Source: Paraburkholderia sp. PGU19 (GTDB lineage: Bacteria; Pseudomonadota; Gammaproteobacteria; Burkholderiales; Burkholderiaceae). Taken from it: a stretch of 64,000 bases of DNA. Numbering within the stretch: the stretch's first letter is position 1; every line of letters starts with the position of its first letter. Positions 1-64,000 of the stretch are shown here, one piece after another. The position numbers and the translations under genes were made by a program. The notes beneath the pieces were generated by a model, which had not been told where the DNA came from, ran no database searches, and worked only from the letters and a program-made list of their open reading frames with translations. The stretch spans positions 1,798,001 through 1,862,000 of the forward strand of contig NZ_AP023180.1 of the NCBI RefSeq assembly GCF_013426915.1, in the 5' to 3' direction.

Positions 1-5
1 TTCCT

Positions 6-1388
6 TTACTCCTGATGTTGGTTCACGCGTGCTTTGCGCGCGGTATGAAGAGCCAGCACGGCGTCCACGAAAGCGTGCGCGCTGCCCACGTAATGCGCCG
101 GATCGAGCAGACGTCTGAGTTGCTCGACGGGCAGATGTTGAGTGACGGCCGCATCGGCAGCCAGCACGTCGAAGAGCGTCTTGCCGCTCTTCACAGCTTC
201 TTTCGATGCATGCTCGACAAGATGATGCGCATCCATCCGGCCGATCTTGTCGCCGAGCGCGAGCATCACCGCTTCGCCGAGAATCAGCCCATGCGTCACC
301 TCTAGATTCGCCGCGAGACGCTCGACATTGACTTCGAGTCCCTGCACGATCTGTTCGATGTTCGCCAGCGCGCCGCCCGCGAGACGCGCGAGATCGGGCA
401 GCGCGTCCCATTCGGCCTGCCAGCCGCCGAGCGCGCGCTCGTGCTCCTGCACCATGCCGCCGAACACTGTTGCGACGAGGCCCGGCGCACGTGCCGCCGC
501 CGTCAGCACGGCTGCGCAGCCGACCGGGTTGCGCTTGTGCGGCATCGTCGACGAGCCGCCTTTGCCGGCGGCAACCGGCTCGCCGAGTTCGCCGAGTTCG
601 GTCTGCATTTGCAGCGAGATATCGCGCGCGATCTTGCCGAGCGTGCCGATCAGCATGCCGAAGAACGACGCCGTTTCGGCGATGCGGTCGCGCTGCGTGT
701 GCCACGGCACAGCGGGCATCTCCAGACTCAATTCTTTCGCCAGCGCGGCGGCAACCACGCCGCCCTTGTCGCGCAGACTCGCAAGCGTCCCGGCCGCGCC
801 GCCGAATTGCAGCACCAGCACGCGCTCGCGCAACGTGTCGAGCCGCTCGCGATGCCGCAGCAGCGCATCGAGCCATTGCGCGAACTTCAAACCGAGCGTG
901 ATGGGCAGCGCCTGTTGCAGCCACGTGCGGCCGATCATCGGCGTCGCGCGATGCTGCTTTGCCAGCGCGGCGATTGCGTCGCAGGTCGAAGCAAGCACGC
1001 CGTCGAGCAGATCGAACGAATCGCGCAGTTGCAGCACGGTCGCGGTATCGATGATGTCCTGGCTCGTCGCGCCCCAATGGACGAATTTCGACGCTTCCGC
1101 GTCGGCGTCCTTGACGCGCGCGGTCAGTTGCTTGACGAGGGGAATCGCGAGATTGCCGCCGAGCGCGGCGTCGCGTCCGAGCGCGTCGGCGTCGAGCTTG
1201 TCGGCGCGGCAGGTTGCCTCGATGGCGGCAACGGCCGATTGCGGAATCACGCCATGGGCCGCCGATGCGCGCGCCAGCGCCGCTTCGACGTCGAGCATCC
1301 GTTGCAGCGTCGCGCGCGGCGACCAGATGTCGTTCATTGGCTGCGTGCCGCAGATCAGGCCAGTCAAGCGAGCGCTAGCTTCTAGCAT
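6..1388 (-). CDS. pcaB: 3-carboxy-cis,cis-muconate cycloisomerase (PcaB)
   Basis: Cytoplasmic enzyme of the protocatechuate branch of the beta-ketoadipate pathway. It converts 3-carboxy-cis,cis-muconate to 4-carboxymuconolactone. The 460-residue product belongs to the fumarase/aspartase superfamily and shows its signature GSSTMPHKRNP at about residues 278-288, with the conserved WGATSQD segment near 105-111. An open frame extends 33 codons further upstream, but family proteins begin close to the MLEASARLTG segment, so the ATG at 1388 was chosen; no strong Shine-Dalgarno supports either start. It lies downstream of pcaIJ on the same strand and ends 5 bases from the window edge, where pcaD would be expected (inference). 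Confidence 0.93.
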   Translation of the reverse strand: MLEASARLTGLICGTQPMNDIWSPRATLQRMLDVEAALARASAAHGVIPQSAVAAIEATCRADKLDADALGRDAALGGNLAIPLVKQLTARVKDADAEASKFVHWGATSQDIIDTATVLQLRDSFDLLDGVLASTCDAIAALAKQHRATPMIGRTWLQQALPITLGLKFAQWLDALLRHRERLDTLRERVLVLQFGGAAGTLASLRDKGGVVAAALAKELSLEMPAVPWHTQRDRIAETASFFGMLIGTLGKIARDISLQMQTELGELGEPVAAGKGGSSTMPHKRNPVGCAAVLTAAARAPGLVATVFGGMVQEHERALGGWQAEWDALPDLARLAGGALANIEQIVQGLEVNVERLAANLEVTHGLILGEAVMLALGDKIGRMDAHHLVEHASKEAVKSGKTLFDVLAADAAVTQHLPVEQLRRLLDPAHYVGSAHAFVDAVLALHTARKARVNQHQE

Positions 1389-1532
1389 GATGTTCTGTGC
1401 GTTGGGATGAATGCGCGTTGAGTCGCGCCCTGGAAGCGCGCGGCGTTCGGCTTCATTGTCGCCGAACGCCGCGCCGAGGTCACGCACGCATTTGCGCGCG
1501 CGTGGTAGCTACGTATCGAGGCTAAGCAAGCC

Positions 1533-2192
1533 TCAAGCCGCGCGAGCCTGCTGCGTGCCGTCGATCAGCGCGACGCCCGTCAGCTTTTCCAGTTCCGCGA
1601 AGTCGATATCCGAGAAGATCTCGCGCACGACGAGGCCGTCCTTCGTCACGTCGATCATCGCGAGGTCGGTGTAGATGCGGTCCACGCAACCGACGCCCGT
1701 CACCGGGTACGAGCATTCTGCGACGATCTTGCTTTCGCCCTGCTTGGTCTGATGCTCCATCATCACGAACACCTGCTTCGCGCCGATAGCCAGATCCATC
1801 GCGCCGCCGACAGCGGGAATCGCATCGGGTGCGCCCGTGTGCCAGTTCGCAAGGTCACCCTTCGACGAGACCTGGAACGCGCCGAGCACGCAATAGTCGA
1901 GATGGCCGCCGCGCATCATCGCGAACGAATCGGAATGATGGAAGAACGCGCCGCCCGTCAGCAGCGTGACGTGCTGCTTGCCGGCGTTGATCAGCTCGTC
2001 GTCTTCCTCGCCTTTCGCGGGCGCGGGGCCCATGCCGAGCAGGCCATTCTCGCTGTGCAGGAAGATTTCCTTATTGGCGTCGAGGTGGTTCGCCACCAGC
2101 GTCGGCACGCCGATGCCGAGGTTCACGTAAGCGCCTTCAGGAATGTCCTGCGCGACGCGCTTCGCCATTTCATCGCGGGTCAGTCGTTTCAT
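1533..2192 (-). CDS. pcaJ: 3-oxoadipate CoA-transferase subunit B (PcaJ)
   Basis: Beta subunit of the heterodimeric class I CoA-transferase that moves CoA from succinyl-CoA to 3-oxoadipate, the penultimate step of the beta-ketoadipate pathway. The 219-residue product carries the SENG motif (catalytic Glu at about residue 48) followed by LLGMGP, typical of family I CoA-transferase beta subunits. It starts 12 nt after the stop of pcaI, consistent with translational coupling of the two subunits. The close homologue ScoB (succinyl-CoA:3-ketoacid transferase) cannot be fully excluded on sequence alone, but the pobA/pcaB neighbourhood favours PcaJ. The 144-nt gap before pcaB does not contain pcaF. 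Confidence 0.9.
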   Translation of the reverse strand: MKRLTRDEMAKRVAQDIPEGAYVNLGIGVPTLVANHLDANKEIFLHSENGLLGMGPAPAKGEEDDELINAGKQHVTLLTGGAFFHHSDSFAMMRGGHLDYCVLGAFQVSSKGDLANWHTGAPDAIPAVGGAMDLAIGAKQVFVMMEHQTKQGESKIVAECSYPVTGVGCVDRIYTDLAMIDVTKDGLVVREIFSDIDFAELEKLTGVALIDGTQQARAA

Positions 2193-2204
2193 GTCAGGTC
2201 TCCT

Positions 2205-2906
2205 TCAGGCGGCTTGTTCGGGGCGTTGCGAGGCGTGAGCCGCCTGCGGCACTTCGACGATGCGCTGCACGAAGATGCCCGGCGTGACGATCACTTCCGG
2301 GTCGAGCGCGCCGAGCGGCACCACTTCCGACACTTGCACGATTGCCGTTTTCGCCGCGCTTGCCATGATCGGGCCGAAGTTGCGCGCCGTCTTGCGATAG
2401 ACCAGGTTGCCCCAGCGGTCGCCCTTGTACGCCTTGATGAGCGCGAAGTCGGCGTGCAGCGGCGCTTCCAGCACGTAATGCTTGCCGTCGATCACGCGCG
2501 TTTCCTTGCCTTCGGCGAGCTTCGTGCCGTAGCCCGTCGGCGTGAAAAAGCCGCCGATGCCCGCGCCCGCCGCGCGGATGCGCTCGGCCAGATTGCCCTG
2601 CGGCACAAGTTCCAGTTCGATTTCGCCCGCGCGATAGAGCGCGTCGAAGACGTATGAATCGGTCTGACGCGGGAACGAGCAGATGATCTTGCGCACGCGC
2701 TTCGCGTTGAGCAGCGCCGCGAGGCCGGTGTCGCCGTTGCCGGCGTTGTTGTTGACGATGGTGAGTTCTTTCGCGCCCTGTTCGATGAGCGCGTCGATCA
2801 GCTCGGACGGCATGCCCGCCGTGCCGAAGCCGCCGATCATGACGGTCGCGCCGTCATGCACGTCGGCAACCGCCGACTGGAGTGACTCGATAATCTTGTT
2901 GATCAT
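2205..2906 (-). CDS. pcaI: 3-oxoadipate CoA-transferase subunit A (PcaI)
   Basis: Alpha subunit of the succinyl-CoA:3-oxoadipate CoA-transferase, partner of the downstream pcaJ product. The 233-residue protein has the glycine-rich CoA-binding segment GGFGTAGMP at residues 25-33 and the usual length for the family. The frame is open for 16 more codons upstream, but the ATG at 2906 is preceded by AGAGGA at good spacing and begins with MINKII as in relatives. A leader of about 300 nt containing two candidate IclR-type operators separates it from pobA, so pcaIJB may have its own promoter. Confidence 0.9.
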   Translation of the reverse strand: MINKIIESLQSAVADVHDGATVMIGGFGTAGMPSELIDALIEQGAKELTIVNNNAGNGDTGLAALLNAKRVRKIICSFPRQTDSYVFDALYRAGEIELELVPQGNLAERIRAAGAGIGGFFTPTGYGTKLAEGKETRVIDGKHYVLEAPLHADFALIKAYKGDRWGNLVYRKTARNFGPIMASAAKTAIVQVSEVVPLGALDPEVIVTPGIFVQRIVEVPQAAHASQRPEQAA

Positions 2907-3213
2907 GTCGAATATCCTCTGAAACGCGTCGATCCGCGCCGCGCGATTCACCAATCAACTGGCGAAACGCGCGCCGGACGGTCTCCACGTCCGCTTTCGT
3001 CCTTCATAGCCTGCTGACGACGGCTTGCAGACCTGCGTGTTTGGCTCGCCCTTCAATTCCTGTCGCCCGTCGAACTCGCGAAAAGTTCTTTATACGAACA
3101 CAGTTTCGTTTAGCGAACGTACTGGCGCATTATGGTTTGCGCCTGCATCTCTTGTCAAGGCAACGGTTTCGTGGTTTGCCCTATGCCGCTTCGCCTGCCG
3201 CCGGGCCCGCAAA
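2907..3213 (-). promoter_or_regulatory. pcaIJ leader/control region, no gene
   Basis: This 307-nt stretch between the end of pobA and the start of pcaI contains no convincing reading frame on either strand. It holds two adjacent inverted-repeat motifs (3085-3118, listed separately) of the kind bound by IclR-family regulators of aromatic catabolism, and the pcaI ribosome-binding site near its left end. It is read here as the promoter region of pcaIJB. Confidence 0.5.
3085..3118. promoter_or_regulatory. two candidate PcaR/IclR-type operators
   Basis: Seen: GTTC-N7-GAAC at 3085-3099 and GTTTCGTTTAGCGAAC at 3103-3118, two similar inverted repeats with centres about 18 bp apart, upstream of pcaI. 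Known: IclR-family activators of pca genes (PcaR, PcaU) bind GTTCG/CGAAC-type repeats. Inferred: a PcaR-like regulator, not encoded in this window, controls pcaIJB from here. Confidence 0.4.
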
Positions 3214-4392
3214 TCAATCGCGAAACGGCAGCCCCACGTAATTCTCCGCCAGCATCCGCGACGCCGCATCGGAATGCGCGACGTACCGCAGCTCGGCCAT
3301 CTTCAGCCGATTGACGAACGGCGTGTCGTCGAACGACGGATGCAGCATGTTTGTCATGAAATACGAGAAATGCTCGGCGCGCCAGACGCGTTCCAGACAG
3401 GTCGCAGAATAGGCGGCGAGCAGATCGTCGCGGCCTTCGCGATAGCGCGCCGCGAGCGCCTTCGACAGAATGCGCACGTCGGCGACGGCGAGGTTCATGC
3501 CTTTTGCGCCTGTCGGCGGAACGATGTGCGCGGCGTCGCCGGCTAGATAGAGGTGGCCATATTGCATCGGCTCGCACACGAAGCTGCGCATCGGCGTCAC
3601 GCCCTTCTGCGTGATGTCGCCGATGGCGGGCAGCCAGCCTTCGTCATTCTCGAAGCGCGCGTGAAGCTCGGCCCAGATGCGCTCGTCGGACCATTGCGTG
3701 AGGTCTTCGTCGGGACGGCATTGCAGGTAAAGACGCGTCACCTCCGGCGAACGCATGCTGAAGAGCGCGAAGCCGCGCTCGTGATGCGCGTAGACGAGTT
3801 CGTCGCAAGTCGGCGCGGCGTCGGCGAGGATGCCGAGCCATGCATACGGGTAGATACGTTCGAAGGTTTGCAGCGCGTCGGCGGGAATCGACTCGCGCGC
3901 GATGCCGTGAAAGCCGTCGCAGCCTGCCACATAGTCGCAGTCGATACGCTGCACTGCGCCATCGTGTGTGAACTGAACCCAAGGTTTGTCGCTCGTCAGA
4001 TCGCGCAGCGACACGTCGGACACGTCGAAATACAGCGGTTGCTGGTGCTCGACGGCAGCGGCGATCATGTCGCACACCACCTCATGCTGGCCATACACGG
4101 TGATCGCGCGGCCGCCCGTCAGCGCCGTCAGATCGATTCGATGCCGCTTGCGCCCGAACAACAGCTCGATGCCGTGATGCACCAGCCCTTCGCGCTGCAT
4201 CCGCGCACCGAGGCCGGCTTCGTTGAGCGTATCGACGGTGCCCTGTTCGAGCACGCCCGCGCGTATCCGCTGCTCGCAGTGTTCGCGCGACCGGCTTTCG
4301 AGCACCATCGATTCAACCCCTGCCAGCCTCAGCAGATGCGACAGCAGCAGACCGGCGGGACCCGCGCCAATAATGGCAACTTGAGTGCGCAT
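3214..4392 (-). CDS. pobA: 4-hydroxybenzoate 3-monooxygenase (PobA)
   Basis: FAD-dependent, NADPH-using hydroxylase that converts 4-hydroxybenzoate to protocatechuate, the substrate feeding the pca genes downstream. The 392-residue protein has the FAD dinucleotide motif GAGPAG at 9-14, the DG motif at 159-160 and the GD motif GDAAHIVPP at 285-293. Residues that line the active site in the Pseudomonas fluorescens enzyme fall at identical numbers here: Tyr201, Ser212, Arg214, Tyr222, Pro293 and Tyr385, so the substrate assignment is strong. A LysR regulator is transcribed divergently from a shared 141-nt intergenic region. Confidence 0.97.
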   Translation of the reverse strand: MRTQVAIIGAGPAGLLLSHLLRLAGVESMVLESRSREHCEQRIRAGVLEQGTVDTLNEAGLGARMQREGLVHHGIELLFGRKRHRIDLTALTGGRAITVYGQHEVVCDMIAAAVEHQQPLYFDVSDVSLRDLTSDKPWVQFTHDGAVQRIDCDYVAGCDGFHGIARESIPADALQTFERIYPYAWLGILADAAPTCDELVYAHHERGFALFSMRSPEVTRLYLQCRPDEDLTQWSDERIWAELHARFENDEGWLPAIGDITQKGVTPMRSFVCEPMQYGHLYLAGDAAHIVPPTGAKGMNLAVADVRILSKALAARYREGRDDLLAAYSATCLERVWRAEHFSYFMTNMLHPSFDDTPFVNRLKMAELRYVAHSDAASRMLAENYVGLPFRD

Positions 4393-4475
4393 CGTTCGTC
4401 TCCGAGTCTTTTGTTCGAGTCATCAAACGATTCTCGGCGCTTTCCCGAATATGCGACAACGCGATTTTTAGGATA

Positions 4476-4493
4476 GGTTGTATACGCATAACC
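4476..4493. promoter_or_regulatory. candidate LysR operator between pobA and its divergent regulator
   Basis: An imperfect palindrome GGTT-G-T-N6-A-T-AACC lies in the 141-nt space between divergent pobA and the LysR-type gene at 4534. LysR-type regulators usually bind interrupted dyads in such shared promoters. No binding data; assignment is positional inference. Confidence 0.4.
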
Positions 4494-4533
4494 GATACTG
4501 CGCGAGTGTCCTCCCGCACCCGCGCGCCAAAGC

Positions 4534-5457
4534 ATGGCCGAACTCGATCTCAACCTGATTCCCTACCTCGTCGCGCTCGAAGACATGCGCAACGTGAGCC
4601 GCGCCGCCGAACGTCTCGGCGTGAGCCAGCCGCGCGTGAGCACCGCGCTCGGCCGTTTACGCGAGTATTTCAACGACCCGCTGTTCGTGCGCACGTCGCG
4701 CGGCATGGAGCCGACGCCGCGCGCGCTCGCGCTGATTCCCGCTGCCCGCGAGGCGCTCGCTCGCATCGAAAAAGGCATGCTCGACTCGCAGGATTTCGAC
4801 CCCACGACGTCGACGCATACGTTCTCACTGGCGTTGTCCGACGTCGGTGAGATCGTGTTCCTGCCGAGGCTGTTGCAGCTTTTCGCCGAGCGCGCGCCGC
4901 ATGCGAATCTGCGTTCGGTATCGTTGCCGCCCGCGCATGTCGAACGCGGGCTGGAATCGGGCGATGTCGATCTCGCAGTCGGCTACTTTCCCGATCTTTC
5001 CGGTAACAACTTCTTCCAGCAGCGTCTGTTCACGCACCGGTTCATCTGCCTGATGCGCAGCGATCATCCGCTTGCGGGCGCGCCGCTCACCCTCGATCAG
5101 TTCATCGGCCTCGGCCATGCCGTCGTGCGCGCCGAAGGGCGCAGCCAGGAAGTGCTCGAACAGTATCTGGAGAAAAAGCGCATCCGCCGGCGCGCCGTGC
5201 TGGAGACGCCGCACTTCATGAGCCTGCCGTTCATCCTCGCGCGCACCGATCTGATCGCAACGGTGCCGCACGCGATCGGCTTCGCGTACGTGTCGGAGCA
5301 CGCGTCGATCACGCTCGTCGAACCGCCTTTGCCGTTGCCTCGCTTCGACTTGCGCCAGCACTGGCATCGCAAGTTTCACAACGATCCGCGCGCGAGTTGG
5401 CTGCGAAGCGTGGTCGCGGAGCTATTCAACGATGCGAAGGACGAGTGGCCGAAGTAA
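4534..5457 (+). CDS. LysR-family regulator, probable regulator of pobA
   Basis: DNA-binding transcription regulator of 307 residues. The N-terminal winged helix-turn-helix occupies about residues 6-65, with LysR-typical segments RNVSRAAERLGVSQPRVSTALG and DPLFVRTSRGMEPT. The rest is a periplasmic-binding-like effector domain, of the kind found in the NahR/NodD/LinR branch. It is transcribed divergently from pobA, the classical LysR arrangement, so it probably senses 4-hydroxybenzoate or a related aromatic acid (inference). The ATG at 4534 is the first in frame. In other genera pobA is controlled by AraC- or IclR-type PobR, so no symbol is given. Confidence 0.88.
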   Translation: MAELDLNLIPYLVALEDMRNVSRAAERLGVSQPRVSTALGRLREYFNDPLFVRTSRGMEPTPRALALIPAAREALARIEKGMLDSQDFDPTTSTHTFSLALSDVGEIVFLPRLLQLFAERAPHANLRSVSLPPAHVERGLESGDVDLAVGYFPDLSGNNFFQQRLFTHRFICLMRSDHPLAGAPLTLDQFIGLGHAVVRAEGRSQEVLEQYLEKKRIRRRAVLETPHFMSLPFILARTDLIATVPHAIGFAYVSEHASITLVEPPLPLPRFDLRQHWHRKFHNDPRASWLRSVVAELFNDAKDEWPK

Positions 5458-5601
5458 TTTGCGCACATAAGGCACGAAAATACTCCCCACATGTAACGGC
5501 CGCGCGAGCCCGCCACGCATATCCCTGTTCGGCGTAGGGCCGGGAAACATGGAACAATGCCGCAACGTGCGATGCGCGTTTTACTGGAACTGGAGCGAAG
5601 G

Positions 5602-6231
5602 ATGAATACGAAGAACACAACGTCCGCCGACGCACCCGGCCGGCCGTCCCGCGACGAGGCCGAAGAAGCCGTGCGCGTTCTGCTGCGCTGGGCGGGCGAC
5701 AATCCTCAGCGTGAAGGGCTGCTCGATACGCCCGCGCGCGTCGTGCGAGCGTATGAAGAATTTTTCGCCGGCTATGAAGTCGACCCGCGCGACATTCTGG
5801 CCCGTACGTTTTCCGAAGTGGACGGCTACGACGAAATGATCGTGCTGAAGGACATCCGCTTCGAAAGCTATTGCGAACATCACATGGTGCCCATCATCGG
5901 GCGCGCGCACGTCGCTTATCTGCCGGAGCATCGCGTGGTGGGCATTTCGAAGCTCGCGCGGCTCGTCGATGCATTCGCCAAGCGTCTGCAGATTCAGGAA
6001 AAGATGACCGTGCAGATCGCCGATACGCTCAACGAAGTATTGCAGCCGAAGGGTGTCGGCGTGATTCTCGAAGCATCGCATCAATGCATGTCGACGCGCG
6101 GCGTGCACAAGGCCGGCGTCGAGATGGTGACGTCGCGCATGCTCGGGACGTTCCGCACGGACCCGTCGACGCGCCGCGAGTTTCTGTCGATCGTCCACGG
6201 TCCGACTTCCGTTAGCGTGGCGAATACGTGA
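5602..6231 (+). CDS. folE: GTP cyclohydrolase I (FolE)
   Basis: Converts GTP to 7,8-dihydroneopterin triphosphate, the first step of tetrahydrofolate and pterin synthesis. The 209-residue product has the zinc site YCEHHMVP (Cys91, His94) and [11 protein letters not shown] (Cys162), both diagnostic of the toroid-forming type I enzyme. The ATG at 5602 follows GGAG at 5592-5595 and is preferred over an in-frame ATG 45 nt upstream that would add an unconserved extension. The gene stands alone and is followed by a hairpin terminator. The position next to pobA's regulator has no obvious functional meaning. Confidence 0.95.
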
Positions 6232-6237
6232 TTTGTC

Positions 6238-6264
6238 GCGGGCCAGGATTGTCGGCCCGCTTTA
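6238..6264 (+). terminator. folE terminator hairpin
   Basis: GCGGGCC (6238-6244), a 9-nt loop and GGCCCGC (6254-6260) form a 7-bp GC stem 7 nt after the folE stop codon, followed by TTTA. The short T-run makes it a modest intrinsic terminator. Confidence 0.6.
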
Positions 6265-6385
6265 GCCACGCGCCGGATAGCGCGTGGTTGTCTCAACGGT
6301 CTGGTCAGAGTCGAGACTCTCAAACAGCAAGCTTAGTGGTTCTGATTGAACTGACGCGACCCAAGCAAAGCCAGGATCGGCCAAC

Positions 6386-7306
6386 TCACGCTTCCGCGCG
6401 CAACTTCAGCGACCGAAACCGTCCGAACGTCGCGAGCAGCACCGCTGCCAGCACACACGCGACGCCCAACATCTGCGCACGGCTGATCGGCTCATGCAGC
6501 ACGCCCGATGCAAGCGCGAGCGTCGACACGGGCACGAGCGCCGTCACGAGGCCCGCCTCCGCGCCGCTCAGGCGCGAAGCGCCCGCATACCACAGCACGA
6601 AGCCAAGCACCGTCGGCACGAGCGCGTAATAGACGACGCCCGCAAGCGCGGCGACGACGTTCGCATCGAACGGCAGACGCCACGGCTGCTCGAAACAGGC
6701 CGGCACGATCGCGACCAGCAAGCCGATCCCGCTCATCAGCGCCGACAGCGGCAAAGCCGGGACAGGCGTGTGCAGCTTGCGGTTGAGCAAGATGAAGAGC
6801 GCTTCGCAGACAATTGCCGCAAATACCAGCGCATTACCTGCAAGGGAATGCGTGCCGCTCGCGGCCGCCATGTCGTCGAGGCGCACCGTGCAGGCGAGCA
6901 CGCCCAGCGTCGCGAGCGCGATCGCGCCGAGCAGCGCGGGTGACGGACGCTCGCCGAGCGCGAGCGCCGCGAAACCCGCCGACACCGCGGGCAATGTCCC
7001 CGCGATCACACCCGCATCGGCGGCCGACGCGAGCCGCATTCCGCCGATCAGACAAACCGTATAGCCGACGCTTCCCGCGCCCGCCTGCGCGATCACGAGC
7101 AACGCATCGTGCGCGTCGAGCTTCGGCCAGCGGACTTTTCGCACGCGCATCATCGCGACAAAGACGGGAAACGCAATCGCAAAGCGCAACGCCGTCGCCG
7201 AAAACGGCGGCAAGCCGCCCGCTATCGCCTTGCTGACGACGACCGTGCTGCCCACGCCGATCATCGCCAGCGCGCAAAAGGAATAACCGACGTAACGCGC
7301 GTTCAT
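6386..7306 (-). CDS. EamA/DMT-family transporter
   Basis: Integral membrane protein of 306 residues with about ten hydrophobic segments arranged as two EamA repeats, the usual architecture of drug/metabolite transporters (RhaT/YdcZ/RarD type). The end of the first repeat shows the family pattern of alternating AADAGVIAGTLP and ALGERPSP segments. Substrate cannot be deduced; amino acids, nucleosides or small metabolites are typical. It lies 80 nt downstream of an AraC-type regulator on the same strand, which may control it or be co-transcribed with it. Confidence 0.85.
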   Translation of the reverse strand: MNARYVGYSFCALAMIGVGSTVVVSKAIAGGLPPFSATALRFAIAFPVFVAMMRVRKVRWPKLDAHDALLVIAQAGAGSVGYTVCLIGGMRLASAADAGVIAGTLPAVSAGFAALALGERPSPALLGAIALATLGVLACTVRLDDMAAASGTHSLAGNALVFAAIVCEALFILLNRKLHTPVPALPLSALMSGIGLLVAIVPACFEQPWRLPFDANVVAALAGVVYYALVPTVLGFVLWYAGASRLSGAEAGLVTALVPVSTLALASGVLHEPISRAQMLGVACVLAAVLLATFGRFRSLKLRAEA

Positions 7307-7386
7307 GCCACTGCCTCCTCGTATCGAACGATGAGGCGAGCGTACGGCCCGCGCTCACGCGCGGTCTTGAACGTTATTGCAGAGGA

Positions 7387-8214
7387 TCAGCGGACGGCGG
7401 CCGCGTAGCTCGCGGGCGTGACGCCGAGAAGCCGCACGAAAGCGCGCGTCATATGGCTTTGATCGGCGAAGCCCGCCGAGACGGCCGAATCCGCCAGCGT
7501 GGACCCGCTGGCGATCAGTTGCCGCGCCAGCAGGACACGGCGTTGCATCCGGTATGCATGCGGCGGCAAACCGACTTCATGCGCGAAACTGCGCAGCAGC
7601 TGAAAACGGCTCATACCGGCTTCGGCGGCGAGATCGGCGAGCGTCGATGCCGACGCGGGATCGTCGTCGATACGGTTTCTTGCGCGCGCGACAGGACCGA
7701 TGCGTTCGGGTCTGTGCGGCAATGACGTCGCGTGGTATCGGCCCACATATGAAAACAACGCGACCAACGCTTCTTCGCAAGCGAGATTGTCGGGCGACAC
7801 GCCCTCGTTTGCCTCGTGCACTGCAGCCGAGAAAAGTCGTGCAAAACGCAGCGACAGTTGCGCGTCGTTCAACACGGGGCGCGTCAACTCCACTTCCCGC
7901 AGCGGCGACTCCGCGCATTCGGCGACCGTGCCGATCACCAGCGCCGGCTCGAAATACAGCATCCGCCAGGCGCGTCCGTGTTCGTCGAGCGGACTGCCGT
8001 CATGCACTTCGCCGGGATTGACGGTGATGACATCGTTCACGCGCGCTTCGACAGGGCCACGCCCGCTTGCCGAACGCTGCCCGCCAGCGACGACGATGCC
8101 TATGCCAAAGCGATCGTGCGAATGACGCGCAAACGTGTGCGTCGTGTGCGCGTCCGTCGCTTCGACGCCGTCGAGCGCACAACGCAGCATCTGGACGCGC
8201 CCACGCGGCTTCAT
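7387..8214 (-). CDS. AraC-family transcriptional regulator
   Basis: Regulator of 275 residues. The N-terminal half resembles the AraC ligand-binding cupin (HSHDRFGIGIVVAGG, NPGEVHDGSP). The C-terminal hundred residues hold the two helix-turn-helix units: LADLAAEAGMSRFQLLRSF, and STLADSAVSAGFADQSHMTRAF followed by the G-x-TP-x-xY tail. The gene sits directly upstream of the DMT transporter in the same direction, an arrangement common for AraC regulators of amino acid exporters. The ligand is unknown. A second ATG 24 nt downstream is an alternative start. Confidence 0.87.
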   Translation of the reverse strand: MKPRGRVQMLRCALDGVEATDAHTTHTFARHSHDRFGIGIVVAGGQRSASGRGPVEARVNDVITVNPGEVHDGSPLDEHGRAWRMLYFEPALVIGTVAECAESPLREVELTRPVLNDAQLSLRFARLFSAAVHEANEGVSPDNLACEEALVALFSYVGRYHATSLPHRPERIGPVARARNRIDDDPASASTLADLAAEAGMSRFQLLRSFAHEVGLPPHAYRMQRRVLLARQLIASGSTLADSAVSAGFADQSHMTRAFVRLLGVTPASYAAAVR

Positions 8215-8253
8215 CGTCTCAGGCGCTTGCGCAGATAGAACTACGCCGACGCA

Positions 8254-9186
8254 TCAGCGCCGCCCTTCGTCGTTGCGCCCGCGCTCGCCTTCGCGGATCT
8301 TGCCCTGCGACACGCTGCTGCCCGGCGGCACGCTATGCGTGAGCCACACGTTGCCGCCGATCACCGAACCGCGCCCGATCGTCACGCGGCCCAGAATGGT
8401 CGCGCCCGCGTAGATCACGACATCGTCTTCGACAATCGGGTGACGCGCATTGCCTTTCACGAGCGTGCCGTCTTCATCCGCAGCAAAACTCTTCGCGCCG
8501 AGCGTCACCGCCTGATAGAGACGCACGCGCTCGCCGATGATCGCCGTTTCGCCGATCACGACGCCCGTGCCGTGATCGATGAAGAAGCTCGGGCCGATCT
8601 GCGCGCCAGGGTGAATGTCGATACCCGTCGCCGAGTGCGCGATCTCGTTGATGAAACGCGCGAGCAGCGGCACGCCGAGCCGATGCAGTGCATGCGCGAG
8701 CCGGTGGTGCGTCATCGCCCATACGCCCGGATAGCAGAGCAGGATTTCAGTGATGTGCTGCGCGGCGGGATCGCCGACGTACGCCGCCTGGATATCGCTG
8801 ACCAGCAACGCGCGAATGCCCGGCAACTGCTTGCCGAACTGGCGCGCGACGTCGAATGCGAGCGCGCTCAGATCGGCATCCGGCGTCTCCGCATGCTCCG
8901 GCAAGAAGCGCAACGCGCGGCGAATCTGCTCGGCCAGCAGGCGCAGCGTGCTTTCGAGCGTATGACCCACGTAATAATCGACACTCTCGTCGGTCAGATC
9001 GGGCGCGCCGTAGTGCGTCGGGAAAAGCGCGGCGCGCAATCCCGCGACGATGTTGATCACGCCGTCGCGCGAAGGCAGCTCGCGGATGCCGCGCGGATGG
9101 CGCGTGCGATGCAGTTCCTCACGCGACGCGCGCAGTTCGGCGACGATCTGTTCGAGGCCCCAGTTGTGGGAGGAAACATTTGACAT
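8254..9186 (-). CDS. serine O-acetyltransferase (CysE/EpsC type)
   Basis: Transfers acetyl from acetyl-CoA to L-serine, giving O-acetylserine for cysteine synthesis. The 310-residue protein has an N-terminal helical domain and, from about residue 190, a left-handed beta-helix of hexapeptide repeats. The latter contains IDIHPGAQIG, FIDHGTGVVIGETA (catalytic His) and VIYAGATILGRVTIGRGSVIGG. The N-terminus is longer than in E. coli CysE and matches the EpsC-like class common in Burkholderiaceae. Its neighbours are not cysteine genes. The ATG at 9186 was used. Confidence 0.9.
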   Translation of the reverse strand: MSNVSSHNWGLEQIVAELRASREELHRTRHPRGIRELPSRDGVINIVAGLRAALFPTHYGAPDLTDESVDYYVGHTLESTLRLLAEQIRRALRFLPEHAETPDADLSALAFDVARQFGKQLPGIRALLVSDIQAAYVGDPAAQHITEILLCYPGVWAMTHHRLAHALHRLGVPLLARFINEIAHSATGIDIHPGAQIGPSFFIDHGTGVVIGETAIIGERVRLYQAVTLGAKSFAADEDGTLVKGNARHPIVEDDVVIYAGATILGRVTIGRGSVIGGNVWLTHSVPPGSSVSQGKIREGERGRNDEGRR

Positions 9187-9357
9187 GGCGAGGACGGCAG
9201 TCGCGCGTGAAGCGCGACGAAAGTGAATTGTCCCCAGAGATTACCGCGTTTCGGCCTGCACCGCCGGGCGCCGGTGCGGATTGCATAATTAGCGCATAAG
9301 GAACGGCTCATGCAGTGCCCGCCGTTGCATGTGCGGGAGTGCGTAGCAAATGACGTG

Positions 9358-9591
9358 CTATACGGTCATACTGCTTGCATCGATCCAGCGCACGGCCCAG
9401 TCGCGGGCATGCGCGATAGCAGCTGCTTCGTCAGTGAAGCGGAGGTCGGTGGGAAAGAAGCGGTTGGCGACGAGTTCGCCATCGCTGGAGCGCGACACGA
9501 CCACATACGGTTGCCAAGTCCCATCGCCCGCGCGCGCCGGCGCGCAGTTAAGCAAGTAGCCACGATGTGTGAATGCAGCATCAACGTGCAT
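9358..9591 (-). CDS. small conserved hypothetical protein
   Basis: A 77-residue protein with a balanced, soluble composition and the segments GYLLNCAPARAGDGTWQPYVVVSR and EAAAIAHARDWAVRWID. The pattern resembles small Burkholderia proteins of unknown function that I recall only loosely (DUF6566-like), so no function is proposed. Codon use is consistent with coding on this strand, while the overlapping plus-strand frames look random. The gene stands alone between the serine acetyltransferase and the DUF3005 gene. Confidence 0.6.
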   Translation of the reverse strand: MHVDAAFTHRGYLLNCAPARAGDGTWQPYVVVSRSSDGELVANRFFPTDLRFTDEAAAIAHARDWAVRWIDASSMTV

Positions 9592-9876
9592 GAGTCACCC
9601 GCCCCTGACTGCCTCATAGATGGTCCTTTTTGCGAGTGCGATGCCGTGTTTCGAGGCAGTCCATGAGACTGCAGCGGTCATGCTCTTGTGTGCGATGCTG
9701 CACTCGAACCAGAATCATACTCTGTAGGAAAAGGGCGTCCACCAAAAAAATAGTAAAAATTCGCGGGTTGCCCTAAGCGCCGTCGCGCGTGGATTCCAAC
9801 GTGATTGGGCGCTCACGCGGAACGAGTTTTGCTCGCTCCCAATGCTTTGAAGGCATGAGTCAAGGAGGGCGTAAAG

Positions 9877-10326
9877 ATGAGCCTCAACACCCGCAAGATA
9901 CCCGCGACGCAATCGGGCACCGACGTCGCGCGCAGCGCCGAAATGCACAACGACCGCACGCACGACAGCACGGTGGATACCGACAGCAAGAATCACGAAG
10001 CCGCGCGCATCGCAGGACACGCGCCGATCGGCCCGGATGAGATCACGACCAGCAACGCATCGCTCGTCAACAGCGTGCCCGACAACCCGTATGCGGAACT
10101 GGCGGGATTCGACAGCCGCATCGGCGGAAACCATCTGCTGCTCGCGCTGGAACCGGGCTACCGCGTGATCGACAAGGGCATGACGGTACCCGAGCCCGTC
10201 GAGCACTTCGACGACCGCTTTCATGAAGCCAGCACGCAAGTGGGCCAACGCACGCGCGGGCGCGTGCATTTCGCGCTCAATCATCAACGGCCGATGCGCG
10301 TGATAGAACTCGAGCGCGTCAAATGA
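9877..10326 (+). CDS. DUF3005 domain protein
   Basis: A 149-residue hydrophilic protein with a low-complexity, Asp/Thr/His-rich N-terminal third and a conserved core (ITTSNASLVNSVPD, FDSRIGGNHLLLALEPGYRV). The C-terminal segment is GRVHFALNHQRPMRVIELE. I recognise this as the Burkholderia-restricted DUF3005 family, whose function is unknown. The start at 9877 is fixed by an excellent AAGGAGG at 9862-9868. A longer reading frame on the opposite strand (9715-10422) is a shadow. No operon partner is evident. Confidence 0.75.
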   Translation: MSLNTRKIPATQSGTDVARSAEMHNDRTHDSTVDTDSKNHEAARIAGHAPIGPDEITTSNASLVNSVPDNPYAELAGFDSRIGGNHLLLALEPGYRVIDKGMTVPEPVEHFDDRFHEASTQVGQRTRGRVHFALNHQRPMRVIELERVK

Positions 10327-10499
10327 CGCGATATGTCTGTCGCACGATGCGTCGTCGCATGGCGCGTCGTGCGCCTTCGCGTTTGTACGAATGTCGATGC
10401 GATTCGAAACTCCTGGTTTCATGACTTCGTCGCACGCACATCTTTTTCGCGTTTGAAACGATCAGCACAATCGGCGCAATTCCATCCACGGAGCACCAG

Positions 10500-11105
10500 A
10501 TGAGCAAAATCGTCGTGATTGGCGCAACGGGCACGCTCGGCCAGGCCGTCGCCGCCGAACTGAAAGCGCGGCATGAAGTGATCGAAGTCGGCGCAACGCG
10601 TGGCGCGCATCAGGTCGACAGCACGGACCCGGCGAGCGTCGAACGGCTGTTTCAAACCATCGGCAAAGTGGATGGCGTCGTTACGACGACGGGCAAGGTC
10701 CACTTCGGCCCGTTGCCCGAGATGACCGTCGAGCAGTTCTGGGTCGGTCTCCGTGACAAGCTGATGGGACAGATCAATGTCGTGCTCGCCGCGCAAAAGT
10801 ACGTGAACGACAACGGCTCGTTCACACTGACGAGCGGCATTCTCGCCGACGAGCCGATCAACCTGGGCGTCAGCGCAACGACAGTCAATCTCGCGCTCGA
10901 AGGCTTCGTGCGCGGCGCGGCGATCGAACTGCCGCGCGGCATTCGCATCAATGTCGTGAGTCCGACAGTGCTGACGGAATCGATGGAAAGCTATGCGCCG
11001 TTTTTCCGCGGCTTCGAACCTGTCGATGCGAAGAAGGCGGCGCAGGCGTATCTGCGCAGCGTCGAGGGTGCGCAAACGGGACGCGTGTATCGCGTTGGTT
11101 ACTAG
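10500..11105 (+). CDS. atypical short-chain dehydrogenase/reductase
   Basis: A 201-residue Rossmann-fold protein beginning with VVIGATGTLGQAVAAEL, a nucleotide-binding motif of the SDR superfamily, and ending with the usual RINVVSPTVL segment. The position that normally carries the catalytic YxxxK reads GVSATTVNLALEGF, so both Tyr and Lys are absent. Short SDR-like proteins of this kind are common in proteobacteria and are mostly of unknown substrate. It is monocistronic, with a strong terminator directly downstream. Confidence 0.8.
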   Translation: MSKIVVIGATGTLGQAVAAELKARHEVIEVGATRGAHQVDSTDPASVERLFQTIGKVDGVVTTTGKVHFGPLPEMTVEQFWVGLRDKLMGQINVVLAAQKYVNDNGSFTLTSGILADEPINLGVSATTVNLALEGFVRGAAIELPRGIRINVVSPTVLTESMESYAPFFRGFEPVDAKKAAQAYLRSVEGAQTGRVYRVGY

Positions 11106-11128
11106 AACGTTCGATTGACGTCTGTTAG

Positions 11129-11157
11129 CGAGCGCACGTTGCCGTGCGCTCGTTTTT
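11129..11157 (+). terminator. intrinsic terminator of the SDR gene
   Basis: CGAGCGCACG (11129-11138), loop TTGC and CGTGCGCTCG (11143-11152) form a perfect 10-bp stem followed by five T residues. It lies between the convergent SDR and dehydratase genes. Confidence 0.85.
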
Positions 11158-11178
11158 CATTGCGCGACGCCTGTCGCT

Positions 11179-12930
<1,752 letters not shown>

Positions 12931-12938
12931 TTCGACTC

Positions 12939-13844
12939 CTACCGGCGCTGCTCCTTCACTCGCGACACAATCTGCGTCGGGCTCACGAACTGCAGCGCAA
13001 TCAATACCCAGATCAGCGTGATCGCCATGTAGATCATCGCCATTGCGTCGATCGACTGCGGCGCGCGCACGCCCGTTGAAAATACAGCGTAGTACAACGC
13101 GACGACGAGCGTTTGCGTCGCCGGCCCCGCCGTAAAGAACGTCAGTTCGAACATGCCGATGGTGCGAACCAGCACCAGCAGACCGGCGGCCAGCATGCCG
13201 GGCACCAGCAAGGGCAGCAGAATATAGCGGAAATAGCGGAACGTATTCGCGCCGAAGATACGCGCCGCCGATTCCAGATTCGGATCGATCTGCTCGATGA
13301 ACGGCGTCATCACGAGAATGACGAACGGCAACGCGGGCACCAGGTTCGCGAGAATCACGCCGGACAGCGTGCCCGCCAGCCCGATCTTGTACATCACGGT
13401 CGCCATCGGAATACCGTATGTGACGGGCGGCACCATCAACGGAAGCAGGAAAACGAGCATCGCGAACCGCTTGCCGCGAAACTGCACGCGTGCGAGCGCG
13501 TATGCGGCAGGCACGCCGAGCAAAATGGACAGCAGCACCACCGCGCCGACCACTTCGACCGTCACCCACAACACAGCCGCGAGCTGGAAGTCGCTCCACG
13601 CCTGCGCATACCAGTGCAGCGTGAAGCCTTGCGGCAGCAGCGTGCCGAACCAGCGCGTCGCGATCGAATTGACGGCAACGGTGGCGATCAGCAGCACGAT
13701 GTTCAGCAGGAAGAAAATCATCGCGCCCCAGACGAGCGCCTTGTAGATGCGGTCACGCAAACTGACATGCGGTTTCATCGATTTCACCGATTGCCCTTGC
13801 GGCGCAGCGGGCCACGGATGCGCGACTTGATGATCGGTTGCCAT
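12939..13844 (-). CDS. ABC transporter permease (binding-protein-dependent)
   Basis: Inner-membrane permease of 301 residues with about six transmembrane segments. It carries the BPD-transport EAA loop [23 protein letters not shown] at about residues 200-222, the site that contacts the ATPase. The N-terminus has about 30 polar cytoplasmic residues. Its ATG overlaps the stop codon of the upstream permease (TGATG), so the two are translationally coupled. With its partner it resembles PotC/Fe3+-type permeases rather than classical sugar importers. Substrate inferred as a sugar acid or oligosaccharide from the catabolic neighbours. Confidence 0.9.
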
Positions 13845-14731
13845 CAGCCCTTACCTCCCGTCGCCGGTCCACTGTAGAAGAAGCGGCGCGCGCCGAGCAT
13901 CGCGGCGACGATCACCAGTTGCACGAAACCCATCACGATCGCGATCGCCGACGCAAGCGAGTAATCGTAGCTCTCGAATGCTGCTTCCGCAGCGGCAATC
14001 GACATCACACGCGTCGGCCCCGCGGGCGCGCCGAGCAATACCGCCGATGGAAACACCGAAAACGCCTGCACGAAGGAAAGACACGCGGCCATCGTCAGCC
14101 CCGGCACGAGCAACGGCAGATAGATCTGCCGGAACTGCTGCCAGGGGTTTGCGCCAAGCGTCGCGGCGGCACTCGCGAGCGTCGGATCGATGCCCGTCAC
14201 GTATGAGAGCGTCAGCAGAAACGCGAACGGAAAACCCGACACGACCAGCGAAATCAGCACGCCCCAGAAGTTGTGCGTGAGGCGCACTTCGTCGGTGTAG
14301 AGATGCAGCCCTTGCAGCGCCTGCGGAAACCAGCCGTTCGGACCGAAGTAAGTGAGCATGCCGTCCGCGATCAGCACGGTACCGAGCGTGATGGGAATCA
14401 CGAGCAGCGTCGTCACGAACTTCTGATACGGCGACGGACGGCGCAGCGCAAACGCAACCGGCACCGATATGCCGACGTTGATCAATGTGGCAGGCACAGC
14501 GAGCTTCAGCGTGACGATGATGGTCGGCCACATCGACGTGTCGCTGAAGAACTTCGCGTAGTTCGCCCACATGCCGCCGCCTTCCATCGGACTGAAGGAC
14601 AGCGCGAGGCCGTAGACGAACGGATAGACGAACAGCGCGAGGATGAACAGCAAGGCGGGCGACACGAGCCACGCCTTGCCGTCGCGTTGCGCGACGGGTG
14701 TCGCTGCGGCGGCGGGCGTCAGCGTGCTCAT
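13844..14731 (-). CDS. ABC transporter permease (binding-protein-dependent)
   Basis: Second permease of the importer, 295 residues with about six membrane spans and an EAA-type loop ASAAATLGANPWQQFRQIYLPLL. It starts at the ATG at 14731, whose first four bases overlap the stop of the ATPase gene (ATGA), and its stop overlaps the start of the other permease. A longer upstream frame is simply the ATPase region read out of phase. The three genes therefore form one tightly coupled translation unit. The PotB/ThiP-like architecture indicates the Fe3+/polyamine/thiamine superfamily of importers. Confidence 0.9.
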   Translation of the reverse strand: MSTLTPAAAATPVAQRDGKAWLVSPALLFILALFVYPFVYGLALSFSPMEGGGMWANYAKFFSDTSMWPTIIVTLKLAVPATLINVGISVPVAFALRRPSPYQKFVTTLLVIPITLGTVLIADGMLTYFGPNGWFPQALQGLHLYTDEVRLTHNFWGVLISLVVSGFPFAFLLTLSYVTGIDPTLASAAATLGANPWQQFRQIYLPLLVPGLTMAACLSFVQAFSVFPSAVLLGAPAGPTRVMSIAAAEAAFESYDYSLASAIAIVMGFVQLVIVAAMLGARRFFYSGPATGGKG

Positions 14732-15807
14732 GACGGCTCTCCCTCGTAGACCAGCGTGCGCGACGGCGGCACGCGCAGCGTGACGCGCTCGCCTTCGGCA
14801 AACTCGCCCGCAACGCGCGCCCACAATTCGCCGAACGCACTCTTCACACGAATCAGCGAATCGCGGCCACCGTATTCGACCGTCGTGACCTGCGCGTCGA
14901 ACGCGTTTTCCGAGCCGGGCGCGGCGCGCTCCATGTCCTCGGGACGCATCGCGACGGAAACACGCTTGCTGTTGAAGCCATCCATGGCCGTGCCGATCAG
15001 CCGCACACCGTTCGCTTCGACGGCCACGCCTTCACCCTGCGTGCCTTCGAGCGTGAACGGCAGTACATTGCGGTAGCCCATGAAACGCGCGACGTGCAGG
15101 TTCTTCGGCCGCCCGTAAACTTCCTTCGGCGTCGCGACCTGCTGTACGACGCCCTCTTTCATCACGACAATGCGGTCGGCCATCGACAGCGCTTCGTCCT
15201 GGTCGTGCGTCACGTAGATGGTCGCGCGATCCAGCTGGCTATGAATGCGGCGAATCTCGGCGCGCATTTCGATGCGCAGTTTCGTGTCGAGATTCGACAG
15301 CGGTTCGTCCATCAGAATGAGCGGCGGCTCGATCACAATGGCGCGCGCAATCGCGACACGCTGCTGCTGACCGCCCGACAACTGCCCCGGCAGCTTCTTC
15401 TCATGCCCGACCAGTTGCACGAGTTGCAGCGCTTCTCGTGCGCGCTTCACTGTTTCCGCCTTCGCGATGCCGCGCATCTTCAGGCCGAAGCCGACGTTGT
15501 CGAGCACCGACATATGCGGAAACAGCGCGTAGTTCTGAAACACCATGCCGAACCCGCGCTTCTCGGGCGGCAGCACGTCGATACGTTTTTCGTCGAGCCA
15601 GATGCCGCCGCCCGACAGCGGCTGCAAGCCCGCGATACAGTTGAGCGCCGTCGACTTGCCGCAGCCCGACGGCCCGAGCAACGCGATGAATTCACCGCGG
15701 CGAATATTCAGATCGAGACCCTGCAGCGCGGCCACCGACACCCCTTCAGCATTCACGAAACTGCGGCTGACGGACTCGAGGCGCAACTGTTCAAAGTGAT
15801 GCTTCAT
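14728..15807 (-). CDS. ABC transporter ATP-binding protein (PotA/FbpC type)
   Basis: Cytoplasmic ATPase of the importer, 359 residues. Walker A GPSGCGKST lies near residues 45-53, then the Q-loop MVFQNYALFPHM, the signature LSGGQQQRVAIARA, Walker B LILMDEPLSNLD and the H-loop YVTHDQ. The C-terminal third is a TOBE regulatory domain (VAMRPEDME, VTLRVPPSRTLVYEGE). The ATG at 15807 has AGGGAAG a few bases upstream; an in-frame codon 24 nt further upstream is less likely. The gene follows the binding-protein gene with a 152-nt gap. Confidence 0.92.
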   Translation of the reverse strand: MKHHFEQLRLESVSRSFVNAEGVSVAALQGLDLNIRRGEFIALLGPSGCGKSTALNCIAGLQPLSGGGIWLDEKRIDVLPPEKRGFGMVFQNYALFPHMSVLDNVGFGLKMRGIAKAETVKRAREALQLVQLVGHEKKLPGQLSGGQQQRVAIARAIVIEPPLILMDEPLSNLDTKLRIEMRAEIRRIHSQLDRATIYVTHDQDEALSMADRIVVMKEGVVQQVATPKEVYGRPKNLHVARFMGYRNVLPFTLEGTQGEGVAVEANGVRLIGTAMDGFNSKRVSVAMRPEDMERAAPGSENAFDAQVTTVEYGGRDSLIRVKSAFGELWARVAGEFAEGERVTLRVPPSRTLVYEGEPS

Positions 15808-15959
15808 GATCGCTTCCCTACGATGTTGCATGGCCGCGCCCTATGGCACTCCATAAGGCGCGCCGACACATATCGCCGATGCCCGCGAGGCGTCATGCAC
15901 GCCCTGCGCGGCACCGGCTGCTCCGCTTTGCGCGGTGATGGGTACGCGTTGGTATGAAC

Positions 15960-17150
15960 TTACTTGGTCTTTTGCGCGCCCACTTCGCGGTCCCACTTCT
16001 GGAATGCCGCGACCATCGCTGCCGCGCTCAGCGGCTGAACGTGCGGACGATCGGCAAGCAGTTTCGCGTATTCCGGACGGCCGAACTTCTTCAGCACGTC
16101 CTGGCTGTGCTCGGGCGCTTGCGCTTCCGTGACGCCCTTGATGGCCGGACCCGGATAGAAATAGCCGTCGTCATAGGTCAAGGCCTGCTGCGCCGGCTCC
16201 AGCATGAAGTTCATCAGCTTGTAGAGCGTGTCGAGCTTTTCTTTCGGCACGCCTTTCGGAATCACCATGAAGTGCGCGTCGTTGACCCACGTCATGTTGT
16301 CGAACGCCTGCACCTTGAATTCAGCCGGCACGATGCCGAGCGCGCGCGGGTTGATGTCCCAGCCCGTCACGGTGACGGTCATGTCGCGCGTGCCTTCGCC
16401 CAGTTCCTTCATCACCGCCGACGTGCCGCCCGGGTAGTAAGGAATGCAGTCGTTCAACTGCTTGAGGAACGCCCAGGTCTTATCCCAGCCATTGACGGGG
16501 TCTTTCGGGTCCTTGTCGCCGAGCACGTACGGCAAGCCCATCAGGAATGTACGGCCCGGACCGGAGTTGGCCGGACGCGCGTAGATCAGCTTGTTCGGAT
16601 GCGCCTTGCACCATTGCAGGAGTTGATCCGGCGTCTTGGGCGGATCGCTGACTTTGGCGGGGTTGTATTCGATCAGCGGGCCGGCCGGCATATACGCGAC
16701 TTCGAGACCGAAGCCCTGCGCGAGATCCTGCATCTTGCGCGGACCGGGCGCGTACTTGTCGAGCACGCCGGGAAATGCCGCGTTGTTCTCCGGCAGCAGC
16801 TTGACCCACAGGTTCTGCTCGATACCAGCCGCAAGCGCGTCGGTGCCTGTCAAAACGAGGTCGATATCTGAACGGCCAGCCGCCTGCATTGCCTTGATCT
16901 TGCCGGGCAACTGCGGCGCGGGCGCGTTCGTATAGGTGATGTTGGAAACGAGATTCGGGTACTTGGCCTTGAAGGCTTCAAAGCCCTTTTGTGTCAACTG
17001 GAGATCGCCCGCGACGTCGACGATGTTGATCGTGACTGCATCCGCCGCTCGCGCCGATTGCGTGAACCCTGCTACTGCTGCGCCAACGGCTACGCACAGT
17101 GCGGCCACCTTCAGTGGCAACTTCGCTGACACCTTGCCAGAAAAAGCCAT
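15960..17150 (-). CDS. periplasmic solute-binding protein of the ABC importer
   Basis: Extracellular binding protein of 396 residues with a Sec signal peptide (positively charged MAFSGKVSAKLPLK, hydrophobic core, cleavage likely after ARA-A near residue 35). The mature part has the two-lobe pattern of bacterial extracellular solute-binding proteins (family 1/8, PotD/Fbp-like): VDLVLTGTDAL, GWDINPRALG, MVIPKGVPKEKL. The start is backed by GAGGAG upstream and by a good sigma-70-like promoter at 17231-17260. It is the first gene of the transporter operon, ahead of the ATPase, two permeases and the aldonate dehydratase. Confidence 0.9.
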   Translation of the reverse strand: MAFSGKVSAKLPLKVAALCVAVGAAVAGFTQSARAADAVTINIVDVAGDLQLTQKGFEAFKAKYPNLVSNITYTNAPAPQLPGKIKAMQAAGRSDIDLVLTGTDALAAGIEQNLWVKLLPENNAAFPGVLDKYAPGPRKMQDLAQGFGLEVAYMPAGPLIEYNPAKVSDPPKTPDQLLQWCKAHPNKLIYARPANSGPGRTFLMGLPYVLGDKDPKDPVNGWDKTWAFLKQLNDCIPYYPGGTSAVMKELGEGTRDMTVTVTGWDINPRALGIVPAEFKVQAFDNMTWVNDAHFMVIPKGVPKEKLDTLYKLMNFMLEPAQQALTYDDGYFYPGPAIKGVTEAQAPEHSQDVLKKFGRPEYAKLLADRPHVQPLSAAAMVAAFQKWDREVGAQKTK

Positions 17151-17230
17151 TTCGTCTCCTCGCCTCTTTGTATGGAACGTCCGCCGACGGGATGCGCGGC
17201 GCTGACGTGTTACGGGCTGCTAGTGGGTGA

Positions 17231-17260
17231 AACATAACGAACGGGCACGCATGATGTCAA
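17231..17260 (-). promoter_or_regulatory. sigma-70-like promoter of the ABC importer operon
   Basis: On the minus strand TTGACA (17255-17260) is followed by an 18-nt spacer and TATGTT (17231-17236), about 80 nt upstream of the binding-protein start. The -35 box is a perfect consensus and the -10 box matches four of six. Confidence 0.6.
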
Positions 17261-17400
17261 GCAAATTTTAGCCTGACGCGTTCATCGCGCGATGACCTTT
17301 CAAATTCTTCAAGTCCTTTTATGGTAAGGATTTCAGCCGGTTTTGCCGATTCGTCCGTTCGGCATAGGGAGAACACCAAGATATGACTTGTTAGGCAACT

Positions 17401-18351
17401 TCAGCCGCCGCGCAAGCCCTGCGTATTCACGTACAGCGAATACAGGCCGTGGCTCGCGGCCATGAACAGGCGGTTGCGATGCCTGCCGCCAAAGCACACG
17501 TTCGCGCAGCGCTCCGGCAACGCAATATGCCCGAGCGCTTCGCCTTGCGGCGAGAACACCCGCACGCCGTCGAGTTCGTCGGTACCCATGCCCCAGCCGC
17601 ACCACAGGTTGCCGTGAATATCGATTCGAAAACCGTCCGGCGTGCCGTCCTGTGCGTCGATCAGGACGCGGTTATTCGCCAGCGTCCGCCCTTCGCCGAC
17701 CACATCGAATGCGCGGATCGTGCGCGGTTTCGAACGTGATTCAACGATGTACAGCACGGATTCATCCGGCGAAAACGCGAGGCCGTTCGGGCCGATCACT
17801 TCGTCGCAGACCATCGTCACTTCGCCCGTCTGCCCGTCCACGCGATACACGTTTTGGGGCAGCTCCGGCTCCTGCTTCTCGCCTTCATAGAAGCTGTCGA
17901 TGCCGAACGAAGGATCGGTAAACCAGACCGAGCCATCCGACTTCACGACGACATCGTTCGGCGAATTGAAGCGCTTGCCCTCGTAGCGGTCGGCGATCAC
18001 GGTGATCGAACCGTCGTATTCGGTGCGCGTGACGCGTCGCGTCAGATGCTCGCAGGTGACGAGCCGCCCTTCGCGGTCGCGTGAATTGCCGTTCGCGTTG
18101 TTCGACGGCCGGCGAAACGGCGTCACCGCGCCGGTCTCTTCGTCCCAGCGCAGGATCCGGTTATTCGGAATGTCGCTCCACAGCACGTAGCGGCCATCGC
18201 CGAACCACACGGGCCCCTCGGACCAGCGCGCGCCCTGATACAGGCACTCGACGGAAGCCGAGGCGAGGCGAAATGCATCGAAGCGGGGATCGAAACTACG
18301 AATGGAGGGGTCGGGATAGCGGCGCTGGTTCGGGTGGCTGAGTTCGGTCAT
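17401..18351 (-). CDS. SMP-30/gluconolactonase-family lactonase
   Basis: Six-bladed beta-propeller lactonase of 316 residues, expected to open an aldonolactone to the aldonate consumed by the dehydratase downstream. The divalent-metal ligands of the SMP-30 family are visible in WSEGPVWF (Glu), FNSPNDVVV (Asn), GPNGLAFSPDES (Asn) and GTPDGFRIDIHGNLWCG (Asp). The ATG at 18351 (MTELSHPNQ) starts the conserved part; a 35-codon upstream extension is unlikely. It lies 114 nt after the dioxovalerate dehydrogenase and 250 nt before the importer operon, which has its own promoter. Confidence 0.9.
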   Translation of the reverse strand: MTELSHPNQRRYPDPSIRSFDPRFDAFRLASASVECLYQGARWSEGPVWFGDGRYVLWSDIPNNRILRWDEETGAVTPFRRPSNNANGNSRDREGRLVTCEHLTRRVTRTEYDGSITVIADRYEGKRFNSPNDVVVKSDGSVWFTDPSFGIDSFYEGEKQEPELPQNVYRVDGQTGEVTMVCDEVIGPNGLAFSPDESVLYIVESRSKPRTIRAFDVVGEGRTLANNRVLIDAQDGTPDGFRIDIHGNLWCGWGMGTDELDGVRVFSPQGEALGHIALPERCANVCFGGRHRNRLFMAASHGLYSLYVNTQGLRGG

Positions 18352-18465
18352 GGCGCTGTCAGAGCAACGCCGGGCGTCGAATCGATCGACGCCCGGCGTT
18401 CGTGGTGGTGACTGGTTATTGGTAATGATGCTGCTTGAAACGCTGTCGCGATTCAACTCAAGCCG

Positions 18466-20046
18466 TCACGCCTGCGCCGGCTTGCCGTCGCGCAGACGCC
18501 AGAGCTTCAGCGGATTGTCGTCGTGCAGCGATTGCGGCAGCAATTCGGCGGGCAGGTCCTGGTAGCAGACGGGACGCAGGAAGCGCTCGATCGCCGTCGC
18601 GCCGACCGAGGTCGCGCGCGGATCGGATGTCGCCGGGAACGGGCCGCCGTGCACCATTGCATACGACACTTCGACGCCCGTCGGAAAGCCGTTCGCCAGA
18701 ATGCGGCCGGCCTTGCGCTCGAGCGTCGGCAGGAGGCGCCGCGCGATGTCGTAGTCTTCGGGTTCGATCTGCAGCGTTGCCGTGAGCTGGCCCTCGAGGT
18801 ATTCGGCCACCTTCATCATTTCCTCTATGTCCGCGCACGTGACGATCAGCGAAGTCGGCCCAAAAATCTCGTCTTCGAGTTCCGCGGATGTCAGGAACTG
18901 TATCGCCGAGGTCTGGAACAGCGCGGGCAGCGCGGCGCAGGTCGCATCCGACGACGTGCCGCGCGCAATGCTCTGCACGCCGCGCTGCTCGGTGCGATGC
19001 GTAATGCCACCCTGATACGCGCTGGCGATGCCGGGCGTGAGCATCGTCTGCGCACTCTTTTGCGCGAGTGCCTTTGCTGCGGCATCGATAAATATCTGCT
19101 TGTTCGGTCCGTCGAGAAGCAGCACGAGACCAGGATTCGTGCAGAACTGTCCGACGCCGAGCGTGACCGATTCGATAAAGCCGGTCGCGATCTGATCCGC
19201 GCGCTTTGCAAGCGCGCCGGGCAGCACGAAGAACGGGTTGATGCTGCTCATCTCGGCAAACACAGGAATCGGCTCGCGGCGCTTCTGCGCAAGATTCAGG
19301 AGCGCAAGGCCGCCGGCGCGCGAACCGGTGAAGCCGACCGACTTGATCGCTGGATGCTGGACGAGTGCTTCGCCGATCTCATTGCCCGCGCCGACCACAA
19401 GCGAGAATACGCCCTCGTGCAGACCGCAATCGGCGACGGATTTCTGAATGGCGCGGCCAACCAGTTCAGACGTACCGAGGTGCGCCGGGTGCGCCTTCAC
19501 GACAACCGGGCAACCCGCCGCGAGCGCCGATGCCGTATCGCCGCCCGCTACGGAAAACGCGAGCGGAAAATTGCTCGCTCCGAACACGCCGACGGGACCA
19601 ACGGGAATCTTGTGCAAACGCAAGTCGGGACGCGGCAGCGGTTTGCGTTCCGGCTGAGCGGAATCAAGCGTCGCGGTGAGCCAGCGGCCTTCGCGCACCA
19701 GCGATGCGAACAGCTTGAGTTGCCCGACGGTACGCGCCCGTTCGCCTTCGAGCCGCGCCTTGGGCAACGCGGATTCGGCCTGCGCGCGCTCGATCAATGC
19801 GTCGCCGAGCCCGAGGATGTTCTCGGCAATGGTCTCGAGAAAATGCGCGCGAATTTCGAGCGACGTCTGACGGTACGAGTCGAACGCGAGCGCGGCCAGT
19901 GTGCACGCGCGATCCACTTCGACCGCGCCGCCCGCACCGAACTCGGGTTCGATTTCCATGTTGCGCGCCGGGTCGAACGCGCGCAGCGTGCCCTTGGTGC
20001 CGCGCACCTCGGACCCGCCGATCAGCATGTCTCCGGTAATGTGCAT
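18466..20046 (-). CDS. 2,5-dioxovalerate (alpha-ketoglutaric semialdehyde) dehydrogenase, NADP+
   Basis: Aldehyde dehydrogenase of 526 residues that oxidises alpha-ketoglutaric semialdehyde to 2-oxoglutarate, the last step of non-phosphorylative pentose and hexarate catabolism. Catalytic Glu lies in VFAEMSSINP and catalytic Cys in GQFCTNPG. The GASNFPLAFSVAGGDTASALAAG segment and overall length are typical of the NADP-dependent KGSADH branch rather than general ALDHs. It heads the sugar-acid gene run. The intervening keto-deoxy-acid dehydratase of the pathway is not in this window. Confidence 0.9.
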   Translation of the reverse strand: MHITGDMLIGGSEVRGTKGTLRAFDPARNMEIEPEFGAGGAVEVDRACTLAALAFDSYRQTSLEIRAHFLETIAENILGLGDALIERAQAESALPKARLEGERARTVGQLKLFASLVREGRWLTATLDSAQPERKPLPRPDLRLHKIPVGPVGVFGASNFPLAFSVAGGDTASALAAGCPVVVKAHPAHLGTSELVGRAIQKSVADCGLHEGVFSLVVGAGNEIGEALVQHPAIKSVGFTGSRAGGLALLNLAQKRREPIPVFAEMSSINPFFVLPGALAKRADQIATGFIESVTLGVGQFCTNPGLVLLLDGPNKQIFIDAAAKALAQKSAQTMLTPGIASAYQGGITHRTEQRGVQSIARGTSSDATCAALPALFQTSAIQFLTSAELEDEIFGPTSLIVTCADIEEMMKVAEYLEGQLTATLQIEPEDYDIARRLLPTLERKAGRILANGFPTGVEVSYAMVHGGPFPATSDPRATSVGATAIERFLRPVCYQDLPAELLPQSLHDDNPLKLWRLRDGKPAQA

Positions 20047-20121
20047 GTCCTGCTCCTGTCGATGGCTGCGCGGCAGGAACGCATGTCGCGTCGCGCGGCC
20101 GGAAATCCAAATAGTGCGACG

Positions 20122-20325
20122 TCAAGAATGGGCGGACGATTCCGCGAGACGGCGCTCGAAGTCGAGCAAAGCCAGCGTCGCAACTTCGATCTTCGCATGA
20201 TGTTCAGGCGACGTCGAACGCAACCTTGGCAGGATTCGCCCTATGTCCGCGAGCTTCGACAACGTGACCACGTCGTGCAGCACGCGTATCAGCGAAATGT
20301 CGTCGCGCAGGGTTTCGAGCGGCAT
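20122..20325 (-). CDS. small hypothetical protein
   Basis: A 67-residue, mostly helical, charged protein (TLRDDISLIRVLHDVVTLSKL, HHAKIEVATLALLDFERRL). Composition and codon use look coding, but no family is recognised. Its ATG lies 9 nt after the stop of another short gene (20335-20508) on the same strand without a clear Shine-Dalgarno, suggesting translational coupling. Function unknown; could be a lineage-specific regulator or remnant. Confidence 0.45.
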   Translation of the reverse strand: MPLETLRDDISLIRVLHDVVTLSKLADIGRILPRLRSTSPEHHAKIEVATLALLDFERRLAESSAHS

Positions 20326-20334
20326 CAGCGCGTG

Positions 20335-20508
20335 TCAGTCGCCCACTCCTGATATCACCTTTGCCGCCTTTACGCTTTGCAGCAACCGGCGCAGGTAGAT
20401 GTCGCGCGAAAGATCGTCGCGCACGATCGCGTACTGCACAGCAACGAATGTGCCGCGATCCACGAGCCATGCGAGAGCGTGTCGACGGACGATCGAGGAC
20501 GCAGTCAT
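20335..20508 (-). CDS. small hypothetical protein
   Basis: A 57-residue frame starting at the ATG at 20508 (MTASSIVRRHALAWLVDRG), with the segment QYAIVRDDLSRDIYLRRLLQSVKAAK. An ATG 66 nt upstream is an alternative start. No family is recognised and no strong ribosome-binding site is visible. It is paired with the downstream 67-residue gene and borders the AT-rich stretch in front of the quorum-sensing genes. Confidence 0.4.
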   Translation of the reverse strand: MTASSIVRRHALAWLVDRGTFVAVQYAIVRDDLSRDIYLRRLLQSVKAAKVISGVGD

Positions 20509-21056
20509 GGGGCGCTCGCGGCGAAGACAATCACCTTGCCAACTTAGCATCGCCACACCAATGTTGTCAAACAACTTGGGACGTCAGGTCGTACGATGCA
20601 ACGCGCATGGGTGCCGTTTTTTCATATGAATACAGACTTCGCATGCTGCGCTGCAGATCAAACTTTTAATAATGCTGGTATGACAACGAGTGGAAAAGCA
20701 GACTGGTTTGAATCAAACGTTTCGCAATCTCTTCCGATTTTCAGGATCGAAACCGTATTAAATACCGACTCAAAACCGGGCAAAACCCTACTAAATAGCC
20801 GCTTATTCAGATGGCTGTCAGGCACGTCAGGAGCGGATTTGCGGCAATTGCTGCAGAATTGCGTCAAAGCAATTAAATGTCGGTTGGCGTGAAGCCCGAT
20901 TTTGAGCCATAAATGAAACAGGCGAGAAATTCTCTATCGCCAATTCGCATTAACCGGCGAATATAGTGATAAATTGATGCGCAACAAGACCCATGAGTAA
21001 CCGCAGCATCGGCATGGCCATAGCCCCCTCCGCTGCGAACCTCGAGAGATAGCACC
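20509..21056. other. AT-rich intergenic stretch upstream of the LuxR gene
   Basis: About 550 nt without a gene that I can support. From about 20,620 to 20,990 the base composition is visibly richer in A and T than the surrounding sequence, with runs such as CTTTTAATAATGC and GTATTAAATACC. Short frames on both strands are not convincing. It probably contains the promoter of the LuxR-type gene; no canonical lux box was found here. Confidence 0.5.
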
Positions 21057-21785
21057 TTGCCGCAACATTTCATTGAACAGATGTCGCCGTTGCTGGAAGC
21101 GGAGAACGATGTCAGCTGGTTCCGCGAAGTCGCTCGACTGGCGGACGGCTGGGGCTTCGACCGCGTGCTGGTCGGCATCCTTCCGCGGCCGGGCATGCGG
21201 CTGGAAGACGCGTTCATCCGCAGCACGTACTCACCGTCGTGGCGGCAGTTCTACAACGACCAGGGGTTTGCGCACATCGACCCGACGGTCTCGCATTGCA
21301 TGACGAAGTCGTCACCGTTGATCTGGTCGCCGGATCTGTTCGAATCAAATCCGGCGCAAATCATGTATGAGGAAGCGCGCGCGCACGGCTTGCGTGCCGG
21401 CGTAAGCCTGCCTATCCACGGGCCGAGACAGGAATCAGGACTGATCTGTTTCGTCAACGACCATAATCCGAGCGACGACTTCTGGCGTCATCTCGATGTC
21501 GTGCTGCCCAACCTCGTGCTGTTGCGCGACCTCGTGATCGACACGAGCCAGCCTCACCTGAATGCGCACACGCAGGCGTTGGTGCCGAAGCTCACGCCGC
21601 GGGAACAGGAATGCCTGAAATGGACCGCACGCGGTAAGTCCACCTGGGAAATTTCGCACATTCTTAATTGCTCGGAAGCCGTGGTGAACTTCCACCTTAA
21701 GAACATTCGCACGAAATTCGGCGTGAACTCACGGCGCGCGGCGGCCGTGATTGCAACGCAACTCGGCCTTATTGATCCAGGTTGA
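21057..21785 (+). CDS. braR: LuxR-family quorum-sensing regulator (BraR type)
   Basis: Acyl-homoserine-lactone-responsive activator of 242 residues. The autoinducer-binding domain (about 10-165) keeps the invariant residues of TraR/LasR at Trp62, Tyr66, Asp75, Pro76, Trp90 and Gly115. The C-terminal GerE-type helix-turn-helix (about 175-240) reads LTPREQECLKWTARGKSTWEISHIL. The start is taken as the TTG at 21057, which has GAGAG at suitable distance; the ATG at 21081 is an alternative. The gene converges on and overlaps rsaL by 17 nt, with the synthase gene beyond. This braR-rsaL-braI order is the one known for plant-associated Paraburkholderia; the symbol follows that synteny. Confidence 0.9.
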   Translation: MPQHFIEQMSPLLEAENDVSWFREVARLADGWGFDRVLVGILPRPGMRLEDAFIRSTYSPSWRQFYNDQGFAHIDPTVSHCMTKSSPLIWSPDLFESNPAQIMYEEARAHGLRAGVSLPIHGPRQESGLICFVNDHNPSDDFWRHLDVVLPNLVLLRDLVIDTSQPHLNAHTQALVPKLTPREQECLKWTARGKSTWEISHILNCSEAVVNFHLKNIRTKFGVNSRRAAAVIATQLGLIDPG

Positions 21786-22101
21786 TGAGCTCACGCGCTT
21801 CCGGGTTGTGGAGCACCTTCTCTGCCCTGCCCAGATCGCCGTCCGTGACCGTCTTCGTGAAGTAGAGGCCCAGCAGGATCGAGACGGGTGCCGGAATTTC
21901 AGCGCCTGATTCGAAGCGGCTGCCGCGCGACTGGGTCACGCCAAAGCGCGCCCAGAATTGACGTTGGCTCTCCTTCTTTTTCTTGCGGTACGCGATGATC
22001 AGCACGCGGTCTACACCAGTCGAACTATCCGCGCCGCGGCTCTGTACGGTCGGTTGAACGTTTGCGTGAACGCCCGCTTGCCAATGATTCTGAAGTTCCA
22101 T
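21769..22101 (-). CDS. rsaL: RsaL-like repressor of the AHL synthase gene
   Basis: A 110-residue tetrahelical helix-turn-helix repressor. The core ESQRQFWARFGVTQSRGSRF followed by ESGAEIPAPVSILLGLYF aligns closely with Pseudomonas aeruginosa RsaL (ESQETFWSRFGISQSCGSRF, ENGENIPFPIYLLLRFYI). It has a longer, polar N-terminal extension of about 40 residues. Known role of the family: represses the adjacent luxI-type gene and gives signal homeostasis. The gene is divergent from the synthase, sharing a 142-nt promoter region with a lux box, and its 3' end overlaps that of braR. Confidence 0.92.
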   Translation of the reverse strand: MELQNHWQAGVHANVQPTVQSRGADSSTGVDRVLIIAYRKKKKESQRQFWARFGVTQSRGSRFESGAEIPAPVSILLGLYFTKTVTDGDLGRAEKVLHNPEARELINLDQ

Positions 22102-22160
22102 GATGGTTTTTCCCTGTGTTTGGCCCTCATCTCAATTTTGTAATCATCAGACGGACTGAG

Positions 22161-22182
22161 CACCTATCCAGGTGAATAGGTG
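22161..22182. promoter_or_regulatory. lux box between rsaL and the AHL synthase gene
   Basis: A perfect 7-bp inverted repeat, CACCTAT (22161-22167), 8 nt, ATAGGTG (22176-22182). The inner 20 bp satisfy the lux-box rule NNCT-N12-AGNN. Its right edge is 61 nt from the synthase ATG and its left edge 59 nt from the rsaL ATG, so it is placed to activate both divergent genes through the LuxR-type protein. Confidence 0.85.
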
Positions 22183-22243
22183 TTTTTCTTATCCGAAATG
22201 CATACGGTTTCCTGCGTACCGCGACCAACGTAAGGAGCACACC

Positions 22244-22831
22244 ATGCATACGGCGATTCGGATTGGCACACGGCAAGAGTTCGACAACAACCACATCAAC
22301 GAGATGTACCGGCTGCGCGCCCGCGTCTTTCGGGACCGCATGGGATGGGACGTTCCGACCATCGCCGGCATGGAGATCGACGGCTACGACGCGCTCGGGC
22401 CGTACTACATGCTCATTCAGGACGCCGACCGGCACGTGCGCGGCTGCTGGCGGCTGATGCCGACGGAAGGCCCGAACATGCTGAAGGACACCTTTCCGCA
22501 GTTGCTCGACGGCCACGACGCGCCAATCGGACGGCATATATGGGAACTGAGCCGCTTTGCTATCGAAACGGATGGAGAGCAAACGTTTGGCTTTGCAGAT
22601 TTGACGATGCACGCGATCCACGAACTGGTGACTTTCGCGGACCGGATGGGTATTACGCGCTATGTGACCGTCACGACGACGTCGATCGAGCGGCTGCTGC
22701 GGCGCACGGGGATCGAGGTGACGAGGTTGGGGCCGCCCGTGAAGATCGGCGTCGAACGGACGATCGCGCTCGACATCACTGTCGACGCGATTCGCGCGGC
22801 CGTCTGCAAGCCGATGCCCGTGGCGGCTTGA
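22244..22831 (+). CDS. braI: acyl-homoserine-lactone synthase (BraI type)
   Basis: LuxI-family synthase of 195 residues that makes an AHL signal from S-adenosylmethionine and an acyl-ACP. All invariant residues are present at or near canonical numbers: Arg25, Phe29, Trp35, Asp46, Asp49, Arg70, Phe84, Glu101, Arg104. Thr142 matches the Thr found in 3-oxo-AHL producers such as LasI, consistent with the 3-oxo-C14-HSL reported for Paraburkholderia BraI. AAGGAG at 22232-22237 sets the start. It converges on the DHA2 exporter gene 19 nt downstream. Confidence 0.94.
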   Translation: MHTAIRIGTRQEFDNNHINEMYRLRARVFRDRMGWDVPTIAGMEIDGYDALGPYYMLIQDADRHVRGCWRLMPTEGPNMLKDTFPQLLDGHDAPIGRHIWELSRFAIETDGEQTFGFADLTMHAIHELVTFADRMGITRYVTVTTTSIERLLRRTGIEVTRLGPPVKIGVERTIALDITVDAIRAAVCKPMPVAA

Positions 22832-22850
22832 GTTTGCGCCTGAGGGGAGA

Positions 22851-24404
22851 TTAGCTGCGCCGGAACGTGATGTGCGAGATCCGGCGCACGAGCAGCGCCG
22901 CCGCCAGCCCGGCGCAGCCCGTCAGCACGACGCCGATGTGAATCGACTGCACCAGCACGTGACGCGCGGCGTCGAACAGCGCCGGCCCTTCGAGGCCGGC
23001 GCGTTTCAGTTCGATCAGCAGCGAGTCGCGCAGGTTTTCGTCGACGAGAATGCGCGGATCGGCGAGCTTCGGCCGCCACGCCGACGCGACCGTTTCGCCC
23101 AGCACGCGCAATGACTCTTCCACGCCCGATGCATAGCGCCGGTTCACGATCGTCGCGACGATGCTGGTGCCGAGCATGCCGCCCACCATGCGCGTCGATT
23201 GCAGCAGCGCCGTCGTGATACCGAAACGCTCGCGGCCGGCAATCTCCTGGCCGAACACGTTCAGGTTGTTGAGAATGAAACCGAGGCCAATGCCGACGGC
23301 CGCCATCGACAGTTCCAGATAGAGATGCGGCGTCGCGGGCGTGGCGAGCGCGATACCCACCGACGCGGCCACCAGCAGACTGAAGCCGATCGTCAGAATC
23401 GCCGTCGGGCGCTTCATGTGAATCACGATGCGCGTGTTGATCATGCTGCCGAGGGCGATGCACGCGGCAATCGGCGTCGCGAGCAGGCCGGCCTGCTGCG
23501 GCGAGAGCCCGAAACCGCCTTGCAGCAGCAGCGGCGCGAAAAAGATCAGCGAGAACATCACAAAGCCCGACAGCACCGAGAGCGTGAAAAGTGTCACGAG
23601 TTGCGGGTCCTTGAACAGATCGAGCGGCACGATCGGGTGCGTCGCGCGCCGCTCGCAGACCAGCAGCGCCGCCGCGCCCACCACGACCAGCGCGGCGAGT
23701 ATCAGGTTGCCCGTGGTCAGACCGTCCTTCGGCACCGCTTCAATGAAAGTCTGAAGCCCGCCGAGCACCAGCGCGACGAGCGCGGCGCCCGCCCAGTCGA
23801 TCCGCACGTCGCCCGTGCGCTCGCGCCGGTAGTACGGCAGATGTGCCCAGATGAAGTACAGCGCGAGCGCGCCGACAGGCAAATTGACGAGGAACGTCGA
23901 GCGCCAGCCGAATTGCTCGCTGAGCCAGCCGCCCAGCGACGGCCCCGCCGCCGTGCCGATTCCGTATGCGGCCGCCAGCACCACCTGCCATCGCACTCGC
24001 GTGCGCGGATCGGGAAAGAGATCGGGGATCGACGCAAACGCGGTGCCGACCATCATCCCGCCACCCACGCCCTGCAGGCCGCGCGCGAACACCAGAAACG
24101 GCATACTGGACGCGAGGCCGCACAGCGCCGACGCCACGGTAAAGACGATCACGGCCGTAATCACGAAATACTTGCGGCCGAAATAATCGCCGAGACGCCC
24201 GAACACGGGCACGGTGACCACGGACGCAAGCAGATAGGCGCTCGCTATCCACGCGTAATACTCGAAACCGTGCAGTTCGACGACGATCGACGGCAATGCC
24301 GTGCTGACGACCGTCTGATCGAGTGCGACCAGCATGTTGACGAGACCGATGCCAAGCATGGCCAGCAGCGCGTCGCGAAAAACCAGGGGGCGGGAAGGAT
24401 TCAC
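22851..24404 (-). CDS. MFS drug exporter, DHA2 (EmrB/QacA) family
   Basis: Inner-membrane drug:H+ antiporter of 517 residues with about 14 transmembrane helices. Family motifs are visible: motif D1-like GLVNMLVALDQTVVSTALP in helix 1, motif A GRLGDYFGRKYF after helix 2, and motif C GPSLGGWLSEQFGWRSTFLVNLP after helix 5. There is a C-terminal tail with an extra membrane span. A FadR-type GntR gene lies 98 nt upstream on the same strand and may control it. No membrane fusion protein gene is present, so it may act alone. Confidence 0.9.
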   Translation of the reverse strand: MNPSRPLVFRDALLAMLGIGLVNMLVALDQTVVSTALPSIVVELHGFEYYAWIASAYLLASVVTVPVFGRLGDYFGRKYFVITAVIVFTVASALCGLASSMPFLVFARGLQGVGGGMMVGTAFASIPDLFPDPRTRVRWQVVLAAAYGIGTAAGPSLGGWLSEQFGWRSTFLVNLPVGALALYFIWAHLPYYRRERTGDVRIDWAGAALVALVLGGLQTFIEAVPKDGLTTGNLILAALVVVGAAALLVCERRATHPIVPLDLFKDPQLVTLFTLSVLSGFVMFSLIFFAPLLLQGGFGLSPQQAGLLATPIAACIALGSMINTRIVIHMKRPTAILTIGFSLLVAASVGIALATPATPHLYLELSMAAVGIGLGFILNNLNVFGQEIAGRERFGITTALLQSTRMVGGMLGTSIVATIVNRRYASGVEESLRVLGETVASAWRPKLADPRILVDENLRDSLLIELKRAGLEGPALFDAARHVLVQSIHIGVVLTGCAGLAAALLVRRISHITFRRS

Positions 24405-24502
24405 TTCTTTGCGATGCGGCGCAGCGCGCGCCGAATTTTCAGATCAGGGGAGAGGGAACAGGGCCGCAAGCACAGCGCAACGGCCCGGCAAGGCGGAAAA
24501 CG

Positions 24503-25192
24503 TCAGGAGCCGAACATCCGGTCGCGCGCATGCTCGAGATGCAGCCGCATCGCCTGACCGGCCGCGGCTGGGTCCTTGCTGCGGATCGCGTCGAGCACGG
24601 CCAGGTGCTCCGCCTGCACGAGCCGCTGGCGTTCGAGCGTCTTCACCAGCGACAGATTGCGCGACAGATTCATGCTGAACACGATCTGCTCTTCGATGAA
24701 TGACATCATCGTGATGAAGAACTGGTTCTTCGACGCCCGCGCAACCGCAAGGTGAAACGCGAAGTCGTCCTTCGCGCCGATGCCCTGCGTTTCGATCACG
24801 CGCTCCAGTTCGTCCCATGCGTGCTGGATCGCGGCGATGTCGTCGGCTTCGGCCATTTGCGCGGCCAGCTCGGCGGCGCCCGACTCCGTCACGATGCGAA
24901 AATCGTAGCAGCGGCGAATGTCGGAGAGCGTCTCCAGCGGCGCGAAACGGCGCACGTCCGGGTCCGGACGGCGCGCGACCGTCGTGCCCGAGCCGTGCCG
25001 CGTCACGATGATGCCGTCCGCGCGCAGCCTCGCGAGCGCCTCGCGCACCGTCGGCCGCGACGTCTCGAAGCGTTCCGCGAGCGCATGTTCGGTCGGCAGG
25101 CGTTCGCCTTCCTTGTATTCGCCTTCGAGAATGCGGTTCAGGATGTCGCCGTAGATCTTGTCGGGCAGACCGGTCGATTTGCGCTCGTTCAT
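24503..25192 (-). CDS. GntR-family regulator, FadR/FCD subfamily
   Basis: A 229-residue transcription regulator. The winged helix of the GntR family spans residues 10-75 (LPTEHALAERFETSRPTVREALARL, GSGTTVARR). The C-terminal all-helical FCD domain follows, with its metal-binding Asp/His pattern (FHLAVARAS, EHLAVLDAI, HLEHARDRM). FCD regulators usually sense small organic acids. It precedes the DHA2 exporter on the same strand, and the 98-nt gap suggests either co-transcription or separate promoters. Confidence 0.88.
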   Translation of the reverse strand: MNERKSTGLPDKIYGDILNRILEGEYKEGERLPTEHALAERFETSRPTVREALARLRADGIIVTRHGSGTTVARRPDPDVRRFAPLETLSDIRRCYDFRIVTESGAAELAAQMAEADDIAAIQHAWDELERVIETQGIGAKDDFAFHLAVARASKNQFFITMMSFIEEQIVFSMNLSRNLSLVKTLERQRLVQAEHLAVLDAIRSKDPAAAGQAMRLHLEHARDRMFGS

Positions 25193-25506
25193 CGTCGAGA
25201 GAAGCGGCTTGTCAGAATAGATTGGAATTGTAAGGCAAATAACGCGGGCGACCGGGCGAAATAACCGCTCATTTCAGCCAGAAAACGCGTGGTAGCACGC
25301 ACGCCGCCAGTATGACCGACCTGGCGTCGGACGGCAAAATTTGACAAATGTTTGATTGACATCTGCATTCCCGCCGACGGGAGCGCGCCTTTTTCCGACG
25401 ATCGTTTAAGCTGCAAGCGCAATCCGGACCCATTCATACCGCTTTCTCGGGCGGCCCGCGCACGCGGAACACGGCGGCGCGACGCTCTCCACGACACGGA
25501 GGCTTC
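25193..25506. promoter_or_regulatory. divergent promoter region of gntR and the universal stress gene
   Basis: A 314-nt intergenic region between divergent genes with no supportable reading frame. It contains an AT-richer core near 25,336-25,362 with TTGACA at 25341 and a partial FNR-type site (listed separately). The ribosome-binding site of the universal stress gene, CGGAGG, lies just before 25507. Confidence 0.5.
25352..25365. promoter_or_regulatory. candidate FNR/ANR site upstream of the universal stress gene
   Basis: TTGAT-N4-ATCTG matches the FNR consensus TTGAT-N4-ATCAA at eight of ten specified positions. It lies 140 nt upstream of the universal stress gene, which is followed by an FNR-type regulator gene. 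Oxygen control is inferred. Confidence 0.35.
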
Positions 25507-25986
25507 ATGTACACACGCATCCTGGTTGCCGTCGACGGCAGCAACACGTCGCGCCGCGCGTTCGACGGCGCCCTCAATCTGGCCAGCAAACTGGGCGCGA
25601 CGCTGCGCGCGTTCTACGCGGTCGAAAACACGCCGATGTACTTCGACGCGCCAGGCTACGATCCCTCCATCTTGCGCAACCGGCTGATCGAGCAGGGCAA
25701 GGAGCTGACGGCGGAACTGTCGGCGGCGATGCGCGAACAGGGTGTATCGGGCGATATCGCGGTGGGCGAGGCGTCGTCGCTCGACGACGTGCCGACGCTC
25801 GTGCTGCGCGCCGCCGCCGATTTCAACGCCGACCTGATCGTCATGGGCACGCATGGCCGGCGCGGCATGCAGCGGCTGATTCTGGGCAGCGTAGCCGAGC
25901 GCTGCGTACGTCAATCGACATTGCCCGTGCTGTTGATTCCATCGGCTGCGGGCGGCGGCGAATCTGAGGAAGAACCCAAGGCCTGA
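25507..25986 (+). CDS. universal stress protein (UspA family)
   Basis: A single-domain 159-residue Usp protein. The ATP-binding signature G-x2-G-x9-GS is visible as GTHGRRGMQRLILGSVAE near the C-terminal third, so it belongs to the ATP-binding subclass. The N-terminus YTRILVAVDGSNTSRRAFDGAL is typical. Such proteins act in the cytoplasm in stress survival, often under low oxygen. The next gene on the same strand is an FNR-type regulator, which supports, but does not prove, control by anaerobiosis. Confidence 0.92.
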   Translation: MYTRILVAVDGSNTSRRAFDGALNLASKLGATLRAFYAVENTPMYFDAPGYDPSILRNRLIEQGKELTAELSAAMREQGVSGDIAVGEASSLDDVPTLVLRAAADFNADLIVMGTHGRRGMQRLILGSVAERCVRQSTLPVLLIPSAAGGGESEEEPKA

Positions 25987-26128
25987 GCGTCGCGTGCGGA
26001 AAGAAGCCTGACGCCGCTCAACAACGCGATCGCTTGCGACGCGTCATTTTGCCGCCTGGTTGCACGCGCATCGAGTGGGACAATCGGTTGTCACCCTGCT
26101 TGTCAACCTATTAATGCCGGTTGGTCCC

Positions 26129-26920
26129 ATGCTCAATCCCATCGCAGTTACCGCCGCTGTCGCCCCTGCCCGCGCTGTCCGCCGCAGCCCCGCCTCCTCC
26201 ACGCAGCGCGCCGTGCGCAGCGCTGCACGCTGTTCGTCGTGCGCGATGCGGCATCTGTGCATGCCGCAAGGCGTGGCCGCCAATGAAATGCCGCAGCTCG
26301 AAGCGCTGATCTGCTCGGCGCGCTCAGTGCGTCGTGGCGAGGCCCTCTATCGCGCGGGCGATTCGTTCGACAGTCTGTACGCCGTGCGCTCGGGATCGCT
26401 GAAGACGGTGATGGCCCATCGCGATGGCCGCGAGCAGGTCACGGGCTTGAGGATCGCGGGCGAAGCGCTGGGCCTCGACGGCATCAGCAGCGACCAGCAC
26501 GCGTGCAGCGCCGTCGCGCTCGAAGACAGCTCGGTGTGCATCATCCCTTACGCGGCGCTGAAGCATCTGTGCCGCGAGATCAGCTCGATGCAGGAACGGC
26601 TGCACAAGCTGATGGGCGAGCAGATCGTGCGCGAGGCCGCGCAAATGATGGTGCTCGGTTCGCTGAGCGCCGACGAGCGTGTCGCTGCATTTCTGCTCGA
26701 TATCTCCGAGCGCAATGCGCAGCGCGGTTATTCGTCGGCGGAATTCAATCTGCGGATGACGCGCGAAGACATGGGCAGCTATCTCGGCATGACACTCGAA
26801 ACGGTCAGCCGCACCCTGTCAAGATTTCAAAAGCGCGGACTGATCGACGCACAAGGCCGCCTCATTCATATCGTCGATCCCGACGGCTTGCGCCAGGTCG
26901 GCGCCTCGCCCAACCCCTGA
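26129..26920 (+). CDS. FNR-type Fe-S oxygen-sensing regulator (Crp/Fnr family)
   Basis: Crp/Fnr regulator of about 263 residues. The N-terminal cluster Cys35-x2-Cys38-x5-Cys44 plus Cys126 reproduces the four ligands of the oxygen-labile [4Fe-4S] cluster of FNR/ANR. A cyclic-nucleotide-like beta barrel follows. The recognition helix region MTREDMGSYLGMTLETVSRTL keeps the Glu-x2-SR contacts that read TTGAT half sites. The start is uncertain: ATG at 26129 was chosen, with in-frame codons at 26114 and 26060 possible. It follows the universal stress gene and precedes an EgtB-like gene. Confidence 0.92.
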   Translation: MLNPIAVTAAVAPARAVRRSPASSTQRAVRSAARCSSCAMRHLCMPQGVAANEMPQLEALICSARSVRRGEALYRAGDSFDSLYAVRSGSLKTVMAHRDGREQVTGLRIAGEALGLDGISSDQHACSAVALEDSSVCIIPYAALKHLCREISSMQERLHKLMGEQIVREAAQMMVLGSLSADERVAAFLLDISERNAQRGYSSAEFNLRMTREDMGSYLGMTLETVSRTLSRFQKRGLIDAQGRLIHIVDPDGLRQVGASPNP

Positions 26921-27098
26921 TCCGCCAGGGTCCGCCGCGCGGCTTCGTCTCGCACGACGCCCGCGCGCACCCGCCTGGCACGTCTCCTGCGCCTGCGGTA
27001 CAGTTCAAGATTCTTCTTCTCGGCGAGAGTCGGGTCTTCGGCACCCCGCACTCGTCTCGTGCAAAGATGCTTGCTGTCCCCACGAGGAGACCCGGCGA

Positions 27099-28397
27099 AT
27101 GAACCGCGACCCCGCACCGCACCACCCGCTGGCCGAACGTCTCATCGACGCGCGCCGCGTGACCGACGCCCTGTTCTCGGTTGTCAAACCCGAATACCTC
27201 TATGACCGGCCGATCCGCGAACGTCACCGGATCGTGTTCTACATTGGCCATCTCGAAGCCTTCGACCGCAATCTCTTCGACGAACGCCTGTGCCCGCTGC
27301 CCGCGTTTGCGCCGGAACTCGACAGGTTGTTCGCGTTCGGCATCGATCCCGTCGACGGCGGCTTTCCAACCGATCAACCTTCCGATTGGCCTTCGATCGA
27401 CGTCGTGCGCGACTACGCGAACAAGGCGCGCGCGCAGATCGACAGTTGTCTCGCCGCTTATGAGTTCGGCAGCGGCGGGATGGCGACGGGCTCGCCCGAG
27501 CAGCTGATGCATGTCGCCATCGAACACCGGCTGATGCACGCGGAAACGCTCGCGTACATGCTGCATCAGTTGCCGCTGGAGATGAAGGCCGCGCCGGCGG
27601 ACGTCACGTCCGCCGCGCAATACGCGCGCAACGTCGAAGCGTCGCCGATGGTAAGCGTGCCGGCCGGCGTTGCCGTGCTCGGCATGAAGAAGGAAGATGG
27701 CCGCTTCGGCTGGGACAACGAATTCGGCGAGCAGCGCGTCCAGGTCGAAGCGTTCGAGATCGACCGCTATATGGTGACCAACGCGCAATTCCGCGAGTTC
27801 ATCGACGCGGGCGGCTATCGCAATCGCGCTTACTGGAACGACAAGGACTGGGCGTGGAAGGAAGCCGAGGGCGTCGCGCATCCCGTCACGTGGTCGCAAA
27901 ACGCTGACGGCCAGTGGACCTTGCGCACGATGTTCGAAGATATCGCGCTGCCGCCCGATTGGCCCGTCTACGTGAGTCATGCGGAAGCGAGCGCGTACGC
28001 GCGCTGGGCCGGCAAGGCGCTGCCCACGGAAGCTCAGTGGCAACGCGCCGCGCAAGGCGTACCGAACGCGCCGTCGGGCAATTACGATTTCCGCAGCTGG
28101 GACCCGCAAGCCGTCGATGCGTCGCCGGACAATGTCAGCGCGTTTGGCGTCGAAGGCCAGTTCGGCAATGGGTGGGAATGGACATCATCGTTGTTTGACG
28201 CGCTGCCGGGCTTCGAGGCGTTTCCGTTCTATCTCGGCTACTCCGCCAATTTCTACGATGGACAGCATTACGTGCTGAAGGGCGGTTCGGCGCGCACCGC
28301 GCAATGCATGATCCGGCCGACGTTCCGCAACTGGTTTCAGCCGCGGTATCAGCATGTGTATGCGGGGTTCAGATGCGTCAGGGCTTCTGACAAATAA
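27099..28397 (+). CDS. EgtB-like non-heme iron sulfoxide synthase (DinB + FGE-sulfatase domains)
   Basis: A 432-residue two-domain protein. The N-terminal DinB-like four-helix bundle has a first His in FYIGHLEAF and the iron motif H-x3-H-x-E in EHRLMHAETLAYML. The C-terminal formylglycine-enzyme-like domain (from about 180) contains GNGWEWT and the closing GGSARTAQCMIRPTFRNWF / YAGFRCV. This is the architecture of EgtB, which joins gamma-glutamylcysteine or cysteine to hercynine in ergothioneine synthesis, and of the related selenoneine synthase SenA. No histidine methyltransferase (EgtD) or SenB/SenC gene is nearby, so the substrate is open. A GAGGAG precedes the ATG. Confidence 0.8.
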   Translation: MNRDPAPHHPLAERLIDARRVTDALFSVVKPEYLYDRPIRERHRIVFYIGHLEAFDRNLFDERLCPLPAFAPELDRLFAFGIDPVDGGFPTDQPSDWPSIDVVRDYANKARAQIDSCLAAYEFGSGGMATGSPEQLMHVAIEHRLMHAETLAYMLHQLPLEMKAAPADVTSAAQYARNVEASPMVSVPAGVAVLGMKKEDGRFGWDNEFGEQRVQVEAFEIDRYMVTNAQFREFIDAGGYRNRAYWNDKDWAWKEAEGVAHPVTWSQNADGQWTLRTMFEDIALPPDWPVYVSHAEASAYARWAGKALPTEAQWQRAAQGVPNAPSGNYDFRSWDPQAVDASPDNVSAFGVEGQFGNGWEWTSSLFDALPGFEAFPFYLGYSANFYDGQHYVLKGGSARTAQCMIRPTFRNWFQPRYQHVYAGFRCVRASDK

Positions 28398-28426
28398 AGC
28401 ATAAGTTGGCGAACGCGCCCGGATGT

Positions 28427-28624
28427 CTAGCGCATCCGGGAGACCGCCTTGAGAATGGAATCGCCATCGCTTGTGACATGAGGACGTGGGCGTCCTGAAG
28501 CGAGGTTTTCCAATGATATGAGTTGGCGCTGCAGGAGCGTGTCGAGCTCAGCGCGGCCCAGTTCGATCTGATCCGGCGCATCCTTGATGAGCATCAAGGT
28601 GGCGAATTCATGTGGACTCAACAT
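28427..28624 (-). CDS. small conserved hypothetical protein
   Basis: A 65-residue soluble protein (MLSPHEFATLMLIKD, ELDTLLQRQLISLENLASG, DGDSILKAVSRM). The start at 28624 is fixed by CAGGAG six bases upstream; a 13-codon longer frame lacks such a signal. I recall similar short proteins in Burkholderia but no function. It stands convergent to the EgtB-like gene. Confidence 0.65.
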   Translation of the reverse strand: MLSPHEFATLMLIKDAPDQIELGRAELDTLLQRQLISLENLASGRPRPHVTSDGDSILKAVSRMR

Positions 28625-28745
28625 ACCGTCTCCTGGATTGAGTCTGTCTGCGCAGGGCAGCATTCCTTACCTTCTCCACCCGGCGAAATAAACGACGTCG
28701 GCTCGCTGACATGCAGCAAGCCGACTGCCAGTTCCACTAGCACCT

Positions 28746-29711
28746 TTAGTGGTTCATCTGCTGGATGCCCGCCACTCGCCACGCCTGGTCACCCTGTGCG
28801 TTCCTGACGATGTTCCAGATCTCCTGGAACGGCTGGGCCGTCTGTGCGTCGTCCTCCCGCATCTGACCGTAAAAGCGAACGCTGACCAGTGTTTCATTCG
28901 CGTTGCTTTCCGTGCCGACTACCTCAGCATCGAGTTGCGTGACTTCTGTCACGCTCGGCTCGCGGCCCCGGGCTTCCAGATCCATCTTGAGTTGCCTGAA
29001 CATTTCCGGCGTCGTCAACTCGAACAGGTCACCCTGCTCGTTCCTGTCCCACGCGCCTTGAAGACGCATGAACAGGGTCTTTGCCGACACCAGAAATGCG
29101 GCCTGATCGGGCCCGAGCGCAAGTCCCGGTGCCTGCACAGCGCCGGCAGCGCCCATCGAACCCATCGCTGCACGCGGCCAGCCCGTGGGCGTCGCTTCAG
29201 GCCGCGCTTGCCCGATCCGATTGAGAAACGGTGAGCCGTTCGTTTGCTGCCAGTTCGCAGCACCATGTCCATAAGCCAGATCCGGACGACGCCGGTTGGC
29301 GATAAAGCGGAACAGCATCACGCCGGCGAAAACCACCAGCCCGATGAGCAGCGCATTCGACAGCATTTGCGCGAGCCCTTCACCCAGCCCAAACGACGAC
29401 AGCAACGCCGCAATGCCAAGGCCGGCCGCGAGGCCGGCGAGCGGGCCCATCCAGCGGTTACCTGCCGCGGCAGCAGGCGCCTGCGTTGCCTGTTGCGCCG
29501 GCTGGGCTTGCTGGCGTTGTTGCGCCTGCCCGGACGGCGACGCCGTCTGCGACTGGCGCCCGATACTTTGACTGCCGCCCACCCGCTTCGCTTCAGCATC
29601 ATTCGACGCCACGGCGCCGAGAGCAAGCAGTCCCGCCAGACCGAGCGCTGCCGTCCCGCGCGTTACCGCACCGGCAGCACGTCGAAGGTGATTGACGAAT
29701 TGCATGAACAT
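28746..29711 (-). CDS. Tim44-like domain membrane protein
   Basis: A 321-residue envelope protein. It begins with a signal-like hydrophobic segment (about 18-35) and a Gln/Ala/Pro-rich linker (50-85). Two hydrophobic stretches at about 88-135 come next. The C-terminal Tim44-like domain contains FLVSAKTLFMRLQGAWDRNEQGDL, LFELTTPEMFRQL and the ending WRVAGIQQMNH. Bacterial Tim44-like proteins are conserved in Burkholderiaceae; their role in the inner membrane is unclear. AAAGAGG seven bases upstream supports the ATG at 29711. Confidence 0.85.
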   Translation of the reverse strand: MFMQFVNHLRRAAGAVTRGTAALGLAGLLALGAVASNDAEAKRVGGSQSIGRQSQTASPSGQAQQRQQAQPAQQATQAPAAAAGNRWMGPLAGLAAGLGIAALLSSFGLGEGLAQMLSNALLIGLVVFAGVMLFRFIANRRRPDLAYGHGAANWQQTNGSPFLNRIGQARPEATPTGWPRAAMGSMGAAGAVQAPGLALGPDQAAFLVSAKTLFMRLQGAWDRNEQGDLFELTTPEMFRQLKMDLEARGREPSVTEVTQLDAEVVGTESNANETLVSVRFYGQMREDDAQTAQPFQEIWNIVRNAQGDQAWRVAGIQQMNH

Positions 29712-29803
29712 AAAAAAGCCTCTTTGGGTAAGTCCGGGGCTGCCCGGATCGCGTTATTCATCGTCGCGCGAAAAACATTACGAATGGTAATATTTCCGAA
29801 TGG

Positions 29804-30286
29804 TCAAACTCGCCGCCGTTGCGCCTGCAATCCGCTATGGCCGACGTGAAAACTGTTGCCGTGAATGTAGTGCTCAAGCTGCCGGATCGTGTGTTCCTGC
29901 TCGGTAATCAGGTTCTTGATCAGGTCCCCGATCGACACCATTCCGATCACCTGCCCCGCCGTAATCACGGGCAGATAACGTATCCGGTGCTCGGTCATGA
30001 TCGCCATGCATTCGTCCGTCGTGTGCTGCGGGCTGACATGGCGCACCGCCGTCGACATGATGTCGCGCACCGGCGTATTCCTTGATGAGCGGTCCATCAG
30101 CACGATTTTCCGCGCGTAGTCCCGCTCCGTGACGATACCGGCCAGGCGTCCTTCGTTTGCGACGATCAGTGCTCCTACCTGCCGGTGCGCCATGATCGCG
30201 ATCGCGTCGTAGACGGATGCGGACGCGTGGGTGGACCACACTGTCTGGGAATCTTTGGAACGAAGAAATTGCGCAACCGATGCCAT
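29804..30286 (-). CDS. CBS-domain pair protein
   Basis: A 160-residue cytoplasmic protein made of two tandem CBS motifs (about 10-65 and 75-130). Typical segments are VYDAIAIMAHRQVGALIVANEGRLAGIVTERDYARK and HTTDECMAIMTEHRIRYLPVITAGQVIGMVSIGDLIK. Stand-alone CBS pairs bind adenine nucleotides (AMP, ATP, SAM) and act as sensors; no catalytic domain is attached. It is divergent from the NhaR-like regulator with a 147-nt shared region. Confidence 0.9.
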   Translation of the reverse strand: MASVAQFLRSKDSQTVWSTHASASVYDAIAIMAHRQVGALIVANEGRLAGIVTERDYARKIVLMDRSSRNTPVRDIMSTAVRHVSPQHTTDECMAIMTEHRIRYLPVITAGQVIGMVSIGDLIKNLITEQEHTIRQLEHYIHGNSFHVGHSGLQAQRRRV

Positions 30287-30433
30287 AAGTCACCTCTATC
30301 CGTGGTCGTTAGCCGCTCGCCGGCGTCCAGATGCGAGGCTCCAATCTAACCGAACCTGAGAGAACATAAAATTCGTATTTTTGTTGCCAACACTTCGAAA
30401 AAACCGTAGCGTTGAGTGACCGACGGAGGGGGC

Positions 30434-31330
30434 GTGAACTTCAAGCATCTGCATTACTTTTGGGTTGCGGCGCACGCGGGCGGGATCGTCCGCGCTGGCG
30501 AGCAGTTGCACATCTCGCCGCAAACGCTCAGCGGCCAGATCAAACTGCTCGAAGAAGCGCTGGATAAAAAACTGTTCAGGAAGGCCGGGCGCACGATCGA
30601 ACTGACGGATGCTGGGCGGCTGGTGCTCGACTACGCGGACGAAATATTCTCGCTGGGCTCGGAACTCGAGAGCGCGATGCGGCGCGAGAGCGAATCCGGC
30701 GCGCAAACGCGGTTTCGTGTCGGGATCGCGGATTCAGTTCCGAAGGCAATCGCGTACCGGCTGCTGGAACCCGCGCTGAGCGCCTCCATGTCGCTGCGCA
30801 TGATCTGCCACGAAGGCAAGCTGCATGCGCTGCTTGCGCAACTGGCCGTGCACCGTCTCGACCTGATCATCGCGGATGCTCCCATTCCCGCCGACGTCAA
30901 CATCAAGGCGTTCAATCACCGGCTCGGCCGCTCGACGCTGAGCTGCTTCGGCGCGCAGACGCTGGTCCAAACTGCCAGAAAACGCTTCCCGTTGTCGCTC
31001 AGTCAGTTGCCCGTGCTGCTGCCCGGCACGGAATCCGCCGTGCGCCGCAAGCTGGATCACTGGCTGGCGTCACATGCCATTTCGCCGCGCATCGTCGGCG
31101 AATTCGACGACGGAGCAATGACGCTGGCGTTCGGCCGCGAGGGCCGCGGCCTGCTGTTCGCGCCAACCGCGCTGGAGAGCCAGTTACAGGCCGAGCACAA
31201 GCTGACGATGGTCGGGCAGATCAACACCATCGTCGAAGAGTTCTTTGCGATCTCGATTGAGCGCCGCATCAGTCATCCGGCTGTCGCGATGATCATGGAC
31301 GCGGCGCGCAGCGAATTGTTCAGTGGTTAG
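30434..31330 (+). CDS. nhaR: LysR-family regulator, NhaR type
   Basis: A 298-residue LysR-type activator. Its N-terminus NFKHLHYFWVAAHAGGIVRAGEQLHISPQTLSGQIKLLEE closely follows the NhaR subfamily (NYNHLYYFW...LYLTPQTITGQIRALEE in E. coli). NhaR senses sodium and activates the Na+/H+ antiporter gene nhaA in E. coli. No nhaA is in this window, so the target is uncertain. GTG at 30434 is preferred because GGAGGG precedes it and relatives start here; the frame continues six codons upstream to another GTG. Confidence 0.82.
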   Translation: MNFKHLHYFWVAAHAGGIVRAGEQLHISPQTLSGQIKLLEEALDKKLFRKAGRTIELTDAGRLVLDYADEIFSLGSELESAMRRESESGAQTRFRVGIADSVPKAIAYRLLEPALSASMSLRMICHEGKLHALLAQLAVHRLDLIIADAPIPADVNIKAFNHRLGRSTLSCFGAQTLVQTARKRFPLSLSQLPVLLPGTESAVRRKLDHWLASHAISPRIVGEFDDGAMTLAFGREGRGLLFAPTALESQLQAEHKLTMVGQINTIVEEFFAISIERRISHPAVAMIMDAARSELFSG

Positions 31331-31533
31331 AGGAGCCCGCTGCTGTCGTGATGTGCCCTTCTGCCGACCCTGAACGACTTCCGAGCCGCCGACTCTAAAG
31401 ATCAGGGTCCTTCGGCCTCACGTATGAGCCTCTGCGAATTGAATCCATAGAAAACGGACTCAGCGCTATTTGTCCATGCCTCGTTGCGCCGTCGCCAGTC
31501 GTTCGAACTGGACTCGAGGCGAGGAGAACGCAG

Positions 31534-31833
31534 ATGATCAGGCTCGTTCGTTTTCTGGTCGCTGCCGCGCTCGGCGCGGGGTCGATCGGCTTCGCGCAGG
31601 CGGGTGGTGTGTCGGTAGGCGTCGGCATAGGCATCGGTGTGCCCGGTGTCGTGTATGCCGGCCCGCCCGTTGTCTATGCGCCGCCGCCCGTCATCTATGG
31701 GCCGCCGGTGATATATGGCTATGGTTATCCTTACTGGTACGGCGGATATCGAGCCTATTACGGCCGCGGCTACTATGGCCCTGGCTACTACTACAGACGT
31801 GGTTACTACGGACATCGCGGCTGGCGCTACTAG
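31534..31833 (+). CDS. small secreted Gly/Tyr/Pro-rich protein
   Basis: A 99-residue precursor: Sec signal peptide (MIRLVRFLVAAALGAGSIGFAQA, cleavage likely after residue 23), then a Val/Gly-rich segment. After that comes a repetitive tail of PPVxY and GYY units ending in arginine- and tyrosine-rich GYYGHRGWRY. The ribosome-binding site AGGAGA is well placed. Similar YXWGxxH-type small envelope proteins are frequent in Burkholderiaceae; function unknown. The tail is low complexity, so homology by sequence search would be unreliable. Confidence 0.8.
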   Translation: MIRLVRFLVAAALGAGSIGFAQAGGVSVGVGIGIGVPGVVYAGPPVVYAPPPVIYGPPVIYGYGYPYWYGGYRAYYGRGYYGPGYYYRRGYYGHRGWRY

Positions 31834-31853
31834 ATGCGCCGACAGCCCAACCC

Positions 31854-32801
31854 TCACTGCGCCTCGCCATCCGCCATCGACTGAATGATGGTCGCGAGCT
31901 GCCTGCTCATTGGCAGATCGAGGCTGGTGCCCGACGGCAGGCGGCGCAAGAACCAGCGCTTGTACTGGCGATCGATTTCTCCGTCCGCCGCAAGCTCCTG
32001 GAAAGTATCCCTCACGACTTGCGCGAGTTGCGGGTCGTCCTTGCGGAACATGATGCCGTACGGGTCATAGGACAGATAGTCGCCGACAACGCGGTACTCG
32101 CCGCCCGCGCCGGCATGCTCGGCGATCAAGCCATACAGCAGCACGTCGTCGGTGGCGAAAGCGTCGGCCTTTCCGTCGGCCACCTGCGCGAAGCCCTGCG
32201 CGTGGTCAGGCACCACCTGCAATTGCATGCCGAGCCTGAACTTGCCGTCCAGGTCGCGCAGCGCCTTTTCGTTCGTGGTGCCGGCCGTCACCGCGACCTT
32301 CCTGCCCGCGAGGTCGCGGAACGAGCCGATAGGCGAACCTTTCTTGACCATCACCTTGGTGCCGGCCACGAAAATGATCGGCGAGAAGGCCACCTTTTTC
32401 TGACGCTCCACGTTGCTGGTCGTCGAGCCGCATTCCAGATCGACCCGGCCGCTGACCACCGCATCGATGCGGTTCTCAGGCGTGACAGGCACCCATTGAA
32501 TGGTCAGGGTCCGGTTGACCGCGTCCCCGATCGCCGACACGAGTGATTTGCACAACTCGATCGAATAGCCGATCGGCTCGTTGCGCGTGTTCATATACGA
32601 AAACGGCACCGAGGACTCACGGTAGCCCAGCGCGATGGTGCCCGACTCCCGCACCTTGGACAGCGTGCCCGTCAGCGCGACGGGTGCAACACTGTCGGGA
32701 ACCGGGCGGGATGACTGCACGTCCTCCTGCGCCCGCACTGCGGCACCGGCCACCAGCAGCCCCGCGATGGCCAGCATCGACCAGAATCGCTGCGTCTTCA
32801 T
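31854..32801 (-). CDS. glutamate/aspartate-type periplasmic binding protein (GltI-like)
   Basis: A 315-residue periplasmic binding protein of the family 3 (polar amino acid) type, with a signal peptide ending near AVRAQE (residue 25). Diagnostic segments are VPFSYMNTRNEPIGYSIELCKSL, DAVVSGRVDLECGSTTSNVERQKKVAFS and GRKVAVTAGTTNEKAL, as in GltI/AatJ glutamate-aspartate binding proteins. Unusually, no ABC permease or ATPase gene accompanies it. It is 12 nt downstream of a DctA/GltP-type symporter gene and must be co-transcribed with it. Confidence 0.9.
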   Translation of the reverse strand: MKTQRFWSMLAIAGLLVAGAAVRAQEDVQSSRPVPDSVAPVALTGTLSKVRESGTIALGYRESSVPFSYMNTRNEPIGYSIELCKSLVSAIGDAVNRTLTIQWVPVTPENRIDAVVSGRVDLECGSTTSNVERQKKVAFSPIIFVAGTKVMVKKGSPIGSFRDLAGRKVAVTAGTTNEKALRDLDGKFRLGMQLQVVPDHAQGFAQVADGKADAFATDDVLLYGLIAEHAGAGGEYRVVGDYLSYDPYGIMFRKDDPQLAQVVRDTFQELAADGEIDRQYKRWFLRRLPSGTSLDLPMSRQLATIIQSMADGEAQ

Positions 32802-32813
32802 CCCCCGCCTCCG

Positions 32814-34121
32814 TCAGCTTTCTGCCGGATGGGCTAGCGTCGCGTCGAGCTCGGCGTCGATGCGCGCCGCGTTGGCTTCGGCCTCGGCTTCTGACAGCAG
32901 TTCGCCTTCCCACTTGCCGACCACCGCGCTCGCGATCGAGTTGCCCACCGCGTTCGTGGCCGAACGGCCCATGTCGAGGAACGTATCCACGCCGAGGATC
33001 AGCAGCAGCCCGGCTTCGGGGATGCCGAACTGGTTGAGCGTCGCGGCGATCACCACCAGCGAAGCGCGCGGCACGCCAGCCATCCCTTTGGACGTCATCA
33101 TCAGGATCAGCAGCATCGTCAGCTGCGTACCCAGCGAGAGGTGGATGTTGTACGCCTGGGCGATGAACAGCGTCGCGAATGTGCAATACATCATCGAGCC
33201 GTCGAGGTTGAACGAGTACCCCATTGGCATCACGAAGCTGGAAATCTTGCGATTCACGCCGAAACGGTCGAGCGCGTCGAGGATCTTCGGATAGGCGGCC
33301 TCGGAACTCGCGGTCGCGAAGGAAAGCATGAATGCCTCCTTGATCAGCGCCAGGAGCTTGAACACGCGCGGCCCGAGGAACGCGAAGCCGGCCGCCGTGA
33401 GCAGCGCCCACAACAGGAAAAGGCTGAGGTAGAAGTCGCCCATGAAGACCGCGAACTTCAACAGGATGGTCAGCCCGTTGACGGCCACGGTAGCAGCCAT
33501 CGCTGCCAGCACCGCCGCCGGCGCAAGCTTCATCACGTAACCGGTGATCTTGAGCATGACGTGCGAGAGCTGGTCGATCGCGGCCACGAGGACCTTGCCC
33601 TTCTCACCCAGCGCGGCGAGCGCGATGCCGAAGAACATCGAGAACACGACGATCTGCAGGATTTCGTTGTTGGCCATCGCCTCGGCGATGGACCTGGGGA
33701 CCATGTGACCGACGAAGTCCTTGAGCGTGAACTTGGCGGTGGCCAGATTCGCCGACGCGCCGATGTCGGGCAGCGGCAGCCCGAGATTCTCGCCGGGCCT
33801 GAGCAGATTGGACATCAACAGGCCAAGCAGCAGCGAGACCAGCGAAGCTGTGACGAACCAGCCCAGCGCTTTGGCGAACACGCGACCGACCGAGGCCGCG
33901 TCGCCCATGTGTGCAATGCCGACGACGAGCGTCGAGAAGACGAGCGGGCCGATCACCATCTTGATCAGACGCAGGAACACGTCGGACACCAGCGAGATGT
34001 AGCCCGCGATCTCCGCGGCAGCCTTCTTGTCCGGAAAGCTCGTGTAGATCATGTCGCCGACCCCGATGCCCACCAGCATCGCGATCAGAATCCAGATGGC
34101 CGCGGTATTTTTTCTGTTCAT
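32814..34121 (-). CDS. dicarboxylate/amino acid:cation symporter (DAACS family, GltP/DctA type)
   Basis: Inner-membrane secondary transporter of 435 residues for C4-dicarboxylates or acidic amino acids. Family hairpin and helix 7-8 motifs are clear: the serine-rich SFATASSEAAYPKILDAL, MPMGYSFNLDGSMMY, MMTSKGMAGVPRASLVV, and the helix 8 DTFLDMGRSATNAVGNSIAS. The ATG at 34121 has GGAGG seven bases upstream. The downstream gene is a periplasmic glutamate/aspartate binding protein, an odd companion for a transporter that normally works without one. Confidence 0.93.
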   Translation of the reverse strand: MNRKNTAAIWILIAMLVGIGVGDMIYTSFPDKKAAAEIAGYISLVSDVFLRLIKMVIGPLVFSTLVVGIAHMGDAASVGRVFAKALGWFVTASLVSLLLGLLMSNLLRPGENLGLPLPDIGASANLATAKFTLKDFVGHMVPRSIAEAMANNEILQIVVFSMFFGIALAALGEKGKVLVAAIDQLSHVMLKITGYVMKLAPAAVLAAMAATVAVNGLTILLKFAVFMGDFYLSLFLLWALLTAAGFAFLGPRVFKLLALIKEAFMLSFATASSEAAYPKILDALDRFGVNRKISSFVMPMGYSFNLDGSMMYCTFATLFIAQAYNIHLSLGTQLTMLLILMMTSKGMAGVPRASLVVIAATLNQFGIPEAGLLLILGVDTFLDMGRSATNAVGNSIASAVVGKWEGELLSEAEAEANAARIDAELDATLAHPAES

Positions 34122-34425
34122 CTCGAAGCCTCCATTCACCACATGTATTTTGCGGATGGAAAGGTCGAAACAGGATGCGCCTGGTGTTTCCCGGAATGCA
34201 ATCTACTTCGTTCGAGGCCGCGTCCGGCGGCGGAACATCGCTTGCCGGCGCGCCGCCCCGAGGGCCGGCAAGGACTGACTGCGCCCGTAGTGCGTCGGAA
34301 CCGCGAATTTCGGCTCGTCCCGACAGCTTACGGTAGATCGTCGAATAGTTAGAGTGTAGCTTAGCCGCTCATCCAGGCAACCTGCGCGAGCGGCTCGCTC
34401 AGCGGTGCGTCGAACCGGACACCGC
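34122..34425. other. intergenic region between the symporter and aldolase genes
   Basis: A 304-nt stretch with no gene that I can support. It contains the symporter's ribosome-binding site and presumably its promoter, and the 3' untranslated part of the aldolase operon. GAGCGGCTCGCTC near 34389-34401 is a small dyad but has no T-run. Confidence 0.4.
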
Positions 34426-35220
34426 TCAGGCGCCGCGCACGTCCGCGAAGTCTCGTGCCAGTTTGCGGGCGGCATTGGCGAACATCAGGATGTCCACGCC
34501 CGTCGCCACAAAGCTGCAGCCGAGTTCCAGGTAGTGGCGGGCGAGCGCCGGATCGGACGTCAGCGTGCCGGCCGCCTTGCCCGAGGCGATGATCGTGCGC
34601 ATGGCCGAATCGATCGCCTGCTGCACTTCGGGATGCCCGGGCTTGCCGCGATGCCCCATCGACGCTGCAAGATCAGCCGGGCCGATGAACACGCCATCCA
34701 CGCCGTCGACCGCGCAGATCGATTCCAGATTCGTCAACGCAGTGGTCGTCTCCGCCTGCACCAGCAAACAGATTTCGCTGTCGGCGATATCGAGGTAGTC
34801 CGTGCGCGAACTCCAGCGCGACGCACGGCCCACCGCGCTGCCTACGCCGCGCATGCCGTGCGGCGGATAACGCACGGCGGACACGAGCGCACGCGCCTGC
34901 TCCGCCGTATCGACCATCGGCACCAGCAGATTGCGCGCGCCGATATCGAGCAGACGCTTGAGCAACGCGGGGTCGCCCGACACGGGGCGCACCACAGGCT
35001 CACCGCGGTACGGCGCCACCGCCTGCAGCTGGGACAGCGTCGTGCGAACGTCGTTCGGGGCGTGTTCGCCGTCGATCAGCAGCCAGTCGAAACCCGCCGT
35101 CGCGCTGACTTCCGCGAGATACGCATCGGCCATCGAAAGCCAGAAGCCGATCTGCTTGCGGCGCGCGGCGAGTGCCGCCTTGAACGGGTTAGGTGCTGAG
35201 ATCTGCGCTTCGTTGCTCAT
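34426..35220 (-). CDS. HpcH/HpaI-family class II aldolase
   Basis: Metal-dependent aldolase of 264 residues that cleaves 2-keto-3-deoxy-type acids to pyruvate and an aldehyde. The sequence follows E. coli HpcH/Hpa[50 protein letters not shown], and [16 protein letters not shown]. Metal ligands of the family lie in the QAET and GPADL region. Because the operon also encodes a UxaA-type sugar-acid dehydratase and an MFS carrier, it more likely cleaves the dehydrated sugar acid than homoprotocatechuate products (inference). Its start lies 32 nt inside the upstream MFS gene. Confidence 0.88.
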
Positions 35221-36529
35221 GGATCAGGGACTCCGCTGGATGACTGTCAAACCGGATAGGTTCCACCTTGCCGAGGAGGAACAGATAGTTGAGGATCGCG
35301 ACGCCGATCAGCACAGACGAGAACACGAGCGCAGGCACGAACGAACCCGTCGCGCCGACAATCGCACCCGTGACGATCGGCCCGACCACGCCGCCGATGT
35401 TCGATACCGTGTTCTGTATGCCTGCGACCATCGATACCGCATTGGGCGGCGCAACATCGCCGGGCAGTGCCCAGACCTGCGACGCCGCGACCGTCGTGCC
35501 CGACTTCGCGATGCACAACAGCAGCACGGCCATGGCGGCCGAATCGGCGAATGCAGCAAATCCGATGCTCGATGCCATCACGAGCCCGACGACGAGGAAC
35601 AGCTTGCGCGTCGCCGTCAGCGACAGCTTTCCGGATGCATACACACGGTCCGATGCCCAGCCCGCGAGAATCTCGACGATGATCGACGTCAGCAGCGGCA
35701 GCGACGCCATCCACCCCATCTCCATCATCGTCATTCCGCGTGCCTTGACGAGATAAGTCGGCAGCCATGTGATGAAGAAGTATGAGTTGTAGTTGATCAT
35801 GAAAAAGCCGATGCACATCGCCCAGATGTTTCGATGCGCGAGCAGCTTGCGCCGCTGCGGCCGCGCGCTGTGCTCCAACGGTTGCGCCGCCTGGCCGTTC
35901 TGGATATGCGCCAGTTCCTCGGCGTTGACCCACTTGTGATCGCGCGGCGAATCGCTGAACGAAAATTTCCAGACGATGAACCACACCACGCCAAGCAACC
36001 CGGTCAGCGCGAAGGTGATCTTCCAGTCGAACGCAGCCAGCATCGCGGCAATCAATGGCAACGCGATCGCGCCGCCAAGCTTCGAGCCGCTGTCGAATAT
36101 GCCTGCCACGGTCGCCCGCTCATGACGCGGAAACCATCTCGACGCGATGCCCGCGTTGCTCGGATAGGCGCCCGCCTCGCCGATACCCAGCGCGACCCGT
36201 AACGCGACCAGCGATCTGAAGCCGCTTGCAAAACCCGTCACGGCTGTCGCAATCGACCACCACAGCACGGCAAAGCCCAGCACCTTTTTCTGACCGAAGC
36301 GATCGGCGAGCAAGCCAGCGGGCAACTGCAGCAACGCATATGACCAGAAGAACGCGGACATCACCACGCCCATTTCGACGGCGCTCAGATGGAACTCCGA
36401 CTGGATGCGCGGCGCTGCGGCGGACAGCACCGTGCGGTCGATATAGTTGATCGCAATGGCCGCCCACATCAGGCCGGCCACCCACCAGCGCACCCTCGAA
36501 CGGCCTCGCACTTGCGCTGCTCGCTGCAT
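35189..36529 (-). CDS. MFS transporter, anion:cation symporter (sugar-acid) family
   Basis: A 446-residue carrier with about 12 transmembrane helices, of the ACS family that includes GarP, GudP and ExuT. Typical segments are [19 protein letters not shown] in helix 1, [20 protein letters not shown] (motif A), [20 protein letters not shown] and [20 protein letters not shown]. It sits between the UxaA-type dehydratase and the aldolase genes, overlapping the latter by 32 nt, and is expected to import the sugar acid they degrade. Confidence 0.92.
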
Positions 36530-36588
36530 GTCACGTCTCCTGTCGTTTTATCGGTTATTTCCTGCGCATCGCGCGACGCTTCGAGGCG

Positions 36589-38136
36589 TCAGCTCACAAT
36601 GCCCATATGCCACGGTACGAACTCGTGGTCTCCCAGGTCCAGCAATTCACTCTTGGTGCGTTCGCCCGATGCGGCGCGCACGATGTGGTCGAAAATATCC
36701 TTGCCCATTTCCTCGACGGAGCGCTCGCCATCCAGAATGCGCCCGCAGTTGATGTCCATGTCTTCTTCGAGACGCGTGAACATCGGCGTGTTGCTTGCAA
36801 GCTTGATGGTCGGTGCGGGCTTTGAACCGAACATCGAGCCACGGCCCGTCGTAAAGCAGATCAGGTTTGCGCCGCTGGCAATCTGCCCTGTCACGGCAAC
36901 AGGGTCGTAGCCAGGCGAATCCATGAACACGAAGCCGGCGCGATCGATCGGCTCGGCATATTCGTAGACGGCTTGCAGCGGCGTGGTGCCGCCTTTCATC
37001 GCCGAACCGAGCGATTTCTCGAAGATGTTCGCGAGACCGCCCTGCTGGTTGCCCGGGCCGACGACACCGTTGAACTGTCCGTTGTGACCGCGCGTATAGC
37101 GCTCCCACCATGCGAGGCGATCCAGCAGTTTCTGTCCGACCTCAGGCGTGACGGCGCGACGCGTCAGCATGTATTCGACGCCATGTATCTCGGGTGTCTC
37201 GGACAGGATGGCCGTGCCGCCGTGTTGCACCAGCAGGTCCATCGCAGCCCCGAGCGCCGGATTTGCCGTGATGCCCGAGAAACCGTCCGATCCGCCGCAT
37301 TCGAGGCCGATCTTGAGATGACTCACGGGAACCTGCGTGCGCACGATATCGTTCGCCGCAGGCAGCATCTTTTCGATCGCGGCGATACCGGCTTCGATGG
37401 TCGCGCGCGTGCCCCCTACGCTCTGCATCACGAGCGCATGCATCGTCTTGCCAGTTTCGAGTCCTTGCGATTCGAGCAGATCAGCAACCTGGTTGCGCTC
37501 GCAACCCAGTCCGACCACCAGCACGCCCGCGAGATTCGGATGCCGCGCGTAGCCCGCAAGGGTCCGGCGCAACACGTCGAAATGCTCGCTGGGCGATGAC
37601 ATTCCGCATCCGCTCGTCTGCGCAAACGCGACCACGCCATCGACATTCGGATACGCGCGCAGCCGTTCGGGCGTGAACCACGCCGCGATATTCTTGATGA
37701 CCGTCGACGAACAGTTGACGGACGCCAGAATACCGATGAAATTTCGCGTCGCCACTCGCCCATCCGGACGAACGATGCCCGCGAACGTTGCGCGCTCGTG
37801 TTCGGGAATGTAATCGACGGGCCGCACGTCGAGACCGAAACCCGGATCGCGCTCGAAATCGATCAAGGCGATGTTATGGGTATGAACGTGCTCCCCTGCA
37901 TCGATATCACGCGCCGCAACGCCGATCACCGCATCGTATTTGCGCACCGGCTGCCCGCGCGAAATCCGCACGCCCGCAACCTTATGACCTGCTGCGATCT
38001 GCGCGCGCATCCGTAAGACCGCGTCGCCGATGCGCACCTGCTGCCCGATCGACAGCGCCTCGCGGGCGATCAGCACGTTGTCCCGATGATGGAGCCTGAG
38101 TAACGGCCCGGTGAAACTGGTGTTTGCCTGCAGCAT
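36589..38136 (-). CDS. UxaA/GarD-family sugar-acid dehydratase (altronate or galactarate)
   Basis: A 515-residue full-length fusion of an N-terminal SAF domain (about 1-95, with AGEHVHTHN) and the UxaA catalytic region. The catalytic part includes GIVRPDGRVATRNFIGI, SGCGMSSPSEHF, VVGLGCERNQ, GLECGGSDGFSGITANPALG and FTTGRGSMFGSKPAP. The N-terminal SAF pattern is nearer to altronate dehydratase UxaA than to GarD, but annotation in this family is unreliable without genetics. The ATG at 38136 begins the conserved part. A tandem GntR-like operator and a divergent LacI regulator lie upstream. Confidence 0.88.
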   Translation of the reverse strand: MLQANTSFTGPLLRLHHRDNVLIAREALSIGQQVRIGDAVLRMRAQIAAGHKVAGVRISRGQPVRKYDAVIGVAARDIDAGEHVHTHNIALIDFERDPGFGLDVRPVDYIPEHERATFAGIVRPDGRVATRNFIGILASVNCSSTVIKNIAAWFTPERLRAYPNVDGVVAFAQTSGCGMSSPSEHFDVLRRTLAGYARHPNLAGVLVVGLGCERNQVADLLESQGLETGKTMHALVMQSVGGTRATIEAGIAAIEKMLPAANDIVRTQVPVSHLKIGLECGGSDGFSGITANPALGAAMDLLVQHGGTAILSETPEIHGVEYMLTRRAVTPEVGQKLLDRLAWWERYTRGHNGQFNGVVGPGNQQGGLANIFEKSLGSAMKGGTTPLQAVYEYAEPIDRAGFVFMDSPGYDPVAVTGQIASGANLICFTTGRGSMFGSKPAPTIKLASNTPMFTRLEEDMDINCGRILDGERSVEEMGKDIFDHIVRAASGERTKSELLDLGDHEFVPWHMGIVS

Positions 38137-38218
38137 TCGGCACGTCTCCGCTGGCCGCGCCCCGATGGACACGACCGTTGATTGTGGGGCCGCTGTTATC
38201 GCCCGATGTTCTCATTTG

Positions 38219-38247
38219 ATGTTACCGGTTTATGTAACCGGTAACAT
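38219..38247. promoter_or_regulatory. LacI/GntR-type tandem operator
   Basis: A perfect 11-bp inverted repeat, TGTTACCGGTT (38220-38230), 5 nt, AACCGGTAACA (38236-38246). Read as two overlapping sites, 38232-38247 differs from the gluconate repressor GntR operator ATGTTACCGGTAACAT at one base, and 38219-38234 matches its left half. It lies between the divergent LacI regulator and the sugar-acid dehydratase operon. Confidence 0.8.
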
Positions 38248-38312
38248 TGGTGCTATCGTAGTATGGTTTTGGGATAATTGCCAACGACTTTTTTCTTCAG
38301 GACCCTGTCTTC

Positions 38313-39365
38313 GTGACCAAACTCCCGACAGAACTCGCCCTGCCCACCCCGGCAACCGCTTCGCGGCGCGCGCGCAAGAACACGGGCCGCGTCACGTTGA
38401 GCGACCTGGCAAGGCTGACGGGCGTGACCAAGGTCACGGTGTCGCGCGCGTTGAACAGCCCCGATCTGGTATCGAGCGAAACGCTCGAACGCGTACGCGA
38501 GGCGGTGCGGCAAACCGGCTATACGCCCGATCTGATTGCCGGCTCGCTCGCTTCGAATCGCAGCCGGCTCATCGTCGCGCTCATCCCGGCGATCGCGGGC
38601 GGCGTGTTCCAGGAAACGGTCGCTGCGTTGACGAGCGAACTCGCGGCAGCGGGTTATCAGCTACTGCTCGGCCAGAGCGGCTATGACGAATCGCGTGAAG
38701 AGGCACTGCTGGATGCGATCATCGGCAGGCGTCCGGCGGGCATCGTTCTGACGGGCGTGGTCCACTCGGAGGAATCGCGGCAGAAACTGCGGGCGTCGGG
38801 CATCCCCGTGGTCGAAACGTGGGACATCACGCGCACGCCGCTCGACATGCTGATCGGCTTTTCGCATCAGAAGATCGGTAAAGCGGCGGCGGACTATCTT
38901 CGACAGCGCGGCGCGCTACGGCCCGCGATCGTGACGCCCGACGACCGTCGCGCACAGGCCCGCGCCGAAGCGTTCATCAAGGCCTTCGATAGCAGCACGC
39001 CGATACCTGTCGTATCGGTCGAATCGCCTGCCAAACTCGGCGACGGCCGGCGCGCGCTGGCCCGTCTGCTCGACGAACACCCGTCGATCGACGCGGTTTT
39101 CTGCGGCGCCGACATCATGGCGCTGGGCGTATTGATGGAAGCCCGCCACAGGAACATGCGCGTGCCGGAGCAACTCAAGGTGATGGGCTACGGTGACCAG
39201 AATTTCTCGGCCGATACGGACCCACCGCTTACGACGGTCCGGATCGACGGTACGAAAATCGGCGAGCTGGCTGCTGCGATGCTGATCGCGAAGATAGAAG
39301 CGGGCACCATGCGCCAGCGCAGGATCGATGTCGGCTTTACGATCGTCGAGAGAGAATCGGCCTGA
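38313..39365 (+). CDS. LacI-family regulator (GntR/gluconate-repressor-like)
   Basis: A 350-residue repressor. The LacI helix-turn-helix and hinge occupy about residues 26-80 (VTLSDLARLTGVTKVTVSRALNSPDLVSSETLERVREAV). The periplasmic-binding-type effector domain follows (LIVALIPAIAGGVFQETVAAL, DAVFCGADIMALGVLMEARH). The start is GTG at 38313 with AGGA upstream. It is divergent from the dehydratase-MFS-aldolase operon across a 176-nt region that holds a near-perfect gluconate-type operator, so it very probably represses that operon and itself. Ligand inferred to be a sugar acid or its keto product. Confidence 0.9.
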   Translation: MTKLPTELALPTPATASRRARKNTGRVTLSDLARLTGVTKVTVSRALNSPDLVSSETLERVREAVRQTGYTPDLIAGSLASNRSRLIVALIPAIAGGVFQETVAALTSELAAAGYQLLLGQSGYDESREEALLDAIIGRRPAGIVLTGVVHSEESRQKLRASGIPVVETWDITRTPLDMLIGFSHQKIGKAAADYLRQRGALRPAIVTPDDRRAQARAEAFIKAFDSSTPIPVVSVESPAKLGDGRRALARLLDEHPSIDAVFCGADIMALGVLMEARHRNMRVPEQLKVMGYGDQNFSADTDPPLTTVRIDGTKIGELAAAMLIAKIEAGTMRQRRIDVGFTIVERESA

Positions 39366-39371
39366 CAGTGA

Positions 39372-40817
39372 TCAACCGGCGTCCCCTTCGTTCGACTGCG
39401 GCGGAAAGACAACGGCCTGTCGTGGCTGAGTCAGCATCGACGGTTGCAGAATTTCGTCGAGTTGCGCCCGGCTCAGCAAACCCTTCTCGATGACGATCTC
39501 GGCGACGCTTCTCCCCGACGCGAGCGCCTCCTGTGCTACCTGCGTCGCGTTGGTATAGCCGATATAAGGATTGAGCGCCGTCACGATGCCGATCGAGTTC
39601 TCAACGAGCGCGTGAAGCCTCTCACGATTCGCCGTGATCCCGTCAACGCATCTCGAAGCAAGCGTGAGACATCCCGCGCGCAGGTGTGCAACGCTCTTGA
39701 AGAGGCTGTGCGCGATGAGCGGCTCGAACGCATTCAATTGCAGCTGACCGGCTTCTGCCGCAAAGCTCACTGTCACGTCGTTACCAATGACTTCAAAGGC
39801 GATCTGGTTGACGACTTCCGGAATGACGGGGTTGACCTTGCCAGGCATGATGCTGGAGCCAGCCTGCACGGGCGGCAGATTGATCTCACCAAAACCGGCG
39901 CGCGGACCGCTCGAAAGAAGCCGAAGGTCGTTACACGTCTTGGAGAGTTTGATGGCGACACGCTTGAGTACGCCCGACAACTGCACGAACGAGCCCACGT
40001 CTTGTGTCGCCTCGACGAGATTGGGTGACGTGGTGACGGGTATGCCCGTGATACTGGCAAGATGCCGGCACGCGAGCGCAGCGTACTCGGGCGACGTGTT
40101 GATCCCGGTGCCGATGGCCGTTGCGCCGAGATTGATTTCGCAGATCAGCTTTGACGCTTCCGTGAGCCGCTCTTCGTCTTCTCCTAGCATGACCGCGAAT
40201 GTGCTGAACTCCTGACCGAGCGTCATGGGAACCGCGTCCTGCAGTTGCGTTCGCCCCATCTTGAGGTGGTCGCGGAATTCCTCGGCCTTGCGTTCGAACG
40301 AGTGACGCAAGATACCCATCGCGTGGACCAGTTGAACGATACCCATGTACGTCGCGATCTTCAACGCGGTCGGGTACACGTCATTCGTGCTTTGACCGAG
40401 ATTGACGTCTTCATTGGGATGCAGCAGCGCGTAGTCGCCGCGCTGGTGGCCAAGATGCTCCAGCGCCAGATTGGCGATCACTTCGTTCGCGTTCATGTTG
40501 GTCGACGTGCCCGCGCCGCCCTGAATGACGTCCACCACGAACTGGTCATGCGCCGTACCATTGCGGATCTCCCGACACGCATGAACGATCGCCTTCATCT
40601 TGTGCTCCGCAAGCAGGCCGAGGTCGTGATTGGCCATGGCCGCCGCCTCTTTCACGCTCGCCAGCGCATTGACGAGATTCGGATACGTCGAGATCGGGAT
40701 GCCCGTGATCGGGAAATTGACGAGTGCCCGAAGGGTGTGCACGCCGTAGTAGGCGTCATTCGGCACAGGGAGGTCGCCGAGAAGATCATGCTCGATGCGT
40801 TCATTGGACGTGGACAT
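39372..40817 (-). CDS. aspA: aspartate ammonia-lyase (aspartase)
   Basis: Cytoplasmic enzyme releasing ammonia from L-aspartate to give fumarate. The 481-residue product shows the superfamily signature GSSIMPGKVNPVIPE and the N-terminal ERIEHDLLGDLPVPNDAYYGVHTLRA typical of AspA, with GGAGTSTNMNANEV. A close fumarase C assignment is less likely, because the segment LGATAIGTGINTSPEY matches aspartases. It is the last gene of the asparagine/aspartate cluster, 86 nt downstream of the racemase, and ends 6 nt from the convergent LacI gene. Confidence 0.93.
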   Translation of the reverse strand: MSTSNERIEHDLLGDLPVPNDAYYGVHTLRALVNFPITGIPISTYPNLVNALASVKEAAAMANHDLGLLAEHKMKAIVHACREIRNGTAHDQFVVDVIQGGAGTSTNMNANEVIANLALEHLGHQRGDYALLHPNEDVNLGQSTNDVYPTALKIATYMGIVQLVHAMGILRHSFERKAEEFRDHLKMGRTQLQDAVPMTLGQEFSTFAVMLGEDEERLTEASKLICEINLGATAIGTGINTSPEYAALACRHLASITGIPVTTSPNLVEATQDVGSFVQLSGVLKRVAIKLSKTCNDLRLLSSGPRAGFGEINLPPVQAGSSIMPGKVNPVIPEVVNQIAFEVIGNDVTVSFAAEAGQLQLNAFEPLIAHSLFKSVAHLRAGCLTLASRCVDGITANRERLHALVENSIGIVTALNPYIGYTNATQVAQEALASGRSVAEIVIEKGLLSRAQLDEILQPSMLTQPRQAVVFPPQSNEGDAG

Positions 40818-40903
40818 CGTGTTGCTCCGTTAGCGTGTCAGTAGTGGTTCGATGGCACCCGATGCACCAGGGCAACGGGATCATCGGGTTGACAGGATTG
40901 GCT

Positions 40904-42385
40904 TTATCTTGCGCTGTTGCTGGTGGGTGAATCGCTGGCCGCCGTCGCATAGGCGATGCACTGCCGGGCGAGCACGTCGGTCGGATCGATCAGCTTCACG
41001 CGAGCGCCGTTTCTGCCTGTGAACTCACTGTGAGGAAGAAGAAGGGGGAGCTCGGTGCAGCCCAGGACGATGACTTCGACACCTTCGGCAATCAGGCCTT
41101 CGACGGCTGCAGCGATGTCTTCCTGACACTGCCCCGTCGTGAACCCGGCCTTGACCCCTTCCTTGCCGTAGATCGCATCCATCACGCGCGCCTGGAGCGC
41201 GGGTCCCGGCGCAACCTGGCGAAGCCCCTGCGATTCGAGCGCTTTTTCATAGACACCGCTCGCAATCGTGCCCGAGGTCGCGAGAACGCCGATCTCGCGA
41301 TGCGCCGGATACGTCTCGCGCAGATAGCGGACCGTTTCCGTCAGCATGTTCACGATGGGTATGCCGAGGTACGGCTGGATGCGTTCCACAAAAGCGTGAG
41401 CGGTGTTGCACGGAATGGCGATGATGTCGGCATCGCCCTCCTCCAGGCGCTTGCACGTTGCGTACAGCGACACCGTCGGGTCTGCGCCGTCGCCGATCAG
41501 ATTCTCGGTACGATCGGGAATCTGCGGGTTCTGTTCGACGAGCAACCGGATGTGATCCTGGTCCCGTTGGGCCGGTGTATTGCGCACGATCTTGTCGAGG
41601 AAATCGATCGTCGCAGCGGGGCCAACTCCGCCCACGACCCCGACCTTGAACACACCCGAGGGCGGGTCGTATTGGCCCGACACGACGTGCTGTGCGTACA
41701 CGAGGTTGGAATCGACCAGCGGCACGCTCAGCAGACGGATTTCATCCGCGACGAGCGCGATCTCGGTCATGCCCGGAACGATGACATCGACGCCTTGCTC
41801 AATGAGATCCGCGCAAGCGTTGTGCAGCAGTTCAACCGGCCGGCCACGCAGATGACCGCTCTTGATGCCTTCCGGGCCATATACCGCTTCAGTGACGAGG
41901 TCGATGCCTTCGTTCATGCGCGGGTGGACAATCTCGAACTCCGGCGATGTGAAGTAACGCTCGAACAGTCGTTTCTCCCGCGTGTAGTCCGACGCGAGGA
42001 CACCTATCCGACGCGCTCCGCGAAATCGCCTGCGGACATGGTGACGCACCGCTTCAACCATATCGACGATCTGCAGCGTCGTGTTCGATTTCAGTTCATC
42101 GATGAAGGTATGACTAAGAAAGCAGGGAAGCACGACTGTCGTCACGCCCCGCTTTTCAAAATCGCGGATCATGTTGAAGATGTAGAGCTTGCGCTCGGTC
42201 GTGGCGGCGCTTCCCACGCCCGAACTCCTGAACGGATGCTGCTGGAAAATCAGATCGGCGTGCTCGGCGTCCGTCGACGGCGGCATTGCCTTCACGAGCT
42301 TGAAGAACACGTCGGCGCTTCCCAGCGGCCCGAGGCCGCCGACGATACCGTACTTGCGCCTGTTCTCGACGATCCCGGGCGTCAT
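40904..42385 (-). CDS. tandem-domain aspartate/glutamate racemase-family protein
   Basis: A 493-residue protein made of two head-to-tail Asp/Glu racemase domains (about 1-240 and 245-493). Each begins with a matching glycine motif (GIVGGLGPLGSAD and GVVGGVGPAATID). The C-terminal domain has both catalytic cysteines, IPCNTAH (Cys326) and LGCTELP (Cys443). The N-terminal domain keeps the first (LPCFLSH, Cys88) but has Met206 in place of the second (VPGMTEI). Expected to interconvert D- and L-aspartate using one active domain; the other may be structural or have another activity. It overlaps the symporter stop by 4 nt (ATGA). Confidence 0.87.
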   Translation of the reverse strand: MTPGIVENRRKYGIVGGLGPLGSADVFFKLVKAMPPSTDAEHADLIFQQHPFRSSGVGSAATTERKLYIFNMIRDFEKRGVTTVVLPCFLSHTFIDELKSNTTLQIVDMVEAVRHHVRRRFRGARRIGVLASDYTREKRLFERYFTSPEFEIVHPRMNEGIDLVTEAVYGPEGIKSGHLRGRPVELLHNACADLIEQGVDVIVPGMTEIALVADEIRLLSVPLVDSNLVYAQHVVSGQYDPPSGVFKVGVVGGVGPAATIDFLDKIVRNTPAQRDQDHIRLLVEQNPQIPDRTENLIGDGADPTVSLYATCKRLEEGDADIIAIPCNTAHAFVERIQPYLGIPIVNMLTETVRYLRETYPAHREIGVLATSGTIASGVYEKALESQGLRQVAPGPALQARVMDAIYGKEGVKAGFTTGQCQEDIAAAVEGLIAEGVEVIVLGCTELPLLLPHSEFTGRNGARVKLIDPTDVLARQCIAYATAASDSPTSNSAR

Positions 42386-43662
42386 TTCGCTCCAACCTCC
42401 GCCTGATCGAACAGCGACGCGTCTGCCGGTTCGCTCTGCCGGCGACCCTCCCACTTTGCAATGACGGCGGTCGCTACGCTGTTGCCGATGACATTGGTCA
42501 TCGTGCGTCCCATATCGAGGATCTGATCGATGGCGAGCACCATCGCCACGCCTGCAGCTGGCAGATGAAACATCGGCGCCACTGCGGCGACGACGACGAC
42601 CGAACCGCGCGGCACACTGGCCATGCCCTTGCTGCTCAGCATCAGCACCAGCAACATGAAGATCTGCTGCGAAACGGGCATGTCGACACCAAAGGCCTGC
42701 GCGATGAAGATCGCGGCAAACGCCTGATACATCATCGAACCGTCCAGATTGAATGCATAGCCCAGCGGCAACGTAAAACCGACGACCTTCTTGTCGACGC
42801 CGAACTTCTCCAGTTGCTCCGTCAAACGGGGATAGGCGGCCTCACTGCTGGCCGTCGAGAAGGCGATCATCGCCGGCTCGCGCACAGCCTTGAGCAAGGT
42901 ACCGACGCGACGGCCGAGGAACACGTAGCCAACGCCCGTCAGAATCAGCCACAGCAGCGCCAACCCCAGATAGAACGAGCCGATCAGCTTGCCGTAGGTG
43001 TAGAGCACGTCGACGCCCCGCAGCGTCACCGCCGATGCAATGGCGCCGAACACGCCCAGGGGCGCGGCGCGCATCACATAGTTGGTCAGGCGCAGCATGA
43101 CGGGCACCATCCCGTCGATGGCCTTGATGACGACCATCACGCGTTCGTCTTTCTTCAACGCACTGAGCGCAAGTCCCAGCAAGACCGAGAAGACGAGAAT
43201 CTGCAGGATGTCGTTGCGCGCCATCGCATCCATCAGGCTGGTCGGAAACGCGTGCGTGATGACGTCCTTGACGTTCAATGCCGACGTATTGAGCCCGGTA
43301 CTCACCTCACCGGCATTCTCGACCAGATGCAGGCCGGCGCCCGGCTGCAGCAGATTGGCCAGCACGAGACCCAGACTCAGCGACAACAAGGATGCACAGA
43401 GGAACCAGCCGACGGAGCGCAGGCCGATCCGGCCTACGTCCTGCCCGCTGTCCATCCCGGCCAGCCCGGACACGAGGGTCGCGAAGACCAACGGCGCGAT
43501 GATCATCTTGATGAGCCGCAGAAAGATGTCCGTGACGATCGAGAAATAACCGGCCACGGCCTTTACCGTCGCCGGGTCGGACAAGCTCGTGTGACACACA
43601 TAGCCGGCAACGACCCCGAGCACCATCCCGGCGGCAATATTCAGTGTAAGGCGATTTTTCAT
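42382..43662 (-). CDS. dicarboxylate/amino acid:cation symporter (DAACS family)
   Basis: A 426-residue inner-membrane symporter, expected to import aspartate or C4-dicarboxylates. Motifs: AFSTASSEAAYPRLTEQL, LPLGYAFNLDGSMMYQ, LSSKGMASVPRGSVVV and DQILDMGRTMTNVIGNSVAT. It is a paralogue of the symporter at 32814-34121. Starts at 43662 and 43668 are both possible; AAGGA is better spaced for 43662. A 120-bp control region related to one in front of the asparaginase gene lies 49 nt upstream, with a LysR-type box. The racemase gene overlaps its stop. Confidence 0.92.
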   Translation of the reverse strand: MKNRLTLNIAAGMVLGVVAGYVCHTSLSDPATVKAVAGYFSIVTDIFLRLIKMIIAPLVFATLVSGLAGMDSGQDVGRIGLRSVGWFLCASLLSLSLGLVLANLLQPGAGLHLVENAGEVSTGLNTSALNVKDVITHAFPTSLMDAMARNDILQILVFSVLLGLALSALKKDERVMVVIKAIDGMVPVMLRLTNYVMRAAPLGVFGAIASAVTLRGVDVLYTYGKLIGSFYLGLALLWLILTGVGYVFLGRRVGTLLKAVREPAMIAFSTASSEAAYPRLTEQLEKFGVDKKVVGFTLPLGYAFNLDGSMMYQAFAAIFIAQAFGVDMPVSQQIFMLLVLMLSSKGMASVPRGSVVVVAAVAPMFHLPAAGVAMVLAIDQILDMGRTMTNVIGNSVATAVIAKWEGRRQSEPADASLFDQAEVGAK

Positions 43663-43710
43663 GTCCATCCGTCCTTGAGTGGCGCAATGCAATCGCAAGG
43701 TGACTGCAAT

Positions 43711-43830
43711 GCGCTGGAAGAGGTCCGGAGCGGCGTCGGCCACACGTCGCGCCAGAATCAGAACGGATGGTAGAGATGGTCAAAAAGACGTGAATGCAAG
43801 TGCTGCATGCGGGCATGCGAATTTCGCATA
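43711..43830 (-). promoter_or_regulatory. duplicated LysR control region, copy A (symporter promoter)
   Basis: This 120-bp segment aligns without gaps to 46301-46420 with 95 of 120 identical bases by manual count. It holds a 15-bp palindrome at 43815-43829 (ATGCGAA, T, TTCGCAT) that contains the LysR-type T-N11-A pattern. A conserved TACCAT (minus strand, 43767-43772) is a possible -10 box. The palindrome would be centred near -62 from the implied start site, the usual LysR recognition position. Confidence 0.7.
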
Positions 43831-43843
43831 AGGCGGGAAAACC

Positions 43844-44758
43844 CTAGCCCGTCACGGGTGAAACGGCACGAAGATGCTGCCAGAGCGTATCCAGAAACTC
43901 ATTGCGGTTGGATGCGTCGCGGTAGGCGCGCAGCTCGATCTGCAGATTCCATGCAGACGGGCCGGCGGGAACCAGTTCCCCCTCGTCGAGTTCGGCGGCG
44001 ATGGCGCTCTTCGGAAGCCACGCGATGCCTTCGCCTTCCATCACGAGCTTCTTGAGCACTTCGGCCATGTCCGATTCATAGTGAAGCCGCAACGCCGGGG
44101 TATCGGAAGCCCGGCTGAGCAGCAGTGCAAGACATCGGCCGAAGTAGCTCGTTTCCGTGTACGAAATGTGGGGCAAGGGCTGCTTCGTCGTTCCCGGTAA
44201 GCGAAACAACGGCGCCAGACGCGGGTTCGGCCTGCTCGCAGGCATGAGCGTGTCGATACCGACCGTGACGTGCTCATACTTCACAGGATCGAGATGCAGC
44301 GGTAGTTCGGGGTGGTGGTACGCGAACATCAACTCGCAGTTGCCGTTCACGAGCATCAGGATCGAGTCGTGCACATTGGTCGGCACCACACGTGCGCGCA
44401 CTTCTCCAAAGTGAGTCGAAAGATGCTTGAGCCACGAAGGCAGGAAACTCAGCGCGATCGTGTGCCCGGCCGCAATCTGCAGGCTCTTGCCGGCGATGCG
44501 TTGCTCGGTACGGATGATGGCGCGGGTATCGAAGAGCTTGTTCAGGACGTCATCGGCGACTTCGCGGAACAGTTGCCCTGCAGGTGTCAGGACGGGAGGG
44601 AAGCTGCTGCGGTCGATCAGTTCCGCGCCAACCCATTGCTCGAGAGACTGAATGCGCCTGCTGAATCCGGATTGGGTCACGTTCCGGAATTCTGCTGCAC
44701 GCGAGAAGCTCTGGTACTGAGCGAGAGCGATGAAGTCCTCGATCCACTTGATTTCCAT
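43844..44758 (-). CDS. LysR-family regulator, HypT/YjiE-like subgroup
   Basis: A 304-residue LysR-type regulator. The N-terminus EIKWIEDFIALAQYQSFSRAAEFRNVTQSGFSRRIQSLEQWVG resembles E. coli HypT/YjiE (TKWLYDFLTLEKCRNFSQAAVSRNVSQPAFSRRIRALEQ), and the effector domain keeps HTIALSFLPS and GEGIAWLPKSAI. HypT itself responds to hypochlorite. Here the gene sits inside the asparagine/aspartate cluster, between asparaginase and symporter, so it more likely regulates them. Matching T-N11-A palindromes in front of both neighbouring genes are its probable targets (inference). Confidence 0.88.
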   Translation of the reverse strand: MEIKWIEDFIALAQYQSFSRAAEFRNVTQSGFSRRIQSLEQWVGAELIDRSSFPPVLTPAGQLFREVADDVLNKLFDTRAIIRTEQRIAGKSLQIAAGHTIALSFLPSWLKHLSTHFGEVRARVVPTNVHDSILMLVNGNCELMFAYHHPELPLHLDPVKYEHVTVGIDTLMPASRPNPRLAPLFRLPGTTKQPLPHISYTETSYFGRCLALLLSRASDTPALRLHYESDMAEVLKKLVMEGEGIAWLPKSAIAAELDEGELVPAGPSAWNLQIELRAYRDASNRNEFLDTLWQHLRAVSPVTG

Positions 44759-44882
44759 AGCGAGTGGGTAGCCTTGTGGGACTCGGGCATTCTACCTCTC
44801 GCCCGTTTGCGTTCCAGCGCGAACCAGGCCGGTTTCAGCCCGGTCCCGCTCGCTTCGTTGATGCCTCCACATGACCGGTTGC

Positions 44883-44919
44883 GGATGGCGTCTGCACGCT
44901 TGAGCCGCAGACGCCATCC
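44883..44919. terminator. long hairpin between asparaginase and the LysR gene
   Basis: GGATGGCGTCTGC (44883-44895), an 11-nt loop and GCAGACGCCATCC (44907-44919) form a perfect 13-bp stem in the 235-nt gap. There is no T-run on either side, so it may be a processing or attenuation structure or a weak terminator rather than a classical intrinsic one. Confidence 0.55.
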
Positions 44920-44993
44920 TGCCTGATTGGCGCGATCTCCCGCTATCTGCTTCGCGCGAACATTAGCGGTTTTTTCACACCGGTCTGTCGAAG

Positions 44994-46136
44994 TCAGTAC
45001 GTTGCAGAAAATGCCTGCTGCACTTTAGCGGGTGTCGTGATGCCGTTTGCGATCAGCAATTGCGTCAACACACGGGCCTTTTGCGGATTGAGATCAAGAG
45101 ATGCGACAAAGCCGCTTTTATCATCGTCAACTTCCACATTGCGATTCACAAAGCCCGTTCCGACGCGGGAAGCGCGAACCACGACAATCCCCATCTTCGC
45201 AGCCCGCTCCATGGCAGCCAACGCCGCCTTCGATACATCACCGTCGCCTACGCCAGCGATCACAATCCCTTTCGCATTGTCCGCGACTGCATGGTCGATC
45301 TGCGATGCATCCATATTGCTGTGCGCATACACAATCTCCACGCGGGGCAGCGGTCCGGCGGCGGGCAGCGCATAAGGAGACTGACGGGTGTCCGGTACGG
45401 GCGTGACGAACCGGATCGATGCCGGATCGACGAAGCCTATTGGACCTGCGTTCGGCGACAGGAATGTCTGAACGGAGGTCGTGTTCGTTTTGGTGATCCA
45501 GCGCGGGTCGTGGATCGTATCGTTCATGACCACCATCACACCGCGCCCCAGCGACTGAGGACTCGCCGCAACCTCGACTGCTTCGAGAAGGTTGTTCGGA
45601 CCATCGGCGCCGACAACGCCGCCCGGTCGCATGGACCCGACGAGAACCACCGGCTTGCGAGAATGCAAGACGTTCTTCAGGAAGAAGGCGGTCTCTTCCA
45701 TCGTATCCGTGCCATGCGTGATCACAACACCATCCGCCTCGCCGCGATCGAAGATTTCATTGATGCGTTTGGCCAGTTGAAACCAGATCCCGTCGTTCAT
45801 GTCTTGCGAGCCGACATTCGAAACCTGTTCGGCCGTGATCGTTGCGAACTTGCCGATTCCCGGAACATCCTTGAGCAACTGCTGGCCGGTTCTCTCGCCG
45901 GAGTTGTAACCGATGGCTGAACGTGCGTCTGCCGTTCCAGATATCGTCCCACCCGTTGCCAGTACCACGATTCGTGGCAGCTTTTTGTTCTGGCCATCGA
46001 CGGTGGTCGACTGGTCCGCATTGGACTCAGCGGCTACCGCGAATGTCGAGCAGACGGGAAGCGCAATACACGCCGCGATCAGCAGCGCGCTCACGGTACG
46101 GCCTGGCGCAAAAGCGAGTCGGGATAGTGTGTTCAT
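44994..46136 (-). CDS. ansB: periplasmic type II L-asparaginase
   Basis: Hydrolyses L-asparagine to aspartate and ammonia. The 380-residue precursor has a Sec signal peptide ending near FAVAAES (residue 37), so the enzyme is exported. Both catalytic threonine motifs are present: VVLATGGTISGTA and VITHGTDTMEETAFFL, along with VLVGSMRPGG. Length and signal sequence fit the high-affinity type II class. It is the first gene of the aspartate cluster and has its own promoter region, part of which is a diverged duplicate of the symporter promoter. Confidence 0.95.
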   Translation of the reverse strand: MNTLSRLAFAPGRTVSALLIAACIALPVCSTFAVAAESNADQSTTVDGQNKKLPRIVVLATGGTISGTADARSAIGYNSGERTGQQLLKDVPGIGKFATITAEQVSNVGSQDMNDGIWFQLAKRINEIFDRGEADGVVITHGTDTMEETAFFLKNVLHSRKPVVLVGSMRPGGVVGADGPNNLLEAVEVAASPQSLGRGVMVVMNDTIHDPRWITKTNTTSVQTFLSPNAGPIGFVDPASIRFVTPVPDTRQSPYALPAAGPLPRVEIVYAHSNMDASQIDHAVADNAKGIVIAGVGDGDVSKAALAAMERAAKMGIVVVRASRVGTGFVNRNVEVDDDKSGFVASLDLNPQKARVLTQLLIANGITTPAKVQQAFSATY

Positions 46137-46300
46137 GATCGTATGTGAATGAGTAAGAAACCGTGACGGTACTAAACGGGATTCATCGGCCTGGCTACGT
46201 TCGAGCGGAGCGCGTTACGGTCGCCGACCGATGAGCTGTGCCTTCCATTCAGTGTATGCACCACCAGGTCGTGAAAACCGGACTGCGATCCGTCCTCGAT

Positions 46301-46420
46301 ACGCTGGGAAAGGCCTGGAGCGATGTTGGCCAGACAGCGCGCCAGAGTCAGAACGGATGGTAGGGATGGCCAAAATAAAGTTGATGCTAGTCATGCATGC
46401 GGGTATGCGGACTTCGCATA
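46301..46420 (-). promoter_or_regulatory. duplicated LysR control region, copy B (asparaginase promoter)
   Basis: Counterpart of 43711-43830, about 79 percent identical without gaps. The palindrome is ATGCG-N5-CGCAT at 46405-46419 and the conserved TACCAT lies at 46357-46362 on the minus strand, with the same 52-bp spacing as in copy A. It begins 165 nt upstream of the asparaginase start. The rest of the 309-nt gap shows no gene. The right end of the segment coincides with the broken end of an AraC gene. Confidence 0.7.
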
Positions 46421-46445
46421 ACGTGACGGCGCCTACATCGCACCG

Positions 46446-46721
46446 ATGACGTTTCTCGCCAATGCGCGGATCGATGCGGCGAGGCGCTTTCTCGAAGCCA
46501 CCGATCTATCGCTGCGTGAAATCGCGCAACGCTGCGGCTTCGAAGACACGGATGGATTTCGCAGGACCTTCCATCGACGGCTGCAGATCAACCCGGCCGA
46601 CTATCGTGACCGGTTCAGATCGAAGAAGCCGCTCGCGGAGAAGAAGAAACCGGCCGCGCCGCGCGCGGAGTCTCGCGTGTCGACCACGGTTTCGAATAGC
46701 GCAATGCGTGACCCGCGCTAA
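46446..46721 (+). pseudogene. 5'-truncated AraC-family (GlxA-like) regulator remnant
   Basis: The 91-residue frame encodes only the second helix-turn-helix and tail of a GlxA-type AraC regulator (FLANARIDAARRFLEATDLSLREIAQRCGFEDTDGFRRTF, NPADYRDRF), plus a basic C-terminal tail. Normal proteins of this class are about 320 residues. An in-frame stop lies at 46419-46421, and homology to a regulator appears to begin only after the duplicated control region. The gene was therefore probably cut by the rearrangement that placed the asparaginase cluster here. Its 3' end overlaps the convergent lipoprotein gene by 4 nt. Confidence 0.7.
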
Positions 46722-46975
46722 TACTGTTTGCAACTCACGACGAGCTTGCGCGTCGGATAGCTGCCGTAGTCGGTGTGGTTTCCGCTTTCCTGGCGATCCA
46801 CCACATCGTAGCCGCCCGGACATGTTTTCCTTGCCGCCTTGTCGCAGATCTTCCAGGTATAGAGCAGGCCGTCGCAGGCAATCACCGCGCCGTCGCGGCC
46901 GTTCGTGAGCGTCGGCTTGACCGTCGCACTGCATCCGGTCAGAAAAGCCATCAGGAGAATCGCGCTGCGCCGCAT
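46718..46975 (-). CDS. small lipoprotein
   Basis: An 85-residue precursor with a lipoprotein signal peptide: MRRSAILLMAFLTGC, lipobox LTGC with Cys15 as the lipidation site. The mature part has four further cysteines (ACDG, KICDK, TCPGG, VSCKQ) that could form two disulfides. AGGGA six bases upstream fixes the ATG at 46975; the much longer frame upstream runs antisense to the epimerase gene. Small Cys-containing lipoproteins of this type are known in Burkholderia, function unknown. Confidence 0.75.
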   Translation of the reverse strand: MRRSAILLMAFLTGCSATVKPTLTNGRDGAVIACDGLLYTWKICDKAARKTCPGGYDVVDRQESGNHTDYGSYPTRKLVVSCKQY

Positions 46976-47063
46976 CAGATTCCCTCGGTGTGAGTGGATC
47001 GTCCGATTATAGAAGCCGATGCGCGCAGATAACGGGAGCCAACGCACGCTCCCGTAGAAGTCA

Positions 47064-48050
47064 CTACTGCGGAATCTTCCCGCCGAGTTCGTCGTCGATG
47101 AACGCGCGGACGATATCCTTGAACGACGCGTCGCCGTGCAGCCCAAGCTGCGCCGCGCGTGAGATATCCCATCGCGCAGGCCAGCTGCCGACGATCTTCT
47201 CGACACGCTCATCCGCCTTCCATTCGATGCGTGCCGCGACGGCATCGCCTGCCACTTCACGCAGCGCGGCGACCATCTCGTCGACCGTCACCGACACGCC
47301 CGGCAGGTTCACGGTACGGCGATTACCCAACGCCGCGCTGTCGATCTCGCTTCCCGCGATGAGACACTCGATCGCCTTGAGCGGCGACAGCAGCCACAAG
47401 CGCGTCGACCCGCTCACCGGGCACACGGCCGGTTCGCCCGTGAGCGGCTCGCGAATGATGCCGCTCGCAAACGACGACGCCGCCGCATTCGGCTTGCCCG
47501 GCCGCACGCTGATGGTCGGCAGGCGCAGCACACGGCCATCGACGAAACCACGCCGCGCATAGTCGTTGAGCAGCAGCTCGGCGCCCGCCTTCTGCGCGCC
47601 ATACGACGACTGCGGGTTCAGCGCGGTTTCGTCGAGCACGACATCGGGCAAATCGCCGCCGTAGACGGCGACCGAACTCGTGAACAGCACGCGCGGCCGA
47701 TGTCCGCGCGCACGGCACACGTCGAGCAGCAGCCGCGACGCGTCCAGATTGATACGCATGCCAAGCTCGAAATCGGCTTCCGCCTGGCCGCTGACGATCG
47801 CCGCAAGATGGAAGATCGCCGCCGTCTTGTCGTCGATCAGACGTTCGAGCACGCTGCGCTCGGCAATGTCGCCGACTTCGACGCGCACCCGTTCGTCTTT
47901 CGGACCCTGCGCCGCGACGACGTCGAGCAACACCAGTTCGGTGATCGGCTGACGCTGTCCGTCCGTGCCCTTCAGTTCGCCGCGCGCGAGCAGCTCGCGT
48001 GCAAGACGCTGGCCGAGAAATCCCGCGCCGCCCGTGATCAGTACTTTCAT
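47064..48050 (-). CDS. denD: D-erythronate dehydrogenase (DenD)
   Basis: NAD-dependent SDR of the extended epimerase family, 328 residues, expected to oxidise D-erythronate at C2. The Rossmann motif GGAGFLG is at 7-13 and the catalytic SSYGAQKAGAEL has the YxxxK pair. The segment RLPTISVRPGKPNAAASSFASGIIREPL is characteristic of the DenD group described with the tetronate pathway. It is the last gene of the operon, downstream of otnI. Assignment rests on family resemblance plus complete pathway context. Confidence 0.88.
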   Translation of the reverse strand: MKVLITGGAGFLGQRLARELLARGELKGTDGQRQPITELVLLDVVAAQGPKDERVRVEVGDIAERSVLERLIDDKTAAIFHLAAIVSGQAEADFELGMRINLDASRLLLDVCRARGHRPRVLFTSSVAVYGGDLPDVVLDETALNPQSSYGAQKAGAELLLNDYARRGFVDGRVLRLPTISVRPGKPNAAASSFASGIIREPLTGEPAVCPVSGSTRLWLLSPLKAIECLIAGSEIDSAALGNRRTVNLPGVSVTVDEMVAALREVAGDAVAARIEWKADERVEKIVGSWPARWDISRAAQLGLHGDASFKDIVRAFIDDELGGKIPQ

Positions 48051-48098
48051 GTTCCTGTTAATCCTCAGTGTGTCTGTCGAACGCGCTCAGGTACAACC

Positions 48099-48887
48099 TC
48101 AGCTGCGTGCCTTCACATATGGCCTGATCCATCCAAGCCCATCGGACGTGCCCGCGCGCGGCCGGTATTCGCAACCAATCCAGCCCTCGTAACCCAGTTC
48201 GTCGATCAGCGAGAACAGATACGGATAGTTCACTTCGCCGATATCCGGCTCGTGCCGCTCGGGCACGCCCGCAATCTGGATATGCCCGATGCCCTTCATA
48301 TCGCGCTTGAGCTTCACCGCGAGATCGCCTTCGACGATCTGGCAGTGGTAAAGATCGAACTGCACTTTGAGGTTCGCCGCGCCGACTTCCGCGCAGATCG
48401 CCTGTGCATCGTCCTGTCGGTTCAGAAAGAAGCCGGGGATATCGCGCGTGTTGATCGGCTCGATGACGACAGTGATGCCGTCCGCCTGCGCGGTCTTCGC
48501 TGCATACGCGAGGTTCTTCAGATACACCTCGCGATGCGCGGCGCGCGATTGCTCCGGCTTGATCAAGCCCGCCATCACATGCAGCTTGTCGTTGCCGAGC
48601 ACGCGCACGTACTCAAGCGCCGTATCGACGCTGCGGCGAAACTCGTCCTCGCGGCCCGGCAACGACGCGATGCCGCGCTCGCCCGCCGCCCAGTCGCCGG
48701 GCGGCGCGTTGAAGAGCGCCTGGGTGAGACCGTTCTCGGTCAGACGCGCCTTCAGATCGACGGCCGGAAAGTCATAGGGGAACAGGAACTCCACGGCCTC
48801 GAAACCATCGCGCGCGGCAGCGGCGAAGCGATCGAGAAACGCGTGTTCGGTGTACATCATCGTCAGATTGGCGGCGAAGCGAGGCAT
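48099..48887 (-). CDS. otnI: 2-oxo-tetronate isomerase (OtnI, hydroxypyruvate isomerase family)
   Basis: A TIM-barrel sugar-phosphate-isomerase-like protein of 262 residues. Segments [61 protein letters not shown] and [19 protein letters not shown] are shared with E. coli hydroxypyruvate isomerase Hyi and OtnI. Conserved Glu, Asp, His residues of the metal site are in these segments. In the tetronate pathway OtnI converts 2-oxo- to 3-oxo-tetronate, providing the kinase substrate. It lies between the MFS carrier and denD. Confidence 0.88.
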
Positions 48888-48911
48888 CGAAGCAACTCCT
48901 TAAATGCGCGT

Positions 48912-50249
48912 TTAGCGGTTCACGAGCCGCGCGGGCGTCAGCCAGGTGGCTAGCGCGCCGATCACGAGCATCGTGGCGAGCACGTACATGCCGGACTGCG
49001 TGCTGTGCGTGAGGTCCTTAAGATAGCCGATCATGTACGGGCTCGCGAAGCCCGCCAGATTGCCGATCGAATTGATGATCGCAATGCCCGCCGCCGCCGT
49101 CGCGCCCGACATGAACGCCGTCGGCAGCGACCAGAACAGCGGCGCGCAGGTCAGCACGCCTGCTGCCGCGATCGACAGGGATGCAATCGATACAACCGTG
49201 TTGTCCGCGAACGAAGCCGCAATCGTGAAGCCGACGGCACCCGCAAGCGCCGGGCCGATCAGATGCCAGCGGCGCTCGCGACGCTTGTCCGCGCTGCGGC
49301 CCATCACATTCATCACGACGATCGCGACCAGAAACGGAATCGCGCTCAGCAGGCCGATCTGGAACGCGCCCGTTACGCCTGTCGATTTGACCAGCGTCGG
49401 CATCCAGAACGTCAACCCATATTGACCCGTGACGAACGCGAAGTAAATCAGCGACATCCACCACGTGCGCGGATCGCGAAACACGGCGCCCACCGAATGC
49501 GACTTCGCTTTTTCTTGCGGCTGCGCGGCGATTTCATCGGCGAGCAGTTTTTTCTCGCGCGGCGTCAGCCATTTCGCGCTGGCGATGCCGTTGTCGAGAT
49601 ACAGAATCGTCGCGATGCCGATAGCGATGGCGGGCACCGCTTCGATCACGAACATCCATTGCCAGCCCGCGAAACCGTGATGCGAATCGAAGCTCTGCAT
49701 GATCCAGCCCGACAGCGGATTGCCGAAAATGCCCGACACGGGAATCGCCGACATGAACACCGCGATGATCTTCGCGCGACGATGCGACGGAAACCAGTAG
49801 GTCAGGTACAGGATCACGCCGGGATAGAAACCGGCTTCGGCAAGACCGAGCAGAAAGCGCAGCGCATAGAACTGCGCGGGCGTCTTGACGAACACGAAGA
49901 GCGCGGACATCAAGCCCCACGTGATCATGATGCGCGCAATCCAGATCCGCGCGCCGAGCTTGTGCATCAGGATGTTGCTCGGCAATTCGAACAGGAAATA
50001 ACCGACGAAGAATACGCCCGCGCCGAGACCGAACACAGTTTCGCTGAACGCAAGATCCTGCGACATCTGCAGCTTCGCAAAGCCGACGTTGACGCGGTCC
50101 AGATACGCGACCACGTAGCACAGCATCAGGAACGGCACGATGCGCCAGAACACCTTTCCGTAGGTGCGTTCGATTTCAGCCGCGCCGGGTTGTCCGGCGG
50201 CGTCGGCAGTTGATGCGGGGCGTGCGGATGCCGCCTGATAGCTAGTCAT
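48912..50249 (-). CDS. MFS transporter, anion:cation symporter family (tetronate uptake)
   Basis: A 445-residue 12-helix carrier of the ACS family, close in style to tartrate transporter TtuB (FWRIVPFLMLCYVVAYLDRVNVGFAKLQM, LPSNILMHKLGARIWIARIMITWG, LLGLAEAGFYPGVILYLTYWFP). Within an operon for threonate/erythronate breakdown it is the likely importer of these four-carbon acids. The 136-nt gap to otnC is the largest inside the operon. Confidence 0.92.
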   Translation of the reverse strand: MTSYQAASARPASTADAAGQPGAAEIERTYGKVFWRIVPFLMLCYVVAYLDRVNVGFAKLQMSQDLAFSETVFGLGAGVFFVGYFLFELPSNILMHKLGARIWIARIMITWGLMSALFVFVKTPAQFYALRFLLGLAEAGFYPGVILYLTYWFPSHRRAKIIAVFMSAIPVSGIFGNPLSGWIMQSFDSHHGFAGWQWMFVIEAVPAIAIGIATILYLDNGIASAKWLTPREKKLLADEIAAQPQEKAKSHSVGAVFRDPRTWWMSLIYFAFVTGQYGLTFWMPTLVKSTGVTGAFQIGLLSAIPFLVAIVVMNVMGRSADKRRERRWHLIGPALAGAVGFTIAASFADNTVVSIASLSIAAAGVLTCAPLFWSLPTAFMSGATAAAGIAIINSIGNLAGFASPYMIGYLKDLTHSTQSGMYVLATMLVIGALATWLTPARLVNR

Positions 50250-50385
50250 GCACTGTCTCCTTCGGATGGCGCCGGTTACTGGCCGTCCGTTTCATGACGG
50301 TCGGTCCTCCGGCTTTTTGCCTGGTTGGTCATGTGGATAGTCCGCGACGCGCGCGGACAGCTGAGCTTCTATGCTTGCGAGGGTT

Positions 50386-51042
50386 TCACCAGCGTGCGCC
50401 GAACGCCGTGCGCAATTCTTCGATCGCGGCTTCGTCGAGCGGCGCGGGACGCGGGTTCGTCATCAGCCACAGGCGTGCCGTCTCTTCCAGCTCTTCGAGT
50501 ACGTACGACGCCTGCGATACCGACCGCTCCCACACGACAGGCCCGAGCCGTTCGAGCAGCACGCCGCGCACGCGCTCGGCGAGCGCCGCGATCTGTTGCG
50601 CGACTTGCGGATCGCCGGGACGCCGGTAGCGGATCAGCGGAATGTGGCCGACCTTCATCACGTAGTACGGCGTGATGGGCGGCAGCACGTCGGCTTCGTT
50701 CCAGACGCCCGCGAGCGTCAGCGCGACGAGATGCGTCGAATGCGTGTGCACGATGCCGCGCGCCTCGCGGTTGCGCTCGTAAACGCCGCGATGCAGTGCG
50801 AGCGTTTTCGACGGCTTGCCGCCTGACACGGCGTTGCCTTCGAGATCGACCTTCGCGATCTGCGCCGGGTCGAGACGGCCGAGACACACGTCTGTCGGCG
50901 TGATCAGCCAGCCGTCGTCGAGGCGCGCGCTGATGTTGCCCGCGCTGCCGACGGTGTAGCCGCGCTCGTATAGGCTCGCGCCCGTCACGCAGATTTCTTC
51001 GCGGACTTTCGCCTCGCTGCCCGTGTGGATGGCGAGCGTCAT
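50386..51042 (-). CDS. otnC: 3-oxo-tetronate 4-phosphate decarboxylase (OtnC, class II aldolase family)
   Basis: A 218-residue member of the AraD/FucA class II aldolase fold. The metal-binding pair is in VHTHSTHLVALTL, with a further His in the C-terminal half. The segments GNISARLDDGWLITPTDVCLG and TPYYVMKVGHIPLIRYRRPGD are typical. OtnC decarboxylates 3-oxo-tetronate 4-phosphate to dihydroxyacetone phosphate. Its start overlaps the stop of the kinase gene by 4 nt (ATGA), so the two consecutive pathway enzymes are translationally coupled. Confidence 0.9.
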   Translation of the reverse strand: MTLAIHTGSEAKVREEICVTGASLYERGYTVGSAGNISARLDDGWLITPTDVCLGRLDPAQIAKVDLEGNAVSGGKPSKTLALHRGVYERNREARGIVHTHSTHLVALTLAGVWNEADVLPPITPYYVMKVGHIPLIRYRRPGDPQVAQQIAALAERVRGVLLERLGPVVWERSVSQASYVLEELEETARLWLMTNPRPAPLDEAAIEELRTAFGARW

Positions 51043-52355
51043 TGCGCGCCTCCGTCGAATTGACGCAGCGCTTTCGCGAAGAAATCGACGGCGCCGAAGT
51101 TGCCCGACTTGAGCGCGAGCGCGAGCGGTTTCGCACCGATGGTCGCGGTCGCGGGCACGCCGGGATCAATCTGCTTGCCGATGCGCAGCATGTCGACGCG
51201 GAGCGCCTGCACCACGGCGCCCGATGTCTCACCGCCCGCGACGACGAACTTGCGCACGCCGAGATCGTGCAGTCCGCGCGCAATCGCTGCCAGCGTGCGT
51301 TCGACCAGTTCCCCGGCTTGCGCGACGCCGAGTTCGCGCTGCGTGGCCTTCACGTCATCCGGCGATGCCGTTGCGTAGATCAGCACAGGCTGAGGCTGCG
51401 TCGCGTTCATATGCTCGCGCGCGAAGGCGAGCGCCTGATCGACGACAGGCTCGCCGCGCGCGGCCGCCAACGGATCGATGCGAAATGCAGGGCGCGTTTC
51501 GCGCCATGCGGCAACCTGCGCATTGGTCGCTTTCGATGCGCTGCCCGCCAGCACCGCCGACGCGCCTTCGACGCGCGGCAGTTCGCCTGCGTCAGCGGCA
51601 TCGTCGAGCAGCCCGGCGCGGCGGAAGTTGCCCGGCAAGCCGAGTGCCACGCCCGAACCGCCCGTGATCAGCGGCAGGTCCGCGCAGGCTTCGCCGAGCG
51701 TGTAGAGATCAGCGTCTGAGACGGCATCGGCGATCGCCATGCGCACGCCGTCGTGGCGCAGCGCATCGATCGACGCGCGCACGGCTTGCGCGCCTTGCGC
51801 CACTGCGTCATAGCGCACGAGGCCGACTTTCGAGCGCGTCTGCCGCTGCAGCACGCGCACGAGGTTCGCGTCCGTCATCGGCGTGAGCGGGTGATGCTCC
51901 ATGCCCGATTCATTGAGCAGCACGTCGCCGACGAACAGATGCCCGCGATAGATCGTGCGGCCGTTCTCCGGAAACGCCGGGCACGCGATCGTGAACGGTG
52001 TGCCGCCGCCGATGGGCGACAGCGCATCGAGCAGCGCATCGGCGACGGGGCCGATATTGCCTTTATCCGTCGAATCGAAAGTCGAGCAGTACTTGAAGAA
52101 GAACTGGCGACAGCCTTGCGCGCGCAGCCATTCGAGCGCGGCGAGCGACTGCGCGACGGCATCGGCAGGATCGATGGTGCGCGACTTCAGCGCAACGACC
52201 AGCGCGTCGGCTTCGATACGGGTATCGGCAGCGGGCACGCCGATGGTCTGGACGGTGCGCATGCCGCCGCGCACCAGCATGTTCGCGAGATCGGTTGCGC
52301 CCGTGAAGTCGTCGGCGATGCAGCCGAGCAGGGGCTTGCGAGTAGAGGTGGTCAT
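51039..52355 (-). CDS. otnK: 3-oxo-tetronate 4-kinase (OtnK, DUF1537 family)
   Basis: Four-carbon acid sugar kinase of 438 residues. The N-terminal domain opens with the family motif GCIADDFTGATDLANMLVRGG. The C-terminal nucleotide-binding domain has FVVAGGETSGAVVQAL and a final KSGNFG. OtnK phosphorylates 3-oxo-tetronate at C4, upstream of OtnC. It is the only kinase in the operon although both L-threonate-type and D-erythronate-type dehydrogenases are present, which fits the shared OtnK branch rather than dedicated LtnK/DenK. Confidence 0.92.
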   Translation of the reverse strand: MTTSTRKPLLGCIADDFTGATDLANMLVRGGMRTVQTIGVPAADTRIEADALVVALKSRTIDPADAVAQSLAALEWLRAQGCRQFFFKYCSTFDSTDKGNIGPVADALLDALSPIGGGTPFTIACPAFPENGRTIYRGHLFVGDVLLNESGMEHHPLTPMTDANLVRVLQRQTRSKVGLVRYDAVAQGAQAVRASIDALRHDGVRMAIADAVSDADLYTLGEACADLPLITGGSGVALGLPGNFRRAGLLDDAADAGELPRVEGASAVLAGSASKATNAQVAAWRETRPAFRIDPLAAARGEPVVDQALAFAREHMNATQPQPVLIYATASPDDVKATQRELGVAQAGELVERTLAAIARGLHDLGVRKFVVAGGETSGAVVQALRVDMLRIGKQIDPGVPATATIGAKPLALALKSGNFGAVDFFAKALRQFDGGAQ

Positions 52356-52370
52356 CTCGTTCGGCTCCGC

Positions 52371-53261
52371 TTAGCGCTTCGGCGGCACGTCGATGCCGGG
52401 GAAAATCTTGATGACGGCGGAATCGTCTTCGCCGCCGTGTCCCGCCGTTGACGCCATCATGAACATCTGATGCGCTGCCGCCGACAACGGCAGCGGAAAC
52501 TTCGAGCGGCGCGCGGTATCGAGCACGAGACCCAAGTCCTTGACGAAGATATCGACAGCCGACAGCGGCGTGTAGTCGCCGTTGAGGATGTGCGGCACGC
52601 GGTTCTCGAACATCCACGAGTTGCCCGCGCTGTGCGTGATCACGTCGTAGAGCGCGTCGGGGTCCACGCCTTCACGCAGACCGAGCGCCATCGCTTCGGC
52701 GGCGGCGGCGATGTGCACCCCCGCGAGCAGCTGATTGATGATCTTCACCTTCGATCCCGCGCCATGCTGATCGCCGAGGCGATAGACCTTGCCCGCCATC
52801 GCGGCGAGCACGTCGTCGCATGCGGCGTAGACGGCGGCGGGGCCGGACGTCATCATCGTCATTTCGCCCGATGCCGCGCGCGCCGCGCCGCCCGACACAG
52901 GTGCGTCGAGCATCTGCAAGCCGGCCGCTTCGACGCGGCGGCCGAGATCGATGGCGAAGTCGGGCGCAACGGTTGCGCAGGCGATCACGACGCCGCCGGG
53001 TTTCATCGCCCGAATGGCGCCCTGCTCGCCGAACAGCACGGTTTCGGTTTGCGCCGCGTTGACAACGAGCGTGACGACGACGTCGCATTGCGCGCCGAGT
53101 TCAGCGGGACTTGCGCAAGCCTTGCCGCCATCGGCGACGAACTGGTCTAGCACTTCGCGGCGCACGTCGCACGCATGCACATTGAAGCCGCCGCGCAGCA
53201 GCGAGCGCGCGACGCCCATTCCCATCGCGCCAAGACCGATCACTCCGACATTTCTGGACAT
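52371..53261 (-). CDS. ltnD: L-threonate dehydrogenase (LtnD, beta-hydroxyacid dehydrogenase family)
   Basis: A 296-residue NAD-dependent dehydrogenase of the 3-hydroxyisobutyrate family. The dinucleotide motif GLGAMGMGVARSLLRGG lies near the N-terminus, the substrate motif DAPVSGGAARAASGEM near 118, and the catalytic Lys in GSKVKIINQLLAGVH. In the tetronate pathway LtnD oxidises L-threonate to 2-oxo-tetronate. It is the first enzyme gene after the FadR-type regulator and 15 nt upstream of otnK. Confidence 0.9.
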   Translation of the reverse strand: MSRNVGVIGLGAMGMGVARSLLRGGFNVHACDVRREVLDQFVADGGKACASPAELGAQCDVVVTLVVNAAQTETVLFGEQGAIRAMKPGGVVIACATVAPDFAIDLGRRVEAAGLQMLDAPVSGGAARAASGEMTMMTSGPAAVYAACDDVLAAMAGKVYRLGDQHGAGSKVKIINQLLAGVHIAAAAEAMALGLREGVDPDALYDVITHSAGNSWMFENRVPHILNGDYTPLSAVDIFVKDLGLVLDTARRSKFPLPLSAAAHQMFMMASTAGHGGEDDSAVIKIFPGIDVPPKR

Positions 53262-53326
53262 ACCTTTCCTCTACGAACAATGCTTCGGACGACGGCTCGC
53301 GCGTGTCGCGAGCAGACGTGTGTGGA

Positions 53327-54031
53327 TCAGCAGATACCGGCCTCGGCCAGGCGACGTGCGGCGTTGTACATGTGCGTTTGCGCGGCGTTGCGGGCGGCCA
53401 ATGGATCACCGGCACGGATCGCGGCGACGATTGCCGCGTGCTCGTCGCGCACCTGACGCGAGAAGTCCTCGCGCAGCGCTTCGTTGCGGCGCGTGATGAC
53501 GGTGCCGGCTTCGAGATACTGGTTGAGGAACGTGAGGGTCTTCAGGAAATACGGGTTGCCCGTCACGGTAGCGATCGTGCGATGAAACGCGACGTCTTCA
53601 GCGACACCGTCGCGGCCCTCGGAGACGGCTTCGTCGATTTTTTTGAGGACGGCGTCGATGGCCAGCATGTCGGCGTCCGTGCGGCGCATCGCAGCTTCTG
53701 CTGCGACTTCGGCTTCGATTGCGCGGCGCACTGCAAGGATGTGCAGTACCGAGCCGCCTTCCATTGCTTCTGCGTAGTCGATTCGGAGTGGGCGGATCGC
53801 GCCGTGGGCTGACACATAGACGCCACTGCCCTGACGGGGCTCGACCACGCCCTCGTTCTTCAGGCGCGAGATCGCTTCTCGGATCACTGTGCGGCTTACA
53901 CCGAATTCTTGCGAGAGCACGGCTTCTGTTGGCAGCTTGCCGCCGCGGGCGAAGGTGCCTTTGTCGATCTGCGCGAGCAGCTGTTGAGCGACGGTGTCGC
54001 TGAGCGCCCGGCTCGGGATTTTTTCGAACAT
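53327..54031 (-). CDS. GntR-family regulator (FadR/FCD) of the tetronate operon
   Basis: A 234-residue regulator with a GntR winged helix (GKLPTEAVLSQEFGVSRTVIREAISRLKNEGVVEPRQGSGVYV, residues 30-75) and an FCD effector domain. The latter shows the Asp/His metal pattern around FHRTIATVTGNPYF and DEHAAIVAAI. It lies immediately upstream of ltnD on the same strand and is the obvious local regulator, probably autoregulated as the first gene of the operon. Ligand inferred to be a tetronate or pathway intermediate. Confidence 0.9.
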   Translation of the reverse strand: MFEKIPSRALSDTVAQQLLAQIDKGTFARGGKLPTEAVLSQEFGVSRTVIREAISRLKNEGVVEPRQGSGVYVSAHGAIRPLRIDYAEAMEGGSVLHILAVRRAIEAEVAAEAAMRRTDADMLAIDAVLKKIDEAVSEGRDGVAEDVAFHRTIATVTGNPYFLKTLTFLNQYLEAGTVITRRNEALREDFSRQVRDEHAAIVAAIRAGDPLAARNAAQTHMYNAARRLAEAGIC

Positions 54032-54198
54032 ATCAGTGGATTTGCCATGTCATAGGGTCATCATACAAATTTGCCTGCGACGGGGGGTATGGGGGGAAAC
54101 CCTCAGGGGCGCGGGCGATGCCGGTCGGTGTTTTTTTGGCCTTTGCGCTGGCATTCGCGGTTCAGTCTTCTTGGCGCGGCCGGTTTGGTTTGCTTGTG

Positions 54199-54869
54199 TT
54201 TGCGCTGGCATCCGCGTTTCGTTAGCGTGCTTCACGCGTCGCCCCTGTGCGGGGCGGCACCTACTTTTCTTTGTCACCGCCGCAAAGAAAAGTAGGCAAA
54301 AGAAAGCGGCTCACACCGCCCGTTCTTGTATTTGCCTGAGGGCCCCCAACCGGTCTTGCGCTTCACACGGCAACGTCCTGTTCGCGTGTGTTGCCAACGC
54401 GCTGAATGACCGCCTCACCCACTTCAAGCACCCGAACAAGAGCTAGCGGCAGCGAATGGTTTGTGCCGCCCAGGTGGCAAACTGTGTGTAGGTTGTCGCG
54501 ACGTACACGTTAGCGCTCTTACAGGGTGAAACGCCTGCGCTATCGGTCCGAAGTGAGGCGTGTGGGGTACTATGGCCTACACACAGTTTGCCACCTGGGC
54601 GGCGGTGGAATATCTGGCACGGCATGATGCAGCGTGGGTGCGTGAAGCGGGTGATGCGCTGGCTTGGAGCGTTGGCAATGAACGCGGAACAAGCAGGTTG
54701 CCGTGTGAAGTGAGGGACCGGTTGGGGGCCCTCAGGCAGGAAGAAGAATTGGCGGTGTTAGCCGCTTTCTTTTGCCTACTTTTCTTTGCGGCGGCAAAGA
54801 AAAGTAGGTGCCGCCCCGCACAGGGGCGACGCGTGAAGCACGCTAACGCATCGCGGATGCCAGCGCAAA
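54199..54869 (+). repeat. large imperfect-palindrome intergenic element, copy 1
   Basis: The outer ends TTTGCGCTGGCATCCGCG (54199-54216) and its exact reverse complement (54852-54869) bound a 671-nt imperfect palindrome. Inner arms 54465-54492 and 54576-54603 are perfect 28-nt inverted repeats around an 83-nt centre. Each arm carries a GCCCC-TGTGC-GGGGC hairpin and a CCTACTTTTCTTTG / CAAAGAAAAGTAGG hairpin. The same element, in the same orientation and with the same asymmetric centre, occurs at 60901-61562. Short frames inside are not credible genes. No transposase is present; the origin may be a non-autonomous mobile or structured element. Confidence 0.85.
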
Positions 54870-54908
54870 AACAAAAATCCAAAAGCGACGCCAGTTACAG
54901 GCAAACCC

Positions 54909-54926
54909 AAAAGCAAAAGCAAAAGC
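54909..54926. repeat. short tandem repeat (AAAAGC)3 flanking the palindromic element
   Basis: Three AAAAGC units within a purine-rich stretch that also has AAACCC words, next to the right end of the large palindrome. The complementary strand is G/T-rich, like the flank of copy 2. Confidence 0.6.
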
Positions 54927-54960
54927 AAACCCAAACAGCGTCGCAGACAACAACCAAACC

Positions 54961-56031
54961 TTAACTCGCCATCATTTCCCGAGCCCAAACCACAGCAGCA
55001 CGAGCCGGCGCAACGCCAGTTGCCTCAACCCTCTCAGCAAGCTCAAAAACCCGCGGCGCGATCATTGCAACCTCATCCAGCACGACCTGCTTATCGGCGG
55101 AGCCGAGATACTCCCGCACGCAGCTAATAATCCCACCCGCGTTGACGAGAAAATCCGGCGCATAAAAAATCCCACGCTGATGCAGCACATCACCCTCAGC
55201 GAGCGACATCAGCTGATTATTAGCGCCACCAGCAATAACCTTAAACTGACAACCAGCCGCTACAGCCTCGGTAATCGACCCACCCAGCGCGCAAGGCGCA
55301 AACACATCAGCGTTGACGGATGCAATCCGCGCCGCATCAGCGATCTGCGCGCCAAACATCTGCTGCGCGCGCCCGGTCTTGCCTGCATCGATATCCGACA
55401 CGATCAGTTCCGCGCCCGCGCGATGCAGCCGTTCGCACAGATCCCAGCCGACCGAACCCAAACCCTGCACGGCAACCGAAATGCCTTCCAAAGTGTCACG
55501 CCCAAGCGCAACCTGCACCGCCGCCTTCAGGCCCACGAACACACCATACGCGGTGCGCGGCGACGGATTCCCGCCATACACGTCGTTGTCGCGCGGAATG
55601 CCGCTCACATACGGCGTCTCGCTCTGCACCGCGCGCATGTCGTCGGCCGTCGTGCCGACGTCTTCAGCCGTCAGATAAACGCCGCCGAGCGATTGCACGA
55701 GCCTGCCGAACGCCTTGAACAGCGCCACGCGATCCATCTGCTCCGGACGCTTCAGGATCACCGCCTTGCCGCCGCCGAACGGCAGTCCCGCGAGCGCGTT
55801 CTTGAACGCCATGCCCTGTGACAGACGCAGCGCGTCGTGATACGCCTCGTAGTCCGAGGCATACTGCCAGTAGCGGCAACCACCAAACGCAGGGCCGCGC
55901 GCAGTGCTGTACACGGCGATCACGGCTTGCAGGCCGGATTCGGCATCGCTGGCCACGACAATGCGTTCGTGGGCCGGTTCGCCGTGAAGCCCGAAAAGCG
56001 TTCCGGCAAAGTTCGTCGTCAGTCGGTCCAT
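54961..56031 (-). CDS. leucine dehydrogenase-type amino acid dehydrogenase
   Basis: NAD-dependent oxidative deaminase of the Glu/Leu/Phe/Val dehydrogenase family, 356 residues, the size of leucine dehydrogenases. The catalytic Lys is in LAGLPFGGGKAVIL, a Lys/Asp motif in YLTAEDVGTTADDM and a Rossmann motif in VAVQGLGSVGWDLCERL. It converts branched-chain amino acids to 2-oxo acids, or the reverse. A divergent Lrp/AsnC regulator 262 nt away supports an amino acid catabolic role. Phenylalanine or valine as substrate cannot be excluded. The gene ends 91 nt from palindromic element copy 1. Confidence 0.9.
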   Translation of the reverse strand: MDRLTTNFAGTLFGLHGEPAHERIVVASDAESGLQAVIAVYSTARGPAFGGCRYWQYASDYEAYHDALRLSQGMAFKNALAGLPFGGGKAVILKRPEQMDRVALFKAFGRLVQSLGGVYLTAEDVGTTADDMRAVQSETPYVSGIPRDNDVYGGNPSPRTAYGVFVGLKAAVQVALGRDTLEGISVAVQGLGSVGWDLCERLHRAGAELIVSDIDAGKTGRAQQMFGAQIADAARIASVNADVFAPCALGGSITEAVAAGCQFKVIAGGANNQLMSLAEGDVLHQRGIFYAPDFLVNAGGIISCVREYLGSADKQVVLDEVAMIAPRVFELAERVEATGVAPARAAVVWAREMMAS

Positions 56032-56264
56032 CAGTGTTCCTTCCTTGTGGGCAGGCAGTTGAGTCCGCGCGAAGCGATCGCCTCGCGCCGGCTGGCCGCT
56101 CGTCGTCCGGGTCGCGGACGCAGGCAGCGAAGTTCTCGGGACCCGCGCAAGGCAAGGTCAACCGGTGGCAAAAGTGTATTCGGTCAAATTGGGAAATTTG
56201 TGCTGTTTATCCGGTAAAAATCCGGTTCGTGGCAGAATAATCAACCATCAAAATGCCACTAAAG

Positions 56265-56279
56265 AAGACGAATCGTCTT
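56265..56279. promoter_or_regulatory. candidate Lrp-type operator
   Basis: AAGACGA, one A, TCGTCTT: a perfect 7-bp inverted repeat centred 22 nt upstream of the lrp-type start codon, in the region shared with the divergent leucine dehydrogenase gene. Autoregulation is inferred from position only. Confidence 0.4.
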
Positions 56280-56293
56280 GACTCGGAGGCCGC

Positions 56294-56752
56294 ATGAAAC
56301 TGGACGCCACTGATCAGCGCATCCTGCGCGAACTGCGCAACGACGGACGCCTTTCGAACGCGAAGCTCGCCGAACGTGTCGGCCTGTCGGCGACGCCTTG
56401 CTGGAACCGCGTGCGCGCACTCGAAGAGGCGGGTGTGATCGAAGGCTATACGGCGCTGCTCAACCAGAAAACGCTAGGCTTGCCGGATACCGTCATCATC
56501 GAAGTGAAGCTCGCGAAGCACGATGAGCGCACGCTGGACCGCTTCGGCGAAGCGCTCGCCGATCTGCCGGAAGTGGTCGAGGCATTTCTCGTGTCGGGGG
56601 AATACGACTATCTGATCAAGGTCGCGGTGGCGGGCACGGAAGGCTACGAGTCGTTTCTGCGGCGCAAGCTGTATCGCCTGCCCGGCTTTCAGGACAGCCG
56701 CTCTTTCTTCGCGCTGCGCTGCCTGAAGCGCTCGGTGTCCGTCGAGCCTTGA
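56294..56752 (+). CDS. Lrp/AsnC-family regulator
   Basis: A 152-residue regulator: N-terminal helix-turn-helix (LDATDQRILRELRNDGRLSNAKLAERVGLSATPCWNRVRALEEAGVI) followed by a RAM ligand-binding domain (VIIEVKLAKHDERTLDRFGEAL, VSGEYDYLIKVAV). The close match to BkdR/Lrp-type proteins and its divergence from leucine dehydrogenase suggest that it activates that gene in response to branched-chain amino acids. GGAGG five bases before the ATG fixes the start. It converges on the GGDEF-EAL gene 12 nt downstream. Confidence 0.92.
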   Translation: MKLDATDQRILRELRNDGRLSNAKLAERVGLSATPCWNRVRALEEAGVIEGYTALLNQKTLGLPDTVIIEVKLAKHDERTLDRFGEALADLPEVVEAFLVSGEYDYLIKVAVAGTEGYESFLRRKLYRLPGFQDSRSFFALRCLKRSVSVEP

Positions 56753-56764
56753 GCGCTGCAGCCA

Positions 56765-58702
56765 TCAGACCGCAAACGACTGCTCTTCGAACGGCATCGG
56801 CATGCCGAAGTAGAAACCCTGCATGACCGTGCAGCCAAGCCCGCGCAGCACGCTCGCCTGCGCCTCCGTCTGCACGCCTTCGGCCACACACGTCAGTTCA
56901 AGCGTGCGGCACAGATCCACGATGCTGCGCACGATGTCCTGCGCCGCCGGATCGGCGTCGATGCGGTCCAGAAAGCCTCGGTCGATCTTGATCTTGTCCA
57001 GCGGCAGCCGGTGAATGCAGGTGAGGCTCGAATAGCCCGTGCCGAAATCGTCGAGCGAAATGTGAACACCTAGCTGCTTGAACGCATCGAGCGAAGCGAA
57101 CGCCTGCTCGAAATCCTGAATGACGGCCGTCTCCGTCACTTCGAAGGTCAGGCGGTCAGGCGCGACGCCGCTCTCGTGAACGATGCCCACGATGTTCGCA
57201 ACCGCGTCCACCGAGCCGATATCGCGCGCCGACAGATTGAAGGCGACGCGCACAGCCGGATCGCACGCACGCATCGTCGCGAGCACCTTGCGCAATAGCG
57301 CCGCCGTCACGGTATGAATGAAATCGCTGCGCTCGGCGACCTTGATGAACAGCGCCGGCAGCACATCGCCGAGCGTCGGGCTGGTCCATCGCGCCAGCGC
57401 CTCGTACGACACGACATGCTCGCGCACCGTGTCGACGATAGGCTGGAAATGAAGCGTCATTTCGCGGTCGAGATCCGCATGCCGCAGCGCCTGTTCAATT
57501 TGCCCAAGCTCGCGAATCTGTTTTTCGTGCTCCGCCGAGAAGATCGTCGTGCCGCCGCGGCGATGCTCCTTAGCGAAGTACAACGCGTAATCCGCGCGCT
57601 CGAACAGTTGCGCGGGCGAGCGGCCCGCATCGGGATAGATCGCAAAGCCGAGCGATCCCGACAGCCGCGCAGTCGCACCAGGCCATGCGTATGGCGCGCG
57701 CAAAGTTTCGCAGATCGCCGCGCCGATGTCGCGCAAGTCCTGTGGCTCGCGCACGTCCGTCACCAGCAGGCCGAACTCGTCGCCGCCGAGCCGCGCAAGC
57801 TGGATCTGCGGCCCCGCAACGTCGAGCAGCCGCCGGCCGACTTCTTCGAGCACGCGGTCGCCTGCGCCGTGGCCATATAAATCGTTGACCTGCTTGAAGC
57901 CGTCGAGATCGATCACGCCGACAGCGAACCGCGCCTGCCCTGCCTGCGCCGTTTCAAAGAGCGTGTCGAGATCGGCCAGAAAGCGCCGGCGGTTCGGCAA
58001 CCCTGTGAGGATGTCGAGATTGGCAAGGCGCGAGTTTTCATCGCTCAGACGCTGCAGTTCGGCCTGCTTCGCCTGCAATGCATGCTTCGATCCAACGAGG
58101 TTCGCGAAGTCGCGGTAGTAGGTGAGCAGAATGAAGATCATCGCGACGGCGACGAGCAGCATGTTGATCGCAATCGCGACCAGCACTGCGTTATGCGTCA
58201 ACGAAAAGAACAGCGAGAACGGCGCGATGACAATCGCCGTCAGCAGCAACGCGGCCTTGCGCATGTGCATCAGGCAGAAGATGCAGCCGATCACTGTGAT
58301 CGACATGTAGAACGCGACATGTGCCCGAGCGTACGGGTCGCCATACGGAAACAGCAGCAAGCCCCAGCCGGTGAAGATGACACCCAGCAGCGCGATCAGC
58401 CATATCGTGGTCTTCAGGCGCGATGCGACCTGTTCGTCCGTCAGCGACGCGAGGTGCTTTCTTCTCCTTACCCACACGACGAGCCGGATCGCGCACGCCG
58501 TGCACATCGCGAGCGGCACCCAGATGGAGAGCCACGCCGGCGCAACGGCGACATGCGTCGCGGCCACGGCAACGCTGTTGACCACGAGAATCACATACAG
58601 CAGCGGCAATTGCCGCGAGAACGCGTCGAACTGCGAGCGTGACAGCGCGGCCTTCACGGCGGGAACAGTACGAAACGAAGCAAGGTCCTGCGGGCGAATC
58701 AT
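56765..58702 (-). CDS. membrane GGDEF-EAL protein (c-di-GMP turnover)
   Basis: A 645-residue protein with six or seven membrane segments between residues 33 and 195, then a GGDEF domain with intact GGDEF at 306-310, then an EAL domain. The EAL domain has EAL at 434-436 and the ExLT-like, DDFGTGYSSL and EGVQTEAQ motifs of active phosphodiesterases. No RxxD inhibitory site precedes GGDEF, so product inhibition of a cyclase is not expected. Both activities look possible; which dominates cannot be told from sequence. ATG at 58702 was chosen over an upstream TTG. Confidence 0.92.
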   Translation of the reverse strand: MIRPQDLASFRTVPAVKAALSRSQFDAFSRQLPLLYVILVVNSVAVAATHVAVAPAWLSIWVPLAMCTACAIRLVVWVRRRKHLASLTDEQVASRLKTTIWLIALLGVIFTGWGLLLFPYGDPYARAHVAFYMSITVIGCIFCLMHMRKAALLLTAIVIAPFSLFFSLTHNAVLVAIAINMLLVAVAMIFILLTYYRDFANLVGSKHALQAKQAELQRLSDENSRLANLDILTGLPNRRRFLADLDTLFETAQAGQARFAVGVIDLDGFKQVNDLYGHGAGDRVLEEVGRRLLDVAGPQIQLARLGGDEFGLLVTDVREPQDLRDIGAAICETLRAPYAWPGATARLSGSLGFAIYPDAGRSPAQLFERADYALYFAKEHRRGGTTIFSAEHEKQIRELGQIEQALRHADLDREMTLHFQPIVDTVREHVVSYEALARWTSPTLGDVLPALFIKVAERSDFIHTVTAALLRKVLATMRACDPAVRVAFNLSARDIGSVDAVANIVGIVHESGVAPDRLTFEVTETAVIQDFEQAFASLDAFKQLGVHISLDDFGTGYSSLTCIHRLPLDKIKIDRGFLDRIDADPAAQDIVRSIVDLCRTLELTCVAEGVQTEAQASVLRGLGCTVMQGFYFGMPMPFEEQSFAV

Positions 58703-58990
58703 GGCTCGGCAGCGTGAATGGGTCGGCAAGTCCGGGGGCGCCGCCTGTGGGTATGTCCAGGCTGCGAGAGGCGGTGGCGCTGTCGCGTTCCTGCATGTTT
58801 ACGGCAGTTTCGCGGCGAACCTGATGATACGAGACCGACTATGTTCGCCAGTAAAGAAAGCAGCGAGATGCGCCGCGCTGTCTCGACGGCGCCACACACG
58901 CTTGCGCAACACACACGCGTAATGCTCGCGAAACGCCCTTTTTTCGCAAGGCATTCGTCAGATCAATGCGTGTTGATAGCGCAGAACCTT

Positions 58991-60583
58991 TCATCCGCCT
59001 ATGACCACCGCCGCGATCTCGACGAACAGAATTTTCACGATCGTCATCGATGGAAAGATCATCGCGTAGCCGATATCGGGCCGGTCGGTCGGCGCGATGC
59101 GGTTCGCGAACGCGAGGATCGCCGGGTTACCCGTCGCGCCGCTGATCACGCCGACGGTCGCGTCGAACGGCAGGCGAAAAAGCCACAAGCAGCACGCCGC
59201 CGTGATGCACACGAGCGCAATCAGAATGACCGCGCCGTACAGCAGGAACGAGATGCCAGTAAGACCGATCGTCGCAAAGAACTTCGGTCCCGACGACAGC
59301 CCGACTTGCGCGAGAAACACAGTGAGGCCGAAATTGCGCAGCACGAGATTCGCCGAAAGCGGCATCGTCCAGACAAGTCCACCCACGCGCCGGATCTTGC
59401 CGAGATAGAGCGCGACCAGCAGCAGCGCGGCGAGCCCGAGCGACAACTTGCCGACGCCCGGTATCGGCAGCGGAATCAGGCCAACCAGCAAGCCGAGCGC
59501 CGCACCGATGCCGATCGAGATGTAGCTCAACTCCGCCGTTCCCTTGATCGAATCGCCGAACAGCTTGCGCACGGCATCGCGTTGACCGGGACCGATCAAC
59601 AGACCGACACGGTCGCCGAACTCGAGTATCAGATCGGGATTCGGCAGCATGTCGGCGTCGCCGCGACGCACGTGCGCGATCGAGCACACCATGCCATCGG
59701 GATAGCGGATATCGCGCAGCGCATGGCCGACCACGGTGCGGCTCGACGCGAACACGCGCAGATAGTCGAGGTCTTCGCGGAAACGTGTCATGCGCCCGGG
59801 GTGCAATTCGCCGAGCAGTTCGGTGGCCTTGCGCAGTTCGTCGCCATCCATCGAAGTCGCGAGCAGCACGTCGTCGGTTTGCATGACGAAATCGTCGGCG
59901 GGCAACTGGTTGTGATGCGCGCGGCGCACGGCTGCGATGCCGAGGCCCGCGGGCAGGCGCGCTTTCAGTTCGGGAAACGTTAGGCCGACGAAAGCCTGGT
60001 TGCGCAGCGCGATCTCGGCCGTCTCCATGATGTGCGCGGGCGGCGCTGCGATCTTGCGCGCCAGCGCGACGCTCAGCAGATAGAGAAACAGGATCGGCCC
60101 GGCGACGCCGAACGGATACGCAACGCTATAGCCGACGGCTGCACCTTCGCCCTTCAGCACGGCAAGCACCGCCTGCAGGCTTGCCGTGCTCGTGCCCGCG
60201 CCCGCATACAGGCCAAGCGCCTGATCGAGCTTCACGCCGAATAGCGGCCCGAGCGCAAGCGACACGAAGCCCGCGCCGATCACGCCGAGCACGGCGGCTG
60301 CGTTCGCCTTGAGTCCATCGGCGCTCGATAGTCCGGCGAAAAACTGTGCGCCGTACTGCACGCCGATGCCATAGAGAAACAGCAACAGGCCCAGCGTGCC
60401 GAGCACCGCGGGCGGCGCGGACTTCGGCGCAAAGCCGCCTATTGCCAGTCCGACGAACAGCACCGCGCCCGAGCCGAGCGCGACGCCTTTGATGCTGAAC
60501 TCGCCGATCACATAGCCCAGCGCGACGGTGAGAAACAAGGTGAGCAACGGCTGCGATTCAAGCAACGTCCGGACGGCATCCAT
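58991..60583 (-). CDS. AspT/YidE-family exchanger with TrkA-C domains
   Basis: A 530-residue inner-membrane protein: five or six N-terminal helices, a central cytoplasmic pair of TrkA-C (RCK_C) domains (about 190-360), and about five more helices. The repeated signatures GAGTSTASLQAVL and GATGNPAILAFANR are the pore-lining segments of the aspartate-alanine exchanger (AAEx) family that includes AspT, YidE and YbjL. Substrate unknown; aspartate/alanine or succinate are known for relatives. It is divergent from the two-component genes, with palindromic element copy 2 in between. Confidence 0.88.
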   Translation of the reverse strand: MDAVRTLLESQPLLTLFLTVALGYVIGEFSIKGVALGSGAVLFVGLAIGGFAPKSAPPAVLGTLGLLLFLYGIGVQYGAQFFAGLSSADGLKANAAAVLGVIGAGFVSLALGPLFGVKLDQALGLYAGAGTSTASLQAVLAVLKGEGAAVGYSVAYPFGVAGPILFLYLLSVALARKIAAPPAHIMETAEIALRNQAFVGLTFPELKARLPAGLGIAAVRRAHHNQLPADDFVMQTDDVLLATSMDGDELRKATELLGELHPGRMTRFREDLDYLRVFASSRTVVGHALRDIRYPDGMVCSIAHVRRGDADMLPNPDLILEFGDRVGLLIGPGQRDAVRKLFGDSIKGTAELSYISIGIGAALGLLVGLIPLPIPGVGKLSLGLAALLLVALYLGKIRRVGGLVWTMPLSANLVLRNFGLTVFLAQVGLSSGPKFFATIGLTGISFLLYGAVILIALVCITAACCLWLFRLPFDATVGVISGATGNPAILAFANRIAPTDRPDIGYAMIFPSMTIVKILFVEIAAVVIGG

Positions 60584-60810
60584 ATCCGCTCCCTAAGTTG
60601 TGGGTGGCGCCTGCTGTTAGCTAATGGAAGAGCATGATGCGATTGGAATGGGCGGGCGCCGCTCTGACGCTATCCGCCTATGCATTGCCAGATCAATCAT
60701 AGACGCTGTGCAGGCGCGTGGCGGGTCAAGGCAACGAGTGCCTGAGGACATTCGTGGTCTGGTTTGCGTGTTCGCTCTTGCAGTGGGTTTTGGTTTTTTT
60801 GCCTCGTTGA

Positions 60811-60834
60811 GGTTTGGGTTTGGGTTTGGGTTTG
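60811..60834. repeat. short tandem repeat (GGTTTG)4 in a G/T-rich stretch
   Basis: Four exact GGTTTG units within a strongly G/T-rich region (about 60,780-60,870) between the AspT-like gene and palindromic element copy 2. The remaining 60584-60900 interval has no gene that I can support; it must include the AspT-like promoter. Confidence 0.7.
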
Positions 60835-60900
60835 TGGCGTGGTTGGTTTGGTCTGGTTTGTTTGTGTTTTCGCTGGCATCCGCGCGACGGTGTTTGCCTC

Positions 60901-61562
60901 TGCGCTGGCATCCGCGATTTGTTAACGTGCTTCAAGCGTCGCCCCTGTGCGGGGCGGCACCTACTTTTCTTTGCCGCCGCAAAGAAAAGTAGGCAAAAGA
61001 AAGCGGCTCACACCGCCAACATTTCTTCCTGCCTGAGGGCCCCCAACCGGTCCCACACTTCACACGGCAACACGACAGTTCACGTTCGTTGCCAACGTTC
61101 TCCCTGTGCGCCTCACCCGCTTCAAGCACCCGCGCACGGGCTAGCGGCAGCGAATGGTATGTGCCGCCCAGGTGGCAAACTGTGTGTAGGTTGTCGCGAC
61201 GTGTAGGTTGGCGCTCTTACATGGTGGTATGCGTGCGCTATCGGTCCAAAGTGGGGCTTTTGTGTCTCTACGGCCTACACACAGTTTGCCACCTGGGCGG
61301 CCGTGGAATACCTGGCACGGCGTGCTGCGACGCGGGCGCGTGAAGCGGGTAATGAGCACTGCAAGAGCGCTGGCAACGAGCATGAGTCACGTGATTGCCG
61401 TGTGAGGCGTAAGAACCTTTGGGGGCCCTCAGGCAAGAACTAGCACTGGCGGTGTTAGCCGCTTTCTTTTGCCTACTTCTCCTTGCGGCGGCAAAGAAAA
61501 GTAGGTGCCGCCCCGCACAGGGGCGACGCGTGAAGCACGCTAACAAAACGCGATGCCTGCGA
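60901..61562 (+). repeat. large imperfect-palindrome intergenic element, copy 2
   Basis: Second, same-orientation copy of the element at 54199-54869, about 660 nt. The outer left end TGCGCTGGCATCCGCG and the centre CTAGCGGCAGCGAATGG... GTGCCGCCCAGGTGG are shared. A perfect 15-bp stem, CCTACTTTTCTTTGC (60960-60974), loop CGCC, GCAAAGAAAAGTAGG (60979-60993), lies in the left arm; the right-arm equivalent has two mismatches. This copy occupies the space between divergent genes (AspT-like exchanger and response regulator), so it cannot serve only as a terminator of convergent genes. Confidence 0.85.
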
Positions 61563-61582
61563 AAACACAAGCAAACCAGAAC

Positions 61583-61598
61583 ATTACCGAAATGTAAT
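61583..61598. promoter_or_regulatory. candidate operator of the response regulator
   Basis: ATTAC, 6 nt, GTAAT forms an inverted repeat 66 nt upstream of the response-regulator start, resembling ATTAC/GTAAT boxes recognised by CusR/CopR-type metal regulators. Autoregulation is inferred. Confidence 0.45.
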
Positions 61599-61663
61599 CA
61601 GTCGACACACACATCTCGGTATGATTGAAACATCAAAATCTGGCAGCAAAGCGGAGCAGAACG

Positions 61664-62341
61664 ATGCGCATTCTGGTCATCGAGGACGAACCGAAAACAG
61701 CGGCCTACCTGAAGAAGGGACTGGAAGAGTCCGGCTATTCGGTCGAAGTGGCGAACGACGGCTCGCACGGCCTGATCCTCGCCCAGGAGGAAGACTACGA
61801 CGTCATCATTCTCGACGTGATGCTGCCTTGGATGGACGGCTGGACCGTCGTGAAGACGCTGCGCGCCACGCGCACCACCCCCGTGCTCTTTCTCACCGCA
61901 CGCGACGACATCGACGACCGCGTGCGCGGCCTCGAACTCGGCGCCGACGATTACCTCGTCAAGCCTTTCGCGTTCGTAGAACTGCTAGCCCGCGTACGCA
62001 CGCTCGCACGTCGCGGGCCGCCCCGCGAAAGCGAGCTGATCCGCATCGGCGATCTGGAGATGGATGTGAACCGCCGCCGCGTCAAGCGCGGCACGACGCG
62101 CATCGATCTCACGCCGCGCGAGTTCTCGCTGCTGCAACTGCTCGCGCGCCGCCACGGCGAAGTGCTGAGCCGCACGCAGATTGCGTCGTACGTGTGGGAC
62201 ATGAACTTCGACAGCGACACGAACGTCGTCGAAGTCGCGATTCGCCGCTTGCGCAGCAAGATCGACGACAACTTCCCCGTCAAGCTGATTCACACGGTTC
62301 GCGGTGTCGGTTACGTGCTGGAAATCAAGGAATCGGATTGA
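61664..62341 (+). CDS. OmpR-family response regulator, heavy-metal (CusR/IrlR) type
   Basis: A 225-residue response regulator. The receiver domain has acidic pocket Asp8, phospho-acceptor Asp51 ([14 protein letters not shown]) and Lys in [10 protein letters not shown]. The winged helix is of the OmpR/PhoB class ([39 protein letters not shown]). The N-terminus and linker match the CusR/CopR/IrlR group that senses copper, zinc or cadmium through a partner kinase. Its stop overlaps the kinase start (TGATG). No metal efflux genes are in the window, so targets are unknown. Confidence 0.93.
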
Positions 62342-63792
62342 TGCGCGGCCGTTCGATCACCACCACGCTCGCGCTCGCATTCGGCGCGACGACGCTCGCC
62401 GTGTTCGTGCTGGTCGGCAACTTTCTGTATCGCGCGCTCGAACGGGAGATCAGTTCACAAGACGACATGAGCATCGTGCTCGCCGCGCGTCACGCGCGGC
62501 GTCTGGCGCAGGAGATCGAAGCATCGCAAGGCATTCGCGAGCATGGCGACCGGATTACGAGCATCGTGCTGGGCAATCCGGGCATGTCGATGGAAGTGTT
62601 CGATCCCAATGGGCAACTCGCCATCGAGCACAATCTGACGACCACGCTCGGCGTGCCCGTGCCCGCCAGCGACACTTCGATTCTCGACACCGGCCGCTCC
62701 ATTCAGCGCGTGCCGCCAACGGCGCGCATCACGGAGGGTGACATCGTCGCGTGGCGCAACAACACGGGCGCGCCGATTCGCGGTGTCGCCACCGACGTGA
62801 CCTTGCGCGACGGTGAAATGGTCAGCATCCTGATCGCGCGCAACCTGAGCGACCGCTACGAACTGCTCGATCAGTACCGCGACCAGCTCAAGATCTACGG
62901 CATCATCGGCGTGCTGCTGACCACCGTGCTCAGTTATCTGCTGATTCGCGCGGCGATGCGCCCTGTACGCGATATCGCCGCGAGCGCCGCGCAAGTCACC
63001 GTGAACCGCCTGAATACGCGCATTGCCGTTAAACGCGTGCCGCGCGAACTCGAAACCCTGGTGACGACGCTCAACGCCATGCTCGAACGCATGGACCACG
63101 GCTTCAAACAGATGTCGCGCTTCACCGCCGATCTCGCGCACGACATGCGCACGCCACTCAGCAATATGCGCGGCGCGACGGAAGTGGCGCTCGCGCGCAC
63201 CCGCTCTCCCGACGAATACGAAGCGCTGCTCGCATCGAACCTCGAAGAATGCGAACGTCTGTCGCGCATGATCGAGAACGTGCTGTTTCTTGCGCGCGCG
63301 GAGCATCCGCAGTTCGTCAAGCATATGCGCGTGTTCGATGCCGTGCAGGAATTGACGCGCATCGGCGAGTATTTCGAAGGCGTCGCGGAAGATGCCGGCG
63401 TGCGCGTGCGCGTGACAGGTGCCGCGATGCTCACCGCCGATCTCGAACTCTTCCGCCGCGCCATCGGCAACCTGCTCGCGAACGCGCTGCGCTATACGCC
63501 GCGCGACAAGGAGATCGTGCTCGACGCGCATGAGATCGACGGCGGCGTGCGCGTCACGGTTTCGAACGAAGGCCAGCCGATTGCGCCCGAACATCTCGAA
63601 CGGATTTTCGACCGCTTCTATCGCGTCGATCCGTCGCGCAGTTCGTTGCCTTCGTCCGGTTCGCCGCAAGGGTCGCCGGGATCGACGGGGCTGGGCCTCG
63701 CGATCGTGCGCACGATCATGGAGCTGCACGGCGGCACCGTGCATGCGGAAAGCGACGCGCGCAGCACGCGCTTCGTGCTGACGTTTCGTTGA
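62341..63792 (+). CDS. heavy-metal-type sensor histidine kinase (CusS/IrlS)
   Basis: A 483-residue membrane kinase. The first transmembrane helix is at about 10-30, with a periplasmic sensor of about 150 residues. The second helix is at 187-204, then HAMP, and a dimerisation helix with phospho-acceptor His267 in FTADLAHDMRTPLSNM. The catalytic ATPase domain has an N box (IGNLLANALRYTPRDKE) and G2 box (GLGLAIVRTIMELHGG). It starts at 62341, overlapping the regulator stop by one base; upstream in-frame sequence is the regulator gene in another frame. Signal likely a transition metal (family inference). Confidence 0.93.
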   Translation: MRGRSITTTLALAFGATTLAVFVLVGNFLYRALEREISSQDDMSIVLAARHARRLAQEIEASQGIREHGDRITSIVLGNPGMSMEVFDPNGQLAIEHNLTTTLGVPVPASDTSILDTGRSIQRVPPTARITEGDIVAWRNNTGAPIRGVATDVTLRDGEMVSILIARNLSDRYELLDQYRDQLKIYGIIGVLLTTVLSYLLIRAAMRPVRDIAASAAQVTVNRLNTRIAVKRVPRELETLVTTLNAMLERMDHGFKQMSRFTADLAHDMRTPLSNMRGATEVALARTRSPDEYEALLASNLEECERLSRMIENVLFLARAEHPQFVKHMRVFDAVQELTRIGEYFEGVAEDAGVRVRVTGAAMLTADLELFRRAIGNLLANALRYTPRDKEIVLDAHEIDGGVRVTVSNEGQPIAPEHLERIFDRFYRVDPSRSSLPSSGSPQGSPGSTGLGLAIVRTIMELHGGTVHAESDARSTRFVLTFR

Positions 63793-63824
63793 GTGCGCGA
63801 GCCAACCCGGCCGCTATTCAGCCG

Positions 63825-64000
63825 CTATTGCGCCCGCAGTCCCGACAGCGTGACGCGAAGTCCCGGACTGCCTTCGTTGTTGTCGATGCTCAACATCGCC
63901 TGATGGCGTTGCGCGATTTTCAGCGCAATCGCAAGACCCAGCCCGCTGCCATGTTCCTTGTTGCCCGCGCTGCGATAGAAGCGGTCGAACACGCGTTCGC
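63825..64000 (-). CDS. sensor histidine kinase, 3' part only (cut by window edge)
   Basis: The last 58 codons of a minus-strand kinase gene: FDRFYRSAGNKEHGSGLGLAIALKIAQRH and a closing LRVTLSGLRAQ before TAG. The G2 box GSGLGLAI and the preceding F box (VFDRFYR) identify an HATPase domain of the QseC/EnvZ type. It is convergent with the metal-type kinase gene, 32 nt away. Everything upstream lies outside the window, so the sensor type is unknown. Confidence 0.88.
   Translation of the reverse strand, partial: ERVFDRFYRSAGNKEHGSGLGLAIALKIAQRHQAMLSIDNNEGSPGLRVTLSGLRAQ

What the first reader, a model, noticed from the sequence alone, without database searches (positions are those of the whole stretch)
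54199..61562. Two same-orientation copies of a ~660-nt palindromic, hairpin-rich non-coding element 6.7 kb apart
Seen: 54199-54869 and 60901-61562 share outer ends, two types of internal hairpin, and an asymmetric centre. Each copy is itself an imperfect inverted repeat, with perfect 28-nt inner arms in copy 1. One copy lies between a gene start and a gene end on the same strand, the other between divergent genes, so a plain terminator role does not explain both. I recall the word CCTACTTTTCTTTG with its complement as widespread in Burkholderia intergenic DNA, usually mis-annotated as short proteins. Inference: a dispersed structured element, either a non-autonomous mobile cruciform or a bidirectional transcribed RNA. 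The region between the copies could be deleted or amplified by recombination.
Basis: partly seen in the sequence, partly recalled or inferred. Interest (0 to 1): 0.75.

Follow-up and report, generated by a model that had tools for sequence, protein, structure and literature searches.

The report
Giant gene-end palindromes marking break sites
The two repeats belong to a family of about 130 huge DNA palindromes, mostly at the ends of genes in a soil bacterium, which stay in place but keep rewriting each other and go with a one-sided mutation scar about a kilobase long on both flanks, as expected if the chromosome repeatedly breaks there.

Summary
Both copies (54199-54869, 60901-61562) belong to a dispersed family: about 131 copies in this 11.2 Mb Paraburkholderia genome. 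Related palindromes with unrelated interiors occur in congeners.
Findings:
(1) Of 113 element regions with called neighbours, 53 lie between convergent genes, 54 tandem, 6 divergent; the window's divergent copy is an exception.
(2) In P. caribensis, 57 of 62 elements sit at a shared site in another strain, yet orthologous elements diverge faster than their flanks, end up barely more alike than random pairs, and centres invert: concerted evolution, not active transposition.
(3) IS66 (11 of 11 copies), IS30 (9 of 10) and IS4 (6 of 8) sit inside elements, mostly at fixed nucleotides.
(4) On both flanks the strand reading into the element is T/G-rich, fading over about 1 kb, also at fourfold sites, and weaker at most element-free orthologues.
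My best explanation is recurrent two-ended breakage, resection and ectopic repair at the palindrome; breakage is inferred. Polarised recent substitutions do not support it, and no canonical SbcD was found. A terminator or mRNA 3'-end role remains possible.

The parts
54199..54869 (+). Palindromic element, copy 1 (671 nt)
60901..61562 (+). Palindromic element, copy 2 (662 nt)
54241..54255 (.). Copy 1, left hairpin A (GCCCCTGTGCGGGGC), outer conserved module
   Evidence: sequence; conserved block; shared by relatives
54260..54296 (.). Copy 1, left hairpin B (CCTACTTTTCTTTG...CAAAGAAAAGTAGG); in other copies its apex is the IS66 site and its base the IS30 and IS5 site
54465..54492 (+). Copy 1, left perfect inner arm
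   Evidence: I13
54515..54524 (.). Copy 1, asymmetric centre, GCTCTTACAG; used by the IS4-family element in other copies
54576..54603 (-). Copy 1, right perfect inner arm
   Evidence: I13
54775..54808 (.). Copy 1, right hairpin B
   Evidence: I11
54813..54827 (.). Copy 1, right hairpin A, preceded by GTAGGTGCC
60941..60955 (.). Copy 2, left hairpin A
60960..60993 (.). Copy 2, left hairpin B
61163..61190 (+). Copy 2, left inner arm
   Evidence: I10, I14
61213..61222 (.). Copy 2, asymmetric centre, GCTCTTACAT
61274..61301 (-). Copy 2, right inner arm
   Evidence: I10
61472..61505 (.). Copy 2, right hairpin B (two substitutions on its left side)
   Evidence: I11
54870..56031 (+). Right flank of copy 1 with T/G-rich incoming strand: 3' end of the Glu/Leu/Phe/Val dehydrogenase gene (54961-56031, minus strand; PF02812, PF00208); T/(T+C) at fourfold sites 28/45 in its last 450 nt
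53327..54198 (+). Left flank of copy 1: 5' end of a GntR/FCD (FadR-type) regulator (53327-54031, minus strand; PF00392, PF07729); T/(T+C) 15/37 in the first 450 nt
58991..60900 (+). Left flank of copy 2: 5' end of an Asp-Al_Ex permease gene (58991-60583, minus strand; PF06826); weak footprint, 10/56

Best explanation
A family of giant (about 665 nt), REP-like intergenic palindromes sits mostly at gene 3' ends. Shown: positions are stable between strains; the sequences evolve in concert across copies; both arms of all copies behave as one pool; the centre inverts; several IS families use fixed sites in the element. Also shown: on both flanks the strand running 5'->3' into the element is T/G-rich over about 1 kb, including synonymous sites, and at orthologous genes this usually goes with presence of the element. 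Inferred: the palindrome extrudes a hairpin or cruciform and is cut; both ends are resected, so the 3'-ending strand is single-stranded and suffers C-to-T (and weaker A-to-G) change; the break is repaired from another copy, which rewrites the element, flips its centre and keeps the family homogeneous and palindromic.
For: Concerted evolution: 17 W02-W03 orthologous elements average 94.1% identity while flanks are 97.8-99.7%; 15 W01-W03 orthologues average 88.9%, flanks 91-98%, against a median of 88.1% for 150 random W01-W03 pairs (orthologues not excluded from that sample); the centre is inverted in 1 of 17 and 4 of 15 by orientation call, 5 of 15 by identity. Arm identity in 86 own copies: left-left 0.880, right-right 0.893, left-right of other copies 0.879, left-right of the same copy 0.884; 77 of 105 left minor alleles also occur on the right (0.73 against 0.26 for randomly paired columns). 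Footprint: TA skew falls from 0.72 to 0.00 and GC skew from 0.32 to 0.02 by 1.5-2.5 kb in 160 flanks facing 3' ends, and alike (0.69 to 0.03, 0.27 to 0.01) in 66 facing 5' ends; fourfold T/(T+C) goes from about 0.25 to 0.57-0.77 in this genome and P. caribensis, and rises likewise in 18 loci of 7 relatives with other interiors; both flanks are keto-skewed in 105 of 113 regions. Natural controls: GDH 3' end 28/45, 25/36, 30/42 with element; 2/36, 5/41, 3/42, 2/42 at four empty sites; 10/33, 15/56, 15/37, 9/50, 6/42 in five further loci without element or hairpin hit (pooled p=4e-24 against all nine). Lower at 4 of 5 P. phymatum element-free gene ends. C/T differences per site on the incoming strand rise from 0.021 to 0.055 towards the element, A/G only within 100 nt (385:228 within 700 nt against 626:594 beyond, p=2.9e-6, cut chosen after seeing the profile; the first cut tried, 200-1200 against 1200-2600, gave p=0.023). 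Element-free 3' ends show no gradient, 0.288 against 0.290 (21 ends).
Against: No break was observed. Polarised W02-W03 changes show no C>T excess near elements (200-1200 nt: C>T 20, T>C 30; 1200-2600 nt: 49 and 16) and no raised rate beyond 200 nt. Between W01 and W03 transversions rise too, from 0.0125 to 0.075 per site within 100 nt and 0.0225 at 200-400 nt, more than C/T does close in, so deamination alone is not enough. No SbcD above the curated cut-off here and in only 15 of 144 congeners, including one with 95 hairpins; SbcC and RecBCD were not searched. Window copy 2 has a weak footprint: permease 10/56 against 6/57 and 7/56 in two genomes without it; the regulator on the other side 23/66, and 18/61 in L041 which also has the element, against 18/65-18/67 in three loci without element hit; L044, empty at that site, has 22/47. 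Of the nine element-free GDH genes L049 reaches 0.41. PrpF shows no difference (24/51 against 21/41 and 23/41). The A-to-G part is clear only at 3'-facing flanks. Element-free 5' ends have a mild gradient of their own (0.298 against 0.193). Related species and neighbouring codons are not independent, so the p-values are nominal.
Confidence: 0.46

Rival explanations
1. A bidirectional transcription terminator or mRNA 3'-end stabiliser (giant REP-like element), kept by selection on gene ends; the concerted evolution is a by-product and the skew has another cause.
For: 53 convergent, 54 tandem, 6 divergent of 113 regions; median 84 nt to gene 3' ends (n=160), 192 nt to 5' ends (n=66) (53:6 binomial p=1.8e-10). 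At the GDH site four element-free relatives have, by eye, a GC-rich hairpin after GDH, in L042 followed by a T run, where element carriers have the element. REPs also prefer convergent and unidirectional contexts (PMC3733652, abstract and passages).
Against: Hairpin-plus-T-tract motifs before the element: 65 of 152, against 40-52 of 152 in composition-matched resampling and 13 of 175 control 3' ends, so only a small excess beyond composition. No strand-specific wobble. Does not explain the skew at 5'-facing flanks, where the incoming strand is the template strand.
Confidence: 0.27
2. A non-autonomous transposon (MITE or REPIN-like) moved in trans by a transposase.
For: About 131 copies, intergenic, absent from orthologous sites of some species.
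Against: 57 of 62 elements at shared sites among three strains; the one strain-specific site whose left flank is element-free elsewhere is a rearranged junction, not a clean insertion; no sharp borders (target duplications were not scored); single RAYT-like gene without element sequence; none of the 86 exact-match places on contigs C4 or C5; interiors unrelated between lineages.
Confidence: 0.08
3. Replication forks stall at the hairpin and the exposed lagging-strand template is deaminated; conversion follows from fork repair, without a two-ended break.
For: The same strand would be single-stranded on the side the fork comes from; fork stalling at spaced palindromes in E. coli is reviewed in PMC7999016 (passages).
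Against: Predicts a one-sided skew at each element, but both flanks are keto-skewed in 105 of 113 regions, one flank in 8, neither in 0. Origins were not mapped.
Confidence: 0.13
4. The skew pre-dates the element: elements are merely retained or inserted where gene ends are already T/G-rich.
For: L044 has a skewed permease 5' end without an element at that site, as does PrpF in P. phymatum, and element-free L049 GDH reaches 0.41; these could instead be traces of lost copies.
Against: Graded and centred on elements on both sides and both gene orientations; orthologous genes usually differ with element presence; C/T differences between strains are enriched near elements.
Confidence: 0.06

Closest known systems
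GTAG-tagged REP / BIME repeats (PMC3733652, abstract and passages read; PMC2817692, search listing only)
   Same: High-copy intergenic palindromes, species-specific families, downstream of genes, mostly between convergent or unidirectional ORFs; a GTAG word next to the hairpin-A palindrome; REPs are IS targets
   Different: REP units are 20-40 bp; here about 665 nt with nested hairpins and long lineage-specific arms; no RAYT link; conversion and strand footprint not seen in the passages I read (a reference there asks whether REPs evolve by gene conversion)
IS elements that target REPs (PMC1525189, passages read): ISRm22 (IS4), ISPpu9/10, IS621, IS1397
   Same: IS copies inserted at one fixed place in a palindromic repeat
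   Different: The paper names IS3, IS110, IS4, IS256 and IS5 families; here also IS66 (11 of 11) and IS30 (9 of 10), four families in all with set sites in one element
REPINs (PMC3116915, search listing only; the rest recalled)
   Same: Two inverted repeat units making a long hairpin
   Different: REPINs are recalled as about 100 nt and mobilised by RAYT; here no RAYT association and static positions
Experimental long palindromes cut by SbcCD or RuvC (PMC7999016, passages read)
   Same: Long inverted repeats that stall forks, break and recombine
   Different: Those are usually unwanted or engineered; here about 130 natural copies persist in a genome without a canonical SbcD hit
Rfam RF02421 Bp1_684 candidate sRNA (PMC3521395, passages read)
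   Same: Covariance model matches the outer end of each arm of both copies
   Different: Only 1 of 4 matches passes the gathering score; the model is 113 nt, so it covers only an arm end

Membership tests
GTAG REP superfamily | Unit of 20-40 bp | tested here: not met
   Conserved unit median 667 nt in 86 copies
GTAG REP superfamily | Unpaired GTAG tag at one end of the palindrome | tested here: inconclusive
   GTAG precedes GTGCC-hairpin A but is paired inside hairpin B
GTAG REP superfamily | Located mainly between convergent or unidirectional ORFs | tested here: met
   107 of 113 regions
REP/REPIN-RAYT | RAYT gene flanked by the repeat | tested here: not met
   One RAYT-like gene (L075), no element motif within its 3.3 kb locus; two IS200-type genes likewise
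MITE | Defined terminal inverted repeats with target-site duplication | tested here: inconclusive
   156 of 172 ends anchored; similarity fades gradually outside TGGCATCCGCG; duplications not scored
MITE | Recent transposition (clean insertion polymorphism within a species) | tested here: not met
   57 of 62 at shared sites; no clean empty site was found for the other 5 (3 with one flank matched were not followed further); three chromids of one species only, and only element-bearing stretches were fetched
Structured non-coding RNA | Covariation supporting the fold of one strand | tested here: inconclusive
   Within-copy pairing 84.11% against 83.63% (s.d. 0.13) across copies, a small excess largest in the outer 40 nt; G.T 4.38%, A.C 4.02%, so not strand-specific
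Intrinsic terminator | GC hairpin directly followed by U tract | tested here: inconclusive
   65 of 152 against 40-52 resampled
Intrinsic terminator | Transcripts end there | not testable with these tools
   No RNA data

The most novel reading that the evidence does not exclude
A bacterial genus carries a genome-wide network of natural DNA-break hotspots: giant palindromes at gene ends that break, are resected about 1 kb each way and are repaired from one another, so that sites stay while sequences are rewritten, with a lasting strand-oriented mutation footprint in neighbouring genes. The palindromic shape would persist because every arm of every copy can be a template for every other arm.
Probability: 0.37. 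Interest if true: 0.92.

Novelty: new variant of a known kind. Interest (0 to 1): 0.78.

Why it matters
Long palindromes are generally regarded as unstable in standard bacterial hosts (recalled; PMC7999016 passages), yet here about 130 copies persist and are kept palindromic. If the flanking skew is a resection footprint, sequence alone reveals where chromosomes break and how far ends are resected, and shows that repeats can bias synonymous sites of neighbouring genes over a kilobase. The family is also the fixed home of several IS families and a concrete case for measuring ectopic gene conversion in bacteria.

Tried and rejected
RAYT/REPIN link: rejected. Phage origin: no match in the phage collection. 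RNA covariation: small, largest in the outer 40 nt, z about 3 in the conserved hairpins, none or negative between 160 and 240 nt; a first count with RNAfold-derived pairs gave a false G.U excess because pairs were chosen by an RNA fold, replaced by strand-neutral pairing. Chi-like motif: GCTGGTGG is oriented inward (7:0, 8:2, 8:3 by distance) but no octamer stands out beyond composition. SbcCD as the nuclease: not supported. Terminator motif before the element: mostly explained by T-rich composition. One search is void: badly designed pattern, 0 hits even in this genome. In one search the CstA rows were read in a wrong frame, the GNAT row of P. caribensis ran into an element and site D has no P. 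phymatum counterpart; these are not counted. In one search differences look clustered, but no test was made, and 20 of 63 clusters had an exact match in another sampled copy without a null; neither is used as proof. Gene calls are home-made from codon usage or longest ORFs. In one search the printed label 'element' refers to site 1; L044 is empty at site 2. Orthologue pairs were picked by hand: 17 of 19 full W02 elements, 15 of 20 full W01 elements.

Not in print: no paper holding the element's words; nothing on this family in the listings; find-in-text of PMC7186790, PMC12306157 and PMC3733652 gave no Burkholderia repeat. Subscription papers are not held.

Full report
OBSERVATION. The two copies exist as described: 84-89% identical segments at a nearly constant offset of 6.7 kb, each an imperfect palindrome, with perfect 28-nt inner arms in copy 1. 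They are two of a large family. The inner arm hits 131 times forward and 133 times reverse in the own genome, with 0 control hits. I fetched 102 merged own-genome segments (729 kb), chosen mostly because they hold elements; they contain 86 uninterrupted elements (median 667 nt) and 69 partial hits, which are halves of interrupted copies or isolated end modules. The 86 exact matches to a 24-nt word around the inner arm lie on contigs C1-C3 only.

ANATOMY. Conserved blocks are TGGCATCCGCG; hairpin A (GCCCCTGTGCGGGGC) with hairpin B (CCTACTTTTCTTTGCCGCCGCAAAGAAAAGTAGG); several short blocks; the inner arm; and their mirror images. Relatives carry palindromes with the same A/B module but quite different interiors; the five examined have main arms 87-92% complementary. 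Rfam has only weak hits to the outer ends (RF02421, 1 of 4 above gathering). In the plasmid collection 19 records match; six hold a full-length copy (three P. caribensis, two P. largidicola, one Paraburkholderia sp.), and the Burkholderia and Caballeronia records match only in the outer module or parts.

CONTEXT. Of 115 element regions, 113 had both neighbours called: 53 convergent, 54 tandem, 6 divergent; element-free intergenic regions of at least 100 nt in the same segments gave 12, 95 and 48. On a circle convergent and divergent junctions are equally many, so 53:6 is far from chance (p=1.8e-10). Median distance is 84 nt to gene 3' ends and 192 nt to 5' ends.

INSERTION SEQUENCES. Many interruptions are ISs at set positions: an IS66-family element in the apex of hairpin B, 11 of 11 genome copies, 8-bp duplication; an IS30-family element, 9 of 10 close copies inside elements, 8 at the base of hairpin B (two distant hits not examined); an IS4-family element, 6 of 8 copies in elements, 5 at the centre, 2 on C4 elsewhere; two IS5-family copies at the base of hairpin B and two unclassified 1125-nt inserts at one other site; two further single inserts were not identified. 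REP-targeting ISs are known, in families IS3, IS110, IS4, IS256 and IS5 (PMC1525189, passages).

STATIC SITES, CHANGING SEQUENCE. I fetched 60 stretches from three P. caribensis chromids with 62 full elements. 57 of 62 have both flanks, with an element between them, in a stretch of another strain; 3 have one flank matched, 2 none. Only element-bearing stretches were fetched, so an empty site would show up as unmatched; of the two unmatched, one has its left flank element-free in two strains but a different right neighbour, that is a rearrangement, and one lies in a region found in that strain only. Yet orthologous elements are only 94.1% identical (17 pairs, flanks 97.8-99.7%) and 88.9% (15 pairs, flanks 91-98%), the latter close to the 88.1% median of random pairs; the centre is inverted in 1 of 17 and 4 of 15 (5 of 15 by identity). 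At the window's own site 1 the element of a named relative (L041) is 76% identical while the two flanking genes are 88% and 90% identical. The arms form one pool, and within-copy pairing barely exceeds cross-copy pairing (84.11% against 83.63%). So the palindrome appears to be maintained at family level by exchange among arms, not copy by copy. G.T and A.C departures are about equal, so no single RNA strand is favoured.

FOOTPRINT. The strand reading into the element is T/G-rich on both sides and the skew fades over about 1 kb, whether the flank faces a gene end or a gene start. It is present at fourfold-degenerate sites, in P. caribensis, and in 18 loci of 7 relatives with other interiors. 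Both flanks are keto-skewed in 105 of 113 regions. Natural control 1: the last 450 nt of GDH have T/(T+C) 0.62, 0.69, 0.71 with the element and 0.06, 0.12, 0.07, 0.05 at four empty sites; five further relatives without element or hairpin hit in the locus give 0.30, 0.27, 0.41, 0.18, 0.14; FadR 0.41, 0.41 with, 0.07, 0.10, 0.12, 0.00 without. Natural control 2: three P. phymatum sites without element, lower in 4 of 5 gene ends. Element-free gene 3' ends of the own genome show none (0.288 near, 0.290 far, 21 ends); 5' ends have a mild gradient (0.298 against 0.193) that is smaller than at elements. Between strains W01 and W03, C/T differences on the incoming strand rise 2.6-fold towards the element while A/G rises only within 100 nt; transversions rise as well, steeply within 200 nt. 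The C/T against A/G contrast is 385:228 within 700 nt and 626:594 beyond (p=2.9e-6, cut chosen after seeing the profile).

INTERPRETATION. A strand-specific, two-sided, distance-graded C/T signature fits single-stranded DNA on the 3'-ending strand after a two-ended break at the palindrome; ectopic repair would explain the conversion and the inversions, and error-prone repair the added transversions. Fork stalling would be one-sided at each element; transcription would follow gene orientation. These steps are inferred. Results against: polarised W02-W03 substitutions do not show the C>T excess near elements; own copy 2 has a weak footprint and L044 a footprint without an element at that site, PrpF shows no difference, which may reflect young and lost copies but was not tested; SbcD is not found above cut-off in this genome and in only 15 of 144 congeners, so the nuclease is unknown.

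FUNCTION. A terminator or 3'-end role remains open. At site 1, four element-free relatives have, by eye, a GC-rich hairpin after GDH, followed by a T run in L042, where carriers have the element, but hairpin-plus-T motifs before elements (65 of 152) only modestly exceed composition-matched resampling (40-52 of 152).

VERDICT. A giant variant of REP-like repeats, with concerted evolution well supported, an IS-magnet property well supported, and a break-hotspot reading that is plausible, testable and not proven.

Noticed in passing
L039:5487-5804: Three extra tandem units of about 102 nt made of the element's end module next to an IS4-carrying copy.
   Followed up: no
L066 (relative G081), element centre: The centre carries a long GCCAAC/GCCAAT microsatellite, so the asymmetric centre tolerates expansion.
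   Followed up: no
L041, about 4315-4412: A (AAACCC)n tract of about 90 nt, telomere-like, directly outside the element at site 2.
   Followed up: no
Genus-wide: Canonical SbcD is patchy in the genus: 15 of 144 genomes above the curated cut-off.
   Followed up: partly
L075 (own genome C1:3501278): Solitary RAYT-like gene (235 aa) between genes, without REP-like flanks from this family.
   Followed up: partly
L258:4326-5591 (P. largidicola): IS256-family transposase annotated immediately beside an element.
   Followed up: no
L044, permease (AspT-like) 5' end: Strong T/C skew (22/47) at a site without an element, possibly the scar of a lost copy.
   Followed up: no
L236:2968-3635 (P. caribensis MBA4): An element at a rearranged junction: its left flank is found element-free with another right neighbour in two strains and two other records, so elements may mark rearrangement endpoints.
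   Followed up: partly
window 54870-54945 and many copies: A semi-conserved outer module T(7)GTCTGCGACGCTGGG often starts right after the neighbouring stop codon, outside the palindrome proper.
   Followed up: partly
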